Shown here: piece after piece, positions 1 to 42,490 of the stretch
Layout of the letters: each line of letters starts with the position of its first letter
Position numbering within the stretch: the first letter of the stretch is position 1
NCBI GenBank assembly: GCA_027622905.1
Contig: JAQBVV010000012.1
Coordinates: 1 to 42,490 of the forward strand
DNA length: 42,490 nt
Direction: 5' to 3'
DNA from: Acidobacteriota bacterium
GTDB lineage: Bacteria > Acidobacteriota > Vicinamibacteria > Vicinamibacterales > UBA2999
The notes under the pieces: model-generated
Database searches by the model: none
Seen by the model: only the letters and a program-made list of their open reading frames with translations
What the model was told of the DNA's origin: nothing
Translations under genes and position numbers: made by a program

Positions 1-61
1 TCCCGAGCTATCTTATAGACCGCATAGGGGATACTGTCTAACGACGCGGGGAACTTCAGGC

Positions 62-195
62 TAGAGCGCTTTTCGTTTCGGCCCAGGGCTTCTCGCAGCG
101 GCCGGACCCGTCGACAAGCGTCGAAAAGCGTCGAAAAGCGCTCGAAAAGCGCTGTCCCGCGTGTTTCGGTCTCCACCGAATCGAAAAACGCTCCA
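62..195 (+). repeat. MITE-like palindromic repeat, copy 1
   Basis: The left end (62-80, TAGAGCGCTTTTCGTTTCG) is identical over 19 nt to the reverse complement of the right end of copy 2 at 15104-15122. The right end (177-195) is the inverted, slightly diverged partner. The middle shares the segments AGGGCTTCTCGCAG and TTTCGGTCTCC with copy 2. Between 110 and 150 this copy has about four iterations of a 10-11 bp unit (GTCGAAAAGC and variants), which copy 2 lacks. There is no coding capacity. It ends about 10 nt beyond the 3' end of the DUF6644 gene at 206, so it could also act as that operon's transcript end. Confidence 0.8.
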
Positions 196-205
196 GGAGG
201 CGCGA

Positions 206-685
206 TCAGCCGTAGAAGGCGATCAGCCGGCCGCTGATCGTCACAGACATCCAGAGCACAAGCGACACGGCGCCGACTGTTCTTGGCACCCAGGCCGGGA
301 GGCGCCCTTCGTCGGCGTCCGCCACATGCCGGCGCAGCGTTGCCGTGAAGACCAGCGCCGCTGCCAGCAGGCACATCTTGAACACAAAGACCGGCGACCT
401 GGAGTAGCTCAGCGCATTCGCCGTGAACTGGGGGATGCCGGTCGCCAGTACGGCCAGGCCTGCCCAGAGCAGGATCCGCTGCGCGCTCTGCGCGGTCCGC
501 CTCGACGGCTGGCGGAAAAGACCCAGGCCGAGCAGGCGCAGATCAACGATCAGGATCGCGCCGACGAACGTCGTGATGGCGATCAGGTGCAGCGACTGCG
601 TCGCCGTGAACAGCCAGACTGATTCCCGATACGCCTGGCTCATCGCCAGGCCGTCACACCACTCGAAGAACGGCAACAGAGACAA
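206..685 (-). CDS. DUF6644 family membrane protein (second of tandem pair)
   Basis: A 159-residue hydrophobic protein with about four transmembrane segments, matching my memory of the DUF6644 family; its biochemical role is unknown. The start is the TTG at 685-683. It has an AAGGA ribosome-binding site five bases upstream and makes the N-terminus line up with the neighbouring paralogue: LSLLPFFEW...YRES here against MLSIVPTLEW...IRES there. A first ATG lies 17 codons further in but would remove the conserved FEW motif. Conserved features shared with the paralogue are the I-x-D-L-R-L-L/V-G motif after TM1/2 and the C-terminal SGRLIAF. The start lies 8 nt after the paralogue's stop, so the two are probably translated together. 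The pair looks like a recent-to-moderate duplication. Confidence 0.8.
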   Translation of the reverse strand: MSLLPFFEWCDGLAMSQAYRESVWLFTATQSLHLIAITTFVGAILIVDLRLLGLGLFRQPSRRTAQSAQRILLWAGLAVLATGIPQFTANALSYSRSPVFVFKMCLLAAALVFTATLRRHVADADEGRLPAWVPRTVGAVSLVLWMSVTISGRLIAFYG

Positions 686-693
686 AGCGTCCT

Positions 694-1194
694 TCAGAAG
701 AACCAGCCAAAGGCGATCAGCCGCCCGGAGACGATGATCGCGGACCAGAGTAGCAGCGATACGGCGCCCGCCCGCCACGCGCCAGCGGCCACCTGCGGAT
801 GCGCCTCCCACGGCCCGTCGGTCCGGTAGGTCATCAAGTGAAAGGCGAGTGCGTTGATCCCGGCCAGCGCGAGCAGTACGAGCTTGACTCGAAAGAATAC
901 GTTTCCGTAGTAGCGCATCGGGTCCACGGCGCACAGCAGCACTCCCGTCGCCGCGCTCGGGACGAGCGTCGCCATCTGCCAGGGAAACAGGCGCCGCTGG
1001 ACCTGCATCAGCGGCGCGTGTGTGAACGCCAGGCCGACCAGGCGCAGATCCATCATGATCACGAGACCCGCGAAGGCGACGATGCTGGCGACGTGCGCCG
1101 TCTCGAGGATCGGGTACCCCCAGGCGGACTCGCGGATCGCAGTCGTCCAGGCGAGCCCTTCGAGCCACTCGAGGGTCGGGACGATGGAGAGCAT
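694..1194 (-). CDS. DUF6644 family membrane protein (first of tandem pair)
   Basis: A 166-residue integral membrane protein of the DUF6644 type with about four predicted transmembrane stretches. Visible family landmarks are the N-terminal PTLEWLEGL, the central MDLRLVGLAF and the C-terminal SGRLIAFGWFF. It follows the DUF6152 gene by 13 nt and precedes its own paralogue, so all four genes from 2245 down to 206 probably form one transcript. Acidobacterial and proteobacterial genomes often carry DUF6644 beside DUF6152, which supports a shared role in the cell envelope, but no function is established. The ATG start has no strong Shine-Dalgarno sequence, which fits translational coupling. Confidence 0.82.
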   Translation of the reverse strand: MLSIVPTLEWLEGLAWTTAIRESAWGYPILETAHVASIVAFAGLVIMMDLRLVGLAFTHAPLMQVQRRLFPWQMATLVPSAATGVLLCAVDPMRYYGNVFFRVKLVLLALAGINALAFHLMTYRTDGPWEAHPQVAAGAWRAGAVSLLLWSAIIVSGRLIAFGWFF

Positions 1195-1207
1195 CGCGGC
1201 GAATGCC

Positions 1208-1618
1208 TCAGCGATCGGCGCCGTCGTTCGGTCCGCCGACTGTGCCGATGTAGAAGCTCCGCCCGTCTGACAGTACCAGCGTCCGGCCGTTGGCCGCCGC
1301 CGGATCCCTCCTGTGCTGGTACCCTCTGATCTCGAGTGACATGCCGTCGACCGTGTCGGTCTTTCTCAACCCGCGGCGGTTCATCTGGCCCGGACCCGCG
1401 GCCTCCACCGTCCACTGCTTGACGGTGCCGTCCGGCTGTTCGACATCCACATAGATCCAGGAGTGCGGGTTCACCCATTCCATTCGGTCCAGGGTTCCGG
1501 TCAGCGTCACCGGCTTGTCGGCATCGTATTCCGCCGCGAACGGATGATGCGCGAGTGCCAGCTGGCTGGCCCACAGGACTCCAGCGGCGAACACAGCGAA
1601 AACAATCCTCGTCTTCAT
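1208..1618 (-). CDS. DUF6152 family exported protein
   Basis: A 136-residue secreted protein with a clear signal peptide (MKTRIVFAVFAAG...ALA), then the family hallmark AHHPFAAEYD, the segment TLTGTLDRMEWVNPHSWIYV and a small beta-rich body. The family is common in soil bacteria; its function is unknown, though the conserved His pair at the mature N-terminus would suit metal binding (inference). The ATG at 1618 is preferred over the GTG at 1621 because GGAGG at 1625-1629 is then six bases away. It is the second gene of a probable four-gene unit behind a cytochrome c'-like gene. Confidence 0.85.
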   Translation of the reverse strand: MKTRIVFAVFAAGVLWASQLALAHHPFAAEYDADKPVTLTGTLDRMEWVNPHSWIYVDVEQPDGTVKQWTVEAAGPGQMNRRGLRKTDTVDGMSLEIRGYQHRRDPAAANGRTLVLSDGRSFYIGTVGGPNDGADR

Positions 1619-1651
1619 CACATACCTCCGGTCACGATCACACGACGTGCG

Positions 1652-2245
1652 TCAGGGAGCCGATGCAAAGGCGTTCGGGAACCAGAACACCTGATGACAG
1701 CTCTCGCACGCGACATCGATTTGCTCCCCGGCGACAAGCATCGCCTCCGGATCCCTGGCGTCGATCGCTGCCAGCGCTGGATCCAACGCATTCTGAAGCT
1801 GCTGGACAAACACGTTCCAGGCGTTTCGATTCTCGTCGATCAGCGCGCGAACCTCCTCGGGCGCCAGTTCGACGTCCGGCGCCCGGGCCGGGGCCCCCGG
1901 CGGCGCGACCGGGCGACCGGGCATCATCAGGAGATTGGCCGCCTCGCTGACGATCATGGCGTGACGGCGCACCTCGGCCCACTCCTCGTCGGTGGTAGGC
2001 GCGAGGTCGGTCATGCGTCCGTCGTCGATGACGGTCTTCACCGAGTCCCACACGATGTCTATCGAGGGATCGATGACGCTGTTCATGACTTCCCGGATGG
2101 ACGCGACCGGACGGTACGGCGCCTCCGCCGACTGCGCCTCCGCGGCTGCCGGCTGTTCGGGCGCCGGCGCGGCGCAGCCGGCGAGCAGAGCCGTGGCGAT
2201 CACCAGCGGCGCAGCCGCCGTATGGAGATGAGAAACGTACTTCAT
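1652..2245 (-). CDS. Cytochrome c'-like (class II c-type) lipoprotein
   Basis: A 197-residue protein with a lipoprotein signal (ATALLAGCAAP) followed by an Ala/Pro/Glu-rich linker. The body is all-helical and ends with a single haem-binding motif C180-E-S-C183-H184 close to the C-terminus, the position seen in cytochrome c'. The expected role is a membrane-tethered periplasmic haem protein for electron transfer or gas binding. The reading frame is open further upstream, but the sequence before M at 2245 is Arg-rich and not signal-like, so this start is chosen. It is the first gene of the DUF6152/DUF6644 unit, which suggests a small respiratory or metal-related envelope module (inference). Confidence 0.8.
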   Translation of the reverse strand: MKYVSHLHTAAAPLVIATALLAGCAAPAPEQPAAAEAQSAEAPYRPVASIREVMNSVIDPSIDIVWDSVKTVIDDGRMTDLAPTTDEEWAEVRRHAMIVSEAANLLMMPGRPVAPPGAPARAPDVELAPEEVRALIDENRNAWNVFVQQLQNALDPALAAIDARDPEAMLVAGEQIDVACESCHQVFWFPNAFASAP

Positions 2246-2414
2246 GTAAGGAACAGTAGCCGTGAACCATCGTCCAGTCAATCCAGCGCGACGACGGCGC
2301 GGCCCCGAACGCCTTCGTCCCGCTGGGCCTGCCGCGTGGGCCAGCGGGCTCCCGGTCAGGCTCTGACTCGCCATGTGTGAGACCACCGCCGTCGCCATGG
2401 GGTAGCCACGCCGG

Positions 2415-3599
2415 TCACGGCACGCGCGCCGAGACGATCCGCGAGCTGAGGGTTCCGGTGTGGCCGGTTGCGTCTGCCGGCAGGTCTGTTTCGTTCCACG
2501 CGAGGATGAACCCTGTGTTCCACGGGCGGATCGCGGGAATCAGGGAAGCGCTTGGCGTGTGCGTGAGCTGCCGCTCGTCGCCGAGGCGTTCTCCACGCGC
2601 ATTGAATGCCTGAAAGAAAACCTCGTGCTGCCCGCTACTGTCGTCGCTCCATGCAAGACCGAGGCGGCCCGCGTTCCAGTCCAGATACGCGCCGATAGAG
2701 TCCCCAGGCGTGTCGGTGACGCGGTGGGCCGCCAAGTCGATGCCCGCGCCGAACTCGTCGGCGGGCGAGACTGCCAGATAGATCTCCTGGTTGCCGTCGC
2801 GCTCGTCGAACCAGGTTACTGCGGCGCGCCCGTCGACAAGCGCGAGGTCAGGGTACTTCGACGCGAAGCCGTCATCGGGCGTCAATTGCCGCACGACCGG
2901 TGTTCCGTCGAGGCCCGTATGAACCAGGAACAGTTCCTCCGCCTGCGTCCCGGCAGCCGCATCGAACACGACCCAGGCGTTTCCCTCGCCGTCCAGCGCA
3001 GCGTTGAGATTCCATGTGGTTCGCCCGGCAAGCGCTACCCGCGTGGGTGCACCCAGGGAGACACCGGCTGTGCTCCACCAGCTTGTCCAGATAGAGGATT
3101 CGGCTTCCGTGTCGTCATGAATCCACGCGGCGAAGATCCGGTCCTCGTGGAGACCCACGACGGTGTTGCGTCCAGACTGGGCGAGGGCGATCGCCCACTG
3201 CGCTTCTCCATCGCGGTTCCAGACCCCCAGCTTCGGGGTGAGTTCGCCCGTGTCCGCCTCTTCATACCAGCCGACGATCAATCGCTCTCCATCAGACACC
3301 AGGTCAGCTTCGTAGGCGTCGTCGGTGCCTACCGTCAGACGGCGCGCAGGTCCGGATGGCTGGCCCGACGCATCGAGCGTGCGTGCGTAGATTTCGGGGT
3401 GCCCGTCGCGCGTGTCGTACCACGCCACAGCGTACCCGTCTGTCAGGACGCTCAGGCTGGCTTCGTGCGCGCCGAATGCGGCAGGGGTGTCACTGACATC
3501 GACGAACGCTGGGGCGGGGGAGCCGCAGGCGGCGAGAGCCGTGATGGCCGCGAGGGCGGCGGTGTATGCGACGGACGCGCGCTTATCGCGCGCCGCCAC
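2415..3599 (-). CDS. Beta-propeller-like lipoprotein
   Basis: A 394-residue lipoprotein with signal ALAAC-G at Cys25. The body consists of repeated blades with a recurring pattern: x-A/T-W-x-D/E-x-R-D-G-x-x-E-I-Y, then G, then L/T. Clear copies are AWYDTRDGHPEIYA near residue 60, TWFDERDGNQEIYL near 260 and AWSDDSSGQHEVFF near 310. This resembles sialidase-like or WD-type propeller surface proteins. The start is a GTG inside the last codons of the chelatase gene (17 nt overlap), so it is probably co-translated with it. A role as an outer-surface ligand-binding partner of the chelatase system is inferred from position only. Confidence 0.75.
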   Translation of the reverse strand: MAARDKRASVAYTAALAAITALAACGSPAPAFVDVSDTPAAFGAHEASLSVLTDGYAVAWYDTRDGHPEIYARTLDASGQPSGPARRLTVGTDDAYEADLVSDGERLIVGWYEEADTGELTPKLGVWNRDGEAQWAIALAQSGRNTVVGLHEDRIFAAWIHDDTEAESSIWTSWWSTAGVSLGAPTRVALAGRTTWNLNAALDGEGNAWVVFDAAAGTQAEELFLVHTGLDGTPVVRQLTPDDGFASKYPDLALVDGRAAVTWFDERDGNQEIYLAVSPADEFGAGIDLAAHRVTDTPGDSIGAYLDWNAGRLGLAWSDDSSGQHEVFFQAFNARGERLGDERQLTHTPSASLIPAIRPWNTGFILAWNETDLPADATGHTGTLSSRIVSARVP

Positions 3600-5028
3600 G
3601 GTGACGCCTTCGCCAGAGGAGGAGCAACAGGATCACGGGCGCGCCGGTCAGCAACACGATGAACTCGGCACGAGTCGTGGAGCCTCCGGGGACAGTCGAG
3701 GACTGCGGGCTGTCCTCCTGCTGGTCCATGACGTAGCCTTCGAGTTGACGGGCCATCCGGCTCATGGCTGGAACAGTGTCGAGATTGCGCGCCATCTCCG
3801 CGTCGTTCTCCTCCGCGAAGTTCTGAGCATCCTCCGCGCCAGACTCGATATCGACACCGGTCGCTTCCTCCATCGATCGTCTGAATCCGTCGAGCGCAGG
3901 CACCGGAATACCCGCCTTGAGTCCCTCCTCCAGCACGTACTGCTGAAGCCGTGGATTGCCGCACGTGAACTCCGCGCATCCCACGCCGTGTCGGTTCACG
4001 CTCGCCACGTACTCCTGGAGCAGCTTCGTCGCGGTCGCGCTGTCTGCCTCCCAGTAGCCCTTTCGGATCGTCTCCACCATCCGGGCGGTCATGTCCTGGT
4101 AGGCGAAGGGTGAGTTCGTTTCGAAGAACTGCTGCATGCCGAGGTTGTGCTTGTCCTCCACGTAGACGTCGAACGTTTCCTTCCACTTCGCGTCGTCGAT
4201 GACCTCGGGCGCGGTGGCGTCCCAGCCCCACAGATATTCGGTAAAGGCGCGCATCTCACCGGCGCCGGCGTAGCCTTCCTCCTTCATGCCTTCGATCCAT
4301 GTCGGGTTCACGTAGCGCGAGCGGAACTCGGTCCCAATAAACTTCTCGATCGAGGTCATCTCCGGGCGACCGGGATCGCGGGTATTGGTCACGACCATCT
4401 CCGGCGTGGTGCCGTCCATGTTTCGAACCGCCGTGGCCAGCCCGCCCATGTACATGTAGAAGTCGTCGTTGTCGAGCGCGCCGTACAGCATGGTCGAACT
4501 GCTGTGGACGACTTTCTCGGTGCCCGACAGCGCCAGCCGGAACACGTCCTCCATCGGGTCGCCCCAGAAGCCGTTGCCGTACGCATGTCCGAGCTTGCGG
4601 AGATAGTCGTCGGCCATGCCCGCGTCGGTGTCCCAGCTGCCACTGGCGGCCGCGATCGTCGAGGTATTGAGATTGATCTGTCCGGGTGCTTCGTCGAAGA
4701 TCCAGACGCCCGCGCGTCGGTCGGCATCCTCCTCGGAGTAACCGCGCTCCATCAGCGTCGCCTTCGTGCTCAGGTAGTGCCGACGCACGTAGTTGTCGGC
4801 CTCGTCCAGCGCCTTGACGCGCTGCACAGCCTCATCCATCAGACGCGTGACGTTGCTGAACATGCCCTCGGCGGCGCTGGCGATCACGATGTCCACGCGT
4901 GGTCGGTTCAGCTGTGCCCGGGGAATCACATCGACGCCCACGACCTTGCCGCGCACATCCCAGACCGGACGGGTGCCCAGCAGATAGAAGATCTGCGACT
5001 CGAGGACGCCCTCGTGGCGCCTCGTCAC
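3583..5028 (-). CDS. CobN/HmuS-type chelatase, C-terminal part of a frameshifted gene
   Basis: This reading frame (481 codons from a nominal GTG) continues the CobN/magnesium-chelatase H-subunit fold begun in the upstream frame. Recognisable family segments are RHEGVLESQIFYLLG, TRPVWD and the following INLNTS and YMGGL stretches. The C-terminus has a Ser/Gly/Thr-rich linker, one hydrophobic anchor (FIVLLTGAPVILLLLLW) and a basic tail, so the protein is tethered in the membrane by its C-terminus. The GTG is not a convincing independent start: it lies within the conserved W-G-x-E motif of the upstream frame. With the frameshift repaired the protein would be about 1323 residues, the normal size for CobN. 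The next gene starts within its last 17 nt. Confidence 0.85.
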   Translation of the reverse strand: MTRRHEGVLESQIFYLLGTRPVWDVRGKVVGVDVIPRAQLNRPRVDIVIASAAEGMFSNVTRLMDEAVQRVKALDEADNYVRRHYLSTKATLMERGYSEEDADRRAGVWIFDEAPGQINLNTSTIAAASGSWDTDAGMADDYLRKLGHAYGNGFWGDPMEDVFRLALSGTEKVVHSSSTMLYGALDNDDFYMYMGGLATAVRNMDGTTPEMVVTNTRDPGRPEMTSIEKFIGTEFRSRYVNPTWIEGMKEEGYAGAGEMRAFTEYLWGWDATAPEVIDDAKWKETFDVYVEDKHNLGMQQFFETNSPFAYQDMTARMVETIRKGYWEADSATATKLLQEYVASVNRHGVGCAEFTCGNPRLQQYVLEEGLKAGIPVPALDGFRRSMEEATGVDIESGAEDAQNFAEENDAEMARNLDTVPAMSRMARQLEGYVMDQQEDSPQSSTVPGGSTTRAEFIVLLTGAPVILLLLLWRRRHRGGAR

Positions 5029-7555
5029 CCCAGATGACGAACGACACTTTCTCCGGGTACTTCCCGTTCTGTTCCACGTGGTCGGCCAGCATCTGCTGCG
5101 CCAGCGTCACGCCGAGGTCCCATGACGCCGGTTTCGGCACCTTGTCGGGATCGATGCCGAAGAAGTTGCGTCCGGTCGGATACGCGTCGGGATTGCGAAG
5201 CGGTTCGCCGCCACCGCCGGTACCGACGAACCCTCCACGCAGCGCGCGCACCAGGCTGTCGAGCTCACGTGGGCCCGACTCGACGATGCGTGCCTCCATG
5301 TCGTCTGCCAGGATCTGCGCCGTGTTGGGCAGGAGACTCCGGTCTATGCTGACGATCGCGTCGATCGTCGAGTCGCGCATCTCCTTGTCCGGTGTCACCC
5401 CGAACGTATGCAGACCGTAGGGGATGTTCTGGCCCCGAAGCAGCAACAGGTGCTCCTCAACCTCGTGGACGGTTTCTTCCGTCAGGCTGTTGGGTTCATC
5501 GATCTCCAGGCTCAGGTCCTGCGCGATACCGAGTTCGATGAGCTGCGTGCGAATGCGCTCCGCGTAGGCCAGCGCGAGTTCCGGATTGTCAGCCTGTCGT
5601 TCGCCGTAGTCGCTGATCGTTTCGCTGAGGAGCGACAGCTCCGGATAGAGACCACCCTTCTTGAACGGCGGGACCATGTGATCCACGAGCGTGGCCATTC
5701 CGCGCCGGCGTGCCACGAGGCCCTCGCCGACAACATCCACGTTGTAGATGTAGATGTCTGGCAGGTCGGCGATCAGTGCGTCCGAGGCGTCGTCGGCCGA
5801 GAGGCCGATGTCCTTGCCGTCGAGCCATTCGAGCGTTCCGTGCGTACCGACATGGATCACGGCGTCAGCCCGGAAGCCGTCCCGCAGCCAGGCGTAGGTC
5901 GCCATGTACTGGTGCGGTGGCGCCAGATCGTTGGCGTGGTAGAGCTGTTCGAGATCCTCGCCAGCGCCCCTGGCAGGCTGCGGCAGCAGGGCGATGTTGC
6001 CGTACTCCAGTGCTGGAATGACGAAGTTCGGGCCGGCATCACCCTGCACCATCATCAATTGCGACGACTCCGGTGGGCCCCAGTCATCGAGCACCTTCTG
6101 ACGGAGCGTCGGTGAGAACGCGTCGAGCCAGCGGTTGTAGTCGGACATGCCGATTTGCACCGTGGACCCTCGTGACACCAGCGCCTGGAGTTCGCCAGGG
6201 GCGTAGCTTCCCACGTTGGTTGATTTCGCGAGGAGTTCGTCGAGTAGCTCGTCCCCATCCATCGGGCTGTCGCCGACGTCGTAGCCTTCTTCGGCCAGTC
6301 GTCGCAGGATTACGGCCAGCGATTCGGCCACGTTGAGATAGCTCGCGCCGATGTTCGCCTTACCGGCGGGGTAGTTGTAGAACACGATCGCCACGCGCTT
6401 GTCGCGGTTGGCCTTGGACCCGAGCGCCGCGTACCGGAGCCCACGCTGTACCGCCATCCGCACCCGATCCGGGATCGGGGTGCGGACCACGACCGACAGC
6501 CCGGTGTCTGGATCGGTGACCCTCTCCTGGCTACCTACGACCGTCGGAGCCACCAGACCCGCCACCTCGGGCACGGCCACCTGGAAGGTGCCCTCGAACA
6601 TCGAGAGCCCGGTGGCCGACGCGCGCCACTCCTGTTCGGTGCGCCCGTACAAGCTGATCAAGTTGATGACGGGGACATCCACACCCTCAAGAATCGGTGA
6701 GGCTTCCGGCCCGGCAAACCGGAACAGCAGCGACAGCACCACGTCGGCGCGCGACTGTCCGTCCTCGTCCAGAAGCATCCGCTCGGCCGCCACGGCGTCC
6801 GGGTAGCCGAAGAAGGGCACCGCTTCGGCCCCCTGTCGCTCGACCTCGGCGATCACCGCGTCGATGAGCGCCGTCTCGCCCGTGTAGTAGGACGACTTGT
6901 AGAAGCCGACCGCGACGCGCGGCGCGCCGGGGCGCGCCTTGCCCAGTTGTTGGCGCCGGGCCGTAAACGCGTCCCAGGTACCGAAGACCTGGCCGTTCTC
7001 ATCGTCTGGATAGTAGTAGCCGAAGCTGAGGCTGGGTTCCGGATCCGGAATCGTCAGGCCGGCAACGCCAGCCTGCGCCAGGACGAACTTCAGCAGGCCC
7101 ACCTGATTGTTGAACCCGGACTCTGCCCAGAAGGCGCGAGGGGTCTCGTCATAGAGGGCGCCCTGGCTGACGTACTGCTCGCGCGGAAGCAACCCTTCAC
7201 CGACCGCGTACACCTGCCCCCGCTGGCGAACGGTGTCGACCAGATCGATATCGTGTTCTACGTTGAAGCGCTCCAGCATCTGCTGGTTCATCGTGTCCAG
7301 CACGACGACGTCCGATGCCGCGATCTCCTCGGCATCCACATTGTCGAACATCGACTCGGTCAGAAATGTGAGGGTGACCTGCTCCGCAAGCTCCGGTCGC
7401 TCCTCCAGGATGGCCTTGTAGGCCGCCAGCGTTCCTGGAAGGTTGCCATCGGAATAGACGAAGCCGATGCGCACCTGCGGATCGGCCGGCTCCTGCGCGA
7501 GGAGCCCAACTGCGGCCGCAGCGAGCACGAGCACGAGGCTAGCGAAGCGGGTCAT
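4832..7555 (-). CDS. CobN/HmuS-type chelatase, N-terminal part of a frameshifted gene
   Basis: The ATG at 7555 opens a signal peptide (MTRFASLVLVLAAAAVGLLAQ), so this CobN-like protein is exported, unlike cytoplasmic cobaltochelatase CobN. Family motifs include NYPAGKANIG at 394-403, GNIALLPQP and HVGTHGTLEW at 568-577. True homology runs to W842-G-D-E845 (5032-5021). The remaining residues down to 4832 are out of frame and are Arg/Gly-rich. Exported CobN relatives encoded with ExbB- and DUF2149-type genes include HmuS of Bacteroidota hmu loci, which has been linked to removing iron from haem. By analogy this would be a periplasm-facing (de)chelatase for a tetrapyrrole. The metal and substrate here are not known. 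The start overlaps the DUF2149 gene by 17 nt. Confidence 0.88.
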   Translation of the reverse strand: MTRFASLVLVLAAAAVGLLAQEPADPQVRIGFVYSDGNLPGTLAAYKAILEERPELAEQVTLTFLTESMFDNVDAEEIAASDVVVLDTMNQQMLERFNVEHDIDLVDTVRQRGQVYAVGEGLLPREQYVSQGALYDETPRAFWAESGFNNQVGLLKFVLAQAGVAGLTIPDPEPSLSFGYYYPDDENGQVFGTWDAFTARRQQLGKARPGAPRVAVGFYKSSYYTGETALIDAVIAEVERQGAEAVPFFGYPDAVAAERMLLDEDGQSRADVVLSLLFRFAGPEASPILEGVDVPVINLISLYGRTEQEWRASATGLSMFEGTFQVAVPEVAGLVAPTVVGSQERVTDPDTGLSVVVRTPIPDRVRMAVQRGLRYAALGSKANRDKRVAIVFYNYPAGKANIGASYLNVAESLAVILRRLAEEGYDVGDSPMDGDELLDELLAKSTNVGSYAPGELQALVSRGSTVQIGMSDYNRWLDAFSPTLRQKVLDDWGPPESSQLMMVQGDAGPNFVIPALEYGNIALLPQPARGAGEDLEQLYHANDLAPPHQYMATYAWLRDGFRADAVIHVGTHGTLEWLDGKDIGLSADDASDALIADLPDIYIYNVDVVGEGLVARRRGMATLVDHMVPPFKKGGLYPELSLLSETISDYGERQADNPELALAYAERIRTQLIELGIAQDLSLEIDEPNSLTEETVHEVEEHLLLLRGQNIPYGLHTFGVTPDKEMRDSTIDAIVSIDRSLLPNTAQILADDMEARIVESGPRELDSLVRALRGGFVGTGGGGEPLRNPDAYPTGRNFFGIDPDKVPKPASWDLGVTLAQQMLADHVEQNGKYPEKVSFVIWGDEAPRGRPRVADLLSAGHPSGLGCARQGRGRRCDSPGTAEPTTRGHRDRQRRRGHVQQRHASDG

Positions 7556-7892
7556 CGTCGTCCTCCGGCACGTAGATGATCTGCCCGTCGGCCAGCCGGT
7601 ACGCCGTGCCGAGCCGCTCACCATCCCCTTCGGCCGTCTCTCCACTGACGCGGTACGCCTCGATCGTCGTGCCTTCCTTGATGATGATCTCTCGCTCGCC
7701 CTGCGCATTGGTCCGCACCATCGTCACGCTGCTCGTGGGGTCGAGCAGGTCGCCCATCCGGTAGACGCTGAAGAGCGTGACCATGAGTCCGACGATGAAC
7801 ACGATAGAGACGTCGAAAAGGTTGGCGATCCCCGCGAGTGGATCCTCTTCCATGGGTTCTTCCGGCGACGGCAGATGGAGGAAACGCGCCAT
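7539..7892 (-). CDS. DUF2149 domain protein (ExbD/HmuV-like)
   Basis: A 117-residue protein: a short cytoplasmic N-terminus, one transmembrane helix (about 27-45) introduced by EEDPLAGIANLFD, and a soluble C-terminal domain ending in an acidic tail. Asp27 at the start of the helix matches the proton-carrying Asp of ExbD/TolR/MotB in position. DUF2149 proteins typically sit beside a MotA/TolQ/ExbB protein and an exported CobN, as here. The ATG at 7892 follows the channel gene's stop by one base (TGA-C-ATG). Together the two are predicted to form an inner-membrane, proton-driven motor energising the chelatase or its partner. This is inferred from family and context. Confidence 0.85.
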   Translation of the reverse strand: MARFLHLPSPEEPMEEDPLAGIANLFDVSIVFIVGLMVTLFSVYRMGDLLDPTSSVTMVRTNAQGEREIIIKEGTTIEAYRVSGETAEGDGERLGTAYRLADGQIIYVPEDDDDPLR

Positions 7893-7893
7893 G

Positions 7894-8547
7894 TCAGCCT
7901 TTCCCCGGCCGTGGATCGGAGCCGCCCGATGGCGCATCCAGTTCGGTCGCGATCCGCTCGACAAGGAAGCGTTGCTCTCTGACGGCCTCCGTAGCCCAGG
8001 CCTGGCGCGCCGACGCGACCACGTAGGCAAGCGTGCCAGTGGTCAACCCCACGATCGTGCTCGTGAACGCAACGACCATCTGCCCGGCCATGACCTCCAG
8101 GTTCCCGGTGGCCAGCGATGCCAGCGACGCTCCCATCGGAATGAGCGTGCCAATAAGTCCGATACTCGGACCGACTTTGACAAGCGCTCTCGGCGCCAGC
8201 AGCGTGTGACGAACCTGTTCCTCGCGTTCAAGCAGCAGGTGTTCGAGGCCGCCGTGTTCCAGGGCCCCGGCTTGCCGACTGGCCCAGACGTCGGCTGCCA
8301 GCCGCCGCAGCAGCGCCGGTAGTTCCGCCAGCCTGGTCTCGGTGGCGTCCAGGACCGGCCCTCCCTGCAGCCAGCGCTTGATATCGAAGCCCCGACGCTC
8401 GCGCTGCCGCGCCACAAGCTCTACAACAGCGTGTCCGGCCATGAAGAGGGCCGCGGCCACGCACACCCATAGCAAGACCATGATGGGGAAGCGCAGCACC
8501 TGCCCGAGCGCGAAGAGCCCGTTCTCGAGGAGTTGCAGCACACTCAT
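7894..8547 (-). CDS. MotA/TolQ/ExbB proton channel family protein (HmuU-like)
   Basis: A 217-residue protein with an N-terminal transmembrane helix at about 20-42, a cytoplasmic helical segment, and the family signature VGPSIGLIGTLIPMG at 125-139. This is followed by the second and third membrane helices, ending in TSTIVGLTTGTLAY at about 162-175. The ATG at 8547 overlaps the upstream gene's stop as ATGA, a standard coupling signal. Family knowledge: such proteins form pentameric stator channels with a single-TM Asp-bearing partner. The adjacent DUF2149 protein is the obvious partner. No TonB or TonB-dependent receptor gene is visible in the window. Confidence 0.88.
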   Translation of the reverse strand: MSVLQLLENGLFALGQVLRFPIMVLLWVCVAAALFMAGHAVVELVARQRERRGFDIKRWLQGGPVLDATETRLAELPALLRRLAADVWASRQAGALEHGGLEHLLLEREEQVRHTLLAPRALVKVGPSIGLIGTLIPMGASLASLATGNLEVMAGQMVVAFTSTIVGLTTGTLAYVVASARQAWATEAVREQRFLVERIATELDAPSGGSDPRPGKG

Positions 8548-9128
8548 CGTCGACTCCAGACGGCGTAGCTCGCGCCCAGGCCGAGCGAGGAGCCGGTCAT
8601 CGCCAGCGCCCATGTCGGGATCATTTGCCGTTGCAGGTCACCCGGCTGCGCCGTGAGGCTCTGCGCGGCACCCCAGCCGTCCAGAAATCCAGGCAACATC
8701 GCGACGCCAAGAGCCAGCGCGCAGACAAGGACCAGCGCTTCGTCGCGTAACTGCGGCGGCGCGAACTCCGGATAGTGCCGCGCACGCATCGACACCGCCA
8801 GCACCGTGCAGGCCAGCGGAACCGCAACCCACCTGGGCAGGCCCTGCGTGGCCAGGATGCCACTCCACACGCCGGCGAGGACACCGCCGATTCCAGCAGC
8901 CGTGGCGGCCCAGGCAGGACGCAGTAGAAACGCCGCCGCGCCAGCGGCCGCCAGACAGCCGACGACCTGCACCGGAGGGACCCCGCTCCACGCTGTCCAT
9001 CCCGCGCCGAGGAATAACAGCGCTGCGGCCGCGGTGTGGCTTCGACGCGAGGGCTCCGGTGCGGCAACAAGGACCACTGCGGCCAGGGCGCACAGCAGAC
9101 TCAATGCGTAGAAGGGCAATGTCATCAT
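8544..9128 (-). CDS. Multi-pass membrane protein of the chelatase operon
   Basis: A 194-residue, very hydrophobic Ala/Leu-rich protein with about six transmembrane segments and short loops; I see no catalytic motif. It is the first gene of the unit that continues with ExbB-like, DUF2149, CobN-like and propeller genes, and is coupled to the ExbB-like gene by an ATGA overlap. In Bacteroidota hmu loci an unassigned membrane protein (HmuT) also accompanies HmuS/U/V, so this may be the positional equivalent, but sequence similarity cannot be judged here. Two adjacent ATG codons (9128 and 9125) could serve as the start. Confidence 0.7.
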   Translation of the reverse strand: MMTLPFYALSLLCALAAVVLVAAPEPSRRSHTAAAALLFLGAGWTAWSGVPPVQVVGCLAAAGAAAFLLRPAWAATAAGIGGVLAGVWSGILATQGLPRWVAVPLACTVLAVSMRARHYPEFAPPQLRDEALVLVCALALGVAMLPGFLDGWGAAQSLTAQPGDLQRQMIPTWALAMTGSSLGLGASYAVWSRR

Positions 9129-9228
9129 GGGTTTACGGTGAACGCCTCACCTCACGTTGCACGATACCAAGCCGTAGGGCTCCCGCGCCTGAAGACTTCA
9201 TGAATTATTTGTCAGATTTATCCGGAAC
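9129..9228 (-). promoter_or_regulatory. AT-rich gap upstream of the chelatase operon
   Basis: This 100 bp gap separates the carboxylase stop from the first gene of the chelatase unit. Bases 9198-9222 (TGAATTATTTGTCAGATTTA and following) form an AT-rich island in otherwise GC-rich DNA. Read on the minus strand it contains CTGACA, a near-match to a -35 box, but no good -10 box at standard spacing. It is a plausible promoter or operator location for the operon; no Fur-type palindrome can be recognised with confidence. Confidence 0.3.
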
Positions 9229-12200
9229 TCAGCGCGGACGCACGACAAACAGCAGGTCGCCTTCCGTCACGAGCTGTCCATCGTGCGCGTGCACCCTGAC
9301 GATCTCGTACTCCAGTTCGGTGGGGTAGACGACCTCGTCGCGGTTGAACGCCTCGAGCGACAACTCCTCGTACAGCTTCATCGCCTCGGTGAGACAGAGC
9401 GTCGTGTCCGTGCGAATACGTGAACCGACCGTGACGAACTCAGGCCGATCGGCCGCCGGAGCCGCGTAGAAGATGCAGGAGCCCGGAGCCACGACCTTGA
9501 GCTCCCGGCTGCCTTCGATCTGGATCGCTGCGCGACCCAGCGCCCGCCGGCTGCCGCGCAGCGCATCGACCTCGGCGACCAGCGCTCCCACGTCCAGGCG
9601 CGCGACGAGTTGGGCCACGTAGCCGGTGTCATGCTGCCCCCGGACAAACTCCTCGTCCATCAGGATGCGCTTCAACAGTGGAAGGTTGGACCCGACGCCC
9701 TCGATACGCGCGCTCTCGAGCCACGTCACGAGTGTGGCGATCGTTGCTGCTCGATCCGGTCCCTGCGCGATGACCTGCGCCATCAGGTTGTCGTAGAAGG
9801 GCGAAATCCGGTCGCCCGCCTCGACCGCCGATATGACGCGCACGCCCGGCGTCTGCGGGAGGGTGCACACCGACACGACGCCTGGATCAGGGACGATCTT
9901 GAGGGTCTGTTCCGGGTCCGGGGCAAACCGCTCGGCGTTGATGCGAAGCTCGATGGCATACCCCTGCTCGGCGACGGCGAGATCCTCGATCGAGTCGCCT
10001 GAGGCGATCCGGAACTGTTCTCGCACGATGTCGATGCCGGTCGTCGCTTCGGTGACCGGATGCTCGACCTGGAGCCTGGCGTTCATCTCCATGAAATAGA
10101 TCTGCGCGGCGTCGAGATCGAAGATGAACTCCACGGTGCCGGCGCCGACGTACCCGACATCGTCAGCCAGCGCGCGCGCATGGGCGAAGGCCGCGTCACG
10201 GAGCGCCTCCGGCAGGAGCGTCGAGCCTGATTCCTCGATCACCTTCTGCTGCTTGCGCTGGACGCTGCAGTCGCGCAGTCCGAGCACATGCGTAGTCCCA
10301 TGGCGATCCCGCAGGATCTGGACCTCCACGTGGCGGAAACGCACGACCAGCTTCTCGATATAGAGGTCCCGGTTCCCGAAGGCCGACTGCGCTTCGGCGC
10401 CCATCCGGAGAAACGTGTCGTGCAGGTCCTCGGGTGACCGCACGATGGCGATCCCGCGTCCGCCCCCACCGTGGACCGCCTTGAGCACGATCGGATAGCC
10501 GATCCCTTCGGCAATGGCGACAGCCGCCTCCGGGTCCGTGACGACCCCGTGGCTTCCCGGCACGACAGGAATGTTCAGCCGGCGTGCCGTTCGAACCGCG
10601 TTCGACTTGTTCCCGGTCTGTTCCATGCTCTGCACGCCAGGGCCGATGAAGTTCAATCCGTGCCGGGAGCACAGATCGGCGAAGCCGGAACTCTCGGACA
10701 GGAATCCGATGCCTGGATGCAGGGCGTCGCACTGCTCGGTCTCGGCGAGACAAATGACCGAATGCGCGTTGAGATAGCTCTCGTCCGGCGTCGAGCCACC
10801 GAGGCAGACAAGGGCATCAGACGGTGAGAGGGATCTGGCGGCTGCCGAGTCCATGTCGGGGTCAGACTGCACGAGCACCACGCGCAGGCCATGCTCCTGC
10901 GCCGCGGTCACGAGCTTGACGGCCGTGCAGCCCCTGGCGTGAACGAGCACCTTCTTCACGGGTCGGAAGATCTTCCGAGCGGGAGGTAGCGGCGCAGGCG
11001 ACGGCTCCGTCAGGCGAGGGGATTTGCCCTCGACGACACTCGCGATCACGTCCGCCACCCGCAGGCGCGGAAGCGGTATGTCTGGATCCACCGCACGCAA
11101 CTGCCCGTCGAGGTCGTCGGCGAACGGATGCATGACGAGGGCCTGCATCGCGCCGTCGATCCGGGACAGATAATTCGAGAGGGTCGATGTCGTCGGCAGG
11201 TGAGACGGCACCACGATCCGCCCCGCAAACGGCATCGACGTGCCGGAGAAGTAGCACGTCTCGACCAGCGGATGCGTCACGAGGCTGGCCTGCGCGCCGC
11301 CGGTGCAGTCTCCGAAGCCGAAGACGAGGATCGGCAGACCCGTGTCGCGCGCAAACCGTGTGATCCGGTCGTTGACGATCGCCATCGAGAACAATGCGCC
11401 GGCGCCCTCCTTGGTTTGCATCCCTCCCGACGACAGGAAGCAGATGACCGGCACGCGCTGCTCGGCGCAGCGGACGAGCAGGCGACAGAACTTCACGCCG
11501 CTCGCCATGTCGAACGAGCCGGCCTGGAACGTCAGATTCGACACGAGCACGCCGACGCGCTGCGTTCCGCTTTCTCCGATTCGGACGCGGGCCAGCGCAC
11601 TCACCGTACCGCAGGGCACGACGCCGTTCTCCAGCGCCCGTTCGACCGCCGCGCGAAAGCCGGGAAACATCACGGGATCGACCGTCATCAGGTCGCGGTC
11701 AAGCTCCTCGACATCGGTGAAGAACATGTCGAGCAGACGCGAAGGCGTGATCGTCTCGCGCCGCTTCGTCGTCGTCAGGATGTCCTCGATCAAGAGATCC
11801 TTGTACGCGCGGTCAAGGCGATTCCAGAAATCCTTGATGCCGATATTGCGAGGCCGAATCCGCCCGTCATAGCGGCCCCCGTGCTCGGACTCGTAGTAGC
11901 TCGGCAGCAGCCGATCGAAGAAGAACGTCACGAGGCCGAACAGCGGCTCGGACACCGACGGCGACGCGGCCTTCTTCCACTCCGACACGAGCTTCATCAG
12001 CACGTCGCGCCTTCGATACCGGACCAGGCGCTGCAGCCAGATGGAGAAGCCATCGGCCAGCGCGCGAGCATCGGCGCTGGATGGTCCGGGGTTCGACGCG
12101 CCGTGCGCCACGACGTGTGCCAGCGACGCGGTCACCAGCGTCCGCACTGACTCCTGGGAAATCCGGTTGGTGTCCATGGCCTCGAACGCCACGGACTTGA

Positions 12201-13791
12201 GCTGGGCGAGCAGGCGATCGTAGACCGCGTCAAAGAGGATCAGGAGGCGGCATTCGTCGACGAACGCCGCTCGAAGATCTGGATCCAGTATGAGATCGAG
12301 AATCGTTGGATCGTCCCGTGTGCCGGCCGGGACGTCGCGCGTGCGTTCGAGGTGGTCGGTGAGCAGGCGCAGATGCGCCGGAGCGCGCCCCTTCCACGTG
12401 TTGTAGAGGTGGAACACAAGCTCCAGGAGCAGGGTTTCGCGTGCGGTCGCGAAATTGGCCTCACGTGTGCCCAGGAAGAACGAGGCCATCGCGCCCCGAT
12501 CCCGTGCGAGCGCGGCGCGTTGCTCCTGAAACTTTGTCCACGCCTGGTTGATGGCGTCGTCGTACTTGAGCTTGAGCGGGTTCTTGAGCCAGCGCTGAAA
12601 GGCCCGACGGTGCTCGCGCTCGATGCGCTTCTGAAGGTCGCCCGCCGGCCTCTCGTTTCGCGACACACGACCGTAGGTCTTGACGGTCGTGTACCGGATT
12701 CGCTTGCGGAGACCGAGATAGCGGAGGTAGCGGTACGCAATGCCGTAGACGTTCGGTTGCTGCGTGGGATTGTCGATCGTCGAGAGCGCCTTGCTCGCGC
12801 TCAGCGCCCGCATACGACCGGTTGGCGCGACGAACCGGCGAACGGAGCGCTTGTAGTGTGCGAACAGCGCGTCGTTGGTCTGGGCGCAGTGGCTTCCGAG
12901 GTCTTCTATGGTCTCGATGCTGGAGGTGATCGCGCGCTCCAGGTTCTCGACGCCACGCTTCCCGGCGAGTGGCGTGTAGTCGATCACGCCATCGAGGTAT
13001 CCCTGCGCGTACAGTTCGTATGCCGATACGCCGACGGCCTGGGCACACTCCTGCCACGATAGATTGTGGTGGCGGGCGATATGGGCCAGCGCCCTCGGTT
13101 GGATCGTGTTGAATACACCGTCGACGACGGAGAGCAGGATATTGGTCGTCGCCAGTGGAATCGCGCCACCCGAGTAGCCGTTGCCGTAGATGATGCCGAC
13201 CGTCGGCACGTGCAACTGCGCCATCTCGGCGATCAACCTGGAGATCGCATGCGCCTGGTTCGACCGGTTCGCCTCCGCGTCGGCCATCGCGCCAGGGGTA
13301 TCGATGAACGTGACGACCGGCGTCAACTGGGTCGCGAACTCTCGCGCGATCCGGACGGCGAGCACATGCTGTTCCGGCATCCATGCGCCGTTGTTGTGCG
13401 TCCGGTCCTGCGCCAGAATGCCGACCTTCCGCTCTTCGTCGGCAATCGTCAGCAGTACCTCGACGGCGTACAGCGGTCCGCGCGCCAGTTCCCTGGAGAT
13501 CGGCCATCCCAGCGCATCAACGGCGGTCCTCACGCCAGCGCGTGACGGATTCTCGGCCGGCGCAACGGTCGCCCGCACGTACTCATCGACATCGAGCTTC
13601 CGCAGCTTCTGTAACTGCTGCTGAACCCGGCGGTTGGACACGATCCCCTGGATGTTCTGGGGTACCGAGGGGGTCGACGAACGTGGGAACAGCGAAAAGT
13701 CGGACGCCGCCCGCTCCGTGTCGAGAAACAGTGGGTCGACCGGTCGGGTACGAGACGCCGCTCTGTCTTGAGGGGGGGATGTATCTGACAC
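9229..13791 (-). CDS. Single-chain biotin-dependent acyl-CoA carboxylase (CT-alpha/CT-beta/BC/BCCP)
   Basis: A 1520-residue protein carrying all parts of a biotin carboxylase on one chain. An AccA-like carboxyltransferase domain (about 40-320) has FIDTPGAMADAE at 162-173 and GNGYSGGAIPLA at 203-214. An Arg-rich helical region (about 380-690) follows with no motif I know. An AccD-like domain (about 700-920) has FLSSGGMQTKEG at 785-796 and GDCTGGAQAS at 827-836 but no CxxC zinc ribbon. The biotin carboxylase domain (about 944-1400) has the ATP loop HGGGGRG at 1107-1113 and EMNARLQVEHPVTE at 1235-1248. The C-terminal carrier has EAMKL with biotinyl Lys1472. It would carboxylate an acyl-CoA; acetyl- or propionyl-CoA are obvious guesses but the substrate is unknown. 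The start is GTG without a clear ribosome-binding site. Confidence 0.92.
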   Translation of the reverse strand: MSDTSPPQDRAASRTRPVDPLFLDTERAASDFSLFPRSSTPSVPQNIQGIVSNRRVQQQLQKLRKLDVDEYVRATVAPAENPSRAGVRTAVDALGWPISRELARGPLYAVEVLLTIADEERKVGILAQDRTHNNGAWMPEQHVLAVRIAREFATQLTPVVTFIDTPGAMADAEANRSNQAHAISRLIAEMAQLHVPTVGIIYGNGYSGGAIPLATTNILLSVVDGVFNTIQPRALAHIARHHNLSWQECAQAVGVSAYELYAQGYLDGVIDYTPLAGKRGVENLERAITSSIETIEDLGSHCAQTNDALFAHYKRSVRRFVAPTGRMRALSASKALSTIDNPTQQPNVYGIAYRYLRYLGLRKRIRYTTVKTYGRVSRNERPAGDLQKRIEREHRRAFQRWLKNPLKLKYDDAINQAWTKFQEQRAALARDRGAMASFFLGTREANFATARETLLLELVFHLYNTWKGRAPAHLRLLTDHLERTRDVPAGTRDDPTILDLILDPDLRAAFVDECRLLILFDAVYDRLLAQLKSVAFEAMDTNRISQESVRTLVTASLAHVVAHGASNPGPSSADARALADGFSIWLQRLVRYRRRDVLMKLVSEWKKAASPSVSEPLFGLVTFFFDRLLPSYYESEHGGRYDGRIRPRNIGIKDFWNRLDRAYKDLLIEDILTTTKRRETITPSRLLDMFFTDVEELDRDLMTVDPVMFPGFRAAVERALENGVVPCGTVSALARVRIGESGTQRVGVLVSNLTFQAGSFDMASGVKFCRLLVRCAEQRVPVICFLSSGGMQTKEGAGALFSMAIVNDRITRFARDTGLPILVFGFGDCTGGAQASLVTHPLVETCYFSGTSMPFAGRIVVPSHLPTTSTLSNYLSRIDGAMQALVMHPFADDLDGQLRAVDPDIPLPRLRVADVIASVVEGKSPRLTEPSPAPLPPARKIFRPVKKVLVHARGCTAVKLVTAAQEHGLRVVLVQSDPDMDSAAARSLSPSDALVCLGGSTPDESYLNAHSVICLAETEQCDALHPGIGFLSESSGFADLCSRHGLNFIGPGVQSMEQTGNKSNAVRTARRLNIPVVPGSHGVVTDPEAAVAIAEGIGYPIVLKAVHGGGGRGIAIVRSPEDLHDTFLRMGAEAQSAFGNRDLYIEKLVVRFRHVEVQILRDRHGTTHVLGLRDCSVQRKQQKVIEESGSTLLPEALRDAAFAHARALADDVGYVGAGTVEFIFDLDAAQIYFMEMNARLQVEHPVTEATTGIDIVREQFRIASGDSIEDLAVAEQGYAIELRINAERFAPDPEQTLKIVPDPGVVSVCTLPQTPGVRVISAVEAGDRISPFYDNLMAQVIAQGPDRAATIATLVTWLESARIEGVGSNLPLLKRILMDEEFVRGQHDTGYVAQLVARLDVGALVAEVDALRGSRRALGRAAIQIEGSRELKVVAPGSCIFYAAPAADRPEFVTVGSRIRTDTTLCLTEAMKLYEELSLEAFNRDEVVYPTELEYEIVRVHAHDGQLVTEGDLLFVVRPR

Positions 13792-13907
13792 GGATTCTGG
13801 GAACGATCTTGGCTCGGCGTGCCCGGACGGTCAAGCGAGGACCACCTGACACAGCCACATACCGGGGGCACGAGGCCGAGTTCAGGCGGTGAGCTTCGAC
13901 ACAAGCC

Positions 13908-14450
13908 TCAGGCGCCGCAGCGCAATCGCGAAACTGCGCCCGTGAGGTTCTCCGTGCCGATCGACAGATAGAGCTCGCGATCGGTGATCGACAGGCTGAA
14001 CGACACGCGCCGGTCGAGGTGGGCGACAAGCCCGTCGACCAGGCTCCGATTGAGGGCGTACAGTTCGAGCGCCGCAGCCTGATGGATCCGCTCGCCCGCC
14101 AGCAGCTTCAGGTAGCGAACCGGGTCCTTGTGCGTGTAGACGGCGACCCGCCCGGCCGCTTTCGCGGCCTTGTGCAGGCGCGCGGCATCGGGCGTGCCAA
14201 CCTCGATCCAGGCTGTGATCCCACCGGTCAGGTCCCGGACGCTGATGGTGGGCTCGTCCGGTTCCGACACGCCGCGCGAGAACGTGATGCCCTCGGTGAA
14301 CTCCAGCGCATACGCGAGCACGCGAGCCACAAGATAGGCCTCCGACTCCGACGGGTGGCGCGCGACGCGCAACGACAGCGACTCGTAAACCTGCCGGTCG
14401 GCGTCAGCAAGCTCGATGTCGAAATTGTGGATCGTCGCTCCGAGTGCCAT
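13908..14450 (-). CDS. yaeQ: YaeQ family protein
   Basis: A 180-residue protein matching YaeQ almost end to end: N-terminal MALGATIHNFDIELADADR, RHPSESEAYLVARVLAYAL at about 31-49, FSRG and DEPTI, WIEVGTPD at about 81-88 and VAVYTHKD. YaeQ has a nuclease-like (PD-(D/E)XK-related) fold; in enteric bacteria it was noted as a suppressor of rfaH defects, but its activity is not settled. It lies 26 nt after the TerB-like gene on the same strand and 116 nt before the carboxylase, so it may be co-transcribed with either. Confidence 0.92.
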   Translation of the reverse strand: MALGATIHNFDIELADADRQVYESLSLRVARHPSESEAYLVARVLAYALEFTEGITFSRGVSEPDEPTISVRDLTGGITAWIEVGTPDAARLHKAAKAAGRVAVYTHKDPVRYLKLLAGERIHQAAALELYALNRSLVDGLVAHLDRRVSFSLSITDRELYLSIGTENLTGAVSRLRCGA

Positions 14451-14476
14451 TGTGGACGTGCAGTCCGTGGTGAGCG

Positions 14477-15013
14477 TTACTCGCGCGACCGGCCGGGCAG
14501 GTGCTGCTGGTATTCGACGCGGAGTTCGACCAGGTGGGGATGGTCGATGCCGAGTTCCTTTGCGATCCGGTGGAGCTCACCCTCTTCCGTGAGGGAGATC
14601 ACGTCATCGATCGCCGACACGGCGAAAAGACACCGCATCAGTGCGATCTTCTGCTCGTGGATCGCCATGGCCGAAAACTGCCTCGCCACCAGGTAGTTGG
14701 CCGTGCCGCCAAAGAGCAGATTGCTGGTCTTGGCCAGTTGCACGACAACCATGGCCTGGTCCTCGGTGAGATGCACCTGCTCTTGCACGAGCCGTTCCAT
14801 CGCGCCCGTCTCTTCCGGAGACACATGCTGGTCGGCATGGGCGATACGACCGAGCAGATACGCAAAGGCAGCCAGATAGCGCGCCTGCGCCGGTTCCAGG
14901 TGATCGAGGGCCTCGAGCGTTTCCCGCAGTGGCGCGAAATCCTTCTGACCCGAGGGGGTCGGCGCACCCTCGCCCTCCACGCCCAGCCAGGCGCGCAATG
15001 CCTTCAGCGGCAT
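14477..15013 (-). CDS. TerB-like tellurite-resistance family protein
   Basis: A 178-residue, mainly helical cytosolic protein. The core (about 35-165) has the TerB pattern: AAFAYLLGRIAHADQHVSPEE, in which Ala-His-Ala-Asp and the following Glu form the acidic metal-binding surface of TerB-type domains, and later SLTEEGELHRIAKELG. The family is linked to tellurite or stress resistance operons, but no other ter gene is present, so a tellurite role is not supported here. The MITE-like repeat begins five bases upstream of the ATG, leaving no recognisable ribosome-binding site; the insertion has probably replaced the native 5' region. Confidence 0.82.
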   Translation of the reverse strand: MPLKALRAWLGVEGEGAPTPSGQKDFAPLRETLEALDHLEPAQARYLAAFAYLLGRIAHADQHVSPEETGAMERLVQEQVHLTEDQAMVVVQLAKTSNLLFGGTANYLVARQFSAMAIHEQKIALMRCLFAVSAIDDVISLTEEGELHRIAKELGIDHPHLVELRVEYQQHLPGRSRE

Positions 15014-15018
15014 GGCGC

Positions 15019-15122
15019 TAGAGCGTTTTTCGATTCGTTGGAGACCGAAAAACGCGGGAAAGCGCTTTTCGAAAAGGCCTGGACCCTGCGAGAAGCCCTA
15101 GACCGAAACGAAAAGCGCTCTA
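15019..15122 (-). repeat. MITE-like palindromic repeat, copy 2
   Basis: A 104 bp element with terminal inverted repeats: the left end (15019-15037, TAGAGCGTTTTTCGATTCG) and the reverse complement of the right end (TAGAGCGCTTTTCGTTTCG) agree at 17 of 19 positions. Both ends finish in TA, as expected for TA-target insertion of IS630/Tc1-type non-autonomous elements. It lies in inverse orientation to copy 1 and lacks that copy's internal 10-bp iterations. It sits directly upstream of the TerB-like gene and within 50 nt of the 3' end of the 4-TM protein gene. No transposase gene is present in the window. Confidence 0.85.
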
Positions 15123-15170
15123 AGGCTCCCGCCAGCCACACGGAACCAGGTGCGTGAGACGTCGGCATGT

Positions 15171-15650
15171 CTACCACGGCAGCAACGGGCGGGCGTTGGC
15201 CATCCCGGGCCATGGCGACGCCAGCACGATCACGATGAGCGCCAACGTGAAGAAGATGGTCGCAGCCTTGTGACGGCTGATGTCGGTGGCCGCCTTTCGT
15301 ATGCGTACCCTGCCGACATGCGCCAGGACGAGGGCCACCACCATGCCGAACGGGTGCTCGACGAACCAGAATCGCAGGGCAGAGTTCTGCATCGCGGCGG
15401 CCGGATCGCTCATCGCGATCTGGGTCAGCGGACTCAGTATTACGTGCAGGACCAGGCCCACGAGCAGTTGCAGATCCAGCGCAGCGACAAACCAGATACC
15501 AGCCCGATTGTCATCGGCACCCCATATCCGCCCGCCAATCCACCCCGAGCACGCTCGTGCGACCGCCAGCAGGCCCGCGATCAAGATGACCCATCGCAGG
15601 ATCGAATGGAGCGTCAGCATGATTGAGTAGGTCGTAAGCATCGCCGGCAT
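15171..15650 (-). CDS. Four-helix integral membrane protein (cytochrome b-like family)
   Basis: A 159-residue protein with four transmembrane helices. The layout is LHSILRWVILIAGLLAVAR in helix 1, then a GxxW-x-x-x-D-N loop, helix 2 with LDLQLLVGLVLH, a conserved RFWFVEHPFGMVVALVL segment and a C-terminal helix ending near SPWPGM. This matches a family found in Bacteroidota and Acidobacteriota that is sometimes labelled cytochrome B, with several membrane His residues that could bind haem (inference). The start at 15650 is strongly supported by AGGAGG four bases before the ATG. It is divergent from the universal stress gene across about 93 bp. Confidence 0.75.
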   Translation of the reverse strand: MPAMLTTYSIMLTLHSILRWVILIAGLLAVARACSGWIGGRIWGADDNRAGIWFVAALDLQLLVGLVLHVILSPLTQIAMSDPAAAMQNSALRFWFVEHPFGMVVALVLAHVGRVRIRKAATDISRHKAATIFFTLALIVIVLASPWPGMANARPLLPW

Positions 15651-15743
15651 TTTACCTCCTGAATGTCCTGTGAGGAGGAGGGGGCTCCAGCACCAGCGGT
15701 GCTAACATCCAGTACAGGCCGTGCAAGACCGCAGGAGAGCGCC

Positions 15744-16164
15744 ATGTTTCACCACATCCTGATTCCAGCCGATCTCAGCGACCGGACCATCGAGGCCGTC
15801 GATATGGCGCGTCAGATCGGTGCGTCTGCGGGGGGGGCGGCTGACCCTGTTTCACGCCATCGAAACGATCACCGGTGCCTCCTACGACGAGTTTCGATCC
15901 TTCTATCGCGAACTTGAGGGACGGGCGGCGAGGCACCTCGAAGGTCTCGCCGTACGCTGTGAGGGGGCAGGCCTTCACGTTCAGTGCACTGTCGTACTTG
16001 GCAGGCCCGCCGAGGAGATCGTGCGGTTTGCGTCCGAGGAGCAGGTCGACCTCATCGTGCTGGCATCGCATCGAGTTGACGGTGCATCCTCGGGTCGCGA
16101 CTGGGGAACGCTGAGCTATAAGGTTGGTGTCCTTGCGCCCTGTCCTGTACTGCTAGTGAAGTGA
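15744..16164 (+). pseudogene. Universal stress protein family gene with a frameshift in a G8 run
   Basis: The ATG at 15744 (with AGGAGA upstream) encodes MFHHILIPADLSDRTIEAVDMARQIGA, the usual UspA N-terminus. At the run of eight G at 15830-15837 the frame is lost, and the rest of UspA (RLTLFHAIET ... VVLGRPAEEIV ... LIVLASH ... CPVLLVK) continues in the +1 frame to 16164. The span is 421 nt, one more than a multiple of three; removing one G restores a normal 139-residue Usp with its ATP-binding loop region near GRDWGTLSYKV. Either a homopolymer sequencing error, a contingency locus or a true pseudogene. A CBS-domain gene follows after 17 nt, a common pairing. Confidence 0.85.
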
Positions 16165-16181
16165 GAAGGAGATGAACGTCG

Positions 16182-16619
16182 ATGCCAAGTGATACCCCGT
16201 CGCCAGAGAAGCGAGTCCGCGATCTGATGAGTGCTCAGGTCAAGACCCTCACACGCAACGACGAGGTGCTGAGCGCCGACACGCTCATGCGCAGCGAGCG
16301 CATTCGCCACGTGCCGATCCTCAACGAGTCCGGTGAACTCACCGGCATCCTGAGTCAGCGGGATCTGTTTCTGAGCGGGCTGCTCCGGGCACTTGGACAT
16401 GGCACGGCCGCACGCGATCGGACCCTGGGCGCCATGCTGGTGAAAGAGGTCATGACATCGGATGTCGTCACGACAACGCCCGAGACACCGATCAGGGAGG
16501 CGGCGCAGGTCATGGTCGACCGGAAGATCGGCTGCCTTCCGGTGCTGGACGGCGGGAGGCTGGTCGGGCTCCTGAGCGAATCAGATATCGTCTCCGCAGT
16601 GGCACGCGGCGCTCTCTGA
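16182..16619 (+). CDS. CBS-domain pair protein
   Basis: A 145-residue protein made of two CBS domains: the first (about 8-65) contains VRDLMSAQVKTLTRND and RIRHVPILNESGELTGILSQRDL, the second (about 85-142) VKEVMTSDVVTTTPETP and KIGCLPVLDGGRLVGLLSESD. Such pairs form an adenosine-nucleotide binding sensor. No output domain is attached. AAGGAG lies about ten bases before the ATG. It follows the universal stress gene and is likely co-transcribed, consistent with a stress or energy-status response. Confidence 0.9.
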   Translation: MPSDTPSPEKRVRDLMSAQVKTLTRNDEVLSADTLMRSERIRHVPILNESGELTGILSQRDLFLSGLLRALGHGTAARDRTLGAMLVKEVMTSDVVTTTPETPIREAAQVMVDRKIGCLPVLDGGRLVGLLSESDIVSAVARGAL

Positions 16620-16664
16620 CGCCCAGGCGCGCGGGAGCGCAGATCGGAGGCCCGGGACGCCGCG

Positions 16665-16684
16665 TCCGATCACGAGTGATCGGA
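16665..16684. terminator. Palindrome between convergent genes
   Basis: TCCGATCACGAGTGATCGGA is a perfect inverted repeat (8-bp stem, CGAG loop) lying between the convergent CBS and AI-2E transporter genes and overlapping the transporter stop codon. It has no T-tract, so it would be a weak or Rho-assisted bidirectional terminator, or a protein-binding site. Confidence 0.4.
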
Positions 16685-17728
16685 TGTCGCCTCGGAGGGC
16701 GCTCCGGCTGTGTCGGCGATCGGACCACCGAGCAGGAGCGCCAGCCATGGCACATCGGAGTGCTCGAGCACGATCTTCACCACCATCGTGAGCGGAACGG
16801 CGAGCAGCAGGCCGACAGAACCCCACACCCAGCCCCAGAAGAGCAGTGAGAGCAACACCGCCAGGGGGGACAGACCGAGCCGGCGGCCCATGATGCGTGG
16901 TTCGAGGATACTGCCCAGGATGACATTCACGACGGCGAACCCGATGATGACGGCCAGCATGTCCGTCGGTCCGGAGCGAGCCAACGCCAGCAGCGCCGGT
17001 GGTACCGCTGCCAGCAGGGAGCCGAAATTCGGAATGAAATTCAGGATGAAGGCGAGCAGGCCCCAGAGCACCGGAAAGTCCACGCCGACCCAGAGCAGCC
17101 ACAGCCACACCACCAGGCCCGTGGCAAGACTGACGAGAGCCTTGATGAGCAGGTAGTGGTGCACGGCCGCCAGGGCCTGCTCCGCTCCGGAGACCTGCGC
17201 TGGACTGAGGCGGAGCGCGGCGGCAATACGCTGCCGGAAGTTGTTCGCCTCGAGCAATATGAAGGCCGTCGTCAGCATCACGATGAACGTGTTGCCAAGC
17301 AGCGACGCCGCTCCGGATGACAGCGTCCGGACCAGATCAAAGGCTGCGCCCGGATCGACCAGTGACAACCAGCCTTCTCGGTTGGCCTCCGAGAGACCGA
17401 GTCGTTCCAGCCAGGGCAGAAGGCCACGCTCGATGTCGGCCCGGTACGTGGGAGCCGACGCGACGAACGTCTGGGCCGCTTGCTGGACGATGAACCCTGG
17501 TCCGCTGAACGCGGACAGCACAAGCAGCGTCGTCAGCAGAACCGCGATGCCGGAGGGCACGCGCCTCGCCACCAGCCACGCGACGCTGGGGTAGAGCACC
17601 GTCGCCAGAAATGCCGACAGGATCAGCGGGATCAGCAGCGTGACACCCGACCGCAGCCCCGCGATGACGACCACGACGCTCGCCCCGATGACAAGCGCCC
17701 ACGGCAGTCGCGAGGTCACGGTGGGCAC
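16670..17728 (-). CDS. AI-2E family transporter (PerM-like)
   Basis: A 352-residue integral membrane protein with the layout of the PerM/TqsA family: three N-terminal hydrophobic segments, a soluble stretch near 90-140, then five more membrane helices. Characteristic segments are LLAFILNFIPNFGSLLAAVPP (about 225-245) and NVILGSILEPRIMGRRLGLSPLAVLLSLLFWGW (about 268-300). Members export or exchange small molecules or ions; AI-2 is only one assigned substrate, so the cargo is unknown. The GTG start at 17728 is three bases after the stop of the molybdenum hydroxylase large subunit gene, so the three genes may share a transcript. Confidence 0.88.
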   Translation of the reverse strand: MPTVTSRLPWALVIGASVVVVIAGLRSGVTLLIPLILSAFLATVLYPSVAWLVARRVPSGIAVLLTTLLVLSAFSGPGFIVQQAAQTFVASAPTYRADIERGLLPWLERLGLSEANREGWLSLVDPGAAFDLVRTLSSGAASLLGNTFIVMLTTAFILLEANNFRQRIAAALRLSPAQVSGAEQALAAVHHYLLIKALVSLATGLVVWLWLLWVGVDFPVLWGLLAFILNFIPNFGSLLAAVPPALLALARSGPTDMLAVIIGFAVVNVILGSILEPRIMGRRLGLSPLAVLLSLLFWGWVWGSVGLLLAVPLTMVVKIVLEHSDVPWLALLLGGPIADTAGAPSEATSDHS

Positions 17729-17731
17729 CGG

Positions 17732-20116
17732 CTACGCGCGCGCGGCCTGCAGCGCCTGGAGCACGGCGGCGTCTCTCAGCGGCACCCGGCGGATACGCAC
17801 ACCCGTCGCATCGAAAACGGCGTTGGCGACGGCCGCCATCAGCGGCTTGCAGGCGGTTTCACCGGCTCCGTAGTGAGGGAGATCGGGCCGTTCGGGATTC
17901 GGGTCGCCGTTGACGATGATGACGTCGATCTGCGCCGGCGTATCGCGGTGCGTCAGCGTTGGATGCGTCACCCAGTCCACGCTGGTGACCTTCTCGGTGT
18001 CGAACGCGACTTCTTCGTGCAGCGCCCGGCTGAGGGAATGCATCATCGCGCCTTCGACGGTCCGTCGCAGCCCTTCGGGGTTGATGACGAGCCCGCAATC
18101 GTGGGCGCACACCAGACGTTTCACCCAGACGTGACCGGTGGTGCGATTGACCTCCACCTCCGCGATCTGCGCGACGACGGTCTGGCTGCGGTAGGTGTAG
18201 GCGACACCGCGGCCGGTGAGGATGTTTCCGGTGCCCGCCGTCTTGGGCGATGGACGGCTGTCCCAGCCGAACGCCTCGGCGGCGGCTCTCACGACGGCGA
18301 TGGAGCGGGCGCGCTTGAGTCCGCTGTCGTCCTCGGTGCTGGCCGTCAGCAGGCGCAGTCGAAACTCGACAGGGTCGGCGTTGGCGGCTGCCGCCAGCTC
18401 GTCGATAAACGACTCGGACGCAAACGTGACCTGGGGACCATCCGGGTCTCGCAGGTTGCCCGTGCGCAGCGGCGTTTCGTGCGCCAGCGGCATGCTGACG
18501 ACATCTCCCGTCATACGCTGATGTTCGATGGCGTACATGCTGGACGGCAGGGAGGCACGACCACTGGACGCCGGTGTCCGTCTGATGCCGAACAGCTGCG
18601 CGATCAGGACGGTGTCGGGCTCGTTGTAGCCGAGATGGTAGTAGTCGGCTGCCCGGGCGTTGTACTCCAGCGCGACAAGCTGTCCCTGGTCGTCGAGCCC
18701 TCCGCGCATCGAAATGGCGTACGCCGGTCCCTTGGTATCCCAGGCCGTCTCCTCATCGCGCATCCACTGCACCCGGACGGGTCGTCCCAGTTCCTTCGCC
18801 AGAAAGGCGGCCTCGAATCCGGCGTCGTCGGCCGCGGTGCGACCGTAGCCCTGGGGCCCCTCCATCCAGACCACCCGGACCTGCTCACGCGGCATCTGCA
18901 GGAACTCGGCGACGCCGTTCCGCATGCCGTAGGACTTCATGTCGTTGGAATAGATCGTCATCTGTCCGTCCGACGGATCGGCGGTCGCGTGTGCGGGGCT
19001 GATGGCCGTGTGGCCCTGGAACGGAATGTCGTACTCAGCTTCCACGATGCGAGCGGCGCCCGCGAGCGCGGCGTCCGGGTTGCCCAGCACCTCCGGCGGG
19101 CGAGTGGACGTCGGCGTCGCGCTGCGCATGTAGCGGTGCAGGTCGTTCGACGACGGGAATGGTGCCGTGGCCGGCTTGCGCCAGTCGACAGCCAGCCGTC
19201 TGGCGGCGGTCATTGCCTGCTCTTCGCGCTCGCAGACAACCGCGACGTAGTTGCCTCGGCTCACGACCCTGACAAATCCTGGAAGATCGCGAACCGACGA
19301 CTCGTCGATACTGACCAGCGTCGCACCCGCAAACGGCGGCTTCACGTTACGGGCGTGGACCATGCCTGGCAACGTGACGTCGACAGCCCACCGCAGTGAG
19401 CCGTCGACTTTCGCCGGGATGTCGTATCGCGGCAGCGACTGCCCGACGATGTTGAGATCCTGCACCGCCTTGACGGCCGCGACACCCGCCGTGGCATTGA
19501 TCGTGTCGCCGGTCAGCGTGATGTTGAATCGCCGCCCACCGACGAGATCGCCGAAGGTCGCCGTCCGGGATGGATCGGCGGTCACGCTGATGACACCCTC
19601 GCGGATGCTCAGTTGCGCCACCGGCACACCGAAGCGCTCCGACGCCAGTTCCAGCAGCACGCGCCGGGCCTCGGCGGCGACACGCCGCATCGGCCAACCA
19701 TCGACCTGGATCGCATCCGACCCGCCGGAGCCTCCCTGATCGACCGTGACGTCGGTGCTGCCCATGACCAGACTCGTCTGGTCGTAGGCGATATCCAGCT
19801 CGTCGCACATCATCTGGCGGAAGGCTGTGCCTGTGCCCTGGCCGCAGTCGGTCTTGCCGACGTAGAAGGTGGCCGTGCTGTCCTCGTGAATGGCAATCCA
19901 GGCGTCAAGCTGCCTGAAGTCCGGGTCCGGATAGAGAGCACCGGCCTGGGCCTGCACCGCGGTGGCAGATCTGAAACCGAGTGGCCCGACGACAGCCGCC
20001 GCGCTGAAGCCAACGAGCAGCAGCCCCGAGCCTTTGAGGAAGCCGCGCCGAGAGAGGGCGTCATCCGGTGTCGTCCGCTGATCGGTCGTCTCCGGCGTTC
20101 GGGTTGGCGCGCTCAT
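17732..20116 (-). CDS. Molybdopterin-binding large subunit, xanthine dehydrogenase/IorB family, Tat-exported
   Basis: A 794-residue molybdenum hydroxylase subunit. The N-terminus has a twin-arginine motif SRRGFLKG at 22-29 followed by a hydrophobic stretch, so the enzyme is folded in the cytoplasm and exported. Family segments include QGTGTAFRQMM, VDQGGSGGSDAIQ, EGPQGYGRTAADDAGFEAAFLAKELGRPV split across the central Moco domains, and near the C-terminus HYGAGETACKPLM, whose Glu is the catalytic base position. The ATG at 20116 has GGAGG seven bases upstream and overlaps the small-subunit stop as ATGA. Relatives oxidise aldehydes or N-heterocycles (IorB, isoquinoline 1-oxidoreductase); the substrate is not predictable. 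No separate FAD subunit is present, as in the Ior type. Confidence 0.92.
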   Translation of the reverse strand: MSAPTRTPETTDQRTTPDDALSRRGFLKGSGLLLVGFSAAAVVGPLGFRSATAVQAQAGALYPDPDFRQLDAWIAIHEDSTATFYVGKTDCGQGTGTAFRQMMCDELDIAYDQTSLVMGSTDVTVDQGGSGGSDAIQVDGWPMRRVAAEARRVLLELASERFGVPVAQLSIREGVISVTADPSRTATFGDLVGGRRFNITLTGDTINATAGVAAVKAVQDLNIVGQSLPRYDIPAKVDGSLRWAVDVTLPGMVHARNVKPPFAGATLVSIDESSVRDLPGFVRVVSRGNYVAVVCEREEQAMTAARRLAVDWRKPATAPFPSSNDLHRYMRSATPTSTRPPEVLGNPDAALAGAARIVEAEYDIPFQGHTAISPAHATADPSDGQMTIYSNDMKSYGMRNGVAEFLQMPREQVRVVWMEGPQGYGRTAADDAGFEAAFLAKELGRPVRVQWMRDEETAWDTKGPAYAISMRGGLDDQGQLVALEYNARAADYYHLGYNEPDTVLIAQLFGIRRTPASSGRASLPSSMYAIEHQRMTGDVVSMPLAHETPLRTGNLRDPDGPQVTFASESFIDELAAAANADPVEFRLRLLTASTEDDSGLKRARSIAVVRAAAEAFGWDSRPSPKTAGTGNILTGRGVAYTYRSQTVVAQIAEVEVNRTTGHVWVKRLVCAHDCGLVINPEGLRRTVEGAMMHSLSRALHEEVAFDTEKVTSVDWVTHPTLTHRDTPAQIDVIIVNGDPNPERPDLPHYGAGETACKPLMAAVANAVFDATGVRIRRVPLRDAAVLQALQAARA

Positions 20117-20607
20117 GCCACACCTCCCGTGCGAGCGGTCGAACTGGCGGTTATCGAGGTCGCGGCCCGTTTGATGGCAGCCTGAATCCGGTAGTACGTC
20201 ATGCATCGGCACAGCGTGTTGGCCATGCCCTGCCGGATCTCGGCGTCGGTCGGATTCGGATTGCGGCTCAGGAGTACCTTGGCTGTCATGATCTGCCCGT
20301 TCTGACAGAAGCCGCACTGTGGCACCTGCTCGTCGATCCAGGCCTGTTGCACCGGGTCGAGGTTGCCGTCCCTGGCCAGACCCTCAAGCGTGGTGATCTC
20401 ACCGGTCACAGCCGACGTGGGCGTGATACACGAGCGCACGGCCGCCCCGTCCACGATCACGGTGCAGGCTCCGCACTGGCCGAGCCCGCATCCGAACCGC
20501 GGACCCTGAAGGCCGAGATCGTTGCGCAAAATGTAGAGAAGGGGAGTCGAGGGTTCGATGTCCACGGTGTGCGTGCTACCGTTCACCCTCAGTGTGACGT
20601 TGCTCAT
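20113..20607 (-). CDS. (2Fe-2S)-binding small subunit, IorA/xanthine dehydrogenase family
   Basis: A 164-residue protein with two [2Fe-2S] sites. The N-terminal plant-ferredoxin-like cluster uses Cys residues in FGCGLGQCGACTV (about 38-50) and the following single Cys; the C-terminal helical cluster uses CGFCQNGQ (about 97-104) and LCRCMTYYRI (about 131-140). It passes electrons from the Moco subunit encoded next to an external acceptor. The ATG at 20607 is preceded by AGGAGA; upstream codons in the same frame are not conserved in character. It has no signal of its own and would be co-exported with the Tat-tagged partner. Confidence 0.93.
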   Translation of the reverse strand: MSNVTLRVNGSTHTVDIEPSTPLLYILRNDLGLQGPRFGCGLGQCGACTVIVDGAAVRSCITPTSAVTGEITTLEGLARDGNLDPVQQAWIDEQVPQCGFCQNGQIMTAKVLLSRNPNPTDAEIRQGMANTLCRCMTYYRIQAAIKRAATSITASSTARTGGVA

Positions 20608-20796
20608 CTCTGGTCTCCTAGGGGGTTCCAGGTGAACCTCCTGCGAAATCAAGGCGGTCGACGAAACATCGGACCATGGCAACTGTAGTCGGTCGCAGCC
20701 CCTGGGATCAACGTTGCGGCTGGCGTGATGGTCCTCGGTATTGATCGTGCACGCTGAGGCCTACACGGTATCGTCGGCAGGAAGGGAGAGCATCTG

Positions 20797-21231
20797 ATGA
20801 CATCCGGTACACACACCGTGGTTGTCCGCGGGAGCGCGGTGGGCTTTACGCAGGAGATCCAGGCCGGGGCGCATAGGTTGACGGCCGATGAACCCTCCGA
20901 TGCGGGTGGAGCCGACACCGGACCTTCACCGTACGACCTCCTGCTGGCCGCCCTGGGCGCGTGCACGTCCATGACGCTCAGGATGTATGCCGAGAGAAAG
21001 CAATGGCCTCTCGACGGTGTCACGGTGTCGCTCAGCCACGAGAAAATTCACGCCGACGACTGCGCGGAGTGCGAGACGCGCGTCGGGCGCATCGACCGCA
21101 TCGAGAGACGGATCGAGCTGTCTGGCCCCCTCGACGACGCGCAGCGCCAGCGACTCCTCGAGATCGCGAACATGTGCCCGGTGCACCGCACGCTGACGGG
21201 CGAGATCACGATCGCCACGACGCTGGTCTAG
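20797..21231 (+). CDS. OsmC family protein
   Basis: A 144-residue OsmC/Ohr-type protein with [25 protein letters not shown] around Cys56 and NMCPVHRTL around Cys127, the two reactive cysteines of the family that reduce organic hydroperoxides. The insertion [10 protein letters not shown] near 86-93 is typical of the subgroup often found as a domain of hydrolase fusions. It is transcribed away from the molybdenum hydroxylase genes over a 189 bp gap, and its stop overlaps the convergent pabC stop at the shared palindrome CTAG (21228-21231). Role: detoxification of peroxides, inferred from family. Confidence 0.92.
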
Positions 21232-22103
21232 CCCGCCGGCGCGTGCGTGCCACCGGTGTCCGCGCGCACCTGAGCGGCGTAGAGAGCCACGAGGCGCTCG
21301 GAGACCGGCCCCGGCACGAGGTACGCCTTCGCATCGACGGATCGCACCGGGCACAGCCCGATCACGCTGTTGGTCACGAAGACTTCGTCTGCGTCGAGTA
21401 ACGCGTCGATGCCGAACAGCGACTCTTCGATGTGGAGTCCGGCGTGCCTCGCCAGCTCCAGCACCAACGCTCGGGTCACGCCGCTGAGGATCCCGGCGCT
21501 CGGCGGCGGCGTCCAGACGCCTGCCTGTCGAACACAGAAGATGTTCGCCGTGGCGCACTCGGTGACGTGCTGATCGGCATTCAACAGGACCGCGTCGTCA
21601 GCACCCGCGCGCGAGACCTCCTCGACCGCGAGAATCGAATTCAGGTAGTTCGTGTGCTTCGCGCTGGCGGGCAGCGCATCGCCTGGCACTCGCCGGATTC
21701 TGGCCACGCCGAGGCGAACGCCGTGGGTGTACCTCGCTGGCAAGTCGACCGGCAGCGGCTCGGCAACCATTACATAGGTCGGGGTGTCGGCTCCCGCGAT
21801 GCCCGGCCCGCGTCGTCCGCGGCCACGGGAGACGGTGATGCGCACGACCGCGTCGTCAAGATCGTTCCGGTCGAGGACGCGCTGGACATCGTCCCCGATT
21901 TGCGACGCCGTGCGGGGCAGACGCATCGACAGCGCTGTGGCGGATGCTGCCAGTCGCTCCAGGTGTGCGTCGAGCCGAAACACGCGCCGACGGTAGGCGC
22001 GCATCGTCTCGAACACCCCATCGCCGTACAGAAATCCACGGTCCAGGACCGAGACCACCGCCTGTGCCTCTGGTACGAGCTGGTCGTTGAGCTGGATCCA
22101 CAT
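21228..22103 (-). CDS. pabC: Class IV aminotransferase, probable aminodeoxychorismate lyase
   Basis: A 291-residue PLP enzyme of fold type [19 protein letters not shown] at 21-37, catalytic Lys149 in [20 protein letters not shown] near 181-190 and a phosphate-binding [12 protein letters not shown]. The family includes branched-chain aminotransferase (IlvE), D-amino acid aminotransferase and 4-amino-4-deoxychorismate lyase (PabC). The gene directly downstream of pabB (7 nt gap) makes PabC the best assignment: it would split aminodeoxychorismate to p-aminobenzoate and pyruvate for folate synthesis. Sequence alone does not fully exclude the IlvE-like activity. Confidence 0.85.
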
Positions 22104-22110
22104 GCGGCGG

Positions 22111-23625
22111 CTAACGTGCTGCCGCGACCATGTTCGGACGCGGGGCGTGGTTGCGCTGGTACTCCCGGATCGCCCGCATGAGCGCCGCGCCCTTCAGCAT
22201 GGCTTCGTCGAACTCGTCCTGGGGGTCCGATGTGGCGACGACCCCGCCGCCCACGCCGATCGAGATCGACCCGTTGGCCACGACAGCCGTCCGGATGACG
22301 ATACTGAGGTCAACGGCGCCGCCGATGGAGAGATAGCCCAGCGCACCGGAATAGACGCCCCGCGCGCTCGTTTCCAGCCTGTCGAGAATCTCCATCGTAC
22401 GGAGCTTCGGGGCGCCGGTCATCGAGCCTCCTGGAAAAGCGGCCCGGATGCAGTCGATCGCGTCGTACTGCTCGGCCAGCGACGCCCGTACGGTGCTGAC
22501 GATATGGTGCACCGTCGGGTGTGTCTCGATCGCCATCAACTCCGGCACGCGGACGGACCCGAATCTGGCGACGCGACCCAGGTCGTTGCGGAGCACGTCG
22601 ACGATCATCATGTGCTCGGCGCGGTTCTTGTCGCTTCTGGAGAGTTCGTCGGCGAGCCTGAGATCCTCGACCGGGTCAGCCGACCGCCGGGTCGTGCCCT
22701 TTATCGGGCGGGCCTCGACGGCGCCCGCGGTATCGATGCTCAGAAAGCGCTCCGGAGACGTCTGCAGAATCGAGAAGTCGGCCGTCCGCACGAACGCGGA
22801 AAACGGAGCGGGGTTGTGCTGGCGCAACAGACTGTAGAGTGCGTGCGCGTCACCGGTGAAGGGAGCCCTGATGCGATTGGTCAGGCAGACCTGATAGCTT
22901 TCGCCAGCCCGGATCTCCTCGATGGCCTGAGCCACGCGGTCCACATAGGCGTCCGGCGTGTGGTCCAGCGTGAATCGCACGTCGTCGGCCTGCGGGGGCG
23001 GCGCGATGTCTCGGCGCTGCGCGGCACGCACCGCGACCGCGGCGTCGTCCAACCATTGCTCCTCGTCGCCGGTGTCACCGACGGCGACGGCGAAGCACGT
23101 GGCCGTCTGATGGTCGAAGGCGAGGAATCGATGCACGTGCAGGAAAAACGCGTCCGGTAGTTCGGGCGCGTGTACGTACTGTCCGTCGCACTCACCCTTG
23201 AGCTCGTAGCCCAGGTAGCCGACGAACCCTCCACGGAACGGGAACGGCAGGTCCACGTCGGCCACGCGCTCCCGGACAAGCGCGGCCTTGAGAAAGTCAA
23301 ACACGCTCTGCCGAACCGTCGAGCGGCCCCTGCGGCCGACCATGTCCACCTCGCGGGTCTGCGAACGGTATCGAACGGCGTAGCTGAGCGGGTCGGCGAC
23401 ATCCGCCATGAACGAGAACCGGGACAGCGGGTCGCCCTCGGCGTTGCTGTCCAGCCACACGACGGGATCCCTGTCCGCGTAGATGGCCGCGAACACGACG
23501 TCGGCAGCGGGTGGATCCGCGATCGTGCGGAAGCGAACCGGGAGTGTGACGCTCTCAGGTGGGTTCACGGCTGGGTGCATCCGGCGTGAGGGCGATGGTC
23601 TGTCGCGCATGTGCGTGGCGAACAC
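22111..23625 (-). CDS. pabB: Aminodeoxychorismate synthase component I
   Basis: A 504-residue chorismate-using enzyme of the PabB/TrpE family. The motif PIKGT at 307-311 has the Lys typical of PabB; anthranilate synthase normally has Ala there. Further family blocks are SYQVCLTNRI, SPERFLS, IVDVLRNDLGRV, HPTVHHIVSTV, AFPGGSMTGAPK and GALGYLSIGGAVDLSIVIRT. With a glutamine amidotransferase partner (PabA, not in this window) it makes 4-amino-4-deoxychorismate. The start is uncertain: GTG at 23625, ATG at 23610 and ATG at 23580 are possible, none with a good ribosome-binding site. It lies 53 nt after a thioredoxin-fold gene and 7 nt before pabC. Confidence 0.9.
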   Translation of the reverse strand: MFATHMRDRPSPSRRMHPAVNPPESVTLPVRFRTIADPPAADVVFAAIYADRDPVVWLDSNAEGDPLSRFSFMADVADPLSYAVRYRSQTREVDMVGRRGRSTVRQSVFDFLKAALVRERVADVDLPFPFRGGFVGYLGYELKGECDGQYVHAPELPDAFFLHVHRFLAFDHQTATCFAVAVGDTGDEEQWLDDAAVAVRAAQRRDIAPPPQADDVRFTLDHTPDAYVDRVAQAIEEIRAGESYQVCLTNRIRAPFTGDAHALYSLLRQHNPAPFSAFVRTADFSILQTSPERFLSIDTAGAVEARPIKGTTRRSADPVEDLRLADELSRSDKNRAEHMMIVDVLRNDLGRVARFGSVRVPELMAIETHPTVHHIVSTVRASLAEQYDAIDCIRAAFPGGSMTGAPKLRTMEILDRLETSARGVYSGALGYLSIGGAVDLSIVIRTAVVANGSISIGVGGGVVATSDPQDEFDEAMLKGAALMRAIREYQRNHAPRPNMVAAAR

Positions 23626-23678
23626 GGCCGTGTCTCGCCGTGCGCCGGCAGGCTGGCCCGGCGCGGCCCTCGTTTCGG

Positions 23679-24626
23679 TCAGAGCAGTTCGCGAATGGCG
23701 GCGTCGAGGTCGTCCTCGCTCAGGTTGCCGGGACGATAGAGCCGGACGATGCCCTCGCGGTCCACCAGGACCAGCGTTGGCGTTGTCGACACGCCGTAGC
23801 GTTTGAGGTTCGCGTCGCCGACCGGAACGCTTTCGTTGCGGAGGAACGCGTAGTGCTCGTTCTGGACCTGCTCGATGTGTCGCAGTTCCTCGTCGGGCGG
23901 AGCGTCCTGCCCGGACACGATGTATCCGAAGCGCTGCGTCGGGGCCACAACACGTAACCCCTCCGACCGGTACTTCTCAAGCAGGCGCGCGATCGCGGGT
24001 ACCTGCGCCTTGCAGTCCGGACACCAGTGCGCCCAGAAGAACAGGAGGACGACGTTCCCCCGTAGCTGGTCGAGCGTCTGCACCGAGGATCCAAGATATT
24101 CGGGGGCCACGATGGCGGGCGCCGGCTGACCCTCGAGGCTCAGTAGATGCAGGTTCTTCTGCAATCGCTTGTGAATCTTCGTGTCTCGATACGTTTCGAT
24201 TTCACGCTCCAGGAAATACACCGCCGAGGATCGATCGCCGCGCGCGGCTCGCACCAGCGCGTCGGTCTCAATGGCGGCGCCAAGCGCGATCTCCAGATCG
24301 TAGTCGTCCTCAAGGCTCCCCGTGTCGAGCGCGGAGACTGCCAGGGCGTGCGTGTCGACGGAATACTGCCTTGCCATATCGAGCTGGCCGGCCGCATACG
24401 TCCCTCGCGCGAGCCACGAGAGCGCCGCGATCATCTCGGAGGTCACCCCATGGACCGCACGGTACTGGTCGATCAGGGCCTCTCCGGCCGCGAAGTTCTG
24501 GTCCGCGATAGTGGCGCGGACCTCCCGGATGATGTTCGTCGGCGCGGTCTGGGCGCCGACAGGCGAGGTCACCGCCAGGACGGTGAGCAGGGCCAGTGCG
24601 GCGGATATATGGCGCATCGTAGGCAT
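23679..24626 (-). CDS. Exported TlpA-like thioredoxin-fold protein
   Basis: A 315-residue protein with a signal peptide (HISAALALLTVLAVTSPVGAQ), a helical TPR-like region (about 30-150) and a C-terminal thioredoxin domain carrying WCPDC (Cys202, Cys205) and the cis-Pro segment STTPTLVLVD. The expected role is periplasmic thiol-disulfide exchange. The ATG at 24626 comes one base after the upstream stop (TAG-G-ATG); a second ATG at 24617 would also give a good signal peptide. The adjacent upstream gene encodes another redoxin with a DsbD-like domain, so the two probably act together in an exported redox pathway. Confidence 0.85.
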   Translation of the reverse strand: MPTMRHISAALALLTVLAVTSPVGAQTAPTNIIREVRATIADQNFAAGEALIDQYRAVHGVTSEMIAALSWLARGTYAAGQLDMARQYSVDTHALAVSALDTGSLEDDYDLEIALGAAIETDALVRAARGDRSSAVYFLEREIETYRDTKIHKRLQKNLHLLSLEGQPAPAIVAPEYLGSSVQTLDQLRGNVVLLFFWAHWCPDCKAQVPAIARLLEKYRSEGLRVVAPTQRFGYIVSGQDAPPDEELRHIEQVQNEHYAFLRNESVPVGDANLKRYGVSTTPTLVLVDREGIVRLYRPGNLSEDDLDAAIRELL

Positions 24627-24627
24627 C

Positions 24628-25704
24628 CTATCTGGAACCGGCGGTCGGCTCGACCGTGGCCCGTTCCATGTCCAGCGGCCGCAATTGCACGGTGTAGGAG
24701 ACAGGCACGGACTGCGGATTGAAGCAGACCCGGTCGTCGCACGCCTGATACTCGAGCGTCCCCGTGATCGTGATGCTCGTGCGGTCGGCCAGCGCCGCTC
24801 GGTCCTCGCGCGCCGCACTGACGTGCATGACCTGCGTGAGCCGGAAGGGCGACTCGAACACCGGCACGCGTTCGTTGAGCGGCTCAAAGAAATAGATCTC
24901 CGACTCCGGGTACTCCACGGGTCGCGCGACGAGGAGCGGATCCGGATCGAGGTTGAGGTTGATGACCTTGTACCCGTCGGCACCCGGCGCGTAGACGTGT
25001 ATCCGCTCACGGGGTGTGATGTCGAACACGACGGAGAAGAGCGACCCGGGCGCCACCACGCCGTCGCTGACGTATGTCGTCGCCTGGAGATGGTCGGTCG
25101 TGATGCGGCTGGCTGCCACGGGCGGGCCGCTCGTGCCTAGCGCCAGCATCATGCTCGAGACCGTCGTGCGTTCCTGATACGCCTCCTCGAAGAAACGTTC
25201 GGTCACGACGCCATCGGTGTCGAGCACGAAGGTGCCCGGAAAGGGGATCCCGAAGTTGGATGACGTCGCATCCACCGTGGTGTTCAGCAAGCCGTAGGCC
25301 TTGATGGTGGCTGAGCCCGGATCGGACAGCAGGGGAAACGTGATTCCCTGCCGACCCGCGAAGTCTGCCATCACGGCCGTCGAATCGTAGGTGATCACGG
25401 CCAGGCCGAGTCCGGCTGCTTCCAGCTCTGGCATGCGGCTCTGCAGGTCGAGCATCTGCGTCTTGCAGTACGGACACCAGTCCACCGAGCGCGAGAGTAC
25501 CAGCAGGGCGCCATTCGGCCCCAGAATCGAGTCGCGCGTCCACGTTCGGCCGCTCTGGTCCTCCAGCCGGAAATCGGCAATCCGATCCCCGATCTGCGGA
25601 CCCAGGCGTCCCACATCGATCACGTCGGGCGTCTGGGCCGACACCGGCAGAGAAAGGGTGACGAAAAGACCTGTGATCAGGAGAGCGCTGGCTGTGCGTT
25701 GCAT
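24628..25704 (-). CDS. Exported redoxin with C-terminal DsbD-alpha-like domain
   Basis: A 358-residue exported protein. After a signal peptide (about 1-23, ending VSAQ) comes an AhpC/TSA-type redoxin domain (about 37-185) with the active site WCPYC (Cys77, Cys80) and PFPGTFVLDTDG. The C-terminal 130 residues resemble the N-terminal domain of DsbD: YQACDDRVCFNPQ with Cys323 and Cys328, preceded by HVYAPG and FEPLNERV. Combining a redoxin and a DsbD-alpha domain on one chain suggests an electron relay in the periplasm or for an outer-envelope protein (inference). It starts the redoxin-TlpA-pabB-pabC gene row. Confidence 0.85.
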   Translation of the reverse strand: MQRTASALLITGLFVTLSLPVSAQTPDVIDVGRLGPQIGDRIADFRLEDQSGRTWTRDSILGPNGALLVLSRSVDWCPYCKTQMLDLQSRMPELEAAGLGLAVITYDSTAVMADFAGRQGITFPLLSDPGSATIKAYGLLNTTVDATSSNFGIPFPGTFVLDTDGVVTERFFEEAYQERTTVSSMMLALGTSGPPVAASRITTDHLQATTYVSDGVVAPGSLFSVVFDITPRERIHVYAPGADGYKVINLNLDPDPLLVARPVEYPESEIYFFEPLNERVPVFESPFRLTQVMHVSAAREDRAALADRTSITITGTLEYQACDDRVCFNPQSVPVSYTVQLRPLDMERATVEPTAGSR

Positions 25705-25821
25705 ACGCCTAGGATGCCTCCCTGCACCAGCAGATGCAAGTCGGCCGCTCGTCGATCGCCTGTCGCGCAGGAATCGCCCGACCGGCGTTGCGTGGAAATC
25801 AAGGAACTTGGGAAGAGAGGG

Positions 25822-25856
25822 GACCGCCCCACGCCGGCGGTGCGCGCCGGGCGGTC
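25822..25856 (-). terminator. Inverted repeat downstream of the DUF6526 gene
   Basis: GACCGCCC (25822-25829) pairs perfectly with GGGCGGTC (25849-25856); the 19-nt loop holds a second palindrome, CGCCGGCG. It starts 12 nt past the DUF6526 stop and is followed on that strand by a C/T-rich run without a true T-tract. Plausible terminator or pause hairpin. Confidence 0.4.
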
Positions 25857-25868
25857 TCCATGTGGCAC

Positions 25869-26306
25869 TCAGACCCGGTGGTGGTCAGTCTGCCAATCCT
25901 TGATAGCCTGCTTGATGCTCGTCTGCGTGGTCAGGGTACCGTCGAGGGTTTGGCGCACGAGGTCGGCGAGTTCGCCGTCGCCGGCGAAGCGCAGCCCGAT
26001 CAGCTGGTCTGCTGTGACGTCGTTGATCCGGCCGTGCATGTCAGCCGGGAGCACGTGACGCATGCGCAGCCGCATCTCGAGGCGTATCACCCGGTCCTGT
26101 GCTTTCAGGGCCTGGGTCCGTGCCAGGATCGCGACCATGAACAGCGCGAGGGCCACCAGTACGCCGAAGCCGGTGCCGAACGAGGGATCGCCCCAGGCGA
26201 GTATCACGCTATAGACGACGTTGACCAGGAAGACCGGCAGCACGAAGAAGTGAAAGGGTGGAAGCCAGCGGGCGTGGTGCTTGAAGCTCTGTGCAGTCTC
26301 AGCCAT
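25869..26306 (-). CDS. DUF6526 family protein
   Basis: A 145-residue protein with two transmembrane helices in the first half (PPFHFFVLPVFLVNVVYSV and FGVLVALALFMVAILA). A conserved cytoplasmic part follows: QALKAQDRVIRLEMRLRM, then DQLIGLRFAGDGEL, then AIKDWQTDHHRV at the C-terminus. This is the pattern I know for DUF6526, of unknown function. AAAGGAG lies about ten bases before the ATG. It is a single-gene unit divergent from ribA, and a hairpin follows its stop. Confidence 0.85.
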   Translation of the reverse strand: MAETAQSFKHHARWLPPFHFFVLPVFLVNVVYSVILAWGDPSFGTGFGVLVALALFMVAILARTQALKAQDRVIRLEMRLRMRHVLPADMHGRINDVTADQLIGLRFAGDGELADLVRQTLDGTLTTQTSIKQAIKDWQTDHHRV

Positions 26307-26389
26307 GGTGGGGGGGGCTCCTTTGGGCGGAGTCTACACGGAAAGGGCCTCGGGGGTGAAGCAGGGCGGCCGGGGAGCCTGGAGGCTGT

Positions 26390-26418
26390 TTGACACCCTG
26401 TGCCACCCCTCCTACGAT
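26390..26418 (+). promoter_or_regulatory. Sigma70-type promoter upstream of ribA
   Basis: TTGACA at 26390-26395 is a perfect -35 box; after a 17-bp spacer comes TACGAT at 26413-26418, matching TATAAT at four of six positions. The expected transcript start near 26425 leaves a leader of about 28 nt before the ATG at 26453. There is no room for an FMN riboswitch, and none is visible upstream. Confidence 0.6.
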
Positions 26419-26452
26419 TACATTCCACGATGGTCTCCACCCGGTTCTCCTG

Positions 26453-27100
26453 ATGATGTCCCTGACTCGACGCGCGGCTTCGTTCGTGCGTTCACTGCTG
26501 CGGCTGCCGCGCGTCCGGCTGATGGCCTCCGCGAAGCTGCCCACGCAGTACGGTGAATTCGATATCCACGTATTCAAGAGTGCCTTTTCACGGGACACGC
26601 ACGTCGCGCTGGTTCGCGGGGAGATCGGAAACGGGGAGGACGTCCTCACACGCGTGCACTCGTCGTGCCTGACTGGCGACCTGTTTCACTCGTCCCGCTG
26701 CGATTGCGGCGAGCAGCTGCATACCGCCATGGAGCGGATCGTGGCCGAGGGCAGGGGCATCGTGCTCTACCTCGACCAGGAGGGCCGCGGTATCGGCCTG
26801 GTCAACAAGATCCGCGCCTACGGACTCCAGGACGGCGGCGCGGACACGGTCGAGGCCAATGAGCGCCTCGGGTTTCCCGCCGACCTTCGCGACTATCGGG
26901 CGGGCCTGGAGATGCTTCGTCACCTCGGTGTCAAGACCACGCGCCTGCTGAGCAATAACCCGAAGAAGCTGGCCGGCGTAACGGGTAAGGGGCTGACGGT
27001 CAGCGAACGGTTGCCGATCGAAATTGCCCCCACGGCTCTGACCGAGCAGTATCTCCGGACCAAAAAGGAAAAGCTGGGCCACCTGCTTTCGTCGGTGTAG
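26453..27100 (+). CDS. ribA: GTP cyclohydrolase II
   Basis: A 215-residue single-domain GTP cyclohydrolase II that opens GTP to 2,5-diamino-6-ribosylamino-4(3H)-pyrimidinone 5'-phosphate. It shows zinc ligands Cys72, Cys83 and Cys85 ([15 protein letters not shown]), catalytic region DQEGRGIG at 108-115, [12 protein letters not shown] and NNPKK. No RibB (DHBP synthase) domain is attached. The ATG-ATG pair at 26453/26456 is chosen as start because it lies just downstream of a good promoter; an ATG at 26522 would be closer to the E. coli N-terminus. The stop is one base before the sulfatase-like gene. No ribB, ribE, ribH or deaminase lies nearby, so a role in a dedicated secondary pathway with the genes up to 38336 is likely. 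Confidence 0.93.
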
Positions 27101-27101
27101 C

Positions 27102-28790
27102 GTGGCCCGGTTGCTGCTGTCCGGCTGGCGCGCCTGGCCGGCCCTCGCTGCGTCGCTCTTTCTCCTCAACGCGTCAATGACGTTCGAGAACGTCTGGCCC
27201 ACGCTGAAGGCGCGGTGGGGCAGCACCCTCTCGCCGGAACTCGCGCTGGGCGTGTTGCTGATCGCCGTGGCTCACCGGTGGGCCGGGCGGCTGTCGCGTC
27301 GGGTCCTGCCTGGTCTGTGGGTGGTGCTCGTCGCCGGACACTATCTGGATGTGACCGCCCCCGGACTCTACGGGCGGGAGTTCAACCTGTACTGGGATTC
27401 GCAGCACCTCGGCAACGTGGCCGCGATGCTTGCGCGGGACGTGCCCTGGTGGCTGATCGCGCTTGCTGTGGGCGCCGTCGTGCTCGTCGTCTTCGTGGCC
27501 TTCACGCTTGCGCGTCTGGCCATGCAGCAGATCGCGGGCAGCGTCGAGCTCGCGCCTGCGCGGCGCGTGCTGGGGTCGGTCGCGGCACTGGTCGTGGCGT
27601 TCTGGATCGCGCAGCAGCCCTGGACCGGATTGCCAGCGGTGATCCCGTTCGCCGATCCGGTGACGCCCGCCTACGCCCGGCAAGCCCGCTACGTCCTGGC
27701 GACCTTCGGTCCCCAGGCCACGGCGCCACCGCTCGGACCTGGCCCCGCGCTGAACGCCACGCTGGAGGGACTGAGGGGCGCCGACGTGTTCGTCATCTTT
27801 GTCGAGTCCTACGGAGCGGTCGCCTACGACACGCCTGAGATTGCCGAGGTGGTCGGTGTCGGGCTGGCGGACTTCGAGAACGCGATCGACGAGACCGATC
27901 GACGGGTGGTGTCGGCGTACGTGGAGGCGCCGACGTTCGGTGGCTCGTCGTGGCTCGCGCACCTGAGCCTGATGTCGGGTATCGAGGTGCGCGATCAGTA
28001 CACGTACGCGTCGTTGATGGCGTCCGATCGCGAGACGATGATCACGACGTTCGCGCGGCGCGGGTATCGAACCGTGGCGCTGATGCCCGGCATGCGACAG
28101 GCGTGGCCGGAAGGGGCCTTTTACGGGTTCGACACGATCTACGGCCGAGATCTGCTCGAGTACGAAGGTCCTCAGTTCGGATGGTGGAGCATCCCAGACC
28201 AGTACGCGCTGGCCAAACTCGAAGAGCTCGAAGGGAGCCGCCCGGCACGCGCACCGATCTTTGTCGTGTTTCCCACCAGCACGACGCACGCGCCCTTCGG
28301 TCCGGTAGCGCCCTACCAGCCGGACTGGTCGCGCGTCCTGACGGCGGACGCCTATGCACCGGCGGAGGTGGAGGCCGCCATGGCCGCCCGCCCTGATTTG
28401 ACCAACCTCGGGCCAAGCTACGCCAAGGCAATGGCGTACGAGTTCGTGTCACTGGCGGGGTATCTGCGCGAGCAGCGTGACGACCGCCTTCTGGTTGTGA
28501 TCGGCGACCATCAACCACCGGCCGCGGTCAGTGGACCGGACGCACCGTGGCGAGTCCCGGTGCACGTGATCGCCCGACGCGCCGGATCATCGTCGGAGGA
28601 TGGCGCGGACGCACGCGCCGGCGCTGACGGCGGCAGCAACCCCGGTGCCGAGCGCGGTCCCCGGGACGCGGTACTGCGACGACTCGTCGTCCACGGGTTT
28701 CAGGAGGGTCTACGGCCGCATGTGCCGTCGATCGGGGCGATGCACGAACTGGTGCCGATGCTGCTCGACGCGTTCGACGCCAGGGAATAG
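27102..28790 (+). CDS. Membrane-anchored sulfatase/LtaS-like phosphotransferase family protein
   Basis: A 562-residue protein: about four to five transmembrane helices in the first 190 residues, then an extracytoplasmic alkaline-phosphatase-superfamily domain. Metal- and substrate-site motifs visible are VFVIFVESYG (first metal Glu), PTFGGSSWLAHLSLMSG at about 277-293 (Ser/Thr nucleophile position) and IGDHQPP near 466 (metal Asp-His). This architecture is that of lipoteichoic-acid-synthase-like or phosphoethanolamine-transferase-like enzymes, which move head groups between lipids and polymers. The GTG start lies one base after the ribA stop, so the genes are coupled. Its link with a CDP-alcohol phosphatidyltransferase gene in the same region suggests a membrane-attached product (inference). 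Confidence 0.8.
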   Translation: MARLLLSGWRAWPALAASLFLLNASMTFENVWPTLKARWGSTLSPELALGVLLIAVAHRWAGRLSRRVLPGLWVVLVAGHYLDVTAPGLYGREFNLYWDSQHLGNVAAMLARDVPWWLIALAVGAVVLVVFVAFTLARLAMQQIAGSVELAPARRVLGSVAALVVAFWIAQQPWTGLPAVIPFADPVTPAYARQARYVLATFGPQATAPPLGPGPALNATLEGLRGADVFVIFVESYGAVAYDTPEIAEVVGVGLADFENAIDETDRRVVSAYVEAPTFGGSSWLAHLSLMSGIEVRDQYTYASLMASDRETMITTFARRGYRTVALMPGMRQAWPEGAFYGFDTIYGRDLLEYEGPQFGWWSIPDQYALAKLEELEGSRPARAPIFVVFPTSTTHAPFGPVAPYQPDWSRVLTADAYAPAEVEAAMAARPDLTNLGPSYAKAMAYEFVSLAGYLREQRDDRLLVVIGDHQPPAAVSGPDAPWRVPVHVIARRAGSSSEDGADARAGADGGSNPGAERGPRDAVLRRLVVHGFQEGLRPHVPSIGAMHELVPMLLDAFDARE

Positions 28791-29036
28791 CCCTCGTCGC
28801 GAACAGCTGCCGTCCTGGGCTGAGCGGGGGACCAGCGCTCTGGTTGCGAATCAGATCGCGCGGTGTGGATCGACCCGCCCAGGAAAAAAAAGCGCCACGC
28901 GAGGTGCTCAATGTTCTGTGCTAACGTCTCAGAGGGGATCAGATGGAAGCAGGTGGTCGCGACGTCGTGTTGCACAACTCATCCTTACTGGTCTGAAACC
29001 TTGGTCAGGCGATCCCCATCCCCAAAAGGAGTAATG

Positions 29037-30791
29037 ATGGCGCGACTACCTCGCTGGGTGGTGAGTGTTGCAGCCCTCGTGGCCCTATGTACGCCGACAG
29101 GCGCGTCAGCTCAGCGGGTCGCCGCCAGGCTCCCGGCGGGCTTCGTGGAGCAGGTTCTGGTAGAGGGCCTTACCAGGCCGACGACCATGGCGTGGGCGCC
29201 GGACAATCGCCTGTGGATCGGGGGCAAAGAGGGCTACGTGTGGTCGCTTGACCTCAGGGATCTCCAGGCCCCGGCATTGGACGCCTTTGGGCAGATTCCG
29301 GTCAACACGGAGGGGGATCACGGCCTCGTCGGCATCGCCGTTGATCCGGACTATTCAACGAATCATCACATATGGGTGTACTACACGACAGATCAGCCGA
29401 TTCGAAACCGGCTGTCACGTTTTCGTCACGTAGGCCAGCAACTCGTGGACGAAACCATCATGCTGGAAACGTCGGATTTGCAGAGTCCGATTCACACCGG
29501 CGGATGTATACGGTTCGCCCAGGACAAGACGCTCTTTGTGTCGACCGGGGATGATCAAGTGGGTAACGCTTCCCAAAACACTTTCGATCTGCGCGGCAAG
29601 ATTCTTCACATCAACCGGGACGGCTCGCCCGCCGCGGGCAATCCCTATTTCGACGGGGAGAGAGGCGATCCCAGGGTCTGGGCCTATGGCTTTCGCAATC
29701 CCTGGAGATTCAGCCTGCAGCCGGAGAGCGGCAATCTCTTTATCGGGGATGTGGGCGAAGCCACGCACGAGGAACTCGACCTGGGATTTCCTGGTGGAAA
29801 CTTCGGTTGGCCGCTGGCGGAAGGACCAACTCCTCCCGCGGTGCCTGGCCTGAGATACCCCATCTACTCCTACCTGCATACGTCGTTGCTTGGCAATTCC
29901 ATTACTGGTGGAGAGCACGCAAGCGCGAACAATTTCCCATAAGAGTACGCAGGTAGTTACTTCTTCGGTGACTTCTCGACCAATGAGATCTTCCGCATGG
30001 TACTGGACGAGACCAACACGCCGGTCATGACCGAGGTCTTTGCGTCAGGGGCGCTCACGCCGGCGGATATCCAGTTCGGGCCCGACGGAGCCCTGTACTA
30101 CGTGTCGTTCTCCGAGGACCCGTACTCGGGTGCCGGTGCAGGTGCGATCGTCCGAACCTCGTACGTCGGTGGTTCCAACCGGCAGCCGGCCGCGGTGGCG
30201 AGGGTCATTCCCGACAATGGCGCCGCGCCCTTATCGGTGACCTTCGACGCATCGGGCTCCGAGGATGTCGATGGTGACGCCCTCACCTTTAACTGGAACC
30301 TGGGCGACGGCGAGCAGAGCGCTGCCCCGACCCTCCAGAAGACGTACCCTCCAGGCGTCTATACGGTCGACCTCACGGTGACGGATAGCGGCGGCTTGTC
30401 GAACTCCATCCGCGCGAGTCGCGTCGTGTCAGGAAACACACGGCCTTCGGCAATCGTGCGCGAGCCCGCTCCTGGAGCGTTGTACGACGAGGGTGAGGTC
30501 ATCACGTTTCATGGCGTCGGCATCGATACCGAAGAAGGTTTGATTCCGTGCGCGCGACTGACCTGGACGGTGTTTCGACGTCACCTGAGACACACACACC
30601 CGTTCTTCGGTCCAGTCTACGGCGCGTGCGACGGGAGCTTTACGATCAGATCGGAGGGTGAGTCCCAATCGTCCTTCGAGATTCTCCTGAGCGTCGATGA
30701 TACCGGCGCCCCACTGGGTACGGTCGGGGTTCTGACCGCTGAGGCCGCCGTTCGGATCTATCCGCGGCTGGGCTTGGGATCAGGCCGATGA
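29037..30791 (+). pseudogene. PQQ-dependent sugar dehydrogenase-like protein with PKD domain, in-frame stop
   Basis: The frame encodes a signal peptide (LPRWVVSVAALVALC...ASA), then a six-bladed glucose/sorbosone dehydrogenase-type propeller: GLTRPTTMAWAPD, GDHGLVGIAVDPDY, FVSTGDDQVGN, GKILHINRDG and AYGFRNPWRFS. A TAA at 29940-29942 interrupts it between NNFP and EYAGSYFFGDF, a normally continuous family block, and the same frame then runs to 30791 through a PKD domain (about residues 380-465, SVTFDASGSEDVDGD). Unbroken length would be 584 residues. AAGGAG lies five bases before the ATG at 29037. Its sequence is visibly less GC-rich than its neighbours, pointing to later acquisition. Such enzymes oxidise aldoses with PQQ in the periplasm. 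Confidence 0.85.
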
Positions 30792-30832
30792 ACGGATGTG
30801 TCTCCGTGTTCGGAGTGTCGAAGAGCTTGCGC

Positions 30833-30887
30833 CGCTGGCCTCGGTCGGGCGGATCTTCTCGTTGATGTCCGTCGCGCGAGGCCAGTG
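30833..30887. terminator. Inverted repeat between convergent genes
   Basis: CTGGCCTCG (30835-30843) and CGAGGCCAG (30877-30885) are perfect reverse complements, extendable by a G-U and a C-G pair to 30833 and 30887, around a 33-nt loop. It lies between the ends of the sugar dehydrogenase gene and the convergent DoxX gene. A T-rich stretch (CTTTAG) follows on the plus strand. Candidate bidirectional terminator. Confidence 0.35.
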
Positions 30888-30889
30888 CT

Positions 30890-31336
30890 TTAGCTGGTGG
30901 CGCTAAATGGCAGTCGCGTGCCGGAGAGCGCGAGCGCCAGCAGGCCACCCAGCACCGGTAACCCGTAGCCGTTGGTGAGATAGCTGTAGTGAAAGATCAC
31001 GTCGCTGGCGACGTGAAAGTTGAGCACCATCAGGAGCGTCAATCCCGCCGCGAGCCTGACGCGAACCCCGAGGATCAACGCGGCTCCGGCCGCCAGTTCG
31101 GCGAACAGGACCACGCGCGCGAAGACGGGTGCGCCGGGTATGGCCACCGTGTCGAGGTACCAGAGCACCCATGGTCGTGCATCCCCGCGCCACCCCTGCA
31201 GCGTGCGGACCAGGGGGGCACTGTCGGTCAGCCAGCCGAGCTTGGTGAGGCCCATGCCGATCAGAAACACACCGAAGATCAGCGACAGGAGTCGCAGCGC
31301 TCCGACAGGGGTCCCCAGCTTTCCGAATATGGCCAT
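30890..31336 (-). CDS. DoxX-like family membrane protein
   Basis: A 148-residue protein with four transmembrane helices: RLLSLIFGVFLIGMGLTKL, then after a Trp-rich loop VVLFAELAAGAALILGVRVRLAAGLTLLMVLNF and a final helix near PVLGGLLALAL. The E-L-x-x-G-x-x-L-x-L-G pattern in helix 2 is the DoxX family mark. Members serve as small quinone- or thiol-redox-related membrane subunits, mostly unassigned. AGGA lies seven bases before the ATG at 31336. The CDP-alcohol phosphatidyltransferase gene ends 8 nt upstream on the same strand, so these two form a unit. Confidence 0.8.
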   Translation of the reverse strand: MAIFGKLGTPVGALRLLSLIFGVFLIGMGLTKLGWLTDSAPLVRTLQGWRGDARPWVLWYLDTVAIPGAPVFARVVLFAELAAGAALILGVRVRLAAGLTLLMVLNFHVASDVIFHYSYLTNGYGLPVLGGLLALALSGTRLPFSATS

Positions 31337-31344
31337 GCATGATC

Positions 31345-32088
31345 CTAGCTCCCTGGAAGAGTGGTTCGCTGGTGGTCTCCCTGGGACTGACGCCAGAGCC
31401 AGCGGATGTCGAGCGCGAACGACCACGTGAGCGCGGCCAGTGCACATGCGGCCACGAGCGCACTCAGTCGTCCGGGCAGCATCGGCGCGAGGGCCATCGA
31501 GAGGCCCAGCGTCTGGCCGACCGCCACGGCTTTACCCCGCCACGTCGAGCGCAGCGGCCGCGCGAGCCCTGGCCAGAACCATCCGGCCGCGACAAACCCG
31601 TACCGCATCAGGCCGCAGGCGAGGACCCAGGCGCCGGCCTTGTCGTGCTGCCAGACAAGGACGGCGAGCACGAGAATCAACAGGGCGTCGGTTTCCATGT
31701 CGAACCGGGCCCCGAACACGCTCGTCATCCGCGTCCGGCGCGCGAGCCAGCCATCGACGCCGTCGAGGGCGCTGGCCAGGATGGCGAGTAACAGCAGCGT
31801 CCAGAGGTCTCCCGGCGTCGCCGGATACCCGACGGCGCCGGCTATGACCGCCACCAGCGCCGCGCGCGCAGCGGTCACGTAGTTGGCCGGGCCGACGCGG
31901 GTGTGCGGGTGGTCGTCGGCCGCGACGTGCAGCACGCCGGCGAACAGGACGGCAAAGACAGTCAGGGCCTGAAAGGCGGGGCCGAAGCGCTCATCGAGCA
32001 TACCGGCCGCCACGAGGCCAAGAGCACCGGCGCCGCCTGCCGCGACTGCCGCGGCCACTCCAACGTTGTAACGGCGTCGGGTCCGCAT
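31345..32088 (-). CDS. CDP-alcohol phosphatidyltransferase family protein
   Basis: A 247-residue integral membrane enzyme with about six to eight helices. The catalytic signature D-x-x-D-G-x-x-A-R-x8-G-x3-D-x3-D is complete in LDGVDGWLARRTRMTSVFG followed by ARFDMETD (about 109-136). It transfers a phosphatidyl or similar group from a CDP-alcohol to a hydroxyl acceptor, releasing CMP. The acceptor is unknown. The ATG at 32088 is only 14 bp from the divergent dehydrogenase start at 32103; a GTG at 32100 is an alternative. Its place inside the pterin/pyrimidine-type locus suggests that the product is phospholipid-linked or carries a phosphodiester (inference). Confidence 0.88.
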   Translation of the reverse strand: MRTRRRYNVGVAAAVAAGGAGALGLVAAGMLDERFGPAFQALTVFAVLFAGVLHVAADDHPHTRVGPANYVTAARAALVAVIAGAVGYPATPGDLWTLLLLAILASALDGVDGWLARRTRMTSVFGARFDMETDALLILVLAVLVWQHDKAGAWVLACGLMRYGFVAAGWFWPGLARPLRSTWRGKAVAVGQTLGLSMALAPMLPGRLSALVAACALAALTWSFALDIRWLWRQSQGDHQRTTLPGS

Positions 32089-32102
32089 CAGAATGTCCAC
32101 GC

Positions 32103-33080
32103 ATGCAGGAACAGGCGAGAGCGTTCTGGGTGGTCGCACCGGGGCGCGGTGAGATCCGCGACGAGGCGCTGTCGCCTCCGTCTCACGGCGATGTCGTGGT
32201 GCAGACGCTCTACAGCGGCATCAGTCGGGGCACCGAGGCGCTCGTGTTCGGCGGCCACGTTCCGGAGAGCGAATGGGACCGCATGCGCGCGCCGTTCCAG
32301 GCGGGCGACTTCCCAGCGCCGGTGAAATACGGGTATGCCAGCGTCGGTCGCGTCATCGATGGTCCGGACGACCTGGCGAACCGGATCGTCTTCGTCCTGT
32401 ATCCCCATCAGACGCAGTTCGTCGTGCCAAGCGCGGCCGTACACATCGTGCCCGACGACGTGCCGCCGGGCCGCGCGGTCCTGGCGGCGAATCTGGAGAC
32501 GGCACTCAACGGAGTCTGGGACGCACGACCGCACGTGGGGGATCGTATCTCGGTCGTGGGTGCGGGCACGGTCGGCTGCCTCGCCGCGTGGCTGGCGTCG
32601 GGCATTCCCGGCAGCGACGTGGAGCTGGTCGACGTCAATCCACGTCGGGCGCGCGCGGCGGAGGCGCTGGGGATCCGGTTCTGCGAACCGGGGACGGCAG
32701 CCGGCAAGGCGGACGTCGTCATCCACGCGAGCGGCTCGCCTGCCGGACTGGAGCTGGCGTTACGCCTCGCGGCCTTCGAGGCGAGGGTTGTCGAGTTGAG
32801 CTGGTTCGGCGATCAGGTCGTCCCGTTGCCGCTCGGCGGCGCATTTCACAGCCGGCGACTCACCATTCGCTCGTCGCAGGTGGGAGAGCTGGCTCCGGCC
32901 CAGCGATCGCGATGGGACGCGCGACGGCGGATGGGGCTCGCGTTGCGTCTCCTGCGCGACCCGGTACTCGACGCGCTCATCACGGGGGAGAGCGCCTTCG
33001 AGACGTTGCCGGGCGTGATGGCGGACCTCACGCGATCGCCAGGCGATACGATCACACACCGGGTCCGGTATACGCAGTAG
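32103..33080 (+). CDS. MDR-family (zinc-less) dehydrogenase
   Basis: A 325-residue medium-chain dehydrogenase/reductase. The N-terminal catalytic domain has YSGISRGTEALVF at about 37-49 in place of the Cys-His zinc site, and no four-Cys structural zinc loop. The Rossmann nucleotide-binding motif VVGAGTVGCL is at 151-160, followed by VELVDVNPRRARAAEALG. A zinc-free MDR would reduce or oxidise a carbonyl or enone with NAD(P)H. It starts a plus-strand series with the PTPS-like, glycosyltransferase and two methyltransferase genes. It is divergent from the CDP-alcohol phosphatidyltransferase gene with a 14-bp gap, so promoters must lie inside the facing genes. Confidence 0.85.
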   Translation: MQEQARAFWVVAPGRGEIRDEALSPPSHGDVVVQTLYSGISRGTEALVFGGHVPESEWDRMRAPFQAGDFPAPVKYGYASVGRVIDGPDDLANRIVFVLYPHQTQFVVPSAAVHIVPDDVPPGRAVLAANLETALNGVWDARPHVGDRISVVGAGTVGCLAAWLASGIPGSDVELVDVNPRRARAAEALGIRFCEPGTAAGKADVVIHASGSPAGLELALRLAAFEARVVELSWFGDQVVPLPLGGAFHSRRLTIRSSQVGELAPAQRSRWDARRRMGLALRLLRDPVLDALITGESAFETLPGVMADLTRSPGDTITHRVRYTQ

Positions 33081-33171
33081 CGCCACGACACGGTACCGAG
33101 CGACGCACTGAGCGGCTATCGACGGCGGTGCGTCACGACGGGACGGCGCCGGTGTCAGAAGGGATATTCGA

Positions 33172-33582
33172 ATGTACAGCGTGACCGTGCGCGACCACGT
33201 CATGATTGCTCACAGCTTCACGGGCGAGGTGTTCGGGCCGGCCCAGCGCCTGCACGGTGCCACCTACGTTGTCGACCTGGAGCTGAGCCGACCGGATCTC
33301 GATGCCGATGGCCTGGTCGTCGACATCGGGCGCGCGACGTCGGCGTTGCATGCCGTGCTGGCGGATCTGAACTATCGCAACCTCGACGACGTCCCGGAGT
33401 TCGCCGGACAGAACACCTCCACGGAGTTTCTCGCGCGCGTGGTCTTCGACCGGCTCGTGGGCGCGATCGGAAGGGGGGAACTGGGTTCGCAGGCCTCCGG
33501 TCTTGAGCGCATTCGCGTGACGCTCCACGAATCGCATGTCGCATCGGCCGCGTTCGAGGGCCGCGTGAGCGCATCCGGATAA
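33172..33582 (+). CDS. 6-pyruvoyl-tetrahydropterin synthase homologue, catalytically divergent
   Basis: A 136-residue protein with the PTPS/QueD tunnelling fold. Two of three expected zinc His are present (His14 in IAHSF, His28 in RLHG), but the third is Ala30 (HGA instead of HGH). The Cys expected near 24 is absent (GPAQR), and the Asp-His pair usual in LDHxxLN is replaced in LNYRNLD (66-72). The substrate-anchoring NTSTEFLA (81-88) and Glu120 (LHESH) are kept. So it likely binds a pterin- or pyrimidine-like ligand but cannot use the standard PTPS/QueD chemistry. By-eye alignment supports this. It is followed two bases after its stop by the glycosyltransferase gene. Confidence 0.85.
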
Positions 33583-33584
33583 GG

Positions 33585-34685
33585 ATGGCGCCGGTCGTCT
33601 TGGTGGTCCCCGGGCGGATCGAGGCGCGCACAGGGGGAACGATCTACGACCGGCGTATCGTGCACGGCCTGCGGGATCGCGGGTGGCACGTGGACGTTCT
33701 GGAGCTGGATGCCAGCTTCCCGTATCCGACACCTGTCGCCCGAGCCCACGCGGACGAGGCACTTGCCGGGATCGCGCCCGGCACCATCGTGATCGTGGAC
33801 AGCCTTGCGTTAGGCGCGCTACCGGACCTGATCACGCGCGAGGCCGGGCGCGTGCGTATCGTGGCTCTGGTGCATCAACCCCTGGCTGCGGCCACAGGTC
33901 TTGACGCGGATGTGGCAGCGCGTTTCGCGCAGGCAGAGCGCCAGGCTCTCGCGGTCGCGACGCTGGTGGTGATCACCGGCCACGCCGCGCGCGCACTGCT
34001 CGCCCCCTACGCGGTGCCTCCCGAACGGATCGTCGTCGTCGAGCCGGGGACCGATACTCCTCCGGACGCAATCGGCTCTCGCGGAGACCGGCGAGCTGAC
34101 ACGGCTGGCCGCGGGTCCGCCCGCGGGTTAGGTGCTGTCGCGCTACTCTCCGTCGGGACCGTGCATCCCGGAAAGGGACACGACCTGCTGCTCGATGCAC
34201 TCGCCGCCGTGGAAAGCCGGTCGTGGCACCTGACCTGCGCCGGCAGCCTGACTCGCGACCCGTCGACTACGAGCCGGTTGCGCGAGCTGGCGCGGCGACT
34301 GGGCCTGGCGGACCACGTCTCGTTCGTCGGCGATCTCGATCGCCCGGAGCTGGCAGCGCGCTACGACGCAGCCGATGTCTTCGTGCTGGCAACGCGTCAG
34401 GAGACGTACGGCATGGCCGTCGCCGAAGCCCTGGCGCACGGGTTGCCTGTGGTCGCGACGATGACCGGCGCGATCCCGAAGCTCGTGGGGGATGAGGCCG
34501 GCATACTTGTGCCGGTGGACGACAAGGCGGCGCTGGTCGCCGCGCTCGCGCGCGTCCTCGACGACGCGTCTCTTCGCGCGCGTCTCGGAGACGGCGCGCG
34601 CCGGGCGCGGCAGCGGCTGCCAACATGGGCCGCAGCGGCGGAACGCATGTCTGGGGCGCTCAGCGCGTTGACTGTCCATGGATGA
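33585..34685 (+). CDS. GT4-like glycosyltransferase
   Basis: A 366-residue GT-B fold enzyme. The N-terminal half carries the acceptor domain (GRIEARTGGTIYDRRIVHGL). The C-terminal half has LLSVGTVHPGKGHDLLLDAL at about 186-205 and the nucleotide-sugar motif QETYGMAVAEALAHGLPVVA at about 266-285, with the E-x7-E pair of retaining GT4 enzymes. No membrane segment or signal, so it is cytoplasmic. ATG follows the PTPS-like stop by two bases (TAA-GG-ATG) and its own stop overlaps the methyltransferase start in the octamer ATGGATGA. It would add a sugar to the pathway intermediate or to a lipid carrier (inference). Confidence 0.88.
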   Translation: MAPVVLVVPGRIEARTGGTIYDRRIVHGLRDRGWHVDVLELDASFPYPTPVARAHADEALAGIAPGTIVIVDSLALGALPDLITREAGRVRIVALVHQPLAAATGLDADVAARFAQAERQALAVATLVVITGHAARALLAPYAVPPERIVVVEPGTDTPPDAIGSRGDRRADTAGRGSARGLGAVALLSVGTVHPGKGHDLLLDALAAVESRSWHLTCAGSLTRDPSTTSRLRELARRLGLADHVSFVGDLDRPELAARYDAADVFVLATRQETYGMAVAEALAHGLPVVATMTGAIPKLVGDEAGILVPVDDKAALVAALARVLDDASLRARLGDGARRARQRLPTWAAAAERMSGALSALTVHG

Positions 34686-35553
34686 ATCGCTGTCGGAATG
34701 GCTTCGACGACGCGAGTCGGCCGACGCGGTCGCGCGCTCGTCCGCGGTGACCCGGGCGGCCGTCGACGCGCTGCCGGGCGGGGAGGCCCTGCGCATCCTG
34801 GACCTGGCAACCGGACGCGGCTCGAACATCCGGTTTCTGGCCGGGCGCCTTCCCGGACCGCAGCAGTGGTTGGCGGTCGATCGAAGCCCGGCGTTGCTGG
34901 ACAGCCTGCGCGAGGTCATGACCGCGTGGGGGGAGGCGCGCGGATGCAGGGTACGGAACGAGGCTTCGCGGTACGGCATTCGCGGGGTGGACATGGCGTG
35001 CGACATCGAGACCCGTGAAGTGGATCTCGGCAGGCTGGATCGAGACGAGATCTTCGTCGGGCGGCATCTGGTGACCGCCTCCGCGCTGCTCGACCTGGTC
35101 TCGGAATCCTGGCTGCAGGCGCTTGCCGCACGCTGTCGGGACGTGGGCGCCGTGGGGCTCTTCACCATCACGTACAACGGTCGCTGCGCGTGCGTCCCGG
35201 CCGAGCCCGAGGATGACATGGTGCGGGACCTGATGAATCTGCACCAGAAGGGGGACAAAGGCCTTGGCGGACCGGCCGCCGGGCCGGACGCCTCCGCGTG
35301 TGCCGAGCGCTCCTTTCTGGACGTCGGCTACCGCGTCCGTCGCGAGCCAAGCGACTGGGTCCTGACATCGGAGGACGCGGACGTCCAGCGAACGCTGATC
35401 GAGGGTTGGGCCGAGGCGGCGACCGAGATGGGACCGGACCGGGGGTCGGTCATCAGCGATTGGCGTGCGCGCCGGCTCGCGCACGTCGATGCCGGCCGGT
35501 CGCGATTGACGGTTGGCCACGACGACCTTGCCGCATGGCCGACCCGTGGATAA
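34678..35553 (+). CDS. SAM-dependent methyltransferase (first)
   Basis: A 291-residue class I methyltransferase. The SAM-binding motif I is RILDLATGRGSNIRFL at 39-54, motif II lies near WLAVDRSPALLDSL, and FVGRHLVTASALLDLVS matches the motif IV region. It contains several Cys in the C-terminal half. The start overlaps the glycosyltransferase stop by eight bases. It is in the middle of a tightly packed row of five plus-strand genes and probably methylates an intermediate of this locus. The target atom cannot be predicted. Confidence 0.85.
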   Translation: MDESLSEWLRRRESADAVARSSAVTRAAVDALPGGEALRILDLATGRGSNIRFLAGRLPGPQQWLAVDRSPALLDSLREVMTAWGEARGCRVRNEASRYGIRGVDMACDIETREVDLGRLDRDEIFVGRHLVTASALLDLVSESWLQALAARCRDVGAVGLFTITYNGRCACVPAEPEDDMVRDLMNLHQKGDKGLGGPAAGPDASACAERSFLDVGYRVRREPSDWVLTSEDADVQRTLIEGWAEAATEMGPDRGSVISDWRARRLAHVDAGRSRLTVGHDDLAAWPTRG

Positions 35554-36460
35554 GCTGTCCACGCACGGCACGCGCTTCGATATCGCGTCGATTCGTGGCT
35601 ACTACGATCGACACACGCCAGCCTTCGTCGCCTACGGACAGGGTGGCGGCGTCGGCGCGATCCATCGAGCTGTGTGGGGCCCGGGTGTCACGACGCGCGA
35701 GGGAGCCTTTCGTTACGTCGATGACCGGATCGCCGACCTGATGCGGTCCCTGCTCGAGCAGCCCGGGGCCTCGCGTGCCGCGGAGACACCGGAGCCTCCC
35801 CGAACGGACGTGCGCGCCCACGTCGTCGACCTGGGATGCGGCGTCGGGGCCAGCCTGTGCTACCTGGCGGAGCAGTTTCCGGTCCGGGGCACGGGAGTCA
35901 CGCTGAGTCCGATCCAGGCGCGCCTCGGCACCGAGCGTGTCGCAGCACGTGGGCTATCGGACCGTGTGCGATGCATGACCGGGGACTACGGTGACCTCCC
36001 ACGCGACGTCGCGTGTGCGGATCTCGCGTATGCGATCGAGTCGTTCGTGCACAGCCCGGCACCGGATCGCTTCTTCGCAGAGTGCGGGCGCATTGTCAGG
36101 CCGGGCGGCCTGCTGGTGATCTGCGACGACGTGAGGCGCGCCACGTCCGACGGCGCGGCCGCGCATGCCATCGATCGGTTCCGTCGGGGCTGGCACGTCA
36201 ATGCGCTGCTGCACCCGGACGAACTGCGAACGCTCGCGCGCGCCGCTGGCTTCGAGCACGAATCAACCGTGGATCTGACGTCCGCGCTCGAGCTCGGTCG
36301 CGTCCGGGATCGGGCCATCGGCCTGATGGGCACGGTGTGCGACCGGCTCTCGATCGGCGGGCCGAGGCTTGACTACCTGCTCGGTGGCGCGGCCCTGCAG
36401 CGCTGCCTGTCGCGTGGATGGATCGGCTATGAGCTCAGCGTGTTCCGACGACTGGCGTGA
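35546..36460 (+). CDS. SAM-dependent methyltransferase (second)
   Basis: A 304-residue class I methyltransferase with SAM motif I VVDLGCGVGASLCYLAE at about 93-109, motif post-I GTGVTLSPIQARLG and a central AYAIESFVHSP. The order and motifs resemble the UbiE/tocopherol-methyltransferase type that acts on small molecules. The GTG at 35546 is chosen: it overlaps the previous stop in the octamer GTGGATAA, mirroring the ATGGATGA overlap one gene earlier; the frame is open from a TTG at 35513. Its last 26 bases overlap the convergent EEP-family gene. Confidence 0.87.
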   Translation: MDKLSTHGTRFDIASIRGYYDRHTPAFVAYGQGGGVGAIHRAVWGPGVTTREGAFRYVDDRIADLMRSLLEQPGASRAAETPEPPRTDVRAHVVDLGCGVGASLCYLAEQFPVRGTGVTLSPIQARLGTERVAARGLSDRVRCMTGDYGDLPRDVACADLAYAIESFVHSPAPDRFFAECGRIVRPGGLLVICDDVRRATSDGAAAHAIDRFRRGWHVNALLHPDELRTLARAAGFEHESTVDLTSALELGRVRDRAIGLMGTVCDRLSIGGPRLDYLLGGAALQRCLSRGWIGYELSVFRRLA

Positions 36461-37352
36461 CGGTGTCGCCCGGTACTCCGCGGAGAAACGTCGCGACGAC
36501 CGGGAAATGGTCCGACACGCCGCCGAGGCCCGGCAGCGTCGCAGGGTCGACGATCTCGACCGACTGCAGCGTCAGTGGGACGTCCGGCGAGTAGAGCACG
36601 TAGTCGATGCGCGAGACGCGGCGGCCCGGCCGCGTCGATCCCGAGAGGACGCCGCGAGCAACGCCACGCGCGTCGGCTTCCGCCCACGCGTCGCGGTACC
36701 GCGCCAGCACCGGCGCGAGTTCATCGGCGTCCGGTCTGGCGTTGAGGTCGCCCAGCAGGACGCCCGGGCGCTGCTGGGCGGCCCACGGCAGAAGCCGCCC
36801 GAGTTCCTGGGCCCGGCCAGCCTGGTCCTGACGCGAGGCCGCCAGGTGCGTGACGATCACCGGCACGTCCGGCATCGACGCGACGCGCGCGGCCAGTCCG
36901 ACGCGACCCTCCGACAGGCGCACCCAGCGCGACTCGAGAATACGGTCCCGCGCAAAGAACGCGACGCCTTCGGTTTCCACGTCGTCACCCTGTCCGCGGC
37001 CAAGACAGCGGCGATCCTCGGTCACCCAGGACTGCGCGTACACGGACGTCCACGGCTGCCCCGTGCGCTGTCGGAGTCCTTCGGCAATCAAGGCCGGCTG
37101 ATCGTCGCATCCGAATCCGGCGTGATTCCGCAGTGCTTCCTGTACGCCGACAAGGTCGGCGTCGAGGTGTGCAATCAGATCGATGGTCTGCTCGAGGTCG
37201 TAACGACCGGGTCGGTCCGCCCCCTTGTGAATGTTGAAGGTGGCGACGCGAAACGTCGGCGCGGGATACGACGCGACGGCGGCACGCTGTCCGGACGCGC
37301 CCATGAGCGCGACGGGAACAACGACAGTCAGCAGGGCGCCCAGTCGTCGCAT
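36435..37352 (-). CDS. Exported endonuclease/exonuclease/phosphatase (EEP) family protein
   Basis: A 305-residue protein with a signal peptide (MRRLGALLTVVVPVALMGASG) and a full EEP metal-phosphoesterase domain: ATFNIHKGAD, LVGVQEAL, VIVTHLAASR, VLLGDLNARPD, SRIDYVLYSP and GGVSDHFPVVA. Members cleave phosphodiester or phosphomonoester bonds in DNA, inositol phosphates or sphingomyelin-like lipids. Export argues against DNA repair and fits a role on a phospholipid or secreted phosphoester. It follows the RibD-like reductase gene by three bases, so the two are co-transcribed, and it converges on the second methyltransferase gene. Confidence 0.85.
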   Translation of the reverse strand: MRRLGALLTVVVPVALMGASGQRAAVASYPAPTFRVATFNIHKGADRPGRYDLEQTIDLIAHLDADLVGVQEALRNHAGFGCDDQPALIAEGLRQRTGQPWTSVYAQSWVTEDRRCLGRGQGDDVETEGVAFFARDRILESRWVRLSEGRVGLAARVASMPDVPVIVTHLAASRQDQAGRAQELGRLLPWAAQQRPGVLLGDLNARPDADELAPVLARYRDAWAEADARGVARGVLSGSTRPGRRVSRIDYVLYSPDVPLTLQSVEIVDPATLPGLGGVSDHFPVVATFLRGVPGDTVTPVVGTR

Positions 37353-37355
37353 GAT

Positions 37356-38336
37356 CTAGATAATTCGGCGCACGACGCCGGCCGATTCCCCGTCGACCCC
37401 GCCGGCCTGCTCCCGCAAGTTGCAGTCAAACAGCACATCACCCCCCATGCGAAACACACGATAGCTTGGCCGGCGACAGTCACTCAGCTGCGTATGCGGT
37501 GCCAACCGGATGGCAGGATGGCCGTCGCCGATCATCACCGGAGCGATCGCGATGTGCAGCCGATCGAGCAGGTCGGCTTCCACGAACGCCGACACCGTGA
37601 CGCCACCTCCCTCGACAAAGACGCGGGCGCAGCCTCGGGATCGCAGCAGTTGCAGGACCTGCGCAGCCGCTTCAGCAGGCCGCTCGCCGTCGATACCCGC
37701 GATCGTCGCCTTGCCGATGTGGCTCTCCCCGGGCGCGATCCGCGACCGCGCGCAGATGCAGAGCGTCGGCGCGGCTCCGTCGGTGAAGACGTGGAACGTG
37801 GGCGACAACCGCCGACCAGGATCGAACACGACACGCAGCGGGCTGGGGCCAGAGACGTGTCGGGTGGTCAGCAGCGGATCGTCGGCCGCCACGGTGCCCG
37901 CCCCCACGACAACCGCGTCGCAGAGCGCCCGCACGCGGTGCAGGTGCACGATGTTGTCGTTCCCGGTCACGAACTGCGAATCGCCGGACGGCGTCGCGAT
38001 GAATCCATCGAGGCTCTGGCCGAGGTGCCCAACGGTGATCGGTCGTGCCGCCGTCGCGCTGCAGATCGGCAAATACAGGTCCAGCAAATCCGAGAGCGGG
38101 TCGGTCGCCGGCAGCCGGCATTCCCAGCCTGCGCCTGGATGCCACGCGAGCGCGCTGTCGGGACCGTCTGTCGGGAGGCGCCGCAAGCCCTCGCGATCGT
38201 CCGGTCCGAACACCTCCGCGCGGCCCGCTCGATCGAGTGCTTCGGCCATGGCGCTGGCGGCACGCAGGATGCCCCACGCCGCATCGGCCACCGCTCCACG
38301 CTGCTGAACGGGCGTGGCCACCGCCTGAGAAGGCAT
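37356..38336 (-). CDS. RibD C-terminal-type pyrimidine reductase without deaminase domain
   Basis: A 326-residue protein. From about residue 98 it is a dihydrofolate-reductase-like RibD_C reductase: PITVGHLGQSLDGFIAT, CDAVVVGAGTVAADDPLLTTR, LRVVFDPGRRL, ARVFVEGGGVTVSAF and IAPVMIGDGHPAI. The first 97 residues lack the His-Ala-Glu and PCxxC zinc motifs of the RibD deaminase and match nothing I know. It could reduce the ribosyl chain of the RibA product without prior deamination, as in archaeal and fungal riboflavin pathways, or a modified analogue. The ATG at 38336 is chosen; the frame is open from a TTG at 38375. It is co-directional with the EEP gene. Confidence 0.87.
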   Translation of the reverse strand: MPSQAVATPVQQRGAVADAAWGILRAASAMAEALDRAGRAEVFGPDDREGLRRLPTDGPDSALAWHPGAGWECRLPATDPLSDLLDLYLPICSATAARPITVGHLGQSLDGFIATPSGDSQFVTGNDNIVHLHRVRALCDAVVVGAGTVAADDPLLTTRHVSGPSPLRVVFDPGRRLSPTFHVFTDGAAPTLCICARSRIAPGESHIGKATIAGIDGERPAEAAAQVLQLLRSRGCARVFVEGGGVTVSAFVEADLLDRLHIAIAPVMIGDGHPAIRLAPHTQLSDCRRPSYRVFRMGGDVLFDCNLREQAGGVDGESAGVVRRII

Positions 38337-38437
38337 ATGAGCGGCCACTATGCCACCGTGGCCGGTGAATGCCAAGTGTCGAAACGATGTGTGGCGGCGG
38401 GATCGGGGGGGGCGTCAGCGCGCGGCATAATGACCGC

Positions 38438-38626
38438 GTGACCACGGACGAGTTCGTCGTGACCTGCCCGTACTGCGGCGAGGACTGTGAGGTCTACGTC
38501 GAGCCGGACGTCGCGGGCACCTTCGTGCAGGACTGCGAGGTGTGCTGCAACCCGTGGCGTCTGCGGGTGTCTGGACGAGGCGATGACCGCTCGATCGATG
38601 TGGCGCGCGCCGACGGGTCAGAGTGA
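38438..38626 (+). CDS. CPXCG motif-containing small cysteine-rich protein
   Basis: A 62-residue zinc-ribbon-like protein: TCPYCGED at 9-16 and DCEVCCNPW at 32-40 give two CxxC pairs, with EVYVEPDVAGTFVQ between them. This is the small CPXCG family of unknown function. The start is GTG at 38438; the frame is open further upstream but without conserved character. It is divergent from the RibD-like reductase gene with about 100 bp between. Confidence 0.85.
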   Translation: MTTDEFVVTCPYCGEDCEVYVEPDVAGTFVQDCEVCCNPWRLRVSGRGDDRSIDVARADGSE

Positions 38627-38818
38627 GCGATGGCGCGGTCGTCTGGGGCGGCGCGGCGAGCAGGGAAGAGAAGGCATTCCCTCGATAGGGAAGACGCTTG
38701 CGCTGCCAGGCGTGACGATCTCCGGAGGCAGCCAGGTCATTTCGGCGCTTGACCTGTGCTCTGTGTTCGCGCGTCGCTCGGCCCCACGCCCGGCAGGCAA
38801 CGAGAGCAGGAGGCAATA

Positions 38819-40099
38819 TCAGCAGCCGCGCCCGAGCGGCTCATCCCGCCGCCGCAGCCACACCGCGTCGCTGATCGTCCGGTCACGCACGAAACGGGCA
38901 TCGGCATCGAGAAAGCGTTCGGCAAGACCACCGGTCTCGACGTGCTCGGCACGGTCGACGACGAGGAAGCAGCCGGGCGCGACCAGATCCGCGTGGCGGC
39001 CCAGCACATCTTCGAGGTCGCCGCGGACGGCGGCCGCGTCCACGACCACGAGGCCACCGCCAGCGGGAACTGCGCCTGCGGGCGCTGTTTCCGGTACATG
39101 GATCCGAACGCGTGGGTGGGGTGCCGCGTGACCGCCTTCGGGTTCGCGCAGACCCAGGACGTGGACGTTGGCCTCCGCGTTCCCCTTCCAGACGTCGAAG
39201 AGGCGAGCGAGGAAGTCAAGGAAGGCATCGTCGGGCTCACCGACCACCAGGGCAAACGACGGCACGATACGGTGGAACGCTCCTTCGTACCCGTCGAGGT
39301 CGAAGGCGCACGAGGCCAGCGGGCCGGCCGGCGGCCCGCCGTCAGCCCACGCGGTCAGCAGCTCCAGGTCGGTGCCCTGCCAGGCCGCGCTCTTGACGAA
39401 AAGCACTTCGAAGGGATGTGGCGTGGTGCCGAAATAGTCCCCCGGCCTCACGGTGTCGAAGCCCCCGGCGTTGGCGGCCAGGTGGTAGCCGCGCGTCGTC
39501 CGCCAGTCGGTCTGGGCGTACGCTGCCATCATCGAGCGAATTCTGAAGCCTCGCCGCAGTACTGCCGCGGAGAAAGCGATCTCCCGCTCCAGGCCAATGG
39601 TGAGCTTGTCGAGGATCAGGTCCCCGCCGAAGATTCCGACGTCGTAGGCCACCTGCAGCCCCTCGCGGTCCGTGCAGAGGAGCATCGACTGAAGGTGCGG
39701 GTGGCCGTAGTGGTAGTTGACGGTGGTGCCGACGAGCCTGGTCTCCTCGTCGAGCAGCTCCGTGAAGAGCCGCGTCCAGGACATGCTCTTTGCCCACACC
39801 GGCAGGAACGGCCCGCGGACGGTGCAGTTCAGGAAGACGAACGCGTCGTAGGCTTCGCGATCGACGCCGTCGAGCCCCTCTTGCCACGCACCGAAGTCCA
39901 TGCCGAGGTTGGCGCGACGCAGGACCGTGAGGTTGGGCCGCTCCGGTATTGGTTCTGTGCAGCGGCTGCCGTTAATCACGAGGATCAGCTCGTCCCGGTC
40001 GTCGAGACCGTGACGCAGGAAGAAGCCAAGATTTCGGCGGTACTCCGGGGTCTCGTAATAGGCGTAGAGGACCAGGGTTCGCGGATGCGGCCTCGTCAT
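38819..40099 (-). CDS. Glycosyltransferase-like protein (rhamnan synthesis F-like N-terminal region)
   Basis: A 426-residue cytoplasmic protein. The N-terminal 240 residues resemble RgpF-type glycosyltransferases: LYAYYETPEYRRNLGFFLRHG, ELILVINGS, RRANLGMDFGAWQEGL and FVFLNCTVRGPFLP. A later stretch has LTIGLEREIAFSAAVLRRGF and GYHLAANAG. The last 110 residues, after an Ala/Pro/Gly-rich linker, look like part of a methyltransferase or hydroxylase-type Rossmann fold (LVVVDAAAVRGDLEDVL and LVAPGCFLVVDRAEHV); this part is uncertain. It stands alone on its strand. A role in surface polysaccharide synthesis is inferred from the N-terminal resemblance. Confidence 0.7.
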   Translation of the reverse strand: MTRPHPRTLVLYAYYETPEYRRNLGFFLRHGLDDRDELILVINGSRCTEPIPERPNLTVLRRANLGMDFGAWQEGLDGVDREAYDAFVFLNCTVRGPFLPVWAKSMSWTRLFTELLDEETRLVGTTVNYHYGHPHLQSMLLCTDREGLQVAYDVGIFGGDLILDKLTIGLEREIAFSAAVLRRGFRIRSMMAAYAQTDWRTTRGYHLAANAGGFDTVRPGDYFGTTPHPFEVLFVKSAAWQGTDLELLTAWADGGPPAGPLASCAFDLDGYEGAFHRIVPSFALVVGEPDDAFLDFLARLFDVWKGNAEANVHVLGLREPEGGHAAPHPRVRIHVPETAPAGAVPAGGGLVVVDAAAVRGDLEDVLGRHADLVAPGCFLVVDRAEHVETGGLAERFLDADARFVRDRTISDAVWLRRRDEPLGRGC

Positions 40100-40198
40100 G
40101 CCCGCATCGTACTACCGGTCGCGGGCGCCCTGGCGATCGCGGGGGACGTGACGATCCGGCCGCTCGGCGCGATCATGTGCTGGCATAGCCTGACTTCC

Positions 40199-40477
40199 AT
40201 GAACTTGCCCATGTCCCGCGCCCCGACCTCCGCCTGTGTCCGCTGTCGCGACGACGAGACGACAATCCGGCGTTGGTTCGACCTCTTCGCGCCGCGCGTC
40301 GAAGAGGTGATTGTCTGCGATTTAGGGTGCGAGCAGGCCGTGAAGGACTACCGGGCGGAACGCGGAACAACCGATGAACTGCGCCGTATCGACTGGATGG
40401 GGGTGCTCTGGGGGCGCGGCCGCGAATGGCGGCCACCCCTGCTCGTGGGCTGGGAGAGCTACGGTGTCGACGGATAG
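40199..40477 (+). CDS. Small protein of unknown function
   Basis: A 92-residue ORF filling most of the gap between the glycosyltransferase start (40099) and the PqqD-type gene end (40528). Codon third positions are strongly G/C-biased like those of the neighbouring genes, which supports coding. Visible features are a CxxC pair near the N-terminus (VRCRDDET context), two further Cys (VCDLGC) and a Trp-rich C-terminal part. No family is recognised and there is no clear ribosome-binding site. The opposite-strand frame here is Arg-rich and unlikely to be coding. Confidence 0.45.
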   Translation: MNLPMSRAPTSACVRCRDDETTIRRWFDLFAPRVEEVIVCDLGCEQAVKDYRAERGTTDELRRIDWMGVLWGRGREWRPPLLVGWESYGVDG

Positions 40478-40527
40478 ATCTAGCCAGGCCATTCCTCCCG
40501 ACCCTTTCTGCGCGCTGCGCTCGCCAA

Positions 40528-41016
40528 TCAGGGGGGCGAGGGGTAAGGCGGCGGCGTCGGCGGAGACGTGGGCGGTGGCGTGGGCGACGGCCCGCGAGGC
40601 GGCGGCGTGGGCGACGGCCGGCGAGGCGGCGGGCCAGCCTGTGCCATGGCGCTGGTCGGGGCAAGGACTGTCGTCATCATCGGCAGCACCAGGGCCGCGG
40701 CGCCAGCCAGGCCGAATCGGGACATGATCTGCCGCCGCGACACTACCTCGATCGGCGTCGAGGTCGGCTCAAGGAGGCCGGCTCTTGCCAGCCGGCCGAG
40801 CCCGTCCTGGACGATCGCCTCGTCGGCCGGAAGCGACGACCCGGTTCCTACGATCCGCGCCAGATCGGCAACCGAGTTGACGCCGTCGCAGTTTCGCCAG
40901 ATGAGCCCTGCGGTGGCGTTGAGCTCGTGGGCCTCGCCGGTTCGCTCGTTGTAGACGACCATGTCGCCGTCAAGGTTCTTGACGATCAGGTCCGTGCTTC
41001 TGGCTTTTGGCGTCAT
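40528..41016 (-). CDS. PqqD-family (RRE) protein with internal Tat-like segment and proline-rich tail
   Basis: A 162-residue protein in three parts. Residues 1-90 are a PqqD/RiPP-recognition-element winged-helix domain (VVYNERTGEAHELNATAGLIW, then GLGRLARAGLLEP). Residues 93-127 resemble a twin-arginine signal placed internally: SRRQIMSR, a hydrophobic stretch and an AMAQA cleavage-like site. Residues 128-162 are almost only Pro, Ser, Thr and Arg, with repeated P-S-P-T-P-P. The ATG at 41016 lies about 30 nt after a candidate promoter. PqqD-type domains bind leader peptides for modification enzymes; no radical SAM or other modifying enzyme gene is adjacent apart from the MauG/CCP-family gene upstream. 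Function is unknown. Confidence 0.8.
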   Translation of the reverse strand: MTPKARSTDLIVKNLDGDMVVYNERTGEAHELNATAGLIWRNCDGVNSVADLARIVGTGSSLPADEAIVQDGLGRLARAGLLEPTSTPIEVVSRRQIMSRFGLAGAAALVLPMMTTVLAPTSAMAQAGPPPRRPSPTPPPRGPSPTPPPTSPPTPPPYPSPP

Positions 41017-41053
41017 GCGGTCACTTTCAGAATAGGTTCGAAAACGATTGGTC

Positions 41054-41083
41054 AGTGTACGCAGTGGCAGGACCATTTGTAAA
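41054..41083 (-). promoter_or_regulatory. Candidate sigma70 promoter of the PqqD-type gene
   Basis: On the minus strand TTTACA (41083-41078; five of six to the -35 consensus) is followed after 18 bp by TACACT (41059-41054; four of six to TATAAT). The expected start near 41047 gives a leader of about 30 nt before the ATG at 41016. It lies in the 115-bp gap after the cytochrome c peroxidase gene, so the two genes need not be co-transcribed. Confidence 0.45.
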
Positions 41084-41131
41084 GAAGAGGAGCGGTCCGC
41101 GCCAAGTTCGGAGCGCTGCGTCAAGCCCGCC

Positions 41132-42343
41132 CTAGTGGCTGCCGATGAAGCCACCGGGCGGCAGCCCGCTGGGCACGTGCGCGGGAATCGTGCGGTCGAA
41201 GTTCGTATCGCTCAACGATTCGAGGAACGCCACGATATCCTGCATCTCCCGTTCGCTCATGTCGTCGACGCGCCTGAAGCTCCTCGACACACGTGCGGCG
41301 CCATCGCCGTTCCGTCCGGGGTCGTTCGACACGTTCGGGTTCTCGGAGCGGCCGTTGTCGTAAAACCGAAGCACGTCTTCCAGCGTGGCCAGCGTGCCGT
41401 TGTGCATGTAGGGGGCGGTCAGCGCGACGTTGCGCAGCGACGGCGTGCGGAAGCGGAACCGTCCATCGCCCGCATCGGGAACTGAGAGCAGCGGGTGCTC
41501 GGCGACCCCCTCCGCTTCCAGATCAAAATCAGAAAACATCGTCCCGCGGTGACAGCGATCACAGCCGACGTCGTCGAACGTGTCGAACCCACGCCGCTGC
41601 TGGGGTGCCAGCGCGTCGGTGTCCCCCGCACGAGAACGATCGAACGGACTGTCCATCGCGACAAGCGATCGCTCGAAGGCGGCAAGCGCCTGGCTCAGTT
41701 GCGCGGCGTTGATCGGCGTCCCGGCGCCGAACGCGTGCTCGAACCGGGTCACGTACTCGGGGAGTGCACGGAGGCGCTCAACAACGACGTCCACCGCCTT
41801 GTCTTCCGGGTACGACGTGCCCCGCATCTCCTCCAGCGCTTTGATCGGCTCCAGCGCCTGGGTCTCCAGGCTTCTGACCCGACTGTCCCAGAACATCGGC
41901 GCAGACGCGGGGGCGGTCGACGCGCGGTCACCGCCGCCCCGTCGCCGCCGGCGCCCGTCGATCCCGTTGTAGCCGGTGTTGAGGATCGTTTGTGAATTGC
42001 GCTTGACGACCGGGATACGGCCGCCCGACTTGTCGACGCGAGCCGGCCCGAGCCCGACGGCGCCAACGCCGAGCGAGATATCCCGCCCGTCGGCGTAGGC
42101 AAAATCGGGATGGTGGCACGTCGCGCAGGCGACATCGCGTGCGCCGGACAGCACCGGGTCCCAGAAGAGCAGCCGTCCGAGTTCCTCCAGATCCGCCGAG
42201 GACGCCGCCTCGACGGTCGCGCGCGTCTGGCGCGTCTGCGCCATGGTCGCGCCAGTGAACCATGCCGCTCCGGCCGCGACGGTCAGTGTGCCAAGAGCCA
42301 GGAGCGCTACGCGGTTCCGCATTCTGCGGTTTACGTCGTCCAC
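41132..42343 (-). CDS. Di-heme cytochrome c peroxidase / MauG family protein
   Basis: A 403-residue exported protein with a signal peptide (RNRVALLALGTLTVAAG...AMAQ near 9-35) and two haem c sites, CATCH at 73-77 and CDRCH at 261-265. Further family blocks are LGRLLFWDPVLSG, RNSQTILN, MFWDSRVRSLE, YMHNGTLATLEDVLRFYD and DIVAFLESL. It reduces hydrogen peroxide with electrons from c-type cytochromes, or, as in MauG, oxidises a protein substrate. A basic/Gly-rich insertion (RRRRRGGGDR near 131-140) is unusual. The start is GTG at 42343 or ATG at 42322; both precede the signal peptide. Confidence 0.92.
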   Translation of the reverse strand: MDDVNRRMRNRVALLALGTLTVAAGAAWFTGATMAQTRQTRATVEAASSADLEELGRLLFWDPVLSGARDVACATCHHPDFAYADGRDISLGVGAVGLGPARVDKSGGRIPVVKRNSQTILNTGYNGIDGRRRRRGGGDRASTAPASAPMFWDSRVRSLETQALEPIKALEEMRGTSYPEDKAVDVVVERLRALPEYVTRFEHAFGAGTPINAAQLSQALAAFERSLVAMDSPFDRSRAGDTDALAPQQRRGFDTFDDVGCDRCHRGTMFSDFDLEAEGVAEHPLLSVPDAGDGRFRFRTPSLRNVALTAPYMHNGTLATLEDVLRFYDNGRSENPNVSNDPGRNGDGAARVSRSFRRVDDMSEREMQDIVAFLESLSDTNFDRTIPAHVPSGLPPGGFIGSH

Positions 42344-42367
42344 GTCATGAGCGTTTAGCGTGCACCT

Positions 42368-42393
42368 TCAGGGAGCGCCGTCAGGGAGCGCTG
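42368..42393. repeat. Tandem 13-bp direct repeat between divergent genes
   Basis: TCAGGGAGCGCCG (42368-42380) and TCAGGGAGCGCTG (42381-42393) are adjacent copies differing at one base. They lie in the gap between the peroxidase start and the plus-strand gene beginning at 42416, a position suited to a regulator-binding site. Function unknown. Confidence 0.5.
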
Positions 42394-42415
42394 CGCTTCA
42401 ACTACTATCTCCCAG

Positions 42416-42490
42416 ATGCACGACGCGATACGCGCGGCGCCCGGGGCCCAGGCGCCCGCCCAGCGGTTTGCCGCACTCCACGTGCCGGCC
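42416..42490 (+). CDS. N-terminal fragment, probable isocitrate lyase/PEP mutase family
   Basis: The ATG at 42416 opens a frame that runs off the window after 25 codons. The peptide AQRFAALHVP resembles the start of isocitrate lyase/phosphoenolpyruvate mutase family proteins, which usually read R-F-x-x-L-H-x-P-G near the N-terminus. Too little is present to be sure, and no ribosome-binding site is seen. It is divergent from the peroxidase gene. Confidence 0.4.
   Translation, partial: MHDAIRAAPGAQAPAQRFAALHVPA

Follow-up and report, generated by a model that had tools for sequence, protein, structure and literature searches.

Acetyl-CoA carboxylase (ACC) is the enzyme that starts fatty-acid synthesis. 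In the four-subunit bacterial ACC it is made of AccA, AccB, AccC and AccD, while the eukaryotic-type multidomain ACC, which is also represented by SACE_4237 of Saccharopolyspora, carries the biotin carboxylase (BC), the biotin carrier (BCCP) and the carboxyltransferase (CT) in one chain, in the order BC-BCCP-(central)-CT. LCCs are bacterial enzymes that likewise unite BC, BCCP and CT in a single polypeptide, with a CT of the PCC/acyl-CoA type. A further single-chain enzyme, AccS, is known from Shewanella. In S. oneidensis, homologues of AccABCD are absent save for one extra AccB, and AccS, of 1517 aa, is a single-protein ACC (PMC4793157). This AccS is biotinylated, has a size of about 170 kDa and is transcriptionally activated by AccR, a divergently encoded LysR regulator conserved in Shewanella; cells without AccR, in which AccS is low, have a growth defect that can be relieved with accS or with the E. 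coli genes accA, accD and accBC (PMC11602165). The described range of AccS is confined to Shewanella and a small number of gammaproteobacterial genera (PMC11602165).

Here we analysed a window of 42,490 nucleotides that makes up a whole contig (C87) of an acidobacterial genome (order Vicinamibacterales) of 3.43 Mb, assembled in 239 contigs at 97.4% completeness and 4.1% contamination. On sequence comparison, and with a probability that we put at roughly 0.9, one of its genes encodes a single-chain ACC of the AccS (AccADCB) family, which has most likely supplanted an ancestral enzyme encoded by four genes.

Domain layout and relation to Shewanella AccS

The accS-type gene occupies positions 9229..13791 of the minus strand as one unbroken open reading frame of 1520 codons with a GTG start at 13791, and the plus-strand frame over the same interval contains many stops. 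We recognised it from the reading frame and from its match to the full 9kkm_A chain. A chance reading frame was considered and is ruled out by the G+C content at the three codon positions (0.67/0.46/0.82) together with the collinear full-length relative in the PDB.

All domains given below lie on the minus strand. The chain opens with an AccA-like CT-alpha domain (residues ~101-300, 12892..13491), matched by Pfam ACCA at residues 130-293 and carrying a GYSGGA motif (Gly208-Gly209, 13165-13170) that is conserved among the AccS sequences displayed in our alignment. The AccD-like CT-beta domain (residues ~691-940, 10972..11721) is matched by NCBIfam TIGR00515 (accD) at residues 693-839 and contains, by alignment, the motifs SSGGM and DCTGGAQAS. 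The two halves are separated by a linking domain of about 390 residues (~301-690, 11722..12891), which aligns with 9kkm and for which a Pfam search gave no match. Both Pfam and NCBIfam then place the BC domain at residues 945 to ~1394-1397 (9610..10959), with the Pfam sub-domains Biotin_carb_N at 945-1056, CPSase_L_D2 at 1062-1269 and Biotin_carb_C at 1281-1393. The BCCP domain (residues ~1445-1519, 9235..9459) closes the chain; NCBIfam BCCP matches residues 1422-1517, Pfam Biotin_lipoyl gives a weak match at residues 1452-1477, and the motif TEAMKL, with its EAMKL biotin site, contains the predicted biotinyl lysine, Lys1472 (9376-9378). An AlphaFold model of residues 1-710 from single-sequence input reached a mean pLDDT of 36 and was kept out of fold searches.

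The original prediction had described a single 1520-residue chain with the order CT-alpha, CT-beta, BC, BCCP and a C-terminal biotin carrier, an order unlike that of eukaryotic ACC. The Pfam and NCBIfam domain positions agree with it on each of these points, and we add the strand, which it had left unstated, and the ~390-residue stretch between the CT halves, which it had not mentioned.

It had also held that the chain could not be placed among the single-chain families from sequence alone, and here our results differ. A phmmer search against the PDB aligned residues 7-1519 of the query with residues 5-1514 of 9kkm_A at 1573 bits. This entry, like 9w4a, is named "Acetyl-CoA carboxylase multifunctional enzyme AccADCB" and has 1517 residues; 9kkm/9w4a alone match the whole chain, and the other matches listed cover essentially the BC part only. 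Identity to the 9kkm chain in a MAFFT alignment is 48% overall, with 55% in CT-alpha, 36% in the linker, 56% in CT-beta, 56% in BC and 47% in BCCP, and the end-to-end collinearity takes in the linker between the CT halves. Our literature search did not find a paper on the 9kkm/9w4a structure. By eye, 9kkm is nearly identical to an accS fragment on plasmid pOXA436, whose segment, judging by OXA-48-like genes, probably comes from Shewanella. Because of this near identity, and because S. oneidensis AccS is also 1517 aa long, we infer that 9kkm is the Shewanella AccS (SO_0840). The window chain is therefore placed by its end-to-end match to 9kkm/9w4a, AccS of Shewanella being a known enzyme. The original prediction had stated that its claim of an unassigned arrangement would be undone by an unmistakable orthologue among the characterised single-chain carboxylases, with the same order and a known substrate. 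AccS is such an orthologue in descent and domain order and, by genetics on the Shewanella enzyme, for acetyl-CoA as the substrate.

The two proteins share the domain order, a similar length (1517 versus 1520 residues), collinearity throughout, the CT and biotin-site motifs and the status of sole AccA-type carboxylase of their genome; they differ in belonging to different phyla. Compared with the four-subunit bacterial ACC, the window chain has four domains homologous to the four subunits and would be expected to carry out the same two half-reactions, but all four are fused, with the extra 390-residue linker, and its BC shares only ~43% identity with AccC from family relatives. With the eukaryotic-type ACC it has in common BC, BCCP and CT in one chain; its order, by Pfam and NCBIfam, is CT-BC-BCCP rather than BC-BCCP-central-CT, and its CT is made of AccA- and AccD-like halves, alpha before beta. 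The chain is also distinct from YCC-type chains and from LCCs, in which the CT is not of this divided kind with a linker between the halves: Pfam finds no PCC-type CT in one piece, the Carboxyl_trans match being fragmentary only, and ACCA matches instead.

This comparison bears on the reading that the protein is an LCC-like acyl-CoA carboxylase with another main substrate, such as propionyl- or long-chain acyl-CoA, and not the ACC of the cell. Broad substrate ranges are possible in LCCs and other single-chain carboxylases (PMC6491548), but the CT halves are AccA/AccD-like in alpha-beta order and not of PCC/LCC type, the AccS genomes tested are devoid of canonical accA, and S. oneidensis AccS acts as an ACC in vivo (PMC11602165). 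We thus regard another main substrate as very improbable, and an acetyl-CoA carboxylase remains our preferred reading.

Distribution of AccS and of separate acc genes

We searched for the CT half of AccS at a threshold of E 1e-40. Among 162 genomes of the host's order, the host alone gave a match; a phylum sample of 396 genomes contained 18 carriers, host included. The other carriers belong to family f56 (genera g148 and g176) and family f42 (g121), and their CT halves are 51-59% identical to that of the window where a single match spans the CT half. Twelve of these loci were read further. In 11 the AccS gene is complete, with 1518-1553 codons, and in the twelfth it is truncated by the contig boundary; EAMKL is present in all 12. 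A scan of viral contigs gave no match, and a short-peptide-pattern scan of genome contigs returned AccC-type relatives only, probably because the patterns were taken from this one sequence.

The host genome was searched for Carboxyl_trans, ACCA, Biotin_carb_C and BCCP, a check for separate acc genes that the original prediction had proposed. We found no separate accA, accD, accB or AccC-type accC in this 97.4% complete assembly; the matches were the AccS gene, a PCC-type set on contig C119 and one marginal BCCP match. The PCC-type complex on C119 could be an alternative maker of malonyl-CoA.

Canonical accA is missing from all 11 AccS genomes tested (the host and ten others), but of 42 genomes related to the host at the family level, 37 have it. 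This difference (0/11 versus 37/42) points to AccS as a replacement of the canonical acc genes. Missing accA alone is no proof of such a replacement, since three near-complete genomes of the host's family (G011, G013 and G018) have neither canonical accA nor AccS and show PCC-type carboxyltransferase matches only. Accordingly, there seems to be a third route to malonyl-CoA in this family, perhaps through a PCC-type enzyme.

Genomic neighbourhood and host assignment

The partial 16S sequence of the host is, over its full length, at most about 78% identical to the rRNA records listed from a plasmid collection, most of them from Proteobacteria and Firmicutes, in keeping with an acidobacterial host. 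Upstream of accS, about 117 bp from its start, lies a YaeQ-family gene on the same strand (13908..14450, minus). A simple promoter scan, a method weakly informative for this phylum, was empty. With the plasmid-borne LysR as query, neither the window nor the acidobacterial contexts that we read gave a homologue of AccR; unlike Shewanella AccS, the window gene has no divergent AccR nearby. AccR is a regulatory association and not part of the enzyme. On pOXA436 (L041:13964-18417), the LysR gene and a broken, truncated Shewanella-type accS, joined to cmlA5, sit beside the carbapenemase gene blaOXA-436. Elsewhere in the window, positions 17732-20682 of the minus strand encode the large subunit of a molybdenum-binding dehydrogenase and an adjacent [2Fe-2S] subunit, a pair resembling aldehyde/xanthine oxidase.

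The downstream neighbours (3583..9128, minus) are by homology a frameshifted cobN-like chelatase gene, DUF2149, MotA/ExbB and an unknown. The cobN-like gene (3583-7708, minus) is split into the overlapping reading frames 3583-5028 and 4832-7708, which reflects a frameshift or an assembly error; its relative in G057, a genome of the same order, is one reading frame of 1314 aa (L052:12123-16067). Most of the downstream block is conserved in G057, without accS in the part read, and the CT half of AccS was not found in the G057 genome.

As AccS occurs in a single genome of the order and the assembly is fragmented, with some contamination, we considered whether C87 is a contaminant and the host an acidobacterium without AccS. 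The G+C and tetranucleotide profile of C87 is close to that of other host contigs (r 0.97-0.98 for 8-kb pieces versus 0.93-0.99), the cobN block adjacent to the gene is shared with G057 at 48-76% identity (63-76% for the cobN, DUF2149 and ExbB genes), and the other accA, accD, accB and AccC-type accC genes are absent from the host, which would follow from AccS being native to it. Together, the composition, the conserved block and the missing canonical genes make contamination unlikely, and we hold it to be quite improbable. We accordingly treat AccS as a gene of the host.

Origin, catalytic residues and proposed function

In a tree of BC domains, the AccS sequences are monophyletic with a support of 100 rather than grouped with the AccC of relatives. 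The window sequence is sister to G309 (g176; support 97), the Shewanella-type 9kkm joins these two at 96, inside the sampled acidobacterial AccS, and g148 and then g121 fall outside this group. An independent origin of the fusion in the host lineage, from its own acc genes, might be suggested by the lack of a full-length fusion among family relatives. The BC domain nevertheless belongs with other AccS in the tree and not with AccC of the family, and the linking domain can be aligned with its counterpart in 9kkm; on the tree and the collinearity we reject such an origin, which has hardly any chance of being correct. The tree, which includes a single gammaproteobacterial sequence, fits a transfer between phyla in either direction.

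The BC domain of the window chain retains the residues that correspond to K159, K238, E276, E288, N290, R292, Q294, E296 and R338 of the E. coli enzyme, and the CT glycine motifs are kept in the alignment. At the R338 position, Arg is found in all 23 other BCs sampled (AccC/PCC-type), whereas the seven other AccS examined (L094, L095 and L097-L100 among the loci) all have Glu, Asp, Thr or Leu, with Glu in 9kkm. The window AccS, with Arg1318 (9838-9840, minus) in the BC alignment, is alone in having Arg among the AccS read. At the E296 position the 9kkm chain carries Ala, perhaps through engineering.

Tentatively, we can picture AccS as an enzyme mainly of acidobacteria, from which Shewanella and its relatives would have acquired it. 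It would have ousted the four-gene ACC in every lineage where it became established, and it would perform the BC half-reaction without the R338-type Arg that other BCs keep, except in the window copy. We find this broader scenario possible but rather doubtful.

For the window protein itself, we infer the activity, the substrate, the role of the linker and a replacement through gene transfer. Lys1472 of the C-terminal BCCP would be biotinylated, and the BC domain would use ATP and bicarbonate to form carboxylated biotin on this lysine. The linker probably allows the CT halves, which follow each other in alpha-then-beta order, to pair either in one chain or across two. AccS most likely took the place of the ancestral four-gene ACC in this acidobacterium.

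Taken together, these results widen the range of AccS beyond gammaproteobacteria, adding no fewer than three acidobacterial families. They also reveal natural variation, in an enzyme with a deposited structure, at a BC position where the other sequences sampled do not vary. Finally, they offer a clean candidate case in which an essential four-gene enzyme would have been replaced by a fused one.
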